Assembly: GCF_964275005.1 (NCBI RefSeq)
Contig: NC_092705.1
Location: 629,501 to 693,500 of the forward strand
Source of the DNA: Diadema setosum
Taxonomy: Eukaryota; Echinodermata; Echinoidea; Diadematoida; Diadematidae
Length of the DNA: 64,000 bases
Direction of reading: 5' to 3'
Shown here: piece after piece, positions 1-64,000 of the stretch
Position numbering within the stretch: the first letter of the stretch is position 1
Layout: each line of letters starts with the position of its first letter
Program-made: the position numbers and the translations under genes
Notes under the pieces: generated by a model
The model's input: the letters and a program-made list of their open reading frames with translations, nothing else
What the model was told of the DNA's origin: nothing
The model's database searches: none

Positions 1-357
1 TGGAGCAGTCTGCAAGTGGCTACATTTGCATATTTAATCCCAAGCCAGCAAAGAGCTGCTATAGAGAGTTATTTGTGGATGCACAAAGACCCCAATGATT
101 TGCCATTGTTCCAGCTGCTCTTCCAAGGTGAACATCTCCCACTGAGCATCTCCTCAAATCTGAAATTTGCCCAGAAAATCTGCAAAGCTCATATCTGGAG
201 TCTAGTACAACTTACAGACACAGTTGCACTGGATGGCGTATACATGCACTTGAAAACACTTCCGTGTGCAGTGGCGGATCCAGAGGGGGCGCACGCCCAC
301 TGTTTATATTTTTGTTTGAAAAAAATTGAATTAATAATAAAAAGTAATGAAAAATAA
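1..357 (+). CDS. 3'-terminal coding exon of an unrecognised gene (partial)
   Basis: The frame is open from base 1, so the exon or gene begins outside the window. Up to about residue 89 the product looks like real protein: mixed hydrophobic and polar residues, with segments such as SYLWMHKDPNDLPLFQLLF and FAQKICKAHIWSLVQLTD that suggest alpha-helices. From about base 269 the frame runs into a MITE, so the last ~29 residues (ADPEGAHAHC and onward) are repeat-derived. Without the MITE the flanks would place a TAG stop almost at once, followed by a polyadenylation signal at 488. I do not recognise the family. It could also be a pseudogene fragment. Confidence 0.45.
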   Translation, partial: WSSLQVATFAYLIPSQQRAAIESYLWMHKDPNDLPLFQLLFQGEHLPLSISSNLKFAQKICKAHIWSLVQLTDTVALDGVYMHLKTLPCAVADPEGAHAHCLYFCLKKIELIIKSNEK

Positions 358-468
358 AAAAAAATGAAAAATAAATACAAATGGGGTGGGGGAAGCCCCC
401 CCCCCCCCCCACCCCTTTAATTTTTATAAAGGCGTCTCCCCATTACGGAATTCTGGAATCCGTCCCTG
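269..468. mobile_element. hAT-like MITE
   Basis: The ends are imperfect inverted repeats: the left starts CAGTGGCGGATCCAG and the right, reverse-complemented, starts CAGGGACGGATTCCAG. The body is A/T-rich with a G-run and a C-run. CAG-type ends are typical of hAT MITEs. No clean 8-bp target duplication is visible, so the superfamily call is tentative. Confidence 0.5.
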
Positions 469-487
469 ATGTGGATAGACTGGAATG

Positions 488-493
488 AATAAA
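488..493 (+). other. Candidate polyadenylation signal
   Basis: AATAAA lies just past the MITE and ~130 bp after the current stop. A GT-rich stretch (TGTTTGTTGTTG) begins ~20 bp later. This fits the 3' end of the gene at the window start. Confidence 0.4.
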
Positions 494-1571
494 GTTTATG
501 TTCTCCTATGACAGTGTTTGTTGTTGACATTACGAACGTCCGTTATGTAGTGGAAAGTTGAGTGTTTTTGTGTTTTTTTTTTTCACGTAGGTGAACTTTC
601 TTTAAATTTCTTGAATTGTCCACACGGATCACCGTAAGAGAGATTCTAGTTTATAAACGAATGATCGGATTACTGTATGAATGCAGCAATATTTCTCGTT
701 GAATTGACATCTAAGTTGTTTCACGTGCGATTAAAACTATTCCACTACACTATACAAAGTGAATGTATTTCGACGTTTCATATCTCGAAACTATGATTTG
801 TTTGAAAGACTTGACACGTACTGTGAGCGTTGTGCAAGGAGCCTGATTGGATTAAAAAGAAAGATGTTCTATAAGCACTAGAAATCGGTATAAAGAAAGC
901 ACTAATAAAGCGATGAAAGACAAGGGACAGTCTGAGCGGAAAGGAGAGAACAAGGCATTTTCTTTTGCTGTAGAATTAATTTCTAGCTGAACTATTATGA
1001 GAGCATGGTTGAGAGGAAAGGTGGAAATTTGGTTATTGTCTTGCCATTCAATTTTTCCAAGCCGAACTGATATGAAAGAGGACGAAATAGTGAAAAGGTG
1101 AAAAATATTGGTATTCATTTGCTGTGAAATGATTAGGAGCAGAACTTTAGCTTAGAAGTTAATTCCAGATGGAACTAAGAATTGTAATGAAAGGGTATAT
1201 TTTTCTCCAAAATTAATTCCGAGCGGAACTAGTGACGAAAGCGGACATCAGAATGAGCGTCTAAAGTTTGGATCGTGCTGATAATTTTATGTCTGTATCC
1301 CAGCCGATATTTAAACAAATCCAACAAAGTTAATGTGCTCCTGCATTTGTCAGACGGAATCGTTCAACGGTTAAGTGGGATTATTAATAGAACCACGGCT
1401 TAAATGACTTTATGATTTTCAAATTATTGGTTCGTTTATCCCCGGCATCCTTAGAAGAAAACAGCAGTTCAAAAAGAAGAGACGACGCAGAAGAGTAAAT
1501 TGCTGTGGTGATTTGATGAAATGACTCCAATTTGTTGTCGGTTGAAAAAGGTTGGATCAGGGATGTGGGCT

Positions 1572-1611
<40 letters not shown>

Positions 1612-1801
1612 CATAAGACAAACTGACGGTCGAGCAGTCGGTTGATCGTTGGCTTTCATCAGAGTGATCTAGTTCCAGCAGGCTGCCTTTCGGTTCTTAG
1701 ATGGCAACCTGCTTTCAACGTCATCTGGCTCCGACTCTAATATAACATACAAAATGGTCGCTGCGATTATCGAGTAACCATTGAATTGGTGCAATATGTA
1801 A
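494..1801. other. No gene seen; contains a (GA)n microsatellite
   Basis: No convincing coding region or structured repeat was found, apart from a (GA)n run at about 1574-1606. Short open frames here have low-complexity or random-looking products. Confidence 0.5.
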
Positions 1802-4598
1802 CACTGGCGTAGCCGGGGGGGGGGGGGCGATGGGGGCGGTCGCCCGCCCCCCCCCCCCCCCTAAGACCGGGGATTTGCGAGGCGGAAAAAAAATGCGTGT
1901 ATACTGTGTGCATGCACATGAAGCGGGTCTCCTTTTCAACCTTTCATCAAATAAGATCATAATTTTTTGAATATTTCACTCAAAGTGTGCACCAGATCGT
2001 TGAATTTCAGTTCAAAATATGCAAAATCTCTCGTGCTTGGGAGGGGGATACCCTCCCAAGGTAAGAACTTTTTTTTATGTTGTAAACGGTGCGATTTGAT
2101 GCAGTCTTTTGCGCGCTTTATCGACGTGAAACAGTCCCACTTGTTTAAGGTAGCAGTATATTTTGATATAGATTATTATTGAACAATTTGGCTATAATAT
2201 GGTATCATTTAGATAAATGTCACTTACACTGAATATCATGAACGCGACTGAACCCGAGCGAGCGGAGCGAGCGAGGGAGTGGGGGGGAGGAGGGTGTGGG
2301 AGGGGGTGTCCCCCTCCCACGGTGAGAACTTTTTGCATTTTGATGTTGTAAATGGTGCAATTTGATGCAGGCTTTTGCGCGCTTTATGGACGTGAAACAG
2401 TCCCACTTGTTTAAGGTAGCAGTATATTTTGATATAGATTATTATTGAACAATTTTCCTATAAAATGGTATGATTTAAATACACTTCTTGTATTAATCCT
2501 TTTCACTGAATATCATGAACGCGACTGAACCCGAGCGAGCGGAGCGAGAGAGGGGGAGGGGAGGGTGTGTCCCCCCTCCCACGGTGAGATCTTTTTGCAT
2601 TTTGATGTTGCAAATAGTGCAAACTGATGCATGTTTTTGCATGCTTTAACGAGTTGAAACAGTCCCACTTGTTTAAGGTTGCAGTATATTCTAGTGTAGA
2701 TTATTATTGCATAATTTGCCAATAACATATATAAAATAGTATCATTAAAATAAACTTTTTGTATTAATTCTTACTCTTAATATCATGAACGCGACTGAAC
2801 CCGAGCGAGCGGAGCGAGCGAGGGGGAAGGGGAGGGTGTGAGAGGGGGGTGTCCCCCTCCCACGGTAAGAACTTTTTGCATTTTGATGTTGCAAATGGTG
2901 CAAATTGATGCATGTTTTTGCATGTTTTAACGAGTTGAAACAGTCCCACTTGTTTAAGGTTGCAGTATATTCTAGTGTAGATTATTATTGCATAATTTGC
3001 CAATAATATGTATAAAATAGTATCATTAAAATAAACTTTTTGTATTAATTCTTTTCACTGAATATCATGAACGCGACTGAACCCGAGCGAGCGGAGTGAG
3101 CGAGGGGGAAGGGGAGGGTGTGGGAGGGGGGTGTCCCCCCTCCCACGGTGAGAACTTTTTTGCATTTTGTTGTTGCAAATGGTGCAATTTGATGCATGTT
3201 TTTGCGTGTTTTTGCGTGTTTTTGCGTGTTTTATCGACTTGAAACAGTCCCATTTGTTTAAGGTAGCAATATATTTTCATGTCGATTATTATTGAACATT
3301 ATGGCTATAAAATGATATTATTTAAATAAACGTCTTGTATTAATTCTTACACTGAATATCATGAACGCTGTCTGTTCAGCAATCAAACAGAAAAAGCATG
3401 CACACGAGGGGCATTTTCCCTCCCAAACGAAGATGATTTTGCATTTTCAGACCTTAAATTCAGCGATCTGGTGCAAATTTTTGGTGCAATACTTTTTCAT
3501 CGAAGTGTTAAAATAACGGAATTTAGCTCTTATTCCGAATGTGCATCATCTGTGTGTATATGTACAAAGTCTAATGAGGAAGAGCTTAGGGGAAGGGGGA
3601 TTCCCCTCCCGCTCGGCGAATCTTTTGTGTTCAAAGAATTGAAATAAAGCGATCTAGAGCACACTTTTTGTGGAAAATTCGGAAATTGTCATTCCCAAAA
3701 ATGTACTAGCTCTAAAGTGGGTAACAAGCAATGGAATGGTGGCAAGATACCTCTCCCATATTCAAGGGAGCCTTTTTTCAGTTTTAAGCTTTTAGAACTG
3801 AAATTCAACAATCTGGCGTACACTTTTGTTGGAATATCTGGAAATTTTTCAATCAGAAGAGAAGTGTAGCAAGTCTGTGGAAGGAGATTCTATATAATTT
3901 TCTGATTGCAGTTAAACGTTTTGGTGCACACATTTTGTGTCATATTTGGAAAACTGTTTATGTTCAAAGTGTAGCCACAGTCTACATGCATGGGGGGGGG
4001 GGAGGGGCGGGCGAGCAGGAAAAAGGTGTGGGCGAGTGTTATCTCCACCCTTCCCGTACGATGGGGCTTTTGCCTTTTTAAAGGTTGAAATTGAGATATC
4101 TCGTATACGCATATTTGATGGAATATAATGCTATGGGAAATCATTAAAAAAAAAATTATGTTGGGGGGGCGTAGGGAGGAAGGGTCGATAAAGAGGGGAA
4201 ATTTCCCTTGTACATGAGGGAGCATTGAGTTTTCGGAATATAAGTGATAAGTCATGTGCACTCAGTTTTTCATAATTTTTTGTAAATCTAAAAAGTGTAC
4301 TAAGGCTAGGGAAAGAGGCACAGAGGGGGAGGGTCTGGGAGGGGGTATCCCCCTCCCAAGCACGAGAGATTTTGCATATTTTGAACTGAAATTCAACGAT
4401 CTGGTGCACACTTTGAGTGAAATATTCAAAAAATTATGATCTTATATGATGAAAGGTTGAAAAGGAGACCCGCTTCATGTGCATGCACACAGTATACACG
4501 CATTTTTTTTCCCCGCCTTGCAAATCCCCGGTCCAAATCTTAGGGGGGGGGGGGCGACCGCCCCCATCGCCCCCCCCCCCCCCCCGGCTACGCCAGTG
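1802..4598. mobile_element. Foldback-like element with ~260-bp terminal inverted repeats
   Basis: Bases 1802-2062 and the reverse complement of about 4335-4598 match almost throughout. Both read inward from CACTGGCGTAGCC, through a G-run, a C-run, a CCGGGGATTTGC segment, a shared GTGTGCATGCACATGAAGCG segment, and end at a GGGAGGGGG module. The interior is tandem repeats with no transposase frame. The ends resemble hAT termini (CAGTGGCG), but no 8-bp target duplication is clear. It is probably non-autonomous and fairly young, because the arms differ little. Confidence 0.7.
2241..3362. repeat. ~280-bp tandem array, four full units
   Basis: A landmark beginning AACGCGACTGAACCCGAGCG recurs at 2241, 2518, 2788 and 3070, giving periods of about 270-293 bp. 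A degenerate landmark falls at 3363, and a partial unit precedes the array from about 2062. Each unit has a GC-rich GAGCGAGCGGAGCGAG block, a CCCTCCCACGGTGAGAAC block and an AT-rich TTATTATTG block. More diverged units seem to fill 3363-4330. Confidence 0.8.
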
Positions 4599-5045
4599 CT
4601 GTATTAAAGAATTAAAGATTAAAGAAACTAATGAAGGCATTTTCTTGGAGCAACTTCCCTTTTTTATGAATACCAATTTATACAAGAAGCCTAAAGATGC
4701 ATAAAGGAACTCACTTATCTGTTTATCAGCCGACCAAGGGTCCATGGTGTGGAGAATTTGGAGCACCGTTGAATTGAAGATTATTGCTACAACCCGGTTA
4801 AAGAGCTCCTCGACATTCCATCCTTCATCATGCACGATGGGATACAGGACAGACATTTTGACTCGTTTATTATTTCTGCCCCACCATATTCACTATCATT
4901 ATGATGCATCTTCACTATGTCATTATTGTCAATACTACATCTACACATGCATGATCATTTCCAAAGTCCACGAGTATCATTGTAATGGTTATTATTCTTT
5001 TATAACTGTATATTAATATTCTTACTGAAATGATGGGGGAGGGGG
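4599..5045. other. No gene seen
   Basis: This is unique-looking AT-rich sequence between the foldback element and the SINE. Open frames here show no recognisable domains. Confidence 0.4.
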
Positions 5046-5230
5046 CAATATGGCGTAGTGGATTTAAGACTCCCGACTCCCAATAGGACCCGAGTTAGTT
5101 TCCCGTCCAGTGCTTTACGTCCTTGGACAAGATGTTTTTAACCCCTCTGTCCCTCTCGATCCAGGTGTAACAATGGGTACCTGGCAGCCCTATAGTGATG
5201 CGCTCTGTCGGAATGAGTCAAAAGTCGCAA
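5046..5230 (+). mobile_element. tRNA-derived SINE
   Basis: An A-box-like TGGCGTAGTGG is followed ~30 bp later by a B-box-like GGACCCGAGTTAGTT. A conserved-looking body follows, with TTGGACAAGATG and AATGGGTACCTGGCAG, as seen in invertebrate SINEs with a central domain. It does not fold as a functional tRNA. The 3' boundary is approximate. Confidence 0.6.
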
Positions 5231-5469
5231 AAAATGAAATCGTAGTTATGCCTGTATGTGAATTCTACAGACTCTAAGCTTTACACTGATATGTAATACA
5301 ACTCATTTCGACATCCCTTTAGATCATAAAAACGAATATTAACTACGCTTATGATGTCAGTCCATTTTTTAGATAACGGAGAAAATCGCTCTCAAAGTTC
5401 AGACTATGTTCACGCTCACAACCTGTTTCTTTCACGGGACGAAGCAATATAATAGTCCTGCTTAGCGAC

Positions 5470-5700
5470 GGCGTTTACGCTCCATCGCACGCACTACCGT
5501 ATAAGGCAATAGCTTGGATGCGTAAGATAATTAACCAATCGCAGGACAGGTCTATCATTAACGATTTTGACCAATACGCAGCCCGAATGTAAACTTCGGT
5601 GCGTTTGTGTCCGTGTCGCTGCCGCCGCATGAATGAGTCGGTACGCGTTGTGTGTCGGCTGCGGCGTAGTTTGCCGCAAGTTTTTAACTCACAGACAATA
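5470..5700. promoter_or_regulatory. CpG-rich, CCAAT-bearing promoter-like patch
   Basis: This patch is unusually rich in CpG compared with its surroundings and has two CCAAT boxes about 50 bp apart (AACCAATCGC near 5533 and GACCAATACG near 5569). No gene can be attached to it on either strand, so a promoter role is only a guess. Confidence 0.25.
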
Positions 5701-5821
5701 TAGTAGAGCGGTTAAACCCTCAAAATCATGAGAATTGTGCAAAATTTGACTAAAGTATGAAAATTTCACCAGTGTTAGTACATACCATAAGATTCATTTT
5801 AAGATCGGGAGGTAAGTCTGA

Positions 5822-6960
5822 TTTGACCTCTGATGACCTCCAGAGGTCAATGAACTTTAAATATCAGAATATTGATGTTTGGAGGCATTTGTGAATGATA
5901 GGCTTAGATCTTGGTTACGCTGCATTAAACATGCATTTGTACTACAAATCTTCTGATTCCACAGGGCATTGACAGGTTTCTAACCTTTGACCTCTGATTA
6001 CCTTTAGAGGTCAATGACCTCAAAATACCATAATATTGATCTGTGATGTTATTAGTGAAAGGACAAGTTCACATTCATAGACATGTTGGTTGAGTGAATG
6101 CAGCAATATTAGTAGAGCACATCATTGAGAGTTTGAGGGAAATGGGACAATCCGTTCAAAAGTTATGAATTTTTAAAGTATCTGCTCACTCAAGGCTGGA
6201 TGAGAAGACTACTATAGCTTGTAATGCCACATGAGTACAACGATAAGGAAAGAATAAAGAAAATTCAACATATTCTCACTTTTCTCGCATAACAAAAGAA
6301 CACTTGACTTCTCTCTTTCAGAAGGCAGGGGGAATAATATTACCCTTAACATATTATGTCAGTAACAAGCCGAATGTGCTCTTTATTCAAAAAGTAAAGT
6401 TTTGTGAAATTCTCTCTTTACTTTCTTTATATGGTTGTACGCATATGACATCATACACTACAGTAGTCTTTTTATCCAGCAGTGACTACGCAAATACTTT
6501 AAAAATTCATAACTTTTGAACGGATTGTCCGATTTTCCCCAAACTTTCACTGATGTGTTCTACTAATATTGCTGCATTCACTCAATCCACATGTATATGA
6601 AGGTGGACTTGCCCTTTAAAGATAAACATGGTTAAGGTGTGCAAAACAAGCATATCTGTTTAGCAATGAAACTGTCTTCATATTCCAAAGAGCAAAGACA
6701 GGTTTCTAACTCTGACCTCTGGTGACCTCTTAGAGGTCAATGACCTCAAAATATCATAATATTGATCTGTAGTGTTATTAGTTCATGATAAACATGGTTA
6801 AGATGTACAAAACAAGCATACCTGCTTAACAAGAAATTGTCTTCACATTCCAAAGAGCAGAGATAGGGCTCTACCTTTGACCTCTGGTGACCTTTAGAGG
6901 ATGTACAAAACAAACACAATTGTAGCCCAGATGGCTATTAGCACATGTTTATAGTAAAGA
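5822..6960. repeat. ~162-bp tandem array with TGACCT/AGGTCA half-sites
   Basis: Four units start near 5827, 5991, 6715 and 6876. The 5991-6715 interval drops to about 160 bp once the MITE at 6060-6615 is removed. Units share a dense cluster of TGACCT and AGGTCA motifs followed by CATAATATTGAT and a TAAACATGGTTAAG-type segment. Confidence 0.75.
6060..6615. mobile_element. TTAA-target MITE inserted in the 162-bp array
   Basis: Inverted ends of about 120 bp: the left reads AGGACAAGTTCACATTCAT, and the right, reverse-complemented, reads AGGGCAAGTCCACCTTCAT. Both run on through GAATGCAGCAATATTAGTAG and AACTTTTGAACGGATTGTCC-type segments. TTAA follows the right end and TGAA, one base off, precedes the left end. 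This suggests a piggyBac- or Kolobok-type non-autonomous element. Neighbouring array units supply the empty site. Confidence 0.75.
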
Positions 6961-9900
6961 ATAAAATAGAATAGAATAGAATAGGATAGAGAGTAAAAGA
7001 AAACAGAACACTGCAGTCGTTTTCCTAGACACCCTGTGCATGAGGTCATACTCAGTCTTTTCCCCTTCTTGGAGTTTACGAAACCGTTTATCTTCCTTCC
7101 AGCTATTTTCTTTCTTTTTTTTTCTTTTTTTTTGGGGGGTCAAAACCACCTCTTCCAAGAAAAGTCTATGGTCATAGGAATTTGTGAGTTTGATGTTGGC
7201 TACTTTCCCCGCTAGTGGTCAGCACTATCCATTCCCAAAGCCCCGCGCCAAATTACGGGAATGACGTGATGACGTGTTTTTGCCCTCTGATCCCGAAACA
7301 TAAATGACCCTCTGAGCTGGAAGGTGGCCCTCCTGCCAGAATTTATCCCTCTATTTTAGCATTTATTGTTTAGTGGAGTGGGTCAAACAGAAACTCCAAA
7401 GACAAATTCAAGGGTAATGACCCAAAACAACGATGACGTTGGTTGCCATAGCCTAAGGACAATAATATTCATTTGGTTTATCATTTTGATATCCAATAAA
7501 CAATAAACAATAAAGTCTTACCAGTGGTTACAGAGAACAAGTGAATGAAGAAACTAAAAGAGAGTGGGCGAGTTAATCAGAAATTGAGATGAATCATAGA
7601 CAATTGAATTTTCATAAAAACGAATAGAAGGAGCAACTTGAACATTTGACCACTAAGGAATTAATTTCTAGTGAACGCCACACCCCAATATAAGATTGAG
7701 CCAATGAAATGCTTTAGGGAAAGGAAGTTTGTTAGTAAATTATAGTTATAAAAAAGCATGTCTCAGCCGAGAAATCAGTTAGAGTGGCAAGCACAGTGGG
7801 AGCGGCTTCACACTATGTAGCGAAGCAAAGGCTGCAGAGTATTTTGGAATTTTGAGGAACTTTGAGAATAGTTGGAGACTACAGAGATAAAGTCAGGAGT
7901 TCCCCTTTCTTGGTACATCATGCCCCCCCCCCCCCTCCAAGTCAACCAACTAATCTTTAACGACGCTGAATGCACCATCGACCTACGCTGTGAATGTGAT
8001 GAGGATCTGACTGTCATGACTGAACCGGCGAGCAGCAGGACATTAGGAAAAACTATGAGTCACGATAAGACAAAACTTTGGTTTACGCCAATTTGGAGTG
8101 CAATTACAAACTCCAAATAGTCAACTGGTGTCAGACTGATACAAACTGGAGAGTGATGGTGACAAAGAGAATACTGACAGCGTGACGGCAGACCGCTCAA
8201 CGGACGGCCCAGTCTCCCTGAAGAGATCGACAATGACATGCAGACGAGGACCTCATTCGTCGACCGAGAGTAATCATTTGAGAGGAATGACTTTAATTTA
8301 CGTTTGAAGACATTTCAAGAGATGTAGTAGTCTGATATGTTGAGGGGCAAATCATTCTACTGTTTGCAGTCTTGTGAACATACTTTAGCGAAAACTGTTC
8401 GAATATGTGGACAGTGATAAGTATAGGCCCCTATAAATCACTCTGTCGAGTAAATTATATAATGAATCAAATGGCTTCTTTTGAACATGAAAATTCCGAT
8501 GTTAAAAGCATGTGATGGGAAATGTAAACAGTATGTGCGAATACTTCTATGTTTCCTGCTAAACTTGTTTGTTAGTGGGGAAAAGAAAAGAAAAGAGAAG
8601 TCTCGCTCTACCACGTCTACATACCACAACGCCTACGGATATCTTTGTTTCACATTGTTGGTGGGGAAAAGAAAAGAAAAGAGAAGTCTCGCTTCATGAG
8701 AGATGTTCAGACGCCTACGGATGTCTAGGCTGAAGGTGGGTTTGAATGTCTTATAGGGCCGATAGAGCACCAACAGTAAGTGCAGATTAATTGGCACGCT
8801 ATCTTATGAAGAGAAACAATACTTTGTTTCACACAAGATGAAAAAGCAGAAAGACAGCTGATAATCATCCGCTCGTGTAAAATCAAACAGAAGTTTTTCA
8901 AAACATTTCAAGAGGCATCTTGGTGAGTTACAGTCTGTTAAACATGCCAATATATTGTGAAAAACAAATTGAAGGCCACCTGCAATAGGCCACCTGCAAT
9001 ACAGCCTCGCATTTTCCGACATCACAAAAACTTTGATCAACACGTCCCATATATACTCGTGATGGAGAGGGAAAATAATAAACAACAACATTGCAAGATT
9101 AATGCATTTCTTCCACGACAACAGACAGGAACTGATTCCACGTAATACGTAAACATGTATTCTGATTTTTTCCATGCCTCTGCCTTTGCCTCTGCCTCTG
9201 TCTTTCCATACCTCTGCCTGAGAAAGGATTGTAGCCTATCCCGCGAGTCAAAAAGAAGCTTTCTTATCATCTCGTGCATCCTGTACTCTATGTGCAATGC
9301 ACTCATCATAGAGACAAGCTTGCTTTACCCAAACTGTTTAGATATTGCCATTGGAAGACTCTGATGATCGCATACAGTGGCTGTGCACCTATAAGAACAC
9401 TGGTCTGACCTCAGGATGTCTATCCAGTTTAGTCGTGGAGGAGGTCTGTGTGCCGATCCGTGCAATGTACGTAGGCTCAATCGCGTGCTTCACTGAAGAT
9501 GTAGATGCTGCCCTGTCTTGAAAGAGATCGAGGGTATAGATCTAGACCAATTTCAGCAGGTTATACACTGAATCATCACTTGCTGGCAGAGAGTCTTAAC
9601 CGGATCATGCAGGTGGTATTACCCGCTGCAAGCGTACCCTGATTCACACATTGGATGCAAACCGGATGGGGCCATTAGTGGAAACAACCAATATTTGGGC
9701 ATGGGGGCACAACTCTTGGCCAGGTCCAAGTGTTAAGGAGTATCGAGCATAAAGAAGACAATTAGAGTAAATAGTAGTTCCACTCCTATTTGGAATTGAG
9801 GTTCCTAAACAGGTCATTGAAAAAATGCCCAAAATTGCCTGACGTAATGACCCAAACTTAATTGGATGACAATAGCAAGTTGCAAGACACAGGGTTGCTT

Positions 9901-10019
9901 CATGTGGAATGCCTGTTATGCCATACAGTATGTCGCTTTCCAGATGGTCCATGACGTCACTGTATGCTCCAGGACCATGAGTCATTCACCGGAACCATAC
10001 AGCCCACGAGCTTGACACT
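6961..10019. other. No gene seen; scattered low-complexity DNA
   Basis: About 3 kb without a supportable gene. A short direct repeat, GGGGAAAAGAAAAGAAAAG plus GAAGTCTCGCT, occurs near 8577 and 8662. A (TCTGCC)n-like stretch lies near 9176-9222. Frames of 100-120 codons on the minus strand (for example 9644-9985) have unconvincing composition. Confidence 0.4.
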
Positions 10020-10983
10020 GACCAACACAGGTAGACCGGGGGCCCAGAGCATTTATTCAGCTGAAAAGGGTCACACTTTTTGATGGTCTCATCATAAGGA
10101 TGTGGCCACGGGTCAATAAAATGAATTGCTGGCAAGTCACATCCTGTACCGTAAGCCTAGGGACCACAAAAAGGGACCCCGAAAATGGATTTATTCAGCC
10201 GAAGGGGGTCACGGACAAAAGTTGGTGGATATTGTTCCTTTGGGTGTACTTATCATGAAAACAGCAATGCCAGCTATTTTATCCTATATACGGGGCCCCA
10301 GACAGTAGCCCCAAAGGGCCCCACAAATATGGTGTTATTCAGCTGAAAAGGGTTACGGCTAATTTCTTTTGCAATGGAAGTAGTTCCCATCAGAGATATC
10401 CAAAACACCAATGCCAGCTATTTTATCCTGTACGGGGCCCCAGACAGTAGCCCAGAAGGGCCCCATCCCCATAGGCCCTACGTACAAACACACACAAACA
10501 TTGATTTTATTCAGTTGAAAATAGTCACAGCTAATTTCTTTTGCAATGGAAGGAGTACCAATTAGAGATATCCAAAACACCAAAGCCAGCTATTTTATCC
10601 TGCACGCAGGGGCCCCAGACAGTAGCCCCAAAGTGCCCCACCCCTATAAGCCCTACGTATAAACACACACACACACACATTGACTTTATTCAGCTGATAA
10701 GAGTAACGGCTAATTTCATTTGCAATGGAAGTAGTACCCATCAAAGATATACAAAACACCAAAGCCAGCTATTTTATCCTGTACGGGGCCCCAGACAGTA
10801 GCCCCAAAGTGCCCCCCCCCCCCCCTACACACATACTCACACAATAGTTTCATTCAGCTGAAAAGGGTTACGGCTAATTTCTTTTGCAATGGAAGTAGTA
10901 CCCATCAGAGAAATCCAAAATACCAAAGCCAGTTATTTTATCCTGCACGGGGCCCCAGACAGTAGCCCCAAATTGCCCCCTCC

Positions 10984-11015
<32 letters not shown>

Positions 11016-11050
11016 GATTTTATTCAGCTGAAAAGGGTCACGGCTACTTT
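10020..11050 (+). repeat. ~170-bp satellite, forward arm, first part
   Basis: The landmark GGGGCCCCAGACAGTAGCCC recurs near 10290, 10435, 10611, 10786 and 10951, with spacings of 145-176 bp. Each unit also has CAGCTGAAAAGGGT, TTCTTTTGCAATGGAAGTAG, ATCAGAGATATCC and a variable C-run plus (CA)n tract. Earlier units are more diverged. Confidence 0.85.
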
Positions 11051-11059
11051 CTCTCTTAA

Positions 11060-11350
11060 TTTCTAGGATTTATTTTTAAATCCTAAGGATTTATTTCTTT
11101 AAGTCCTAGCGGACTGTAAATACGGACAAAACCTTAGGACTTAAAAGTAAGTCTTAGCTAGGATTTAAAGATTTAAGTCTATGTTCGACTTAAATTTCAA
11201 GTCTATAGGATTTATTTTTTAAGTCTTATTAGATTACATTTAAATCTTTCTTAGACTTGTTTTTAGAATAAATCCAGCTTGGATTTAAACGATAAAAGAC
11301 TTATTTTAAGCCTTCCTTGGATTTATTTCAAATAAATCCATCATGGATTT
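11060..11350. repeat. Subterminal palindromic repeats of the TIR element
   Basis: Many variants of GGATTTATTT, TTAAGTCCTA, GGACTTAAA and AAATCC occur in both orientations over ~290 bp. A shorter similar patch lies at 18770-18845. Subterminal repeats of this kind are often transposase-binding sites; that role here is inferred. Confidence 0.55.
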
Positions 11351-12769
11351 AAACTCAGACTACTGAAAATGACAGTCAATTGATGCACTTTCTTCACATG
11401 TAAAGGTCTATTTATTTTAACAAAATCAAACTGATGCATTTTTCACAAACATCGATAAGTTACAAAATATAGAGATGATTGTCGTACACATGTAGGCTCC
11501 AGAAAAAAATGAAATACGACATGATGAAAACAGAGCATATTTTGCAATAGTCTCAGATGGTCACATCTTCACATTCATGTTACTGATGCTTCTTTCACTG
11601 TGTTCTGTAAACAAGTTACTAGACGACTGGAACCTTCATTGCCAAATAGATTACTTTTTTCACTTTTTTTTAAAATCTTGCAAGATGACTCCATACGACT
11701 TGATTCACTTTCATTTTATGTATTTCTTTCCCTGGTGAGCATCGTTAAGTCGTAAGATGGAAACTATGAACAAATGTAAGATTATATATGAATTCTAATA
11801 ACTTAAATTTTAGAAATGATGCTGTGTAATAAACAATACAGCCTCCATTAAGTTGACGTTTAGATTTACACGCTTTGTACGTCCCATGCATGCAATTTAA
11901 AGAATTATTTGATTTTTTGGAATGATGCATAGTATAAATTTAATCAAGAGGGAAGTAAAGGCCAAAATTAGTGTAATCAAATTAGAAAAGAGAAGAAATT
12001 TCCCTACACAGAATGGTGTAAAGACTATGAAAATCAGCTACGAAATAAGGAAGATATGCCTCTTTTCAATTTCACACATTTCCAGAAAACAGATCTTGTC
12101 CAGTCTTTATGAACGTCCAAATGAGGGAATTGATGATGTCATTCCTTCAAAATTTTTACACTTTTCACCTGCATGTATTTGCATATTCATACGGACTAGT
12201 CAAGAAATGTTTTCTGAAAACGTGTTACATTTCCCTATTTCTTACCAGACTTCCCTAATTTTTCCACTATTCCGTAGGGAAAATTTACAATTGAATCCAA
12301 ACTGTATTACATATAACAGTAGGGAGCAAGATCTATGTAAACTCTGAAGTAAATTCACCTTAAAACATTAAGAAGCTCAAATAACAGTTAACATTCTAAA
12401 CTTACTTCTAAAATTCCTTGAATATCGGTTGTCTGAAATGGATTTACATAAGTACATTTCCATACTGCATTTTGGTAGACAAAATGTTTGACAAAAGAAT
12501 ATACAAATTCCTGCTTAATCTATTGATATTTAAGAATCAATCTCAACTGATGACAGGGAACCATCTCAAGAGACTGTTCAAGTGAGATGGACCACTAGTT
12601 TCTTAATTACTTTGATGTCATATCTCGTAACAAAGCACTATGTTGAAGTGATGTAATCTGAATTTTTAACTAGAATTATCACTCATTGTGATTAATATAC
12701 CCCCACCCACAATTGAGGGAATTAGCTCAACCAGGATTATTTTTTCTTACTCTTTAATAAAGAAAAAAA

Positions 12770-13925
12770 ACACCATGGCAATGCACTGTTCCACCTCTCA
12801 AATCAATTGCTCAAAAACTGAGTGAGCAAGATAGATAAACTGACGATTTCTATGGTTTTTACTAAAAATTGTGTAACCATGGCAACACAATGTTGGACAT
12901 TAAGAAAAAAATGAAGTTTGCACAACTATAGGCCCTATATCATAGCCGTCATATGTGCCAAATTTCAAGCTAAATGCTAAAAGGGTGAGGGGTTTAGTTG
13001 AATTCACATTAGTGTATCATTTTCATGCAAAATATACTGTTACCATGGCAACACATTTTCCACACTGACAAAAGATTTTTTGCACATCTAGGTAATGTAG
13101 AGGTAACATGTGCCAAATTTGAAGCCAAAATGCTCTAAACAGAGACAGGAGAATCGAAATGTTTGTATGATTTTCATGGAAAATGCACCATTACCATGGC
13201 AACAGATTGTTTAATGATGAAATATGAAGTTTGCATATTTCTGAACTACAATGGTTGCATGTGCCAAATTTCAAGCCAAATGCTCAAAGACTGAGGGAGT
13301 TACCTGAATCCAAAATATTTTTGTATGATTTTCATTCAAACTATGTTGTTACCATGGCAACACAATGATCAACAATGACGAAAGGTTAAGTTTGCACATG
13401 TACGTACCATAGTGGTCAGGTGTGCCAAATTTCAAGCTAAATGCTCAAAGACTGAGGTTGTTACATGAATCCACAATATCTTTGTATGCATTTTAGTGAA
13501 TAGATGCTGTTACCATGGCAACGCATTGTTCACCGTTGATGAAAGATTAAGTTTGCACATGTGTATATGCTAAAGTTGTTGCATGTGCCAAATGTCAAGC
13601 CAATTACTCAAAGAGTGAGGGAGTTAACTGAATCCACAATATTTTTGTATGATTTTCATTCAAAATATGCCGTTACCATGGCAACACATTGATCGACACT
13701 TACGAAAGAATACGTTTACACATCTACATACCACAGTGGTCTTTTGTGCCAAATTTCTAGCTAAATGCTCGAAGACTAAAGGAAGTTAGCTGAATCCACA
13801 ATATTTTTGTATGTTTTTTGGTTTAAAAAAAGCTGTTACCATGGCAACGCATTGCTCACCACATTGTTTCCATATCTATATACCATAGTGGTCATGTGTG
13901 CCAAATTTCAAGTCAAATGCTCTAA
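12770..13925. repeat. ~160-bp tandem array with RFX X-box palindromes
   Basis: GTTACCATGGCAAC occurs exactly at 13039, 13348, 13509, 13672 and 13835. Variants are GTAACCATGGCAAC at 12873 and ATTACCATGGCAAC at 13190, with a weaker CACCATGGCAATG near 12771. Spacing is 151-166 bp. The rest of each unit is shared: TGTGCCAAATTTCAAGC, ATGCTCAAAGACTGAGG and TTTGTATGATTTTCAT-type segments. Confidence 0.85.
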
Positions 13926-14344
13926 ATTTGTTTAAGGTGCCCATCTGCGCTGAATCTATCCTTCCTCGTGGGTTCAAGCACATACTTTGGCTGGAAAACC
14001 AAAGTTTATTTCTTTATAAATAGAGAGTTTCATATTAACGTGTTTAGCCACAATGTCATAATGAAAATAGCAACAAATCAGCGCTCAATAGATGTGATGG
14101 ACAATGGCTCAACAACACTGTGGGAGTGATGAAAATTAGGTAATCGTTGAATAATTACAAAATTGTTCAGGGGAACTTCAACTTTCTTCTTTCAATTTAA
14201 ATCAATGTGGATCTGGCATTACTTTTTTTTTTCATCATCAACCAGACATAATATACAGAAAACAAGCCAAAGATGAACAATAAATAAATTGAAACTGGAC
14301 ATGTATAAAAACTTGAAATATTGTTTAAATGTTCACGTAGCAAT

Positions 14345-14735
14345 GCAAATGCAAATGTGAGGCACACACTTACATGATAGCACCTCTAAAGGAAACATTG
14401 CGGCATTAACTTTCCTTATTGTGTTATTTTCATTTAAAAATGCACACAAAAAAAATTACAAGGAAACTTTACTACAACCAGGGCATGACAGACATGCTTC
14501 TTGTGTGCATGGATTTGTAGCTCAATATAAATGGAAAAGTGAGGCACACATAACATAACTCAATATCCATGAGTCAAACATTATGCATGATAGTATCTTC
14601 AAAGGAAACATTGCAGCATTTTACCTGTGTTACTTTGATTTAAGAATTCACCGAAAATTAAGAAAACTTTGCTGCACATCAGGGCAAGTCAGATATGCTT
14701 CTTGTGTGCATGGGTTTGTGGCACAATGTCGGAAA
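14345..14735. repeat. ~200-bp direct duplication
   Basis: GCTTCTTGTGTGCATGG occurs at 14496 and 14697, 201 bp apart. Both copies are preceded by matching GTGAGGCACACA and AAAGGAAACATTGC segments. It lies within the 7.8-kb TIR element. Confidence 0.65.
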
Positions 14736-15140
14736 ATCTTACTAGCATCATACACTGACGTGTTCTTGAAGTTCGTGGCTAATGCCCAGAACGAAGCCCT
14801 CACTCGGGATTGTAGCAGTACATGAATATGCCGCCACAAAATCAAAGAATGCTTCAAGCACCCAAGCATATTTGACGATGAAGACACAGTGGGCTTTAAA
14901 GAGTCTGTCAAATTCTTGCTTCCGGTCATCTCCAGCCTGGACTTAGTATGGTCTTGTCCAGGATGAGAAAATACTGGATGTACGTCTAGTCACTCCCTTA
15001 TCTGACTAAGCAGGGCTGGCTGAAGGTGGCATCTTTAGCATCACTGAACTTTGCGCTTCTCGCTCGTGATGTATACGTTTCGCGCGGATCAACTTGGCGT
15101 TTCCCGTTTGTTAGGGCTTTCAGGTGGGAGAATCTCCAGA

Positions 15141-16640
15141 TCAGAAGATGCTTGGGGCTGGGGTTGGAGTCTCTGCATCAGCCATGCCATGAACATTGGT
15201 TCCTACCTGAAAAGAGATTAAACATGTATAGCAGTACTGATATTTCGAACTAAATTTCACTTGAATCGTTTGAGCAAATGACAAAGGCTGCAATTATTAT
15301 CAAATAAACTTTGCATCACATAGAGGGAAGTTAAGTTCTCAGTGAGAGGGCACTCTGGAGGGAAAAAAATATTAAAATATAATTTTACATATTGATCTTA
15401 GATACAATGTACTAATAACATATTCATCACATAACTTTTAGTTTGTGATGTACAAGTAAATATTTCTGATATATTTCGGAACATATTATTTTAAAACATT
15501 TTGTCTCACTGATCTGGTAAACCTCAAAGCCTTGAAAAAAATTCCCAGAAATCAGATTACTTTTTGTCATCATCGGGGTGGGGCCTACTTGATATTTACA
15601 TGTTCCAGACTCATAAGATATTTGATGTACATATTATTACAAATCAATAGAAGTCAGCATGCATTTTTAATCCGTAATTTAATGAATTTAAAAGAAAACT
15701 GTCAAAACACGGTAGATACCCCTTCACAATACTCATTGCTGAATGTTCTAAAGTTTGTTTGAGAAGAATCGCTTCAAAAACACTGATATATCAGAGAAGA
15801 AAACTTTGCATTTCTCACGACAGCATGAGAAATTCAGATTTTTAAATTCCACCTGTTACTGAGTACATTACATGCAGATTCTACACGAGTCTTGCTTTGT
15901 AAGATACGAAGCTCAAATATTCTTCTCTAAACATGAGCTGGTACTTAAAAGCCAATGAAACATGCATATTGATAATTCTCAAAATTGGAAGCTCAGTGAT
16001 TTGATCATGAACTGATTTCAAGTCTATAAACATTAAGCATATACTGTACTTACAGGCACATAGTCATTCTGCACCAGGTACTGCTGGGCATCCCTCGGGA
16101 GCATGAGAGGTCCTCTCCCTTTCTTCTACATGGGGATGTTGGGTCTGTGAAGCATCGCTGCAAGTAGTGACATTCCACAAAATTCCTATAGAATGGAACA
16201 CAATACAATTTTTTTTTTTCAACTTTAAGTATTTCACCCATTCTCTTTAACATATTAGATATGACGTATTGTATCAGCTCTGACAATCCCTAACATTCAG
16301 TTTTCGACTTATTATCAATATCAGTCTATGAAGAGCAAACTCGTGCACATTCACTTTCCTGAAATGTGTAATAGCAATGAAGCATAAACAAATGAGTAAG
16401 TTTTACTCTTACACTTTGGACAGAAATTGTTCCAGTAATTATAATCAATGCCACAAGATCTATGAGGATTGGCGGAAGGACTTACTGTCTCCATCCATGT
16501 CTTCACATCTTCTTACGATGTCTTGCAACTAAGGGTGGTTTCGCTTGGCAAGTGCAAGATTCTATTGACATAAAATGGCTCCCATCTGTTCACGATCTCC
16601 TGCACTTTTCTCGGTACAACTGGGCAAAGTCCGCATTGAT
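15141..16640 (-). pseudogene. Decayed three-exon gene carried by the TIR element, family unknown
   Basis: Three minus-strand segments look like exons with matching phases: 16640-16486 (after TTTTCAG, before GTAAGT), 16185-16054 (after TATAG, before GTAAGT), and 15206 to a stop at 15141-15143 (after TTTTCAG). Peptides include VQEIVNRWEPFYVNRILHLP, GMSLLAAMLHRPNIPM, RGPLMLPRDAQQYLVQNDYV and MADAETPTPAPSIF. Exon 1 has an in-frame TAA and exon 2 an in-frame TAG, so the copy looks dead. A CCAAT box and a CRE near the right TIR lie upstream on this strand. I do not recognise the family; it may be the element's transposase or a captured host gene. Further 5' exons were not found. Confidence 0.35.
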
Positions 16641-18676
16641 CTGAAAATAAACACAAAAACTGTGAAATATCAGTGATAAGGAAGTGGAAAATGAAAAACA
16701 GAAACGCTTGACAAAAAAAAAAAAGGAAGAAAACAAATATGCTTCGGGGTATAAACGGTCGTCATAGCCACACTTCTAGATTTTTATGTAATTAATTATT
16801 TCTTATTGGTCTCGAGGGTTGTATTTCATGCTGGAGAAAAAAATGAGACCGATATCTCTGATTTTTGTTTCAGATGTTATCGTTAAAATCAATTTTTAGA
16901 AATACCAGGGATGTCTTGCATATCTAAACACCAAGAAGGGATAGTCCTGACAGAGTACTCCTTGGAGTACAAATTATACAAATAACAGGTAATTTGCATT
17001 CCCTTTATCTTAAAAAATATTAAAAGTAAAAAATAAAAAAGGCCTCATATATTGTAAAACTTCACTACATTCTCTCACTGGTGTATGTGACATCTCAGCC
17101 AGAAGTGTAGATCTGTAGAATTTTTAAGTCTAGATCCTTCTACTCAAACACAGATCACCACATTGATTATGCTACAAAGAGAAAGACTGGAGTAGATTAC
17201 CTTTATCCAGGTGCGAAATCTTGTTCCATTGCACGAGTTAATTCCATACATTATTTGTTTCATACAACGCCTTCAACAATAACACTAACAGACTTACTAG
17301 TTCAAGAAAGAGTCTTGAATTCAGTGCAGAAATGGCAACCATAAGGCCTAGGTGTCCAGGCCTACTACTGAGTGGTAGTAATAATAGTAGAAGTATTTTC
17401 ATGGAATGCAAATCAGTAGCACATTCACATTACATACACATGTACGCAGCCGAGTGCAAGTAGCATTGAAGTTGATTATTCCAGTAAAATGAGTGACATG
17501 ATGCACGCTTGATAGTAAGAGTGTTGAGTGCACACGCCAAAGGTAATTGTTCATTGTGACATCAGACTCAGTAGACCTAGTCATGCAGTGGAACAGAAAC
17601 TGTTTATTAATTGTAGACCCCCTATTTTAATATGGGAGTCAATAGAAATTGGTGATGTCAGCCAATATGGCCCATGCGATAGAAGTTTTTAAAGTTCAGA
17701 GCTTGACGCCACTGCACTGGCATTGCAACATTGGCGCCCTAAACCCTGGGGCGCTCATCACACAGGGGGCTTCGTGTTTGGGCTGGTCGCAGTTCTATTG
17801 TAGCGCCCATATAGGGTCTACGTACTATTGGTGGCCTAAACACAACGTTAAAAATAAAACCCATCTAACAGCATATGCCCTACATTTTATCACAGCATAG
17901 GGCATGATAAGGCCTAGAACTGTGCCTTTCTACGTAGAAATTGATAAATTAAACCTTACAAGAGTGTAGGAAGGGGTGAACTGACACTAACTTGTTACTG
18001 TTACTCAGTGTTAGACGACAGTTAGGCCTACGCTACAGTAGCCTGTTATGCCCATAGCTTTACCTTTCAGTCAAGACACCAACATCGTAAATCATTAGGT
18101 AGAATGGGCGCTTTATAAGAGTCCCTGTATTATTACACTTGTACTTGCAGTTTCACCGAAATAGAGCCCCCACAATACTAGTATAACGTTAGCCTTCATG
18201 TAACTTGTTACAATGTTTGGATAGACACATTACTAATTAGCCATGAACAGCTAAAGTTAGCACTGGCGCTTCAGCTGCTAGGGATGGACAGCGCTGTATA
18301 CAGCGGCAAGGCTCAAACTCGTCAAAAATGTAGGGCGGTTAGTGCACATCTTAACATCTTTTATCTTTGGTTACTGAGTCCCAGAGTTATCAAACACATT
18401 CTTAAGCATTCATACAGTAATATGCTCACCTTTAAGCAACTTGGTCAAGCTTCCGTCAGATCATGCCCTCAAAAAACTCCGGCCTGCATGACTTCTGCCT
18501 TCAAGACCAACTCAACTGTTCGAGTCAAGTGTTTGTTTGCAAATGGTCGATGGTAGGTACAAGTACATACACATATTGTGCACTGAATGTGTGTGTATGA
18601 CTACGCTATCTAGCATCGCATGAAGCAAAGTGACGGCCAGCGCCAATTCCGGTTTTAGGCGGTTCAAGATAGCGCA

Positions 18677-18704
18677 TGACGTCATTTACAAGTCATCTGA
18701 TTGG
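18677..18704 (-). promoter_or_regulatory. Promoter-like CCAAT plus CRE near the right TIR
   Basis: On the minus strand a CCAAT box (18704-18700) is followed ~16 bp later by a perfect palindromic CRE, TGACGTCA (18684-18677). This arrangement is usual for animal promoters and would drive transcription inward, toward the decayed gene at 16.6-15.1 kb. Confidence 0.4.
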
Positions 18705-18852
18705 CTGAAAGTTTAAGTCCTTGTTAGATTTAGATTGCGAACAGCTTCGACATTCAACTTTTAATCGAAGCCACCTAAAATAAGTCTTAAAGACTTAAAA
18801 TATTTTAAGTCGTAAGAAAGATTTAGAATTTAAGTCCTAGAAATTAAGAGAG

Positions 18853-18956
18853 TTCTTTTGCAATCGGAAGTAGTACTCATCAGAGATATCCAAAGCACTA
18901 AAGCCAGTTATTTTATCCTGTACGGGGCCCCATACAGTAGCCCCAAAGCGCCCCCT

Positions 18957-18987
<31 letters not shown>

Positions 18988-19144
18988 CGCACACACATAT
19001 TGGTTTCATTCAGCCGAAAAGGGTCACGGCTAATTTCTTTTGCAATGGAAGTAGTACCCATCGAATATCCAAAATACCAAAGTCAGATATTTTATCCTGC
19101 ACGGGGCCCCAGACAGTAGCTCCAAAGTGTTTTGCTTTATTCTC
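18853..19144 (+). repeat. ~170-bp satellite, forward arm resumed
   Basis: The interrupted unit continues with TTCTTTTGCAATCGGAAGTAG, and landmark GGGGCCCC copies follow near 18927 and 19100. A (CA)n tract lies at about 18957-18997. Confidence 0.8.
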
Positions 19145-19818
19145 TTTATTGTTTGCATCTATTCTTCTTCTTTGATATGCGCTCCTTCGTCTTCATTTTC
19201 GCGACAACGACAACGTCCTCATCATCATCATCAGTTTTGCTGTTCTGGCAAACATTTTCCAGCGTATCGGCTACGTTCGATTTTAGAGCGGCGAGAGCGG
19301 AAGACATTCGTAATTGAGTCTGGGAAAGCGTAGGAACAGCGTAGCTAAAGCGGCCAACAGCGTTATCGAAGCAGGAATGAAGCGTCGTAGGAACAGGCCT
19401 TGATTTCATACAAGAGTAGAGAACTTAGTGAGAGCGTCGTTAAAGCGGGAAGGTCGTGCTTTGATCAAGAAAGCGGCGCAGCAGCGGGACCATGTCGTCG
19501 GTGGTTAGTTTAGACTACTTCCCGTTCTTGTGCCGCTGTTACTACGGTCAGAAAAACCTGGAATTGTTACGTTCATCCCGCGGTATTTACACTGTCACTG
19601 CTCTCTCCCCGTTTGAGCTACGATTCAAAATAGGTCAATCTTGATGGGGAGATGGGGAAGAAATTTTGAACCAGTTCAAAATTTCTTCCCGATCTGTAAA
19701 ATTGCCAGATCCAACCCCATCACCCGAACGCTGCTGCTACGATGCTCCCGGTCCCCGTACACTTTTGCCGCTCTCTCCCGATCTGACAGATTGAATAGAT
19801 CGGGATGCAGATCTTGAT
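19145..19818 (+). mobile_element. 5'-truncated copy of the Harbinger-like family seen at 43.4 kb
   Basis: About 650 bp match the right half of the element at 43411-44547 in the same order: a TCATCATCATCA/TCTGGCAGACATT-type segment, TACACTGTCACTGC, GATGGGGAAGAAATTTTGAAC, ACGCTGCTGCTACGATGCT, and a final GATAGTGGAA. The left part is missing. Confidence 0.65.
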
Positions 19819-19824
19819 AGTGGA

Positions 19825-20160
19825 ATTATATGTGGGGACACTTTAGGAACACTCCGTGGGGCCCCCGTACAGCTATATAACTGCTTTCGGTGTTTTTGAT
19901 ACCTCGTTGAGTACTACTTCCATTGCAACAGAAATTATAGCAGTGATTCTTTTCACGTAGAATAAAATGATACGGAAGCACTTTCCAGCTACTGGCTGGA
20001 GGCCCCTTAAAGAATAAAAATAACTGGATGGGTTTGTGTTTTACGTATCTCAGCTGTTGATTCCACTGCCAAGGAAAATAGGCATACATGACTCTTTTCA
20101 CCTAAAAACGCTTAATTCATATGGGGTGGGAATACCTCGGGGCTATACCTGTCAAGGGCC
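19825..20160 (-). repeat. Diverged reverse-oriented satellite units
   Basis: GGGGCCCCCGTACAG, GGTGTTTTTGATA, GTACTACTTCCATTGCAAC and CTTTTCAC are reverse-complement counterparts of the satellite unit, with many changes. Confidence 0.5.
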
Positions 20161-21280
20161 CTGCATCCGGGCCAATTTTGCACCTCTTTTAATCGAATTC
20201 TTTAATGCTGAATTGAATTTAGCAAAAATTTCGCCTAGACGACATGGTAGTTCAATGTCATAATCTCTTCATTCAAATTCATTTTGAAACATTCACATTA
20301 CCTCTAACCTTATTCTAAATAACACCTTTTTCAACTGAAATCCATTTATAAGACAAGCACCATTCCACTATCCGTTCATTCACAGATTCATAATGATATA
20401 GTCACGTGATCACATGCTGCGCTCGTTCATTCAAATTGATTTCTGGCCATCTAATTTAACATGTTCTGCAGTCAGTTAAACAGATATGTTCATGCTTGAC
20501 CTCTTTCCTTATTTTCTTTCTATTTTCTTTCATCGTAGTTATTTTTTTGTAAGCATCATAACATTTCGTGTTTTGGTATTCGTTTAAGAGCCTTTGACAC
20601 CATTTTTTTTTTTTTTTTTTGTTTGTTTTAACGTGCTTTTTGAATCCGAAGAAGTAAGAAGCCACAAATTATCTGGCCGTTACGAGCGCTTTATTACGAG
20701 CGGTCGGCCAGTTCCAGGAAGTCAAGGTTATGATCCTCAAATGTTGTTTTTTTTTTTAATTCTTTCTATGTCTTCTAGAGATATACGTCTGTATCTATTA
20801 TGCTGTCATGACTATAAAAAATGAAGTTAATCTGCATTACTGGTACACGTATAGGCCTATAATGACATGTATATGAAAGAGAAGGAGCGTTACAGAACAA
20901 CCAAATCCAGTTATACTAGATAAAATGATATGATACTTTTACTGCTTTAAACGAAAACACGCATAGAAAGACAAGTTAAAATGATCTGAAACAAAGAAAT
21001 AGCATGATTTGAATTTGAATGAACACGTTTGGAATTTGACTGTCTTTCGTGAAATCTAATGACTGAAATACCCTTTTCGGCAAGTCAAGGCGATTTTGAA
21101 TGAACGTAGGGTACCAGCCAATTTGAATACCCATTTTACGAATTTTACAAAAGTGCGAAATTGGCTGGAAAAACCTAACTGGCTTTGATGTTTTGGGTAT
21201 CTATGATGTAAACTAAGGCCTACGATTGTAAAAGAAAAACAACTATGACTCTTTTCAGCTAAATGATGTCATAATAATTA
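20161..21280. other. No gene seen; AT-rich
   Basis: About 1.1 kb of AT-rich DNA with poly-T runs near 20603 and 20747. No supportable gene or repeat unit. Confidence 0.4.
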
Positions 21281-21801
21281 TGTGGGGGAGGGGCACTCTA
21301 TGGCTACTGTACTGGGCTCAGTACAGGATGAAATGACTGGTTTTCGTAATATGGGCATCTCGGTTGTGCACTATACAGAAGTATGCTTCCTTTGCAAATT
21401 TCTTGGGTGTTTTGCTACTGTAACCTATAGGACCCCGTATACAGGATAAGATGACTTGCTTTGGTGTTTGTGATATCTCTGTTCAGTAGGCCCTGATATT
21501 TACGTTACAAAAGAATTTGTAAGACCATTTTCAGCTGATTCACAGTACATGTATAATGGATGGGACACTATGGAGCTACTGTCTGGGGCTCTGTACAGGA
21601 TAAAATAACTGGCCTTGGTATGTTGATTATCTCTGATAGGTACTTCTTCCAGTGCAAAAGAAATTACCCGTGTTTGGGGCTATACTGTCTGGGCCCCGTA
21701 CAGGATAAAATAACTGGCTTTGGTATTTTGGATATCTCTGGTGGGTACTACTTCCATTGCAAAAGAAATTAGCCGTGACCCTTTTCAGCTGAATGAAACT
21801 A

Positions 21802-21853
<52 letters not shown>

Positions 21854-21970
21854 GGGTGCACTTTGGGGCTACTGTCTGGGGCCCCGTACAGGATAAAATA
21901 ACTGGCCTTAGTGTTTTGAATATCTCTGATGAGTATGCCTACTACTTCCGATTGCAAAAGAAAGTAGCCA
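21281..21970 (-). repeat. ~170-bp satellite, reverse arm
   Basis: TACTGTCTGGGGC and CCCGTACAGGATAAAATAAC, the complement of the forward landmark, recur near 21577, 21690 and 21865. GGTACTACTTCCATTGCAA, CTTTTCAGCTGAA and a (GT)n tract at about 21803-21850 also recur. The array stops at the assembly gap. Confidence 0.8.
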
Positions 21971-22070
21971 NNNNNNNNNNNNNNNNNNNNNNNNNNNNNN
22001 NNNNNNNNNNNNNNNNNNNNNNNNNNNNNNNNNNNNNNNNNNNNNNNNNNNNNNNNNNNNNNNNNNNNNN
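21971..22070. other. Assembly gap (100 N)
   Basis: A run of exactly 100 N, the usual placeholder for a gap of unknown size. It falls at the edge of the reverse satellite arm, where inverted repeats hinder assembly. Confidence 0.99.
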
Positions 22071-22600
22071 ATAATCAAAGATAATTACCCAATGTTCAGA
22101 GAGTGGCAACCAAGCTTAACTAGTTTATTGCATTGTTAGTTCCCATCTAACATATCTAAAACCCCAGTCTACAAAGACCTTGTACATACCAACTTTTCCA
22201 GGTCATATACAGTACATGGCATATGACACCATTTGCTGGACTATTGTACACTGTACATACATAATATACTAATTATGTAATTATGCTAATTATGATATCT
22301 AAGACAATTACATAGTTTGGAAATACAAACCAGTGTTACAGATGAATTCCTGGTCTAAGAAAAAAAAAACATTGAAAATCGTATTATACGTGTGTTTTCG
22401 ATCTTTCTGCAGTGAAATTAAGAATATGACATATTGCGCTAATTAGCTGAATATGCTAATGAGACTAATAAAAAATGATTGTTCAAGGTTGCCAAGGTAC
22501 CAAGCAAGTTCAGATAACTTCAGTATCCATCCTAAGAATGAATCAACCAACAACACCAACAAAACTTTGGGCTCAACAGCATTTCCAGGTCATATCATAT
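22071..22600. repeat. ~335-bp satellite, left of the LINE
   Basis: GTGGCAACCAAGCTTAAC, TTTTCCAGGTC, TAATTATGCTAATTA, CTTACATAG-like and AAGGTTGCCAAGGT segments occur in the same order as in the array at 35.93-36.92 kb. These copies are more diverged. Confidence 0.6.
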
Positions 22601-23740
22601 TATATCTTTTTCTGGCCCACGGTTAATGACTCTTGGTCTTCCAGGTTTTCCTGGAGAATTCAACTCAGTATGTTGTATAATGCCACGTCCCACATTCCGA
22701 TCCTAAGGCGACAACTCGATCGTCATTCCACACTATATACGATGTTATGTGTAGCCAGGTTCCGTTCCACTTCTTTTATGCGTCCCTCTATTAAGAGAGT
22801 GTAATGAAACAACTAATGCTTTTATAACGTATGAAGACAAGATGTTTGAGACTTGGATACAGTATGCATTAGAATGTTCAGTGTTCTGTTCTATCTTTGG
22901 TAATTGGTAAACATCTATTTAGATAAACTGAATTTAATCTGAGAGAATTTTTTTTTCTCACTGACCGACAAGATACTGTGTGTATTTCTATTATTGGCCA
23001 GCGGTCAATGACTGGCTCGACCAGGTTCTGCATTCAACTCACTAAGTCATCTACTTCTATCATTTCACTTCATCAGACAAAAACTCGTTTGTCATTCCCA
23101 TTATATACGAAACCGCCTGCCAGTGCATGCGGAAAGGTTACTCAGTACATTGTTCTTATGAGCCCCTCTAAATGACAAAGTATTGAGACAACTCGGATTT
23201 TCACAGTATGCACTGCCCATTGTGGCTGTCCCTATTTCTTATCAATCAGTATACTTCCATTACAATTAAGTTCATCCAGGCTCAGATTGTCAAGATATTT
23301 GAACGAGAGTGTTTTATTGTTCTATTCCATCCTGGTATTTACAAATATCCATTTAGCCAAATGTTGAACCACAAAGTAATGTGAACATGTCAGGTGTTAT
23401 ATTATATCTTTTTTTTTAGCCTACGGTTAATTACTCTTGGTCCTCCAGGTTTTACTGGAGAATTCAACTCAGTATGTTGTTTAATGCCACATAACAATAT
23501 TCCGATCCTAAGGCGACAACTCGATCCTCATTCCACATTATATACGAATATACAACTGTATGCGCAGCCAGGTTCTGTTCCATTTCTTTCTTCTTCTTCT
23601 TTTTGTCTGTGTCCCTCTATTAAGTTGTATACTGTTAGCTCCTTTGGTTTCGTAATAGCTCACAATAATCACAGTACTACACACAAAGCTATTTGCTGTT
23701 AAATTCCATTCTTTTGTACCTCTCCAGAGCTGGGATTACT
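22600..23740 (+). repeat. Tandem ~400-bp monomers at the LINE 5' end
   Basis: Related units begin near 22599, 22987 and 23400. The first and third share long stretches such as TTCCAGGTTTT, GAGAATTCAACTCAGTATG and TCCGATCCTAAGGCGACAAC. The middle unit is diverged but keeps CAGGTTCTG, ATTCAACTC, TTATATACGA and the spacing. A fourth, more degenerate unit may extend to ~24050. Confidence 0.6.
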
Positions 23741-24607
23741 ATACCAGCTTGATTTCTTTAGTCCTTACACCAATGTCACTGCTCCTGTCATCTTCTTGCT
23801 CAATCACTCGGGGTTCAATGAGACTCGCCGACTTTCCACTTGACAATTCTCTCATATTATCATGGTTACTTATTCACGTGTCATTACGAGCGAAAAACCG
23901 ATTCTCGGGTGATAACCTGCTTATTATTCCGAAGTCTTTCACGCACTCACATACAACTTCGTTTCACTCCTATTATTTGCCCCTCAAATCGTTAGTAATG
24001 AAACAGTTGTGTTTTGTTTTTAATCACGCTGCTCTACTGTGATCACTCCTCTGATCTAGAGTAATGTGACAACTCCCAAACTTGATTAATCTTTATGTTA
24101 CCTTATTCCTGATGAACACTTACCACTTCACGGCATTGTTTCGACAGCGTTATTAGTATTGTACATTATTTATGATCCCTGTCAGAGAGTATTTAAAGCT
24201 CCTGCTCATTTGTATCATTGGTTTATATAAAGTTTAAAAGTAAAATTGTAATAATTATTTGAAGTTTGTGTACATATGACTTTACAGGCATATTGTTATG
24301 TAGTCATTGTCTTTAATATAGACATGGTTGATATAGCTACATCTGTTTGTATATATCGTGATTCTCTTCGCAATCACTTTATGGTTCTTTTTCTCGTAAA
24401 TATATAAAAAGTAATTATTTAGATAATATTTGCTGTATATAATTACCCATTTTGGTACCCCTGGCAGACTGCCAAATACTGTTGTAGGTTTTTTTTTTCC
24501 CATTAATTCTTCCCGCATATTCCAGACATTGTATATTTTTTCTATACGGTGACTCTAGTTTCAAGTAAATAATTTAGACGCTGCACTCTTTATCACATAC
24601 ACTCAAG

Positions 24608-25189
24608 ATGAATGCACACGCACGCACGCTCAGCGCACATGCACACACAGACACCTGCACTTGCACTCAAACCTCTTCCCACGACCCTTCAGTTTCTACA
24701 CATACCCCCACACCGACAATGATCCCTCATGGTATGATCTTTGATGATCAAAGTTTGAATGACTCCGAAAGTGGTTATTACACAACTGCCGAGTTTAATG
24801 CACTGATAAAACAAAATAAATTTCAATCATTTTTTGATTTGTTTGGTCTTTTTCACATCAATGCCAGAAGTTTAAATAAGAATTTTGATTCTATAGAATC
24901 ACTTCTTTCCTCTTTACAAAATTTTCAGTTTAGTATAATTGGTATATCAGAAACTTGGCTTAATACAAATTCACCACCAATATTTAATTTAGAGCATTAT
25001 CGAACGTATCGTTCTGATCGTTACTTAGGTAAGGGAGGTGGGGTTGCTTTCTACATTAAAAATAACATTGATATGAAAGTCAGGCATGACTTACATATCG
25101 AGGGTACGGAAGATATTTTTGTTGAAATTTTGAACAGTAAAGCAAAAAATATAATAATAGGTAATATATATAGGTCCCCCAAGAAATAA
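24608..25189 (+). pseudogene. LINE ORF, endonuclease N-terminal part
   Basis: The ATG at 24608 opens a frame whose first ~35 residues come from a CA-rich stretch. The apurinic-endonuclease fold starts near residue 78: LFHINARSLNKNFDSIESLL, then IIGISETWLN, GGGVAFYIKNN and IIIGNIYRSP. This is the usual order in CR1/Daphne-type LINEs. The frame ends at a TAA beside the LTR insertion site. One extra A in the AAGAAATAAC stretch would explain why the rest of the domain (from 32541) is one base out of phase. The ORF is therefore broken by a frameshift as well as by the insertion. Confidence 0.75.
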
Positions 25190-25190
25190 C
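25186..25190. repeat. Target-site duplication, left copy
   Basis: ATAAC sits directly before the left LTR and is repeated directly after the right LTR at 32539-32543. Five bases is normal for Ty3/gypsy integration. Confidence 0.85.
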
Positions 25191-26248
25191 TGTCACAGTG
25201 TGTTACAAGTGACCTAGCTTATTGGTCTAGATGAGGCAGTTTGATCACCCGAAATGAAATATAAGAAGAGATAAAGTACCGTTGAAATTATGTGTGCATT
25301 TATCAAAGTGTAATCAAGTCTTCAAATCATACATCCGGTCGTACAATATAATAGTCTTCTGAGCTCAGAGCTTGAACATATCTCGCAGATTAAATGACTG
25401 TTATCCCATATATCAAATACTAACAACCTTCTAACTCCAAAACTAATAACTCTCAATATGTATCTTTTGACTTATAAACTAACTCAGTAACCCAGTACTA
25501 TCACACTCCTCACAATATTGACATAATTATGAGACGGCGTGGGCATGTGGCTTGCCACAACAAAAGATATCCCTGACCATAATGTCGGTCAGCGTTCAGG
25601 GTTCACTTCAATACAAACTTGTGGTTCCGGTTTATCATTTATTGGGAAATGTTGTCATACTGACTTTGCTTCGCGAATCGGCGTTCTCCATATGCGACGA
25701 CAGCCTTGCGTCCTTGGAGACGGCGAACGCGAAGCGCCTGGAGAATGTGTCGGGGCGACAACGACGTCCTTCGACCGGTCAACCGCGGTTCAGCGAAGGC
25801 GACGGATCCAGCCCCGTGTAACCGGCGTTACTGTGGAGGGGGTGTGTCTCGAACTCGGCGAGGGAAATCCGGGCAAACGGATCAGGCAGCGGCTGAACAG
25901 GAGGCACCTGTGGAGTCTCGACCCGGTGATTGTGTGAGCTTATGTGGACGAAGCTCCACTATACCCTTAACAGCCGTAGTTGGGCCTTAGACACCCCAGT
26001 TGTGGCATCACTGCTAGACAAGGCTCTGCAGCGTCTGGTCTGTCTGGTGACAAGACAGGGTGTGGCAGCTTCACTTCTTGTGAGCCTGCCTATACATACG
26101 CTGGCTGCTGCAAACTTAGCTATGCTGTGGAACAATAGCTGTCAAACACCTGCATGTGGGATGCCATCAACCCGGCTAAATTCATATTCAAATTCACTTC
26201 CTCCCAGACTGGAGGGTATTTAAATTAGATTTAAATCAACTCCTTACA
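25191..26248 (-). repeat. 3' LTR of the Gmr1-type element (left copy)
   Basis: 1058 bp, TG...CA ends on the minus strand, same length as the right copy and nearly identical. It includes a GC-rich ~400-bp central block. The open frames inside it are identical in both copies and are not thought to be genes. Confidence 0.9.
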
Positions 26249-26266
26249 CTACCCCCCCCCCCCATT
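26249..26266 (-). promoter_or_regulatory. Polypurine tract of the LTR element
   Basis: On the minus strand a run of twelve G after AAAT ends three bases before the TG of the 3' LTR. Its place and composition fit the plus-strand DNA primer site. Confidence 0.6.
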
Positions 26267-26624
26267 TCAAGAAAATGTATCACATTTTGCCAGACCCAAC
26301 GGAAGAGCTATTTTCACTCACTATGAGTGAATGATTTTCTGTCACTATTTTATCAAACCCAACATAAAAGTTAATTTCACTTGTTATGCTTTTCTCTCCC
26401 TATAACCTGTCAAATGAAATAAAGTGACGCTTTTTCGTCCTAAGGCTGACATGTATTCTTCATGCCTAATGAAAAAAGGGGTTATAATTAAAAATTTCCT
26501 CCTGGGAAGATATATATTCCCCTAAACTAGATTAATATATTTCTATCACACTAATTGATATACCTTAGCCAAAATGTAAACATTAGATGCATTCAAAACA
26601 GAGAATGGGGCAATACCGAGAAAT

Positions 26625-29600
26625 TCAGCTTCTGCTTAGGAAGTCGGCTCCAACATTGTCGGAGCCACGAATGGCTTCGATGCGGAAGCGGAATGGTTGG
26701 AGGGCGAGAGCCCATCTCATCACTCTGCTGTTGATGCGTTTGGTACGGTTGAGATAGAGGAGCGGTTGGTGGTCGGTTTCAAGGGTGAATTCAGTGCCTT
26801 CAAGGTACGTTTGGAACTTGTGAATTCCCCACACCAACGCCAAGCATTCTCGCTCGATCGTGGAATAGGCTTGTTCTCGAGCCAAGAGTTTACGACTCGC
26901 ATAGGCGACTGGATGTTTCTCTCCATCGTGCTCTTGGAGGAGAACAGCTCCGAGCCCAGTTGATGAGGCGTCTGTCCTAACGATGAATCTTTGCTGGACA
27001 TCGGGTAGACAGAGAATGGGGCTCTCTACAAGACTACCCTTCAGTTGCATGAAGGCCTCCTCTTCACGCTCAGTCCACTGTACTTGCCTTGGCTCTCGGC
27101 TCCTCGTCTTGTCAGTCAGGGGTGCTGCGATCGACGCAAAATTTGGGATGAAGCGTCTGTAGTAACTAGCCAGACCTATGAAAGCTCGCAGCTGTTTCTT
27201 GGTTTCTGGCCTAGTCGCGTTCTGGATTTTCTCCACTTTGTCTAGCATGGGCTGGACTTTTCCGTGTTGCACGAGGTGTCCCAAGAACTCTACTTGTTTG
27301 CAACCAAGTTGACACTTGCTGGGGCGAGCAGTCAGTCTTGCTGCTCTCAGTCGTCGAAGCAACTCGCGTAGTGTATCGAGGTGCTCCTCCCATGTCCGTG
27401 TGTGTATGAGGATGTCATCCAAGTAGTTTGTCACGTGCTTCATGCCTGCCAGCAATTTCCGCATCACTCGGCTGAACGTGGCCGGTGCGTTGACTAGCCC
27501 AAAAGGCATTACGCGGAAATGGTACAGCCCACCTGTAGTCTGAAATGCTGTCTTCTCCTTTGCGTCATCTGAGAGAGGGATCTGCCAGTATCCCTTACTC
27601 AAATCCACTTTGGAGAAGTAGTGTGATCCTGACAGTCCAGCGAATATTTCTTCTGCGTTGGGAAGGGGTTCGGCGTCGAAGACAGTGACGCGATTCAGCC
27701 GTCGAAAATCGATGCAGAAGCGATTACTGCCGTCAGATTTCTTCACGATCACAATTGGGGAAGAGTATGGGGAGTTAGACTTTTCTATGACCCCTAACTC
27801 GACCATCTTCTCAACTTCCTCTTCAATCACGCCGCGGAGGGCATGAGGGACAGGATACGGTTTCTGTCTGACCGGGTCATCTGATGTCAGCCGGATTGAG
27901 TGGCTGCCTAGGTGTGTCTTACCCGGGAGGTCAGTCATGACATCCCTATACGCACCCATCAACCTCTTTATCTGGCCTTGCTGCTTAGCCTCCACGTCTG
28001 GTCCGAACTTTACGTCCTCTACAGTCTCGTTTGCCTCTAGGACTGGGACTTGTACGGTCATGGGGCTGGGGGTTGGAGGTCCGACTACCTCCTCGTCGTC
28101 GTCGTCGTCGTCATCCTGGTCGACGATCGTGGCCTGAGCGACGACTTCCAACATCCCTGCAGCATACACCTCAGAACCTTCATTCACATGATTAGAGGTT
28201 ATCTTACTCAAGTCTACTCTCTCTGTGTATTTCTTCAACAGGTTGGCGTGGAAAGTCTTCATCTTTCCATTGACATCTAGACAACAATTATTGTCACCAA
28301 GCCTGTGTGCAACTCTAAATGGGCCTTTCCATTGTAGGAGAAGCTTATTGTGATAAGTGGGTAGGAGGATTAGTACTTTGTCATCCGGGTTAAATCTACG
28401 CTGCCTACTCCTAGCATTGTAGTGTTTTGCATTCCTGGATGTTGCCCTACGTAGTTCCTCATGAGCCGCGGCTAGCGTGCTCTTCAGCCTCTCTTTGAGA
28501 TCGACTACGTACTGGTACGTGGTCTTCAACTCTGGGTCATGAGTCTGACCACTCCACAAGTCCTTCAGAATCTCTAGGGGACCTCTCACCTGCCTACCAT
28601 AGATCAACTCAAATGGTGAGTAACTAAGCGAAGCCTGGGGGGCGGACCGGTATGCAGACAACACTGGTCCCAAGTATCTGTCCCAATCGTGAGGATGGTC
28701 AGCACAGACTCTCTTCAAGATTTGTTTCAACGTCTGATTAAATCTTTCGACTAATCCGTTGCACATCGGATGGTATGGGGTGGTGGTTAGTTGTCGAATG
28801 GACAGTAACCTACTAACTTCTCGCATCATGTCAGACGTGAATTGACTACCTCGGTCTGTTAGTATCTCTTGAGGCACACCTACCCGGCAAAACACCTCGA
28901 CCATAGCCTCTGCTACTGTGGTAGTTTCGATGTTGGGTAGTGCAACAGCCTCCGGATATTGAGATGCATAGTCGACGATCGTCAGGATGTATCGATTCTT
29001 CCTGGTCGTCGTGGGGTGGATAGGGCCTACTATGTCGATAGCTACTCGGAGAAAAGGTGTGTCAATTACTGGCATCTGACCAAGTGGTACCTTGGGAACT
29101 CTTCCCTTTGGCACCGTCCTTTGACAAATATCGCAAGAGCAACAGAAACGAGCAACGTCAGCATGAATGCCAGGCCAGAAAAAACAAGACAAAACCTTCT
29201 CTGTAGTCTTACCTATGCCTTGATGACCACTCATGATACCTTCATGAGCAAGGGACAACACTGCCTTTCGAAATGGCCTCGGCACTACCAACTGTTTCAC
29301 CGAATTACTAGTCTGGCTTTTAGGCTGGAATATCCTGTACAACAGTCCGTCTTCGAAGACGAAGTGTGTATCTCTCCTCTCTTCATCTGACAACCTAACC
29401 TGAGCAAGCTCCCTGGCTTTCTTCAAAGTGGGATCGGTTGCCGTTTCCTGCCTGATTTGTTCAGGGGATACATTTGGGATTTCCGATGGAACAACAAGAG
29501 GGCGTTGCGGGCGCTTTGATTCCCGACTCTGAGATCTTGTCTGCACAGCCATGCCTACACTAGTACTAGTACTACCATCACATATGACGTCATCATCCTT

Positions 29601-29981
29601 CCAACCTGGATGGGGGTCACTGACTGAGTGAACATTCTCAATGTAACCTATTATGACATCGAAGACAGGCGTCTCCATGCATAAGGCCTCTGTAGTGCCT
29701 ACAAACAACGGGGAACTAATGTGAACGCGCGCCAATGGGAATTGACGCACAGTTCCGTCAATCAAAAGACATTGTCTATGTTTGCCTGTGAACTGATCAG
29801 AAGTCACAAGAGATTTCCTCACTACTACGCCCGAACAGCCCGTATCATGAAGCACAGCTACCTTCGTGGACCCAATCCTACCATCTACTACAGGTAACTG
29901 ACTCCGCCAATGACGCTGACATGCAGCACACATCAATGGGATTTCTTTAATCCTCTCCCTGGGAGCTGGTTCTCCCTTCAC
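26625..29981 (-). CDS. pol: pol polyprotein: protease-integrase-RT-RNase H
   Basis: The open frame is about 1118 codons. The aspartic protease has DTG at residues 46-48. Integrase has an HHCC zinc-binding region at ~246-286, D316, D376 and E412 as the catalytic triad, and a GPF-type module near 553. Reverse transcriptase spans ~705-900 with YLDD at 853-856. RNase H covers ~995-1115 with D1003, E1043, D1070 and a late D1113. The RT and RNase H sequences are clearly Ty3/gypsy-like, yet integrase lies between protease and RT, as in Gmr1 elements. The frame differs from gag and touches its end; the real start, and whether frameshifting joins them, are not settled. Confidence 0.9.
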   Translation of the reverse strand: MKGEPAPRERIKEIPLMCAACQRHWRSQLPVVDGRIGSTKVAVLHDTGCSGVVVRKSLVTSDQFTGKHRQCLLIDGTVRQFPLARVHISSPLFVGTTEALCMETPVFDVIIGYIENVHSVSDPHPGWKDDDVICDGSTSTSVGMAVQTRSQSRESKRPQRPLVVPSEIPNVSPEQIRQETATDPTLKKARELAQVRLSDEERRDTHFVFEDGLLYRIFQPKSQTSNSVKQLVVPRPFRKAVLSLAHEGIMSGHQGIGKTTEKVLSCFFWPGIHADVARFCCSCDICQRTVPKGRVPKVPLGQMPVIDTPFLRVAIDIVGPIHPTTTRKNRYILTIVDYASQYPEAVALPNIETTTVAEAMVEVFCRVGVPQEILTDRGSQFTSDMMREVSRLLSIRQLTTTPYHPMCNGLVERFNQTLKQILKRVCADHPHDWDRYLGPVLSAYRSAPQASLSYSPFELIYGRQVRGPLEILKDLWSGQTHDPELKTTYQYVVDLKERLKSTLAAAHEELRRATSRNAKHYNARSRQRRFNPDDKVLILLPTYHNKLLLQWKGPFRVAHRLGDNNCCLDVNGKMKTFHANLLKKYTERVDLSKITSNHVNEGSEVYAAGMLEVVAQATIVDQDDDDDDDEEVVGPPTPSPMTVQVPVLEANETVEDVKFGPDVEAKQQGQIKRLMGAYRDVMTDLPGKTHLGSHSIRLTSDDPVRQKPYPVPHALRGVIEEEVEKMVELGVIEKSNSPYSSPIVIVKKSDGSNRFCIDFRRLNRVTVFDAEPLPNAEEIFAGLSGSHYFSKVDLSKGYWQIPLSDDAKEKTAFQTTGGLYHFRVMPFGLVNAPATFSRVMRKLLAGMKHVTNYLDDILIHTRTWEEHLDTLRELLRRLRAARLTARPSKCQLGCKQVEFLGHLVQHGKVQPMLDKVEKIQNATRPETKKQLRAFIGLASYYRRFIPNFASIAAPLTDKTRSREPRQVQWTEREEEAFMQLKGSLVESPILCLPDVQQRFIVRTDASSTGLGAVLLQEHDGEKHPVAYASRKLLAREQAYSTIERECLALVWGIHKFQTYLEGTEFTLETDHQPLLYLNRTKRINSRVMRWALALQPFRFRIEAIRGSDNVGADFLSRS

Positions 29982-30838
29982 TTCCTGACTATCAACAACA
30001 ACCCGCCTGTCTCGCGCGTATGACTACTATCTTGCATAGCATGGGAACAAGTCGGACACGACGCCTGAGCACTCTCAAATTCAGGGGGCGTATCCTTCGT
30101 AGGGGATTTATCTGACTGCCTACTCGGACTCTGCTTGCGACCTCTATGACCTTGCGTACTCACAAGACTAGCAGCTTGAGGCTTCAGTCTACACCTAGAA
30201 GCTACATGACCCATCTTATCACAGATAAAGCATGGGCCGACTCTACGCCTATTCGTAGGTGGACTCCGACTGGGATTCCATGTACGGTTTTGCCCTTCAC
30301 TAGACTGATTAGGGGGTCTACTTGCTAGTGGTTTGGCCTTCTTGTCACCCTTACTCAACTTAGCGACACCAAAATGACCACCATGCGCCTGTACATACGT
30401 GTCTGCCAGGCTACTCATCTCGGAAAGAGTCTTGGGTTTCCTCTCCTTGAGAAACAATGCCAAAGGGGTTCCCCCTCTATCAAGAAGCTGCTGTCTCAAC
30501 AACATGTCTACTAAGCCTTCATATGTCCGCTTTGTCTCAGACAATTCTATCCAACGACTCAAGTAATGTTCCAATCGAACTACAAACTGGCTGGGTGTCT
30601 CCCCCTGCTCTGGGTTAGAGTACCGAAACTTTTTGCGGAAATCATCGCAGGTAAGTTCAAACCTCCTCAACAGTGCTTCTTTTAGAGCATCATAATCATC
30701 GGCTTTATCATCTGGAAGCCTACAATACACATCAAGGGCCTTGCCCTGCAACAGTGCACTAAGACTGATTGCCCAACTAGTCCTCGGCCAGGACTGACTT
30801 TCTGCGTATTTTTCAAATCGGCTTAAATACGCATCCAT
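29978..30838 (-). CDS. gag: gag polyprotein
   Basis: The open frame is about 286 codons. Residues ~1-130 resemble the retrotransposon gag capsid region of gypsy elements (for example RFELTCDDFRKKFR and PSQFVVRLEHYLSRW). Near residue 203 there is one CCHC zinc knuckle, CFICDKMGHVASRC, used for RNA binding. It lies directly upstream of pol on the minus strand. The gag region probably extends some way upstream toward the primer site; that front part is unresolved. Confidence 0.85.
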   Translation of the reverse strand: MDAYLSRFEKYAESQSWPRTSWAISLSALLQGKALDVYCRLPDDKADDYDALKEALLRRFELTCDDFRKKFRYSNPEQGETPSQFVVRLEHYLSRWIELSETKRTYEGLVDMLLRQQLLDRGGTPLALFLKERKPKTLSEMSSLADTYVQAHGGHFGVAKLSKGDKKAKPLASRPPNQSSEGQNRTWNPSRSPPTNRRRVGPCFICDKMGHVASRCRLKPQAASLVSTQGHRGRKQSPSRQSDKSPTKDTPPEFESAQASCPTCSHAMQDSSHTRETGGLLLIVRK

Positions 30839-31460
30839 ATTATCTTTCCCTTCTGAAAAAGGGGGGAGCTTAGGGGATGGTGCCCAACGACGGCTGTTGT
30901 CCTACTCCGTGCTATCCATACTCTCAGAAAGTCTCTGATTTTGTATGCGTGCCAGCTCAAGTTTTTTTTCTAGGATCCTCTCCTCCTGTTTTCTATCTTC
31001 CCTATTTGCCTGACGTTCGTCTCTCCCTAGTGTCTACAAATTTTTGAAGGTCCTCTCCTGACATACCCAGTTCCTTTCCAATATCAAGCCATTTAGTACC
31101 CATAATGAGCCCTACAGATTACACTTATACCAGTTAAATTATCAGTATCTCACTTTTCCCCTGGGTGTCCCACAATCAGATGTTAGAAAACTATGTTAAC
31201 TAACGCAATTGTTAGCAATTCTTGCATAATTTGGTAACTCACCAATGACAGAAGTGGGCTAATTGCTTGCGCTTGTCCTTGCCGCGCGTGCCGGATGCTA
31301 GCAGTGATGGTGCACTGGCGTGTCCGTGGTTCCGCTAGGCCAGCTGCACTTGCAAGAGCCCTTCTGCTAACTGCAACTTAGAAAATGGTTACAAAAATAC
31401 GTCAGTACAATGGTCCTTCAATTATACATCAAAACTCGGGTAAAGTTATGATCAAACAAC

Positions 31461-31477
31461 TCCCGGACAAGCCCCCA
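31461..31477 (-). promoter_or_regulatory. Primer-binding site, tRNA-Pro type
   Basis: The plus strand reads TCCCGGACAAGCCCCCA, which matches the 3' end of animal tRNA-Pro at 16 of 17 bases including CCA. It lies three bases inside the 5' LTR, the expected place for minus-strand priming. The tRNA match is from memory. Confidence 0.8.
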
Positions 31478-31480
31478 AAT

Positions 31481-32538
31481 TGTCACAGTGTGTTACAAGT
31501 GACCTAGCTTATTGGTCTAGATGAGGCAGTTTGATCACCCGAAATGAAATATAAGAAGAGATTAAGTACCGTTGAAATTATGTGTGCATTTATTAAAGTG
31601 TAATCAAGTCTTCAAATCATACATCCGGTCGTACAATATAATAGTCTTCTGAGCTCAGAGTTTGAACATATCTCGCAGATTAAATGACTGTTATCCCATA
31701 TATCAAATACTAACAACCTTCTAACTCCAAAACTAATAACTCTCAATATGTATCTTTTGACTTATAAACTAACTCAGTAACCCAGTACTATCACACTCCT
31801 CACAATATTGACATAATTATGAGACGGCGTGGGCATGTGGCTTGCCACAACAAAAGATATCCCTGACCATAATGTCGGTCAGCGTTCAGGGTTCACTTCA
31901 ATACAAACTTGTGGTTCCGGTTTATCATTTATTGGGAAATGTTGTCATACTGACTTTGCTTCGCGAATCGGCGTTCTCCATATGCGACGACAGCCTTGCG
32001 TCCTTGGAGACGGCGAACGCGAAGCGCCTGGAGAATGTGTCGGGGCGACAACGACGTCCTTCGACCGGTCAACCGCGGTTCAGCGAAGGCGACGGATCCA
32101 GCCCCGTGTAACCGGCGTTACTGTGGAGGGGGTGTGTCTCGAACTCGGCGAGGGAAATCCGGGCAAACGGATCAGGCAGCGGCTGAACAGGAGGCACCTG
32201 TGGAGTCTCGACCCGGTGATTGTGTGAGCTTATGTGGACGAAGCTCCACTATACCCTTAACAGCCGTAGTTGGGCCTTAGACACCCCAGTTGTGGCATCA
32301 CTGCTAGACAAGGCTCTGCAGCGTCTGGTCTGTCTGGTGACAAGACAGGGTGTGGCAGCTTCACTTCTTGTGAGCCTGCCTATACATACGCTGGCTGCTG
32401 CAAACTTAGCTATGCTGTGGAACAATAGCTGTCAAACACCTGCATGTGGGATGCCATCAACCCGGCTAAATTCATATTCAAATTCACTTCCTCCCAGACT
32501 GGAGGGTATTTAAATTAGATTTAAATCAACTCCTTACA
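31481..32538 (-). repeat. 5' LTR of the Gmr1-type element (right copy)
   Basis: 1058 bp and nearly identical to the left copy; about three substitutions were seen by eye, all within the first ~190 bp in plus-strand order. It is followed by the ATAAC target duplication and the resumed LINE. Confidence 0.9.
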
Positions 32539-32543
32539 ATAAC
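32539..32543. repeat. Target-site duplication, right copy
   Basis: ATAAC directly after the right LTR, matching 25186-25190. Confidence 0.85.
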
Positions 32544-35171
32544 ATTGATTGTTTTTTAGAAAGTTTTGATCAAATTTTGAGTATTATTTCTCAGGAAAAG
32601 AAAGACAGTTTTATAATGGGAGATTTTAATATTGATCTTTTAAATAATTCTGATAATCATACAATGCAGTTGTTAAGTTTATTGGCAACTTATTTATTTC
32701 AACCACATATCAGCAACCCAACAAGAATTTCTAGTACATCGAAAACTCTTATTGATAACATATTTTCAAATGTAATAAACACAGAATTTACAAATGGTAT
32801 ATTTTATTATGATATATCTGATCATTTACCTGTTTTTACCATCAATGATAGTTTTTTGCAAACAAAACAATATTTTGATCATAAAAAATCTCAAATGTAT
32901 TATAAGGAAACAGAAAGTAACATTAACTCTTTGATATTTGATTTAGCGCAGGAAGAATGGGGCGATGTATTTGATGAAAGCAAGGCTGATACTGCTTATG
33001 AAAAATTTATCAGCAGGTTATTGTATTATTATCAGAAAAATATTCCTGTCACGTGAGTGACTTTTTTTTTCTCTGCTACTCTGACACCGAACATAACTGC
33101 ATGCAAACAGTTTGAATTTCCGTTCTTTCGGTGTCAGAGTAGCAGAAAAAAAAAAGTCACTCACGTGACAATTCCTTTAGTTAAACGGAAACCTTTAAAG
33201 AAAAATAGACAACCCTGGATTACCAAAGGTATTATGCGGTCTATATCAACCCGTAATAAGTTATATAAGCAAGCAATAAAGAATCAAAGTAATTATTTAT
33301 TTATGAAATACCGGAAATATAGAAATCAATTAACATCAGTAATAAGATTGTCCCGAAAATTGTATTATTCAAATAATATAGAAAAAAATAAGGATAATAT
33401 TTTTTCATTGTGGAAAACTGTCAATGCTCTCATGGCAAAGACGGTAAAAGAAACTACCAACTCTATCATCATTGACAATGAGGAAATTACTGATTTTACC
33501 ACAATCGCTAACTCATTTAATGATTACTTTATAAATATTGGTCCTAGTTTAGCATCTAATATGAACTCGTGTAATACACATTTTACTGATTATTTACCTA
33601 ATCCTTGTGAAAATTCATTATTTCTCACGCCTACCAATGATCATGAAATAATCAATGTTGTCCAGAATCTGAAAACAACTAAATCGAGTGGGCATGATGG
33701 TCTTAGTGTTCATTTATTGAAACAAATAATTCTTTACATTGCAAACCCCCTAACTCACGTATTCAATATGTCTCTTTCAACAGGCATTTTTCCGAACTCA
33801 TTCAAACTTGCAAAAGTTATTCCTATTCATAAAAAAGATGACTCTAAATTAATGAGCAATTATAGACCAATTTCATTATTACCAAGTATATCCAAAGTTC
33901 TTGAAAAAATTGTGTATAAAAGGTTATATCAGTTTTTACAAACCAATAATTTATTGATACCCAATCAATTTGGATTTAGAAGTGGATATTCTACTGATTA
34001 TGCAATCGCTCACATGTGTGATAAAATAACTGAAGCTTTTGCTGATAAGAAGCATGTTATAGGTATATACATGGATTTGTCGAAAGCATTCGACACCATC
34101 GACCATGAAGTATTGATATAATATAAACTTAATACGTATGGAGTCCGAGGTCACGCTCTGCTCTGGTTTATAAATTATTTGCAAAACCGTCAACAGTATG
34201 TTAGTTTTCAGTCTTATGAATCACAGAAACTTGATATTAAATGTGGGGTACCTCAAGGTTCCATTTTAGGGCCTCTGTTGTTTAACATTTATATAAATGA
34301 TACTATAAGTTCCTCTCCATCTCTGAATTTTATACTTTCTGCTGATGATACATCTATTATTACATCAGATTATGATATAGGGACCCTTGTTAATCGTTTG
34401 AACACTGAATTATTGAATATATTGAATTGGTTTAAATCAAACAAGTTATCTTTGAATGTTAACAAGACAAATCTTGTTCATTTTAGAAAACCCTTCTCAC
34501 AGGATCTTAATGTCAATATATCAATTGATGGGTTTTCCCTTTGCGAGAAACAGGTTATTAGATTTTTAGGCATTACAATCGATTCTCATTTGACATGGAA
34601 CGAACATATATCCTGTCTACAAAGGACCCTGTCAAGAAATATTGGCGTACTCTGGAAGTTGAAAGATCTCCTATCAGAACGATCCCTGATTATTTTATAT
34701 AATTCTTTAATTTTGCCTCATATATTGTATTCAAATATTGTATGGGGAAATTGTAGTATTACTAAACTGAATTCATTGTATTTACTCCAAAAGCGTGCTA
34801 TTCGCATTATTACTAATTCCACATATTTATCTCATACAGATCCTTTATTTCATCGTTTGCATTCTTTGAAGCTGCAGGACATCCACATTTTATAAACAGG
34901 TATATTTATGTACAAGTACGCAACAAATCAACTTCCCTCTTTATTTCATAATATTTTTCACTTAAATTCGAATATACACACATATCCAACTCGCCGTTCG
35001 ACAGACTTCCACCTTGTAAACCCCAAAACTGTTTTAGCTCAGAAATCAATTAGACATTACGGTCCCAATGTTTGGAATAACCTACCTGATCAATTAAAGC
35101 AGTGTACTTCACTTTTTTCCTTTAAAGCTCATTTAAAAAAGTATTTATTATTGAAATATGTTTCCAGTTAG
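32541..35171 (+). pseudogene. LINE ORF, endonuclease end plus reverse transcriptase
   Basis: The endonuclease finishes with FIMGDFNIDLLN and YYDISDHLPVF. Reverse transcriptase follows: LAKVIPIHKKDD, SNYRPISLLPSISKVLEKI, NQFGFRSGYST, GIYMDLSKAFDTIDHEVL, GVPQGSILGPLLFNIYIND and LSADDTS (S replaces the usual Y/F before ADD). A C-terminal region with HYGPNVWNNLPDQL ends at TAG 35169-35171. Defects are a 124-bp MITE at 33047-33170, an in-frame TAA near 34119 just after DHEVLI, and another in-frame TAA near 34893 after QDIHIL. The open frame from 33057 begins inside the MITE, so its first ~38 residues are not LINE protein. Confidence 0.85.
33047..33170. mobile_element. 124-bp foldback MITE inside the LINE ORF
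   Basis: The two halves are near-perfect inverted repeats of ~46 bp. The left starts TGTCACGTGAGTGAC, then a T-run and CTGCTACTCTGACACCGAA; the right is its complement with one substitution and one indel near the T-run. About 30 bp separate the arms. ATTCC flanks both sides (33042-33046 and 33171-33175). Removing the MITE and one ATTCC restores a continuous LINE peptide across the junction. TG...CA ends with a 5-bp duplication do not fit a common MITE superfamily well. Confidence 0.85.
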
Positions 35172-35929
35172 TAGTCTTTGATCAATGTATTTTTTTCTTT
35201 TTTTTTTCCTTAAGTCTCAGTCAGCCCTGATCCATGCAAAATGGTGGTTTTTTTTTTCAATTTTTTTTTCCATTCCCTCCCGTTCCCTTCTTTGAAAATG
35301 ATATTGCATACATTAAGTAAAGCCCATACCTTACCCCCAGAATATGCATGCTACAGCCTTTATTCTCTCTTGCACTGTCACCTGCACACACGACGCACTG
35401 TCACTCGCACACACCTACACTTTTATAGTCTACTATACCATGCAGTAGTCAATGGTGCAGCGTGCTGTTTTTGTTTTTTTCTTGTTTTAAAGCGCCAAGT
35501 CACTATTTTTCTTTTCTGTTTTTTTTTCTCTTTTTTTTTTTCTTTTTTTTTTTCTCTAGCAAAATGTGTTTCGTGTATTAAGATTAAGAGTTTTATGAGT
35601 ACATGTAAAATTGGTGCTGTATTATATTGGTATCACATATTCAGATAGGGCCTCATCCACGTCAAGCTCTGCTTATGATGACGGTCCCTGTATTGATTTC
35701 TCCTTTGTTAATTAGATACAGTATGCCTTAATATGTTATTCTGATTCATATGTCACTTCAGACTAATGTTGTTACGCAAATGATTTTTTTTTTTGTATTG
35801 ATTTGTATGTTATCTGTATCATTCTGTTCTCATTTGCAATTGTATTTGGAGAAAGAAAATGCAAAAATAAACCAATATCAAAGATATATATTACCATATA
35901 CTTCACTATCCCGTATGCAAATACGCTCA
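35172..35929 (+). other. LINE 3' UTR and junction with satellite
   Basis: T-rich tracts near 35197, 35251 and 35520-35556 follow the LINE stop. AAAATAAACC near 35863 may be the LINE polyadenylation signal and marks the approximate 3' end. Confidence 0.45.
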
Positions 35930-36920
35930 TTATGCTTATTACGGTATTCAAGACACTTACATAGTTTGAAATTGAAAATTAATGTTATGAATGGATTCCC
36001 CGATATAGAAAACCCTTAAAAAGTTTTATTTCCCATGATTTCTGTTTTCCTGTACCAAAATTAGTAATATATTACATATTTTATATATGCTAATTACGTA
36101 ATTATGCTAATTAGGCTAATAAAAAAAAAGTTGCCCAAGGTTGCCAAGGTGGCAACCAAGCTAAATTTACTCCAATACCCTTCTAGAACACGAATCAATA
36201 ATAAAAAAAAAAAACTTGTACTTAAAAATTTTTCCAGGTCTAGTAAGTTTATATTACATATTTTATATATGCTAATTACATATTTTATATATGCTAATTA
36301 CGTAATGAATGGATTACGTTATGAATGGATTCCCCGATATAGAAAACCCTTAAAAAGTTTTATTTCCCATGATTTCTGTCTTCCTCTACCAAAATTAGTA
36401 ATATATTACATATTTTATATATGCTAATTACGTAATTATGCTAATTAGGCTAATAAAAAAAAAGTTGCCCAAGGTTGCCAAGGTGGCAACCAAGCTAAAT
36501 TTACTCCAATACCCTTCTAGAACACGAATCAATAAAAAAAAAAAAAAAAAACTTGTACTTAAAAATTTTTCCAGGTCTAGTAAGTTTATATTACATATTT
36601 TATATATGCTAATTACATATTTTATATATGCTAATTACGTAATGAATGGATTACGTTATGAATGGATTCCCCGATATAGAAAACCCTTAAAAAGTTTTAT
36701 TTCCCATGATTTCTGTCTTCCTCTACCAAAATTAGTAATATATTACATATTTTATATATGCTAATTACGTAATTATGCTAATTAGGCTAATAAAAAAAAA
36801 AGTTGCCCAAGGTTGCCAAGGTGGCAACCAAGCTAAATCTACTCCAAAACCCTTCTAGAACACGAATCAATTAAAAAAAAAAAAAAAATGTACTTAAAAT
36901 TTTTCCAGGTCTAGTAAGTC
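35930..36920. repeat. ~335-bp satellite, right of the LINE
   Basis: The landmark CTAATTAGGCTAATAAAAAA recurs near 36107, 36441 and 36778, with periods of 334 and 337 bp. Units contain GGTTGCCAAGGTGGCAACC (a 7-bp stem with a 5-base loop), a variable A-run, TTTTTCCAGGTC, repeated TATATATGCTAATTAC and GAATGGATTCCCCGATATAG. Neighbouring units are nearly identical, so the array is recently homogenised. The 60-110-codon frames in the units are repeat artefacts. Confidence 0.85.
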
Positions 36921-37115
36921 TCGGTGTCCGCTGATACCACCAGCATGCAGCTGCAGCGCAACGGAATGCAGCACGAGCTTACCACCGTAACAGACCGCTA
37001 CTACGGCCGCCGGTACGATACTGTAATAACGGTACTACACGCACTCGCTGTAGGCTTACCGGTACTGCTGGAGATCAAGTGGAACGTAACCTGTCAAGCC
37101 GCCAAAGGAGCTCAT
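36921..37115 (+). promoter_or_regulatory. Candidate WDR83 promoter / 5' untranslated exon
   Basis: This is a CpG-rich island in AT-rich surroundings, open in one frame, ending at a good splice donor (CAT|GTAAGA at 37116). WDR83's first coding exon has a strong acceptor at 39049-39050 (TTTTCCTTCCAAAG), 26 bp before its ATG, so a non-coding upstream exon is expected. Linking the two is inference; the frame here may also be chance. Confidence 0.3.
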
Positions 37116-37685
37116 GTAAGATTTTGTTCAAAAGATAAAGCACAAGTGCAAGGTTCTTATCAAATTCTGTTTCAAAACGTGTAGACAGTAATAAGCAACT
37201 TCAATTTAACAGGTTGTTTAGCGACGTCGTGGACAGCTACGAGGTAGGGCTCATACGTTAAAGTAATAGTCCCATATGTTTATTCTTACGTCAGATCTAG
37301 GTGTTTGTCGTATTTCCGAAGACAAAATGAAATTCCAAAGGCAAAGAGACAGACCAATCTTTTTGGTCAAGCTCTAATATCATACACATATTCTTCACAC
37401 GTACTGGTACTCGTTTTGCTTTGTTGGCAAAGGTATTTTTTGTGGAATTTTAATTACTAGGCCTATAACCATTGGTTGTGTCGTTCATTATCATTCCAAT
37501 TACCTACCTATTTATATAGACTAGCATGATTTAGTATTATAAGTTATGGATGGCAGATGGGGCTATGGATACCTGCTATGCTATGGAAGATTCTTAACGC
37601 AGGCTGAGCCTCTGTATTCAGATCCAGGTTTAGTCCTTGAGATGAGCTGGGTCATGACCAGGTGGCGTGGCGTCGAACTTGAATT

Positions 37686-38043
37686 TTATATGGGTTCATT
37701 GTCCCAGAATTTATCCAAACCAACTTCAAAACTGAAGACACTGGATGCATCTATTAAATTTCTTGGTAAACTATTCCATGGTTTCCTGAGTGATACGCAT
37801 GTAAAATGAGTTTCTTCTTGTAGTGGTATGTGATTGAAAAATATATAACTCTTTACTATGTCCTTTTGTGCATTTTTTTATTAAACCCAAGTCAGGCACT
37901 ACTTCCTGATCATATTTATGAAATAATTTAAAAACTTCAATCATATCACCTCTCGCCCTGCGGTATTGCCTCAATCTCTGTTCATAAGATAAAGATTTTA
38001 TTTCACGTACTAATTTTGTGGCCCTCCGTTTGACATTTTCTAA
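37686..38043 (-). pseudogene. Old LINE fragment, RT C-terminal domain
   Basis: Minus-strand peptides KRRATKLVREIKSLSYEQRL, RQYRRARGDMIEVFKLF and, in a second frame, RKPWNSLPRNLIDASSVFSF form the familiar CR1/L2-type tail after the reverse transcriptase. There is one frameshift between RRNSFYMRI and the PWNSLP segment. Only the last ~120 residues remain. It is in opposite orientation to the LINE at 22.6-35.9 kb and much more decayed. Confidence 0.7.
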
Positions 38044-38074
38044 AGCTAATATTCCTAGACCCTATTCTGTTTAA

Positions 38075-38458
38075 AGGGATCGTTTAGTTTTGGTTGAGAC
38101 CTAATTTCAGGTTTCTAACAGTTTTTGGTGAGATAATGAGAAACCTCTTATGAAATATGAAAGAATATGTAATTCCATGAAGAATTTAACGTTTATTTGA
38201 TGAAAATTGGTTTTGAAATGACTGAGATATCCAAAACAGAGCGATTCTAATAAGTGTGGGACCCACACTTTTTTATGATCGCTTTGTTTTACTTTATTTT
38301 TTGGATGTTTCAGTCATTCCAAACCCAATTTTCATCAAATAAACTTTGAATCGTCCTCTTAAAATGGTATGCTTCGTACTATAACATCAGTGTTTTCTTG
38401 GTATCTCGCAAAAAGTTTAAAGCCCAATTCTCATCTCCACCAATACTGTACTATCTCT
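38075..38458. mobile_element. TTAA-target MITE
   Basis: Bounded by TTAA at 38071-38074 and 38459-38462. Left AGGGATCGTTTAGTTTTGG pairs with right (reversed) AGAGATAGTACAGTATTGG. An inner hairpin uses TTTATTTGATGAAAATTGG and its complement. Type fits piggyBac/Kolobok non-autonomous elements. Confidence 0.75.
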
Positions 38459-39076
38459 TTAAACTAAAACTAGATCTATGTAGATCTAGGTCTAGATCTG
38501 TAAGCCATCGCAATCCCTAGATCTTAGTATAGTATAAAATCACTCAGAAAAATTTGCTGGCTGGGATGGTATTTGGTGCTGATAAATGCATGCATTGAAA
38601 GCCTTTGATCTGGCCTAGCACAGTTGCCTTTACATGCATTTTGGTTTGGACTTGCCCAGTCAGCAAGTGCTGGCACTGATGTACTTTCATATCCATGGAG
38701 ACATCTCAAATTCCACCAAACCATCTTGCACCAAAACTGAAAGAAATACAACAAATCTTGTTTCCCACCACTCATGTAAAACTGAACCAAACTGGTTATT
38801 GGGAAATGAGCTTCCAATTCAAGATCAGGTTGTGTGCTGCCTACACAATCTGAAACTAAGCAAAGCCATTTAATTGTACATGAATTGTATGAGTATCAGG
38901 TCTTTCAAGTAATCAAGAGTTAAAAATCAATGTACAAAATTAATTTAATGTTAATGCAATTCCTAGAATGCACACAGTCATGCACACACACACACATATA
39001 CACAAGCTTGTTTTACCAATTCATGGCACTGGATTGTTTTCCTTCCAAAGGGTTTATGTGCTGCAAGAAGCCAACA

Positions 39077-39235
39077 ATGTCTGATTCCCTACCAACAAAG
39101 CTTACTGAGATCCTAGACTGCAAACAAGGAGCAGTAAGAGCAGTCAGGTTCAATGTGGATGGCAACTATTGTATGACCTGTGGCAGTGACAAATCACTCA
39201 AGCTATGGAATCCAAAGAGAAATCTTTTGCTCAAG
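39077..39235 (+). CDS. WDR83: WDR83 coding exon 1
   Basis: Codes residues 1-53, ending AAG|GTATGT. The exon itself probably begins at 39051 after an AG acceptor. Confidence 0.93.
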
Positions 39236-42200
39236 GTATGTTTGATTTGAGAAATCCTGTAAGCTAGAGTAAACATTACCTACACTCAACAGAACCTTGA
39301 CTTAAGAATGACCAGCAAGTATCATTATTAGTAACATGAAATAGAATGCAAACTTGTTATTTTTCTTCCTTTCTACATCACAATCTTTGCTCAGGGCATA
39401 TGAAAACAGGTGCAACAAAGGGTGGCCTCTTTAGCAAAGACATCATCAGAAATTTGTGAGCCCTGGCCCATGTGTTACTCCCTTACATCCTATACATGTA
39501 CTTTGTATTTTTGTTATATTGCAATTGTATGGCCAAATAAATAATGATAAATAATATTAATAGTAACTTTTCTGTTAGAGTGCTCTCGTTTTGCAGTCAA
39601 ACCTGTCTTACGACCACCTGTCCATAGTGGCCACCTACTGTATACATTGTATATGACCACTAAAAACAACTCCCTCTGAGAGAAAAAAAAAAGCTTGTTA
39701 AAGAACCTATTAAGCGGAAACGTGTCTACTATAACGGCTACTTTTTTGTCTCACTTGGGTAGCTGCTGCTTGACTGTACTTAGGAACTGCTTCAGTGTAA
39801 CAAACTTTTACATGTTGTTTGTGAGCACTGCGTAATTAAAGTAAAACCCACTTCGTCAGGACACTTCAGCTGAAACACTTTATTTTCAAGGGCTCATTAT
39901 TGTCTGAAAATGATAGCTTAATGAAGGGAAATAATCTCAAGGATTTCATTTCCCTAACAAAACTACTCGTCAAACCAAATCCCTGGTAGATTCTGCCTGT
40001 TGCACGGTCTAAACATGGCACCTCCATTAAATGAAAGAAAAGTTTGTTTCCCAACCTCATCTAATTAAGCAGGATCAGGATCCACCGTACTAAATAGTGT
40101 TGTCTGGTAAATGTCTTACAGAGTTATTCAGGTCATGGCTATGAGGTGCTGGATGCCATGGGGTCAGTGGACAACGGTCACCTGTGTTCATGTGGGGGTG
40201 ACAAGACAGTCATACTGTGGGATGTAGCAACGGGAAAGATGATGCGAAAGTACCGTGGGCATGCTGGCCGTGTTAACTGCGTACGCTTCAATGAAGACTC
40301 TTCTGTTATTTTATCAGGTACCTTGGTATTCATGTCAGGACATTAACTTGCAGATACTACACATGCCACTCACTTTTTTAATCCAAGGGAAGAAAAATAC
40401 ACAAGTTTCATCATGAAAAACTCTGTAGTAGTGTACATCACAACTGAAAAAGCTGTGGAGAAAAAAAAAATGCAAATCACTTCCTTTGGGAATGTATAAT
40501 TTTTTTGATGAAGAAAGATAACTTATTTCCCTTTTCACAGTGAAGTCATGTGATAATATGACTACATTAGGCAGCAGTTCATTCACATGAAAGTGTTCTC
40601 ACTACTGTTCAGGAAATTTGTCTCTCAAAGCAATTCAGTTGAAGTTTGTCATTGTAGAAAGTGGAGCACAATGCTAAAACATGAATGGAATTTCAAGGCA
40701 TGTGGCACAAAGGGCAACAAAATGCAATTCTTGTGCGTGCTTTAGCTGACTACATTTTCTATGGAGTTTGTTCAAATTTGTCTTGGAGATGTAGAGTGTA
40801 TCACTTGAACATCTATCCTCCAATTGCTGGTACAATTAGAGATAGAGCTCTACATTTCACATTTTCACATTTCAGGTTTATTTAACACTTCCATAAAAAC
40901 AAATCAACATATAACAGAAAACATTCAGCATTACAATCAATTAGACTACACAAAAGCATTATCATTACAACAACATTCATGAGAAGTATAACAAAACAAA
41001 ATGATTGGATAGTGTTAGGAGACAAGCAGAAAGGCACAGCCTTATATTTAAGCCTGTCTCCAGAAAAAAATATACACATATTATAACAAATCATATCATG
41101 GAAATATTTTTGATAAATATAAAACATCTCAATTTCAGCAAGTTGAAACATGGCTGTACACATCTATCAGATACACACACACACACACATACACACACAT
41201 ACGCACGCCTACACACAAACGGCCTAACAATCAGAAAATTCAATGTATTGATTTAGAAGGTAAAACTTGTATCTCCTTTGGACTAATCGTAATGATGTGC
41301 TGCCTCGAATATCAGGAGTGTCTGTGTTTTGACCTCATCTATAAAGGTAAAAGGTAAAAGTGTGAACTTATGGAATTCAGCTAGTATGGACTTTCTAAGC
41401 TGTGACATTGACTTGATTGTTTCTAAACTGAGCGTAGCGGTGAACAAGGAGTAGATGAAGACAATATTGTGGATTTTGATGTGCTGCCCTAATTGACCTT
41501 GCTTGTACAGGGTGAAAGAAACTTACATGTATGAATGCAGTAACTTGGTTGGATATAATATGAATTCCCCACAAATCTGGTATGGAGGAGCCTTTTGAAG
41601 TCATTGTAGGTTCCTATAATTTTTGTTGGTGTTGCCATCTGTTTTCTACTTGTATAGGCGGCAGGAAAAAAAAAAGAAAGAAAGAAATGTCAAGGTAGGG
41701 GCCTTTAATTGCAAACTACCAAGAGCACAAGTTTTGAGAAAGTTATTTTCATTTTTAACTAATAACAGAGATGTTGGGATTTGAAAAGGAAAACAAGAAA
41801 ATTTAATAAATTGCATCAAATATTTACAAGCTCATTTATAGCATGTGATATTGAGTTAAACTTTGATGCGCTATATGTATACAATGTAGTGTTCAAAGCA
41901 ATATGGAAAAGAACCCACATACAGAAATTTCATAGCACTTATCAATTTTTGCAGTATCAATTTATAGTTGTGGTGGGATGACATTATCAAGCAGTCTGTA
42001 TGTCATTGGACAGAGAGGTTGAATTGGGTTTGATGCCTTAATTGACAGACTTTGGCTGATAATAATTTACAGGAAAGTGTTTTCAGATGTAATGTTTACC
42101 AATTAGAAAAATGTGTCCATGATGAAGGCTGAGAGTATAACTTGTCACACAGGGATTTTTAGCTAGGACTTGGGGATTATCAGCTGGACACCACAGGGAT

Positions 42201-45200
42201 GCACCCAGTAACTCTTTGCCAGATGCTGAATGGGTGCCTGACGAGTCTAGATGTTCATTACTGGTATATCATTCATGTTCTCTGATCACAAACAATATCA
42301 TTTCAGGTTCCATTGATGCTACAGTGAAAATTTGGGACTGTCGTTCAAGAAAGTTTGATGCAATCCAGAGTCTTGAGGAAGCCAGGGACAGTGTCACTTC
42401 TATTGAAGTATCGGACCATGAAATACTCACAGGTTCAGCAGACGGAAAGGTCAGAAGATATGACCTCAGAAATGGACGCATGCACTCTGACTGCATTTCT
42501 AGTGAGTAGCATGTTGAAATCAGATTGTTTAATGGTTTTGCAATGGATTAAGATTGCATTGGCAAGTACAGCCACTGATGAACTGTGATATTAGTAATGT
42601 AGCTAAGCATTCATGTGTGTAGGTTTGGCATCAGCTGTTTTTATGATGGTGTTTGTGTCTATCCTACAGGGAGTATTGGTGTATGTACTTTCCCTTACAA
42701 GCTTTTCTCTAATGTTCTTCACCTCAGAGCCTGTGACCAGTGTTTCCTTCACCAAAGATGGTCAGTGTACACTGGTTTCCTCACTGGATAGCACCCTCAG
42801 ACTCCTGGACAAGGAGACAGGGGAACTATTGGGGGAGTACCTGGGTCATGAAAACAAGAGCTACCGTCTGGACTGCTGCATGAATGAGACAGACACCCAT
42901 GTCGTCAGTGGGTCAGAGGATGGACGTATTTGCTTCTGGGACCTGGTGCAGGCAAGTGTAGTCAAAATATCATTGAGGTGTCATAATCTTGTGGTAAATG
43001 ACTAGGTTTGTTGAATGAAACCCTTGCCAATAGGCATTGGTTGTCTTGGTATCCTACAAAAGTAGTTACTGCATATGTTCACTCTCTATTCACTAGAATG
43101 CAAGGATCCCAAGAAATTCTGTTATCCCCGCTGGTGCAGGAATGCTCCTCAGTACAGAAAGAAAGGTTCATACAACATGTGTTCAAGTGGAATATATCAA
43201 GTGATTAAGAATGACTGCAATGAAGTCTTGTCTTTGCAAACTGAATGGATTTAAGAAACCGAGTCCAGTGAATGACTACACTGTATTGATTAATTCTATG
43301 AAAGCGGTGAAGCATAGAAGGCAATATTCTATCGTTCTTGCAGAGCTGGTCAGAGTTTGTAGATTATGTGGTTATTTCCCCCATCTTGAAATGCATTTTA
43401 ATGCTGGTAAAGCCCCTGTTCCACTATGTCGTTCTCGCTATGATTTGACAATTTTCTCAGATCGGGAAGGATCGGGTAAAACCTGAGCTGATCTGGACAC
43501 AGTACGATGTTAGAACGCTCTAAGCACGCTGCAGTTACGACTGACACGTGCTTCCTACGCTCTTACTACGATGATCGGGAATGAGGCATTACGATCTCTG
43601 CTGCTGCAGCTACGCTTTAGAACGATGTAGCTACGCTGTCAGTGCGATGTTGCCGATGTTATCCGATCGATGCACGCTGTATCTACGCTCTGAAAGATCT
43701 ATACGATCTTATCACGCTGTCAACCCATTCAGAGAGCTGAAAAGTGCCCGATGTCCCCGATGTACCCTGATTCGACTGTCGATCTGCAGTCAGTCAACTT
43801 ATTAGCATGCAGAACCGAAGAAATATACTGTGGACCTCGAAGAGGCTCCTCAACTCCCGGTTCTTTTGCAGCAATGCATTGTTATAAACAAAGACGTGCT
43901 GATTTTTCCAAGGCTTTTTCTTGATGTCCTTGCTTTTATAGTCCGTCTTCCTCCAGTTGTAGATGATTTCACATTCTTCAAAATTCTGCTATGTCCTCTT
44001 CCTCCTGTGCAGTCTCTCTCTCTTCGCCTTTTGGGTAGCTGCTTTGCTGCTTTCTTCTCTTCTTTTTCTTCATCTCTTCTCCTTCTTCGAAAATTTGAGC
44101 TCCTTCTTCTTCATGTTCTGCCCTGACAGGTGCAGCGACAATGCCATCCTCCTCCTCACCAGTTCTGCCTCTCGATCTCCTTGATCTTCTTCTGGCAGAC
44201 ATTTTTTTCCGTTTTTGTGCCGATGTTACTACGCTCAGAAAGACCTTGTTACGCTCATCCTGCAGCGTTTATGCTGTCACTATGCTCTCCCCGCTGCGTT
44301 TACGCTGTCACTACATTCTCCCCGCTTGCCGTACGATTAAAGATAGGTCAATTTTGATCGGGGAGATCAGGAAGAAATTTTGAACAGGTTCAACATTTCT
44401 TCCCGATCTGAAAAATGCCCTCTCCAACCCCGACTTCCACACGCTGCTGCTACGATGCTTCCGATCCCCGTACGCTTTTGCCACTCTCTCCCGATCTGCT
44501 AGATCGGGACAGATCGGGGTCCAGATCGTGATAGTGGAACGGGGGCTTAACACTCAGTGATGCAAAAGAGCAATTTTCTCCCTTTTATTCATTATGTTCC
44601 TCATTTTATCAATTTGTTTAGGTTTTGAAAAACCTAAGTTTGTAAGAGGTTCCACTCACCTTCAATGTCAGTAGATAAGTCTACACAGACCAAAACAAAG
44701 GCAGAATACCCCTAAAACATGTTGATTACTAATGGATGATTCTCTAGTCCCTCATATCATATTAACTATACTAGAGTAGCTAAAACCACAATTTTTAACC
44801 AATTTGAACATCCTTCCAGTAACTGAATACACACTTGTTGATTGGTATATGAGCTCCTATAAAAACTACGAACTGTAGACTGATTCTGTTCACAGTGGAG
44901 GCCACCCTATAGATTACATTTATTCTTTGCTTGAAGCTAACATGCCATTCTGTAATTCTTATGCCTCCGCCACGAAGTGTCGCCGGAGGCATTATGTTTT
45001 CGGGTTGTCCGTCCGTCCGTAATGTTATTTTGTGGACAGCGTATCTAAAAAACTGTTAGAGGTATCCTAATGAAACTTGGCATGTATATGTATGAGTGGG
45101 CGAAGTTGCGCCTATAAACTTTTGAGCGCACATGATCAAGGTCAAAGGTCAAAAGGTCAAGGTCAAATGCTCAAAATTTCACTATCTCCCCTATATCTAT

Positions 45201-46940
45201 GCAATGCCTGGAGGTATTTTCTTGAAACTTGGTGTATACATGAACTACCAGATAAAGATTCCCCAGAGAGCTTTGGGTCATAAGGTCAAGGTCAAAGGTC
45301 AAGTGAAAATGTTAAAATTTCACATTTTTCTCCATATCTCACAAATATTTCAAGGTATCTTCGTGGAACTTAGTATTTATGCATGTACTGACTGGCAGTG
45401 ATCATTTAGGGAATTTAGGGGTCATGGGTCAAAGGTCAGGGGTGAAAGGTCAAGGTCAACTCATCAAAATGTCATTATTTCTCTCTTATCTATGCAATGC
45501 CTGCAGGATTTTTTCTTGAAACTTAGTGTATGCATATATTACCCAAGTTTCTCGCCTAAAGGTCAAATGTCAAAATGTCAAATGTCAAGTGAAAGTGCTA
45601 AATTTCACTTCTTCTTTAAACTTATAAAAGGGTCAAAAGTTGGGTACAAAAATCCTCAAATCCCCAAATACCTGCACTCTTAGACAGTATAGCCATTTGT
45701 CAGAGGTAAACGGCACGGAAGGGTTTTTTTTTTTCCTTTTCTCCTACCCTCTTGTTTACAGTGGGCTATTGTCTAGGTAGAAACAATTTTTAGGCCAGCA
45801 GCTACCAGCAGCATCCAAATAAACCTTGTTCAAGGATAGTGAACACTCAATGCATTTGTGACAAACCTGTCATTTTAATATTTTGCCAGTTATGTGAAGC
45901 TGTTATCACACATTGTCAAGACATTGTGCTATAGACCTAATTGGAGAACCATGCATTATGGCGGAGGCATACCAGTCGCCATAGCGACATTTCTAGTTTT
46001 TTTTCTTTTATTGTAGAATTATACGAATGTATTTGATAGCAGGACTGAAGAGTTGAAGAAATACATTGTAGATGACTACTAAAAGTGGTTTCTTTCGCGT
46101 ACAGATACTTCCGCGGTTTCCATCGGTGCCGACTTTTTCGCATGTGTTTAAATTCATGGTCGGCAAAATCTGTGAATTCACAGTCGGCAAAAACTGTTTT
46201 ATTTTGCACATGATAACCCAAACTATAATCCAATTGTTCTTTTGTTTATTAAATAGAAATTTAAATTAAATGCAGGCTTACCTGAAATCCCGTCTCTCAA
46301 GTACTTTGGATTACATGGTATCACTGTGTGTGTGTTGACCATCAATACACTCAATACGCGAAATCTTTGTGTGTGTGTGTGCATGTGCACAATAGCGTTG
46401 TAACATGCGGCGAGTTCAAAACATTTCCTTGCATGGTTAATTTCATGCGACTTTTCAAAACATTTCGCATAATGTTAAATTCGCGGTTCAACCTCAAAGC
46501 ACGAAAGGCACGAAAATAAAACCACCGCGAAAGAAACCACTTTTACAGTAGTTTGTTCTTGTAAGGGAGTTTCATGTTCCTCCTTTTTTGAAAAATAATT
46601 ATTTCAGCACATTTTAGTGAGTATTAACATCCCTGTGCTACTTCTCCGGCAAAATTCTACATGTTTCTCAGTCAGTTATCTTAAATCTTGCTTTAATGGT
46701 ATCTCAATTACGGGTATCTCACATTCATTTGCATTCTCATGTTACTGTCGCTATTCTTGTTTCAAATTATTTGCATAAATTCAGGGTTCCATGACGACTA
46801 CAATTGAGAAGGCTGGGAAGAATGCTGTCCACTCACTTTCCTTCCACCCCCAGGAACCTTGCCTTCTCTCAGCCTCTGAAGGTCTCGTCAAGGTTTGGAG
46901 ACCGGAGTCGTACACAGAGGATGAAGGGGAGATGGGATGA
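39077..46940 (+). CDS. WDR83: WDR83 (MORG1) gene, complete, 5 coding exons
   Basis: Coding exons 39077-39235, 40122-40317, 42307-42501, 42728-42951 and 46785-46940 join with matching phases (0, 1, 1, 0) to 309 aa; the human protein is about 315 aa. Seven WD40 blades end in LKLWNP, VILWDV, VKIWDC, VRRYDLR, LRLLDK, ICFWDL and VKVWRP. Near-identical stretches to human as remembered include QGAVRAVRFNVDGNYC and DGQCTLVSSLDSTLRLLDK. In mammals this protein scaffolds MEK/ERK partners, binds the prolyl hydroxylase PHD3 and is found in spliceosomes. The start is MSDSLPTKL, preceded by a 26-bp leader after an acceptor. Introns 1-3 are GT-AG and intron 4 is GC-AG. TUBGCP3 converges on it from the other strand. 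Confidence 0.95.
39594..39776. mobile_element. pogo/Tc1-like MITE in WDR83 intron 1
   Basis: Left CAGTCAAACCTG pairs with right (reversed) CAGTCAAGCAGC. TA follows the right end; the left has TG, probably a mutated TA. The interior has ACGACCACC and GGCCACCT segments typical of these short elements. Confidence 0.5.
40122..40317 (+). CDS. WDR83: WDR83 coding exon 2
   Basis: Starts after CTTACAG with SYSGHGYEVLDA and ends TCA G|GTACCT in phase 1. Codes blade 2 and the start of blade 3. Confidence 0.93.
42307..42501 (+). CDS. WDR83: WDR83 coding exon 3
   Basis: Starts after TTTCAG (GT TCC ATT) and ends TCT A|GTGAGT. Codes IDATVKIWDCRSRKF through GKVRRYDLRNGRMHSDCIS. Confidence 0.93.
42728..42951 (+). 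CDS. WDR83: WDR83 coding exon 4 with GC donor
   Basis: Starts after CACCTCAG and ends GTG CAG|GCAAGT. The first base of intron 3 splits an AAG codon. No GT near the exon end keeps both phase and homology, so a GC-AG intron is the best reading. Confidence 0.9.
43411..44547. mobile_element. Harbinger-like non-autonomous element in WDR83 intron 4
   Basis: Flanked by TAA on both sides (43408-43410 and 44548-44550). The left end AGCCCCTGTTCCACTAT matches the reversed right end AGCCCCCGTTCCACTAT. A 3-bp TAA target duplication is typical of PIF/Harbinger. The 1137-bp interior has no transposase but many CTACGATG/CTACGCTGT-like modules. A truncated relative lies at 19145-19818. Confidence 0.75.
44949..45996 (+). 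mobile_element. Helitron-like non-autonomous element in WDR83 intron 4
   Basis: Starts near TCTGTAATTC and the GCCTCCGCC head. The right end has the hairpin GTCGC-CATA-GCGAC, then ATTT and CTAG followed by T, which is the Helitron 3' signature. GCCGGAGGCAT near 44981 pairs with GGCGGAGGCAT near 45960. No Rep/helicase frame. The interior has repeated AAGGTCAAAGGTCA and GAAACTTGG modules. Confidence 0.65.
46079..46548. mobile_element. Tc1/mariner-like MITE in WDR83 intron 4
   Basis: TA flanks both ends (46077-46078 and 46549-46550). Left CTAAAAGTGGTTTCTTTCGCG pairs with right (reversed) CTGTAAAAGTGGTTTCTTTC. The interior carries CGCGAAA/TTTCGCG-type segments. Confidence 0.75.
46785..46940 (+). 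CDS. WDR83: WDR83 coding exon 5 and stop
   Basis: Starts after AAATTCAG in phase 0 with GSMTTTIEK, codes the last blade (HSLSFHPQEPCLLSA, VKVWRP) and stops at TGA 46938-46940 after an acidic tail. Confidence 0.93.
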   Translation, partial: GSMTTTIEKAGKNAVHSLSFHPQEPCLLSASEGLVKVWRPESYTEDEGEMG

Positions 46941-48528
46941 AAGATGGGGATAGAGGAAGACAAACTACCCAGTATCATAGGTTACTATGGTTACAGGGGC
47001 CGGATGCTGTTCAAGACAAAGGCTCAGAGTGTGAGGACACATGTTTTGCATAGGCTGGAGTTTTCACTAGTGGGTGATGATATTTGCCTACTGTATATAC
47101 AATTTTGAGGAGTGAACATCCTCAGCCATCTGTTGCTATGGCAACAACATAAATGAAACTTGCCAGGTTTCCAGAGTGCAGGTTGTAGGGCCAGTGTGTC
47201 TGCCAGCTTCTCTAGATGAATGAAGTCTTTCTAGATAGGAACCAGGGAACTTGTGATTGAGTGTCCATGGTCTTATCCACTGAGCCGAGACAGCTCCTCC
47301 TCGAGGGCTGCTCAGTGAGTATGCTATTAAAGTGTCGGGATAGTGGCTGTTGTGGAGTTTAAATTTTGTTGGTGTGTGTGAATGAGAGAGAGAGAGAGAG
47401 CACGCATAATAAAGTCAGTGTGCTTTGCTTGACCCATCCACCTTTACATCTTTGTTTCTATAGAGACACATTCCTAACGATGGATACTTTTATTCCCTAT
47501 AACAATCACTTAGGTGTGTCCAGATTTGATGAGTTATATGTATCATGTCAAAGATAGGAATCTTTTCCTCAAAAATCTGGCCAACCCTGAAAACAAACAC
47601 ATCCATGTATCTAGCAAGTTTTGTTTGTTTTGAGATGCAAGTTCAGAAGTGTATGTGTGTTTTGTAAGTGCTGCTGCAACATGGTGCCTATAGGTTCAGT
47701 TGTAGGATCTTCTGTCTTTTATGCTGCATCTTGCATCAAAATTGAAAGATGCTATGGTTTAAACCATAAGTGTGGCTTGTTTGCACATCAGAGATGGAGT
47801 GCCCAGTTCATGTTAAATGACACAAGGTGATATGGTACATTCATATTTATTACACAACCTTTCTCTATTTTAATAGTCTTTCTACATTGTATTGTACTGA
47901 ATCTGATGATAATGCCTGTGTAATTCCTCAATCAGTTTCATTTTTCTTGGCTGTTAAAAAGTCCTTTGATGGAGTCAACCACTGTTACTAAGTAAGTTTC
48001 CAAATAAATCTGGTTCTTTAGTTGGCATTAGCTGGAAACCCATAGGCACGTTCAGAATGAATGTTAACATGGCTGTTAATACATGTACTCCATATAGGTC
48101 TTTTCAAGCCTTTATACCCTAGTCCTGGCAAAACTGTGATTTGCAAATTTGATAAATCAAATTATATGGACATGTATCAAGCTGTATGCAGCATAGCAAA
48201 GGCAAAAGAAGCAATACTTCACCTTCCTTCTTGAGTTCATATGTGTGCAGCATTCAGTTTTAATCAGTTCAGTCAATATTGTAGGAGTGTCTAGAAGCGG
48301 AAATCTTGCCATTGAATTTGAGTTTGTAATACATGGACAAGTATCTATGGCTGTTACTGTTTGAATTTCTTTTTGTGCTAGAGTTCTTCCCTGTATTGCT
48401 CTGCCATATGTTATTTGAGTTTTGTCTTTTCATCCCATGGAAGCTTCAGTGTGCACAGACTTTTTAGCTGAAATAGTAGTTGGTTTTCTCATGTTATGCC
48501 TGGTTGTAAGGTATTCATGAAGTTTTTC
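46941..48528. other. WDR83 3' UTR and intergenic DNA
   Basis: AATAAA at 47408-47413, ~470 bp after the stop, is a candidate polyadenylation signal. GTTGCTATGGCAAC near 47133 resembles an RFX X-box. A (GA)n run sits at about 47386-47400. No gene seen beyond this. Confidence 0.4.
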
Positions 48529-48532
48529 TTAA

Positions 48533-49295
48533 CCCTATTTTTACTGGGCTATTTGAAACCAAGTTTTTACTGGGGGGGTCAATTTGACACCCCCTTCAGA
48601 TCTCGGCCGCCGATCGCACGATCGCCGCAAAATTTTGCCTGAACATAGAGCCGGATGTCAGCTACAAGATTACATGGTCATACAATAGGAAAATGTTGGT
48701 TTTATATTTTTTAAGTAATTAATTATGCAAATTTATGCATGAAATCATATTTTCACCTATGACTCCATTAAAAAGAATGAAGGATTGCTAAATTTTTGTG
48801 TCAGAGTTCCTCAAGACACATAAAACAATTTTCTTGTAAAAAAATAGCGCAATCAAAATCAGTTTCTTTTGTTTTTTATTGTTTTGTTAATTTCCTATGT
48901 ATTTTATTGTTTTTTCGACCTTTTGTTTGCTATTGTTTTTTGCCAAAATTTGTTGCAGGCACTTTTTCAAGCTTATCTACATTAGAATTGATTAATTTCA
49001 ATGTTCAAAAGTTGAAATAATCTAATTTATATCAATTAAACAAAGAAACACAATTTGCATTGGATTTGCACACGAAATAATGAATTTGAGCTGTTTTCGG
49101 GTTGACATGCATATGCAAAACATTGCGTAATTTCAGAATGGTGTACCCGGACGTCGCAAATTTGGTCTCAAAATATGTGGGAGACTTCAATGAAAAAAGT
49201 AATGAAACGACGCGGCAAAATCTTTGCGCGTTGCGGAATCGTGGCGCGAAATGTCGAGGGGGGGTCAATTTGACCCCCCCCCAGTTAAAATAGGG
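48533..49295. mobile_element. piggyBac-like MITE
   Basis: TTAA flanks both sides (48529-48532 and 49296-49299). Left CCCTATTTTTACTGGG pairs with right (reversed) CCCTATTTTAACTGGG, then G-runs and GGTCAATTTGAC at both ends. CCC-starting TIRs with TTAA are typical of piggyBac. No transposase in the 763 bp. Confidence 0.8.
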
Positions 49296-49348
49296 TTAAA
49301 ATACCGTAAGAATGAAATTCCAAAATTATTTTCCTGTGTAAAGGACTA

Positions 49349-49533
49349 CAGTGCACTCCCATTACAACAGAACACGGTTATAACGAAATTCCAGTTACAA
49401 CAAAGTAAAAATTCAGGCCGCAAAAACATCCACTCTGTATTTTTATTGTTTATTTGTTCGATATAACAAAATTTTGATACAACGAAAAAAAAACTGCCTG
49501 TCCCGAGGACTTAGTCATAACGGGAGTCCACTG
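49349..49533. mobile_element. pogo-like MITE, copy 1
   Basis: TA flanks at 49347-49348 and 49534-49535. Left CAGTGCACTCCCATTACAAC pairs with right (reversed) CAGTGGACTCCCGTTATGAC. The interior has AAATTCAGGCCGCAA and TTGTTTATTTGTTC, shared with 58991-59360. Confidence 0.8.
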
Positions 49534-49953
49534 TATATGGTACAGATTCTAGCCCCCCAATACACATTAGCAATTTTTCTTACAGGAGTATCGGAGACCC
49601 GTTTTCATCTTCTTCTTCTTCTTCTTTTCTTTTTTTCTGTTTAGCTGTATTCTTCACTCTCTGCCTGCAGAGTACTTGTAGATATTGTGTTATATGATGC
49701 AGTGCTAACAAAGCTGATTGTATATCAATAACAGTGATTGTTGACTATCACTCTTTTCCAACTTCAGCATGATAGTGAGTTAGGCCACATAACTCATTGA
49801 TGAGAGCCTGTCCACTACCACTTATTTTTGGACCTAAAAATTACTTCTCAGGAAAAACAGCTGATGCCATAAATTTATATGCAAGTATACAGCATTGGCA
49901 GAATTTTACTGTAACTGCCCCTGACCTGTTGGGGATGAGCTGATTTTGTTACT

Positions 49954-50137
49954 CAGTGGACTCTGTTACAACAAAGTTCTTGGGAGCGCCAATTTTCTTT
50001 TGTTATATCGAAATCTTGTTATATCCGAATGAATAAAAATAAAAATATGTAGAGTTTTTAATGTTGCAGCCCTAAATTTTACTTTGTTGTAACCGGAATT
50101 TCATTGTAACCATGTTTGTTATAAAGGGAGTGCACTG
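49954..50137. mobile_element. pogo-like MITE, copy 2 (inverted)
   Basis: Starts CAGTGGACTCTGTTACAAC and ends TATAAAGGGAGTGCACTG before TA. Same family as copy 1 in opposite orientation. It sits inside another repeat whose unoccupied relative is at ~60480-60550. Confidence 0.75.
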
Positions 50138-50633
50138 TAATGCGCATTTCCTGTAGACACCTGCCCGAGTATACACACTAGTATTCACTAACATACATGT
50201 ACATGTTGCCATTTATTGAAATTCTTGCAGTCAATAAGTTTCTATGTTTCGGTTAGACTTATTCATCGCCATAAATTGTTTCATTGTGTGATGATCATAA
50301 TTAAAGATAACAGCTGATCAAAATAATTTCATGTTTTCACATCTTTTTAATTTTGTGTGAGATGAATAAAAACCGACTGTGGTTGATGGTAGGTCTTCCT
50401 TTCTGAATACTGTATACAGCATATATTTAGCAAGTCTAAATTTTCGGGAATTGGGACTTCCTGACAATTTCGCGAGTGGTTAAATTCGCGATTGTGAAGT
50501 ACTGTACTGAATGGAGAAATGTGCGTCACATACGTATCAGGAGTCGGTCATTAGTTTCGCACGTCTTTAATTTCATGAATAGCACCTGACTGGCGATATT
50601 CGTGAAAATATTCCGCGTATACAGTACGTAGTA

Positions 50634-50754
50634 CAGTATTCATCGCATAACCGGGACAGGTTGGGAGTAGCAAATGCGGCCCCTTGAAGCGGGGTGCCCG
50701 ATTTCGCGATGAGCACTCACCATACACTAACGGCATACGACATGTACATGTAGT

Positions 50755-50793
<39 letters not shown>

Positions 50794-51275
50794 CATACTG
50801 ACCTACTGTACATGTACATGAATACACAACCACGCTACCCCTCGGCACGACCCTCTAGCTCTCCCTGCACATGGCTTTGCTTATACATAAAGTGTATGTA
50901 GGGGAGAAGAATGTTCGCGAAAGCATGTGTTTCGCAATGGCATGGATACTTATACACAGCGCTTTCGTGGCTATGCATGTACGTGTACTAGATGGACGGA
51001 GGTCAAAACACACCAGTCCGAAGCTTGCTTTGTAAGTTCGATGTAAACGACAACTGATAGGGAATCTTTGAAATATTGTTGTGGTATTTTGGTAGATTTT
51101 TTGTGTAAAATATCAACAAAATCAAAGATCACTTGAAGAAAAATTGTCCCGTTTATCAGAGGTCCCCACCCGATTATCCAGTGAAAATAACATGCATTGG
51201 AAATGTTTCTGGGAAGCGTATGTCATTTAAGCGAGGTTCCCGATTATCAGATGCCCGATTATGCGATGAATACTG
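50634..51275. mobile_element. TA-target MITE with 24-bp TIRs
   Basis: TA at 50632-50633 and 51276-51277. Left CAGTATTCATCGCATAACCG pairs with right (reversed) CAGTATTCATCGCATAATCG. It contains a (CA)n run at about 50755-50790. No coding capacity in 642 bp. Confidence 0.75.
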
Positions 51276-51780
51276 TATATCCAGGTCAATAGTATCAAGA
51301 CTATGACAGAGAGAGTGAAGGTAATATCTCAAGCCAAGCTTTAATGAAGCAAATTTATAAAGAAGATGTACTGTACATTTATTATACACTTTGAATGATA
51401 CAATGCCTTAATTCCATCTCACCAGCTATCTTACATGGCTGTTTTCATTCATCCTTGTACAGAATATTTTTGTGTCCTTCAAACCAAATGGGTACACACC
51501 TGTGGTATGCACTCAACTGCACTGAACACAAAGTCTGATATTACTTGCTACATCATATGGTATACTTTGTACAGGGACTTCCCCCTGTACATCCACATGG
51601 TATACAGAGAAGCCATTTTGACCCCTTGATGCTCTAAATTATCCTTCCACTCTGTCTCGACAGTCCAAACACACAGAATGTAGTAGATAACCAAACAATT
51701 TTTACATGCATCCTTCTCCCAAGAATGATACCTGGTGTCATACTGACAGATTCATGTGAAGAAATGGTAGTTCTTCATTA

Positions 51781-51978
51781 CTGCTGTAAAACCAGAAATA
51801 TTGGTGGCATGAAATTTTCATGAATTGGAGCCAACACTTTTTTGCAGCATGAAACGAATTACAACTGGCGCTCAATATATGGTGCACACTAGAACTTTCA
51901 CATGCATTTTAATTTCCCAAATCACAGCCCAAAAAATTCCTTAACATTTCATGCACTCAAAAGTTTCTGGTTTCACTG
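51781..51978. mobile_element. TA-target MITE, TTCGCG-related family
   Basis: TA flanks. The left end CTGCTGTAAAACCAGAAA pairs loosely with the right (reversed) CAGTGAAACCAGAAAC. The interior has GAATTGGAG and TGCATTTTAATTT segments shared with 52090-52292 and 59124-59305. Confidence 0.55.
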
Positions 51979-52089
51979 TATTACAGTATTGTTTCTAACA
52001 CAGACCAAGGCATACCTAGATTCTAGTTTCAACGATAATTGTTTCACATTTGAGCGTTACTTCCAGGACACCAAATTATATTACATGTA

Positions 52090-52292
52090 CTCTAAAATGA
52101 CGGATGTTTGCATGCATTTTAATCCAGCAAACATCACGCGTGTCAAGATTTGTAGAATTAAAATGCACTCAAAAGTTCTTGTCCACAGTGCGTTGAATGC
52201 TAGTGACAATTCACAAAAATTTAATGTCGCGAAAAAGGTTGTTGGCTCCAATTTATGCAAACTGCATGCCATGAAAATATCCTGCTTTACAG
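52090..52292. mobile_element. TA-target MITE, TTCGCG-related family
   Basis: TA at 52088-52089 and 52293-52294. CTCTAAAATGACGGATG pairs with right (reversed) CTGTAAAGCAGGATATT. TGCATGCATTTTAAT and AATGTCGCGAAAAAGG lie inside. Confidence 0.6.
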
Positions 52293-54489
52293 TATAAAAG
52301 AATGAGAGAACAATATTGTTTCATAGAGTACTGATACACACAGACATATGTCCATAAAGTAAAACAAAAAGGAGTGTCAAATCCAATTGTATGTAAAGAT
52401 TATCACCTCCAATATCTTCAGAAAATTTGCAGATGTCATTTTGATATGTACATGTATATTTTTGCGATGCAAGGTGACAATTTCAGATACTGCATTTCAT
52501 ACAAACAGGCAGAAGATAGTATTTGCAACAAGAGACCAGCATTCCACAGCCAGAGTCAAAGAGTATAAAGTGAACTAGCAAACTTAGCCCTACAGGCATT
52601 ACAAACACACACACAAACACGAAGGATTTTTCCTTCTCCTCTTCCTTGAACTGGAAACTCAATTCATAAACTTTAAATGTTAAACAACACGTGACACTGC
52701 ATACCTGTCTCCTTTTTATGATAGTGAAAAATGTGATGTGATCATTTCATTACCAATTGTGTAGAGATTTGTCCCATATAAAGAATAAAACTCATTTAAT
52801 TTATCATGTGGTGTAGTTTCATTCGAATGCTCCTTTTAACTGCCCCCAGTTAAATTCTTAAAGACATACATGCACACAGCCACACTTTGAAGACAATAGC
52901 AACCTGTCATTTTTTTTTTTTTTTTTTTACTTTCAGAACACTTGTGTCCTCCCTGCTACTACGCTTCTTCCTCCCAAACGTCACTACCAGCTGATACCAA
53001 AGAGTGATTTCTCTAAATGATACAGGGCACTCCTGTAAATACAACTAACATGGTTACGAAGAAATTCATTAAAAAGACTTTGTTATAACTGGAGTCCCCC
53101 TTAGTACTTATGGTAACAACCATTTTCCAAGACAAAATCCACCGACACTTGGCCCCTACTTCACATGTACCTCTAGGGGGCAGCAGTCATCTTCCTGGAT
53201 ACTAACAGGTCTGCCAACATTCCCACATCCAAATCAGGGAGATTCCACACAGCAATTAGGGAGATATCTGTGTGTTACATGCATTTCAGTGGGCGAAAAT
53301 AATTCCCAAATCAGGGATATTTTAATATTCTCCTATTCAGACATGAACAGATTTTGACATATTCAGGGAGACTTGGCAGCTCTGTACTAATCATCACAAA
53401 CATTCAGCTCCTACTCAATTCTATCATCTCTAGAAGTTTTACTAAAGCCAGTAAGTCTTAGAAAAGCAAAGGCCAAGATTTTGCTTCAAATGCTCTGTCT
53501 GGTGGTCACCGAGGGCTGTCTCCTGTTGGTCACTCGGGTCCAGAGGTATGTGGTGGTCACTCAGAGTCAGAGGTACCTATCACAGCACTATTAGTGTCAG
53601 TTGGACCAAAGTATACTTCATGTATCTGATATGCCTGTGTACTGACATCAAAACCTTCCTTACATCATTTAATTGCTAAATTCTATTTTACACTTTTTCA
53701 CATTATGTGCAATTGCTTGGAGTTTTAATCAGGAGCTGCTAAAGTGACTCTGCCACGGGGTGGTCACGTGACTTTGAATAATAGAAAAATGAACAGTGTT
53801 TCATAAACAAATTGCCATTGGTAAGCAGCACCTGCGAAAAATCCACTTCCGGTCAGTATTCAAATGCATGAATGCCAACTGCCAAGTGATCAGCCATCGA
53901 CTAAACATGCTTTTTGCTTCTCTATTCCTCTGAGGGAAGTATTTCTTGCATATTGTTCCTATTCCAAGCATGTGGTAATGCTCTTGGGCTGTTATCTGAA
54001 ACCTCTTATAAAAGTGCACATACCATATGAAACACAGAAACTGGTTCCAGATAGGGTTGATAAGATGAGTATTGTATCCAGCTCTTGCTTTCTTTCTTTT
54101 TTCTTCTTCTTTTTTCCATCAAAAGAAAATTGGCTCAAATAAATTTACAGACTGTGGACTCATCTGCATATTAAAATGAAGTAAGTATTCTAGAGTTATT
54201 GGTCTTCTGCAACTTGGATTATAAATAGAGGGAAAGTTTCACAAATTCCTATCCTTAACTTTACCATACTTCTACGGCTGGCATAGCAGGTCTAGTGACA
54301 TGTACAACTCTTGTGTGAGAGGCATTTTTATCCGTCAAACCATTGACTGAGCCCTCATAAACACATCATATGCAATACATGGGATTATGAGATTGAAGAC
54401 TGCTTTAACCTATGGAAGTACTGGTCATATGATCTTGTTTCTTAATTTTCCATGAATTGGGTTCCTTTCCCCAAACTTTCCTGATGTAA
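52293..54489. other. Intergenic DNA between the convergent genes
   Basis: No gene seen. Contents include a (CA)n-like patch near 52605, a poly-T run at 52912-52929, and a short deleted pogo-like copy at about 53023-53103 (starts CAGGGCACTCC after TA). TUBGCP3's 3' UTR must occupy part of the right end, but no clear minus-strand AATAAA was found. Confidence 0.4.
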
Positions 54490-54657
54490 CTAGACTCCTA
54501 AATCCAGGTGTCTTCTCTTCTTTTTGGGCTGCATTGGGCTGCGTAGTTTTGGCTCCTTGGCCCTGTAGACTTCATTGAAATCAAGACGGACGGCCAGAAG
54601 ACGAAGACTATCATCCGAATGATTGGTCAACATCACAAGGAACTTTTGGACCATGTC
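54490..54657 (-). CDS. TUBGCP3: TUBGCP3 last exon
   Basis: Codes [19 protein letters not shown] to HLDLGV and a TAG stop at 54492-54490. Confidence 0.93.
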
Positions 54658-57600
54658 CTGGTGTGGTAGAAAGGCAAAATGTTGATAATATATAAGACAG
54701 TGGTACAATGAATGGTGTGTCTCTACAGAAAACACACCAGAAGTCTCCAATCAATTCTATGACACCTTCACCTCATCCAATTTGATACACACACTAACAA
54801 GATGATGTCACAGTGGTTCAACAAACACACAAAGGTTCAAGAGTTAAGTAAGCATGAAAAGGCAGACATGGACAGGTCAGTGACCAGACTTATCTCTTGA
54901 TCAACATGCATTCAAGTTGACACTCCCATAGATGTGGATTTTGTTGCCCCTAAGATTGTTGACTTGCATAGCGTTACATAAATATCTTTAAAGTGGTAGC
55001 CCATATTTTATACACATTTTATTTCTGTGTGTAAGTGTATAACATTTGTTTAGGTCTGTTACATCAGTGTTCCATTTTTTTAATTTCAAAGTAGTACTTC
55101 AAACTCAGCAAAACAAACTTTTCTCTTTTCTTTGTACAATGTCTTTCGGTGTCCAAGCAGAAGAAATGACTTTTTATGTTACATGACATTATGGCTTAAA
55201 ACTTAAAACCCATCTGTTTAATCAGTTGTGATTTTTTTTTCTTCTGGAGGTGCACACACACAGTCAGTTATTGATTATTGTATCGTACTGTATCACATGT
55301 ACTGTTATTCTTCTTCTTTTGTAATTGTAATTTTGGTTTTGCATTGTCCTAATGCTATTTTGTTTTTTAGTCTTGTTGTGCGCTTAGAAACATCGGTATA
55401 AAGCACCTTATAAATGCAATTATTATTATTATTATATTATTTGGTGTAGACTTCATACAACTTGGTCAACATACAATGTGGGTCAACATCTTAAATCTGA
55501 CAGTCCACAGTAAAATGCTGAAAAGTCATGAAATAATCAATATCTAGAATTTTTACCTGGTAGGAGTTAGCAAGGACATTCATCTGGGCCTTAGAGCTGG
55601 GCAGGAACGTTCTCCTGAACTCCGCCTTCATTTTCTCTTGGTCTGCCTCCTCCACTGCACTGGTTCCCCAATCACCCTGGAAACAAATTGACATTTTAAA
55701 AAAATATGTATATATATATATTTCTGTCATCACAAGTGTGAATACTTCATCACTATGGCAACAGGATGACACATGGACCTGCAAACTACTTCATCAGATG
55801 TATCAATATTCTATACCATTCACCAAGGGTGACATACACTGGGAAATGACCACAGCAATGGTAACTTGTTATCATATCCCCTACTGAGCACATAAAATCA
55901 CCTAGGAATATATGTCATTAGAGATAAGACTTCTATCTATTGCAAAACAATATCTACAAAAATCCTCTGGCGTGTTTTTATTGTTTTGTCTTTTCTGGGG
56001 AGTGGGGGGTAATTTCCTTCCTTAATTTCTTCACACACACTTCATCTTTGCATATTAACTACATGCTTCTCATGTACATGTACCTTTGTCTTCACTATGA
56101 AACAAGAATCCACAGGGTTTGAACACAAGTTGGTCATTTTGTGGCAATCTCGTAGTTTTACCTCACCACTCAATACTTCTGTTGTTTGTGTGTATTTTGT
56201 CAAGTCTCCCTTAAGATGCCCAATCTTCTTCAAAGATTTATTGATAATACCCCTTCTATCAAATCAAGCCCATCATAAGGGATATGACCTTTCTTTAAAA
56301 CCAAGTGAAAGGTCACATACCTTTTCCGTCCTTGCATTGATGGCCTTGGTGATGGATTGTCTCCTATTCAACTCCTCCAAGGCCTTGGTGAACATGGTGT
56401 CCTGGGAGTGTTGGAACTGGATGATGAGATCAAAGATGACTCTCAGCTGGTTCAGTAGAGGCTGGATGGGGCAAGAGGGCACACATGATATCCAGTTATT
56501 TTTAGCATGGAAAGTCAGCAGATGTCCTTACTGTCAAAAACTTTAGCCCATTAAAGATTACTCCCCAGTATACAGACAAGATTCCACTGACACCATAAAG
56601 CCATACTGAAGTGCAAATACCACGAATGCTGCATAGGGGCCCCCATAGACGTGGGCAAGCATGTAAGCATAACATCCTACGTCTCATGAAAGGCAGGTAG
56701 GTATGCAGTAAGTGTAACGCACGCTAGAGCTATGTGCGTGATAGACACATTATTTGTTTTTGCCCCTCAGGTGACATGTCATTTGACGTCGCGGAACCTC
56801 AAACACTTAATCAGGTGTTTACAGGAAGCGTGTGTAATAGGGAAATCGGTTTGTCTTAAATGGGTTATGGTGATATACACTTACAATATACAATCTAAAT
56901 GATTGTGTTACTTTACAGACAAAACTCTATAATATGAGGTGCATGAAAAAAAAAAAATCAAATGTGTTCTTTCAGTTGATGATATCAGAATTCAAAATAC
57001 AATACAACACAAAGCAAACATTTCTGCAGGACTATGAGATTATACATCATTCAACAGTATAGATTTCTTTTGATATTTAGTGTATACTGTAATATTGAGA
57101 AATAACTGCAGCAACATGAGGCTAATGGTAAAATCATAAGCAGACACAATCCAGAAGTCAAATAACAGGTGACCTATCCAGACCTAACAGCAGTGACCAG
57201 TCCATGGGTCACCTCTCCAGACCCAACCCCAGTGACCAGCCCAAGGGTCATCTATTCAGACCCAACCTCAGTGACCAGCCCAAGGTGGCTACCACTAGGG
57301 TCACTTGTCCAGACTCAGACCTAACCCCAGTGACCAGCCCAAGGGTCCATCTATTCAGACCTAACCCCTGTGGCTACCACTAGGGTCACTTGTCCAGACC
57401 AAAACTGCACCGGTCAGTCCCATGGTCATCTATTCCTCCCCCTCACCCTTGACTTGTCATCCAGTAAGGCTCTCCGCAGGATGGTGTCCAGAAAGAGCTC
57501 ATGAGCAGCGATGATTTGATCCAGATCTGCTGCTTCGGTTACATTCTTCCAGATGGTGTCCCAGGAACACGCCATCACCTGACACATGGCACACAGGGAA

Positions 57601-60600
57601 TGAAGAGGACACTTGTCATTTGCTTCAGGTGGAGATCTCTAACAGGTTAATATATTCACAAGAATCCATTCATTCACTTTTAATCATGAATTACCAATCC
57701 AACAAGCAGATAGTCAAGTGTAAATAAAGACAAGTCCCTTTGCCTTGTGATGATAACCTAAAATGTACTAAAATAAAATGATAATAATACTAATAATAAA
57801 TGAGAAATATAAAAGAGACAGCTGCCCGGTGCGGCTAAGATCATGCTTATGTTTCATGTAAAAATGTCAGGATTAGTGGATATGCCATCATACGAAGGTC
57901 ATCTTACAGCAAACGTGAAACCTACCTCAAAGTTGATGTAGTACTGCATTTGGTTGACAAAGTGAATCATCTCAGCAGCAATGGTGTGACAGCGATGAAG
58001 GAGTGGATAAAGCTCTGCCAAAGGATAATAAATAATTTGTCTTGATCAGAGACTAGTAACATGCAACAAACCTCTTACATTGCAAACACTCCTCATTGCA
58101 TTTATCTTGGAGAACAAATAATGACACCACACAAAAGAATTATTCTCATGTTTACTAGCAAAGCCATGTGAACATGGCCCCTGGACCGCTGGTGTAGAAG
58201 AGCAGTGTCTTGTAGGCAAAGTTGAGCAGGGCAATCCAGCCGTATTCCCGTTAATGTTTGATTATCATTTGTGTATTTTTATGTTGATATGTTGATTTTA
58301 TGTGGAAAGTAAATACAATACAATACAATACAATACAATACAATACAATACAATACAATACAATACAATACAATACAATACAATACAATACAATACAATG
58401 TTCAACGTTGCATTACCAAATAACAAATTGTGAAATAACTTGCTATTGTGTAGTGATGATCAATATCACACAATTTTTGTACCTGGTATCTGCGTAGCCA
58501 GTCTGAATGTTGGTAAAGTTGCATATCAAAGGGATGAAAAACATTAAGTTCTAGTAAGGATATAAAATCTGCTCTGATAAAAGGAGTTGCATGGGACCTA
58601 CCAGGGATGGAGCGCAGAGCCTTAGCATTGGCCATCTGGTTCTTCCAGACTTGGGCCAAGACATACTCCATACGCTTGGCTCGCCAGAGAAAGTTGAAGA
58701 CTCTGAGGTAGAGGATCTTACACTGTGCAGTGAAGACTGTACTGATTGGACCATCAAGATGGTAGTCAAGACTGAAGACATCCCAACCAGTGTCACCGGG
58801 AGAAATCTGAAAACAGCGTCACAAATTCACACTTTTAGAGCCAAAAACCATCAATGGTGTACTGAAATTGAAGTCTGTTGTTACTCACATCAGAGTCTCT
58901 GAAACAGGCTGACTTTCAATCACTCAACAAATTATTGATTGACACTCAGCAAAACCCTAGAGATTTATCTATAACATGAATCTTGAAGTACAGTACACTC
59001 CCATTATAATGAACATGTTTATTTCGGTTACAGTGAAATAAAAGTTCAGGCCGCAAGATCATCCTCTCTTTGTTTTTTTGTTTTTATTGTTTATTTGTTC
59101 CGTTATAACGAAATTTCAATATAGTGTAACACATGAATATATTCACGGCACGACATTTTCGCGAATTGGAGTTGACAGCCTTTTTCGTGGCGTTCAATGC
59201 ATATAGTGTAGATAAGAAATTTTGTATGCCTTGTAATTTCGCGAATCTTTGCGCTCGCGAAATCCGCAAAATCAAAATGCACGCAAACATTCCTTGTTTT
59301 ACAGTTAACGAAAGAAAACTGCCGGTCCCACGAACTTCGTTATCTAACAGAAATCCACTGTAATACAAAACATACTGGTAATAGTTGATATGGAAATCAG
59401 AATAAAAAAAAAGATCCATAGAAACTAACATTTGCACAACATAATAACAGAAATCATTATAATGTAATTTACTTTAGGAAACTGCATGAAACAATGAAAG
59501 GATACTGTCAACAATTTGATCATTATAGACACAGGTTACTAAACAAACTATTCAGATTAGCCTATGGCAATGACAGAGGCATTCTCAAATCTGACAGACA
59601 TTATTAGACTTAAAAAAACAGCTCATTTTTTCCCCCCGTCAAAGCTTGTTCACTGCTCCACTGCCATGTACACATTGCAGCAAATACCTTTGTGCAAGCA
59701 TCAGAAGATCACATGTTTAAATCTCAATCATCTTCAACCTTTCTGCCAAATCAAATTCGACACATCCTGTATTCACACTGGGTCCCGCATTGTGGGTACA
59801 GTCGGGAGAGATCTTATCTTTTTTACGACTGACTGGATTCACTACTATCGACTGTCCCTGAACTGAAGCAAGAATTACAGTTCGAGGCACTCCCTGCCAT
59901 TTGACATATGCACATTTTATAAATACATCTAGGTGCTATCAAAATCAAGCCCAAGGTCACTCTCTCTTCTAAATTTTGTCCCCGGGCCCGACAAGCTTCG
60001 CAGGGACACTGTGAGAAATCCCAGTGAGCATCCACACTAGGGTTTGGGAGGGAAAAGTCCTGCACCACAGGACTTTCCCCTCTAAATCCATAGTGTGGGT
60101 GTGGGACTTAGGGTGGGTGTGGGACCCTAGTGTGAACGTGAGGAAAGTAACCCACCTCAAGAAGTCTGACATCAAGCCTGTTGAGGATGTCAGAGTCTTC
60201 ATATTGAGCATTGGTAGCTCTGACAGCAGTCTCCAAGACTCCAGTCAAGTTGTGAAGATACAGCATGTTGGCTGGCTTGGCTAAATCAGCCCTGGGCATG
60301 ACAAATGCAAACATGTTGGTGTCAATGACAGCAATAGGTTATGTCAAAATTCCATTAGGACATTAATCATGAAGTAGCAGTGGTTAATGAAAAGTTTCAT
60401 CAAGCCATTGAGTATGAGGAAATATCAAAAATAGGGGGGAAAAAACAGTCTTCAAATTTGCTCAGCTAGTAAGAGCTTTTAACCCATTGAGGACAGGCTG
60501 ATTTTGCTATAACACACATTTCCCATAGACACCTGCCCAAGTATACGAGGGACTCGTCTTCAGCAGGTGAATAAAGGAGAGATGTATTAGCTGTATATTT

Positions 60601-63519
60601 ATACTTTTTTATACATGGTGCCAAACAACTGATCTTTCTGTCACTTAAAGAGCTCAGAACTGAGATGAAAGAAGCATCATGAATATTATGACCATAAACT
60701 ATTTTTAAATGTCCAGTGCATGTAAAAATGTAATGCTACACACAGATCTAGATTGGGTTTGATGAAAGAAAACAAATCTAAATATCTTTCTTGATGGAGT
60801 AACAACAGCAAGAAACAGATATTACTAAGTAAAATGGCATAACCCTTGCAAAACACTGGTTGCAAACATACTTCCACATGAAGTGGATAACGAAGTATCC
60901 ACTTCACACATACAACAGACCTGTATGTGAAGCAGAGTAGTGTTTATTACAAGCATTAATCTGTAACATTCTGTCCTTGAGTGTATGAATGAGTCTGTAG
61001 GAAAAGAGAAAACTCACTCAAGAAGGTCCATGAGATGCTTGATGAAATCTCCCTGACCTAGGAGCAGGTATCGCCTCATGGCCTGTACAACAACAAAACA
61101 CAAACACACCCAATGGTATTCATTGCCTACAATGACTTGTAAAATACACATAATTTAAATTTGCCATACAAAGTTTCATATCATTTTAAATTTAGGGAGG
61201 AGTAAAACCTTGTAATGTGGATACAATAAAGTAGAAATCAATCTTCCTCTAACCCTGTAAAGCTCAGGGTAGTGTCACAGGCAAATTTAGAATGACTATT
61301 ACTTCGAATCCAAAAAAATTGACTGACCAAAAACCAGAAAATATTGTCTATGGTACCAAAGCATTTGGGAGACAAAAACAATATATCAAAAGCACAAACC
61401 CAAAATCATAATGCTATACATTTGAGTGAGGGTTCATCCTGTAGCCACTCCTACAAATGAAGACAGTAACTTGGCACTTCAGAACTCCTTGCTTGAATGT
61501 GCCAGGTCCAGAATCAGTTGACACAAATATGAAATACAGTACAGTTGAACCTCTCTTATCCGGCCTCCCTTTATCCGGATCTCTCTATTATACGGACGCA
61601 ATCTCGCCGTGATTTTTTTTTTTTTTTTTTTTTTTTTAATAATTACGGGAGGAAAGGGGGATTCCCAACTCCTTGAGAACTCCTACACAAACACACATGA
61701 ATTACATATTACTTCCAACATTAACATACACCTCTATTTTGGGGTCTGTTACTGAGTGTAACAATGAAAAGGTTGCACTATACACATTACTACATGTGGT
61801 ACTACAATGGGCTACATCAGTAGGACCTACATGTGTATGTACATGTATATGTACATGTATAAAGCATTGAGTCTCCCGTATCCGGCCAAATCCCTTATCC
61901 GGATGAGTCCCGGTCCCGACTTGTCCGGATACGAGAGGTTCAACTGTATTGTACAATTGTGTCAGTTTACATTTCATTAAAAGTAAATTTACCTTTGACA
62001 ATTCCAGTTACTATGACACAATAACACTAAATAGATAATGTGCCCAGTACATCCTTGCATTCAAAATCAAGAGAAGAGTACTTTGATATGTAGAAGTTTC
62101 ACACATCGTCATCACATTAAAACACCCGCAGCAAGGTTCGACCTCCCTTGCCAAAGTTCAACCGCACGCAAAAGCATAGGTTTTGACATATGGTTGGCAG
62201 TTGAAGTTTGGACAATGCTATGATCATATTATGGGCAGTTTGCTTTACGTTGACACTTATGGGTACTTTACAACAATGGGAGCTCTTTTAAGATTGGACC
62301 CCACGAAAAACTTTCTGCAACTTTGAAAAGGGTAACTCATGCTAGATTTGTTAGTACAGTGTATCACTACTACAACTTCACACTGTTCTAGAAGATGTTT
62401 CAAAAACCTACAAATTTTTCTTAGCAACTACTAGACATGGACGATGGTATCATAAAGTTTAAACAAAAAAAAAAACAATTTATTTTTGTATTGGAATGTT
62501 AGTTTGGCTAGAGGCCAACACATCAGCTTCCAATCTTACCTTGAGGTGCTCTAGAAACTTGAACTGTGTCTGAAGGATGTGAAGAAGTCTCTTGCTGGTG
62601 TCTCTGTACTCACTGTCTATCACTTGTTGGAAGGAGCCATCCATGTCTTGTTGTAACAGCATCTCAGCTAAAGATAGAATATATCAGAGTTGCAGAAAAC
62701 TCATCAATCCTTGCTGGAGCACTGACATAGCAATAAAAATTACAGGCAGAGAAAATGTCTCTAAAACTTGTTCTGAAAGGCTGGCTTCAATCATTTCAAA
62801 TAGTGAGAAAGAGAAGATTTGATAAGGCTGAAGGTTGTAGATCTAAGATGGGGGGGGGGGAGGGTGAGGGGCGGGGGAAGGGGAGCATCATTAGGTTATC
62901 AAAATACGGTCTTTAAAATGAAGCCAATGGCTCATATATTCTACAACGTATTCCATCATCAAATCTAAAACAGGATGAACTTTACATCTATTCCGATGCC
63001 TTTATAAACAGGTTGCACGACTTGCATAGTCCTTGGGGAATAAAGATAAAAGGAAGTGCATGAAATTTCAGCTCACTCTTTCACATATGATACAGACACA
63101 AATAGCAAATTTGACAAGATGCTTTGTTCTCAGCATAAAACATGTTACGAGGAAAGTAAGACAGTATCTCACAATCATATAGATAATTCCAATGCATTAC
63201 TGATTTGCAAAGTTTGAAAAATACTGTTCTGCTGTACAAAAGCAGCAGATTACCTATGACAAACTTTCAGTGAAGTCCAGAAATCCTGATTAGTTTATGC
63301 ATCACTAATGGCATGTATGTACAAAGTACGATTAGGAATGACTCTCAGAAAAGATTGCAATAAATAAACTTCCTGATTTAGGACGTAAGTGAACTATGAC
63401 TCACTGTTTTGGTAATTGTTGCTGCCTGACGTGACAACCACCAGGGATTTCCCCTTGATTGGGGTGTGGTCCTTACACACCTGTCGCAGAAAGTTAATTG
63501 CTTTCCCAATGGACAGAAT
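54490..63519 (-). CDS. TUBGCP3: TUBGCP3 gene, C-terminal half (10 exons, 5' part outside)
   Basis: Gamma-tubulin complex component 3, a core partner of gamma-tubulin and GCP2 in the small complex that nucleates microtubules at centrosomes. Minus-strand exons: 63519-63405, 62667-62540, 61082-61018, 60291-60156, 58806-58602, 58014-57926, 57578-57447, 56461-56321, 55676-55557, 54657-54490. Phases agree and they code 432 aa; the human protein is about 907. Matches to human GCP3 as remembered: [93 protein letters not shown] and [14 protein letters not shown]. The last cover the GRIP2 region that binds gamma-tubulin. The tail is basic (PKKKRRH), unlike human RGRRSSHT. All introns are GT-AG. Confidence 0.95.
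55185..55442 (+). mobile_element. L2-like LINE/SINE 3' end in a TUBGCP3 intron
   Basis: TTAAAACCCATCTGTTTAA (the LKTHLF-type LINE tail) is followed by GTATAAAGCACCTTATAAAT and a (TTA)n terminus, the usual 3' end of L2-type elements. It lies antisense to TUBGCP3. Confidence 0.6.
55557..55676 (-). CDS. TUBGCP3: TUBGCP3 exon, second from last
   Basis: Codes [20 protein letters not shown] to LANSYQ, phase 0 at both ends, donor CAG|GTAAAA. Confidence 0.93.
56321..56461 (-). CDS. TUBGCP3: TUBGCP3 exon, third from last
   Basis: Codes [17 protein letters not shown] to AINARTEK, 47 codons, phase 0 at both ends, donor AAG|GTATGT. Confidence 0.93.
57170..57435. repeat. Minisatellite in a TUBGCP3 intron
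   Basis: GTGACCAGCCCAAGGGTC, ATCTATTCAGACC and CCACTAGGGTCACTTGTCC-type phrases recur with a period of roughly 45-65 bp up to the donor side of the neighbouring exon. Confidence 0.7.
57447..57578 (-). CDS. TUBGCP3: TUBGCP3 exon
   Basis: Codes [20 protein letters not shown] to LLDDKSR, 44 codons, acceptor GTGTCAG, donor AGG|GTGAGG. Confidence 0.92.
57926..58014 (-). CDS. TUBGCP3: TUBGCP3 exon
   Basis: Codes [20 protein letters not shown] to YYINFE; starts in phase 1 after TTGGCAG, donor GAG|GTAGGT. Confidence 0.93.
58311..58399. repeat. (AATAC)n microsatellite
   Basis: About 17-18 uninterrupted copies of the 5-bp unit AATAC in a TUBGCP3 intron. The length is probably variable between individuals. 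Confidence 0.95.
58602..58806 (-). CDS. TUBGCP3: TUBGCP3 exon, core of the GRIP2 region
   Basis: Codes [20 protein letters not shown] to NAKALRSIP, 68 codons plus one base. Acceptor TTTTCAG, donor CCT G|GTAGGT. Confidence 0.94.
58991..59360. mobile_element. pogo-like MITE hosting a second MITE
   Basis: TA at 58989-58990 and 59361-59362. Left CAGTACACTCCCATTATAAT pairs with right (reversed) CAGTGGATTTCTGTTAGATA. The interior matches 49349-49533 (AGTTCAGGCCGCAAGA, TTGTTTATTTGTTCCG) until it is interrupted at 59124. Confidence 0.75.
59124..59305. mobile_element. TA-target MITE nested in a pogo-like MITE
   Basis: TA on both sides (59122-59123 and 59306-59307). GTGTAACACATGAATATTC-like left and TTCCTTGTTTTACAGT right ends, with TTTCGCGAATTGGAG and GCGAATCTTTGCGCTCGCG inside. 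Same family type as 52090-52292. Confidence 0.7.
60156..60291 (-). CDS. TUBGCP3: TUBGCP3 exon
   Basis: Codes [20 protein letters not shown] to LDVRLLE. Acceptor CATGCCCAG, donor GAG|GTGGGT. Confidence 0.93.
61018..61082 (-). CDS. TUBGCP3: TUBGCP3 exon (short)
   Basis: 65 bp coding [21 protein letters not shown]. Acceptor TGTACAG, donor CTTGA|GTGAGT, leaving phase 2. Confidence 0.93.
61542..61946. mobile_element. pogo/Tigger-like MITE
   Basis: TA at 61540-61541 and 61947-61948. Left CAGTTGAACCTCTCTTATCC pairs with right (reversed) CAGTTGAACCTCTCGTATCC. A poly-T run (about 61613-61637) and CCGGAT repeats lie inside. It sits in a TUBGCP3 intron. Confidence 0.85.
62540..62667 (-). CDS. TUBGCP3: TUBGCP3 exon
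   Basis: Codes [20 protein letters not shown] to FLEHLK. Acceptor ATCTTTAG, donor AAG|GTAAGA. Confidence 0.93.
62849..62886 (+). other. G-run cluster (possible G-quadruplex)
   Basis: A 10-G run is followed by GGG, GGGG, GGGGG and GGGG runs within ~35 bp, on the template strand of the TUBGCP3 intron. Confidence 0.5.
63405..63519 (-). CDS. TUBGCP3: TUBGCP3 exon, first in window
   Basis: Codes [20 protein letters not shown] to SGSNNYQN plus one base. Acceptor ACTACTACAG, donor AACA|GTGAGT. Preceding exons lie beyond base 64000. Confidence 0.92.
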
Positions 63520-63836
63520 CTGTAGTAGTTGGGGGAAGAAGATGCAAACACAATAGTAGTCTCAAAATTAGTTAATCACTGATAGCTTTATATCTACCTG
63601 TGGAAGCATTCATTGGAGAACACTGCTTCAACCTTTGTGCTCTTTCAAAAGCATGCATGAACTGTAGCTATGTTAATGTGGTGAAACATAAAGAGTAGCG
63701 GATGACTCTCTTGTGATGATAAATGTAACAATATTTTACCCTTTTCTTATATGATTTGGTAATCTACAAATAATTCTTGAAATGAGCATGTCAAGTGTTC
63801 TTGTTTCAATATTTCATTCAGTCAAAGGAATGCTGA

Positions 63837-64000
63837 AAAAGTAGAAATTATTGCGCATTTCATGTGACATGAAACTAGTGCAAATATTTGGCTTGCTACA
63901 TACACGTAAGTAATACTACTTGCTATTTTGATTTCCGCAGAATTAAAACATGCACACTACATCACCCCAGGTCAAGCACAAAAATATCCTCTTTAACAGT
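63837..64000. mobile_element. Partial TTCGCG-family MITE at the window edge
   Basis: GCAAATATTTGGC, TTTGATTTCCGCAGAATT, AAACATGCACAC and a TCCTCTTTAACAGT end resemble 59124-59305 and 52090-52292. The left border is unclear and the right end coincides with the window end. Confidence 0.35.

Follow-up and report, generated by a model that had tools for sequence, protein, structure and literature searches.

The pol frame of an LTR retrotransposon lying in the 64,000-nucleotide stretch of DNA analysed here (the window) includes Ty3/gypsy-like domains with the integrase (IN) ahead of the reverse transcriptase (RT), and the question raised by this locus is to which kind of element such a frame belongs. 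It is very probably a recently inserted Ty3/gypsy LTR retrotransposon of the Gmr1 kind, with the pol order protease (PR)-IN-RT-RNase H (RH), Gmr1 having been compared by description only. This assignment is based on the domain order, on matches to Ty3 over copia, on concordant groupings of the RT and the IN, and on a SCAN-type gag.

The pol frame and its domains

The pol open frame (29981-26625, minus strand) comprises 1118 codons from a GTG, or 1132 aa from stop to stop, which is far beyond chance expectation. The order of domains in this single frame is protease, integrase (HHCC, DD35E and GPF), RT (YLDD) and RNase H, and Pfam matches and motifs agree on the arrangement that had been read from the letters alone in the first-pass annotation. 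A domain search of the open frame, proposed there as a check, returned a gypsy-type pol with the integrase ahead of the RT. Integrase_H2C2, rve, RVT_1 and RT_RNaseH each scored above the Pfam cut-off, and RT_RNaseH_2 was likewise matched.

All of the pol domains are on the minus strand. The integrase includes an HHCC zinc domain (29115-29285; Integrase_H2C2, residues 233-289, E 4.8e-18) with ligands H246, H253, C283 and C286, a DD35E catalytic core (28767-29048; rve, residues 312-405, E 7.1e-13) with the triad D316, D376 and E412, where the D376-E412 spacing is 35 residues, and a C-terminal GPF (GPY/F-type) module (28212-28331; WKGPF at 551), which was identified as a motif and aligned with its equivalent in the Ty3 integrase. 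The RT core (27276-27746; RVT_1, residues 746-902, E 1.7e-31) includes NYLDDIL at 852, and RNase H is the last domain (26691-27077; RT_RNaseH, residues 994-1097, E 1.5e-37, with motifs at 1003-1111). In relatives, Y[LIMV]DD is absent from 11 of the 70 RT matches that cover this site, and some copies are decayed.

The putative protease (29652-29876), with DTG at pol residue 46 and an Asp_protease_2 match at E 0.016, is the weakest of the pol domain calls. The call was made because a D[T/S]G motif is present and the region is conserved in relatives, where 31 PR matches include 15 with DTG, and all eight rows inspected have DTG or DSG.

The element and its insertion site

Analysis of the LTRs and the target-site duplication (TSD) placed a 7,348-bp element at 25191-32538 of the window, on the minus strand. 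Comparison of the window with itself identified a 5' LTR (31481-32538) and a 3' LTR (25191-26248), each 1,058 bp long and with TG...CA ends, that differ by 3 mismatches. The computed TSD, ATAAC, is found on the left at 25186-25190 and on the right at 32539-32543. A primer-binding site, TGGGGGCTTGTCCGGGAG, read by eye, adjoins the 5' LTR (31460-31477, minus strand) and presumably resembles a tRNA-Pro site, and a polypurine-like tract (a G-run, then TAG), read directly, adjoins the 3' LTR (26249-26263, minus strand). Hence, the LTRs and short TSD, which were computed, and the primer site and purine tract, which were recognized by eye, are all as in Ty3/gypsy elements. The element had been called young and near whole. 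It is indeed young, as the LTRs differ at only 3 of 1,058 positions and are flanked by the 5-bp ATAAC on both sides. It is near whole as far as the LTR pair, the TSD and the full pol frame are concerned, and its gag is broken.

The element is inserted in a non-LTR LINE on the plus strand. The front of the LINE endonuclease lies at 24608-25189 (Exo_endo_phos, profile positions 4-109 of 225), and the remainder, made up of the endonuclease end and the RT in several frames, at 32577-34895 (Exo_endo_phos_2, E 0.002 and under cut-off; RVT_1 in two pieces). When the flanks were joined at a single copy of the TSD, a 180-codon frame crossed the site in a frame that differs from that of the preceding endonuclease part, and the target LINE copy was thus itself broken. 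Elsewhere in the window, a 337-bp unit is repeated in tandem at 35984-36919 (2.8 copies, 97% matches), and AATAC forms a perfect array at 58312-58399 (17.6 copies).

Relatives in the host genome

The host genome (912.7 Mb) looks to be that of an echinoderm. When its contig with cytochrome oxidase 1 (C102) is translated with table 9, AAA stands at the second Asn of PRMNNMSFWL, a conserved Asn position, and at three further Asn, and this code, which flatworms also use, points to an echinoderm. The RT piece and the IN core piece were used as queries against the genome, and the best 150 of 1,852 first-look candidates for RT and the best 150 of 1,832 for IN were scored. Among these listed matches, 85 of the 150 for RT pair with one for IN on the same strand and within 3.5 kb, leaving 65 unpaired, and the IN is upstream in 85/85, a count that is biased toward the IN-first kind because the IN query came from the window element. 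The listed starts of the paired IN and RT are offset by 749 to 1,568 bp (median 1,406). An RT search with an RT-first query produced at least 150 further matches.

When 85 loci were sorted by domain order, 65 had IN before RT, six (L077-L082) had RT-RH-IN, five had a single domain and nine had no match. The 65 IN-first loci are on many contigs and, as some of them overlap, do not represent 65 separate elements. The IN-first families in this genome span 37-100% integrase identity, and those at L071-L075 and L084 form a second, distant IN-first subgroup with 37-43% integrase identity. An architecture that the first-pass annotation had described as rare is common in this genome, and its main observation, a Ty3/gypsy element with integrase before RT, holds for the window element and for relatives on many contigs.

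The RT-first sample is small, with six loci that include both domains and one more by RT. The loci L077-L083 were picked from the RVT_1 list as probable gypsy RTs with their order then unseen, and L083 has RT and RNase H matches and no IN match. In L076 (C2:45994488-45996700), from a gypsy family whose RT is 57% identical to that of the window element, a protease-like stretch immediately precedes the RT with no IN between, and this locus is accordingly taken to be RT-first.

Phylogeny of the RT and the integrase

Trees were built from 21 IN-first and six RT-first representatives, one or a few per identity level, together with Ty3. Rows with a short alignment were dropped (L069 from the RT tree, L032 and L033 from the IN tree). 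In the RT tree, the IN-first rows lie on one side of a branch with support 93/89, which became 87/80 with L076 included (20 of 28 rows) and 85/81 with copia added. A branch of the IN tree likewise separates the IN-first rows (19 of 26) from all others (support 73/92). The RT-first rows, Ty3 included, make up 8 of 28 and 7 of 26 rows, respectively; L076 is placed in the RT tree apart from the IN-first rows and, when copia is present, the RT-first rows do not form a single group. Thus, in both trees the IN-first elements are one group apart from RT-first gypsy, with moderate support that is under the strict mark in each, and Ty3 and copia are long branches.

The RT and IN distances are correlated, with r 0.935 for 18 IN-first rows and 0.863 for 25 gypsy rows, and none of 2000 permutations was as high in either case. 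Hence, the RT and the IN were inherited together.

Gag

The gag frame of the window copy (29978-30838, minus strand; 286 aa) encodes a SCAN-like part of the capsid and a single CCHC knuckle, both of them just under the Pfam cut-off (SCAN 26.2 bits versus 27; zf-CCHC 17.1 versus 20.8), and there is also a weak PNMA match (E 0.0097). A single-sequence fold of the SCAN-like part (152 aa, 30381-30838, minus strand) had a mean pLDDT of 47.1 and was set aside. Upstream of the ATG, the frame is interrupted by an in-frame stop, beyond which gag-like sequence resumes in other frames, as judged by eye, such that the 5' part of gag (30839-31103, minus strand; three frames read by eye) is split by a stop and a frame change. 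Since its gag is broken, the window copy is probably not autonomous at present.

Gag and pol are in different frames in the window copy. In a copy of the same family (L042, contig C4), 303 codons upstream of PR, including SCAN and CCHC, are in the PR frame. At least 250 open codons precede PR in its frame in 19 of 31 loci, and the 12 that have fewer include the window copy (49) and its family members L015 (53), L041 (20) and L043 (80). Programmed gag-pol frameshifting was considered and set aside, as the SCAN and CCHC match is in the frame that enters PR in 9/9 IN-first gag pieces, L042 included.

SCAN was matched in all 12 IN-first gag pieces, nine times above the Pfam cut-off. These pieces are that of the window (just under), nine more (seven over) from nine of the 31 loci, not all of them independent (L042 belongs to the family of the window copy, and L055 is close to L056), and two from the distant subgroup, L089 and L090 (both over), which lie upstream of L071 and L073, respectively, and are also SCAN-type. 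Among the Pfam matches of the three RT-first gag pieces (L086-L088) SCAN is not listed, and PNMA was matched in all three, twice over the cut-off and most strongly in L086 (E 3.3e-38). The L042 gag also has a weak PNMA match (E 0.0062). These pieces raise the possibility, which we consider rather unlikely to hold, that in this genome the class of gag is tied to the order of pol, SCAN-type with IN-first and PNMA-type with RT-first, across two deep IN-first subgroups. If such a linkage were general, pol rearrangement and SCAN-type gag would have become fixed jointly in a single event, and the pol order could be predicted from gag alone.

Relationship to Gmr1

The original Gmr1 paper is reportedly that of Goodwin and Poulter. 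The window element resembles the Gmr1 clade, by description, in its Ty3/gypsy domains, in the integrase upstream of the RT in pol and in a SCAN-type gag capsid, for which the window copy itself scores slightly below the SCAN cut-off. With moderate support, the RT and the IN both separate IN-first elements from RT-first gypsy, and none of the features compared differs from those of the clade. Members of the clade cited in a passage of PMC8220671 are the cod Gmr1 and a Ciona element, and the copia-like order of Gmr1 is mentioned in part of PMC2774666. Elements reported as of the same kind in other hosts, and likewise compared here by description, are the annelid Lamellibrachia family LGF3, placed in Gmr1 and with integrase upstream of RT (in the section of PMC8220671 that deals with it), the Gmr1-like elements of crustaceans, also with integrase upstream of RT (according to a passage of PMC3587641), and around 200 copies of Gmr1-like elements in the frog Silurana (as given in a portion of PMC4131045). 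In the part of PMC8556966 that concerns this clade, Gmr1 is among the clades found in several phyla, and LGF3's annelid clade was not recovered in that paper's own analysis.

The first-pass annotation had assigned the copia-like order to a Gmr1 group in deuterostomes. The order is as it stated, and the restriction to deuterostomes is contradicted by the crustacean (PMC3587641) and annelid (PMC8220671) elements, in the passages concerned. The IN-first order and its occurrence outside deuterostomes have both been published already and, as the architecture is known, the element is unsurprising in itself.

That the window element represents a separate lineage which gained the IN-first order independently of Gmr1 is improbable. 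The comparison with Gmr1 by description only and the moderate support for the IN-first branch leave it some room. Against it, the 12/12 IN-first gag pieces with SCAN fit reports, in parts of PMC3424704 and PMC4592553, that the SCAN domain is derived from, or strikingly homologous to, the gag of Gmr1-like elements, whose capsid reportedly gave rise to the SCAN domain of vertebrates. In addition, Gmr1-like elements are reported from a tunicate, a fish and an annelid (a passage of PMC8220671) and from crustaceans (a passage of PMC3587641), hence one in an echinoderm-like host is to be expected. When viral_contigs were scanned with the RT, five stretches were matched and none was confirmed as a relative.

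It is very improbable that the order is a private rearrangement, a chimera or a mis-assembly of the window copy, for which the broken gag is the only argument. The order is common to the 65 loci (some overlapping), including families down to 37-43% IN identity, the RT and IN distances covary, and the whole frame is enclosed by one near-identical LTR pair and a TSD. The IN-first order is inherited and is not private to the window copy.

Ty3/gypsy or copia

The Gmr1 assignment places the element in Ty3/gypsy, and the closest solved structure is that of Ty3 for the RT/RNase H and the IN alike. The E values of the RT/RNase H against Ty3 structures are 1.1e-84 and 3.7e-84, and we take PDB 4ol8 to be the same Ty3 RT. 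The yeast Ty3 has a homologous RT/RNase H and an integrase with a GPF-type C-terminus, but in the Ty3-G Gag-Pol chain (7q5b) the RT/RH aligned at 598-1008 and the IN at 1088-1450, whereas the window element is reversed, with the IN and then the RT. A gypsy-type RT with RNase H and an HHCC/DD35E integrase with a GPY/F module, as expected of Ty3/gypsy, are both present, and the RVT_2-type RT of Ty1/copia is not: RVT_2 is absent from the Pfam matches of pol at E up to 0.1.

The chance that the element belongs to Ty1/copia, where integrase ahead of RT is normal (as set out in passages of PMC8220671 and PMC2774666), is negligible, as the domain order alone favours it, whereas pol matches RVT_1, RT_RNaseH and Integrase_H2C2, the host genome's own copia RT is of the RVT_2 family and lies far from all other rows of the RT tree, and the RT of the window element, distant from it, groups with gypsy. 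Neither of the outcomes that the first-pass annotation had named as contrary to its reading, an RT and IN from different superfamilies or an RT that groups with copia, was found.

Copia elements are seemingly rare in the host genome, with nine RVT_2 matches compared with 1,832 to 1,903 first-look candidates per gypsy query (three queries).

Proposed life cycle and significance

Past activity of the element is inferred to have run as follows. RNA driven by the LTR would have been translated as Gag and Gag-Pol, and the SCAN-like capsid would then assemble. The protease would release the integrase from the middle of Pol and the RT/RNase H from its end, a predicted processing, and reverse transcription would be primed, by a putative primer tRNA, at the site adjoining the 5' LTR. 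Finally, the integrase would insert the DNA, producing the 5-bp target duplication.

Apart from its recent insertion, the element is ordinary. The value lies in the host genome, where many diverse IN-first families are found beside RT-first gypsy and copia, and which permits testing of whether pol was rearranged a single time and whether this rearrangement is coupled to the SCAN-type capsid.

Two RT places (C12:5320379 and C24:26712559) were found both by the IN-first query (53%) and by the RT-first query (51%, 55%), and these could be informative about how the rearrangement arose.
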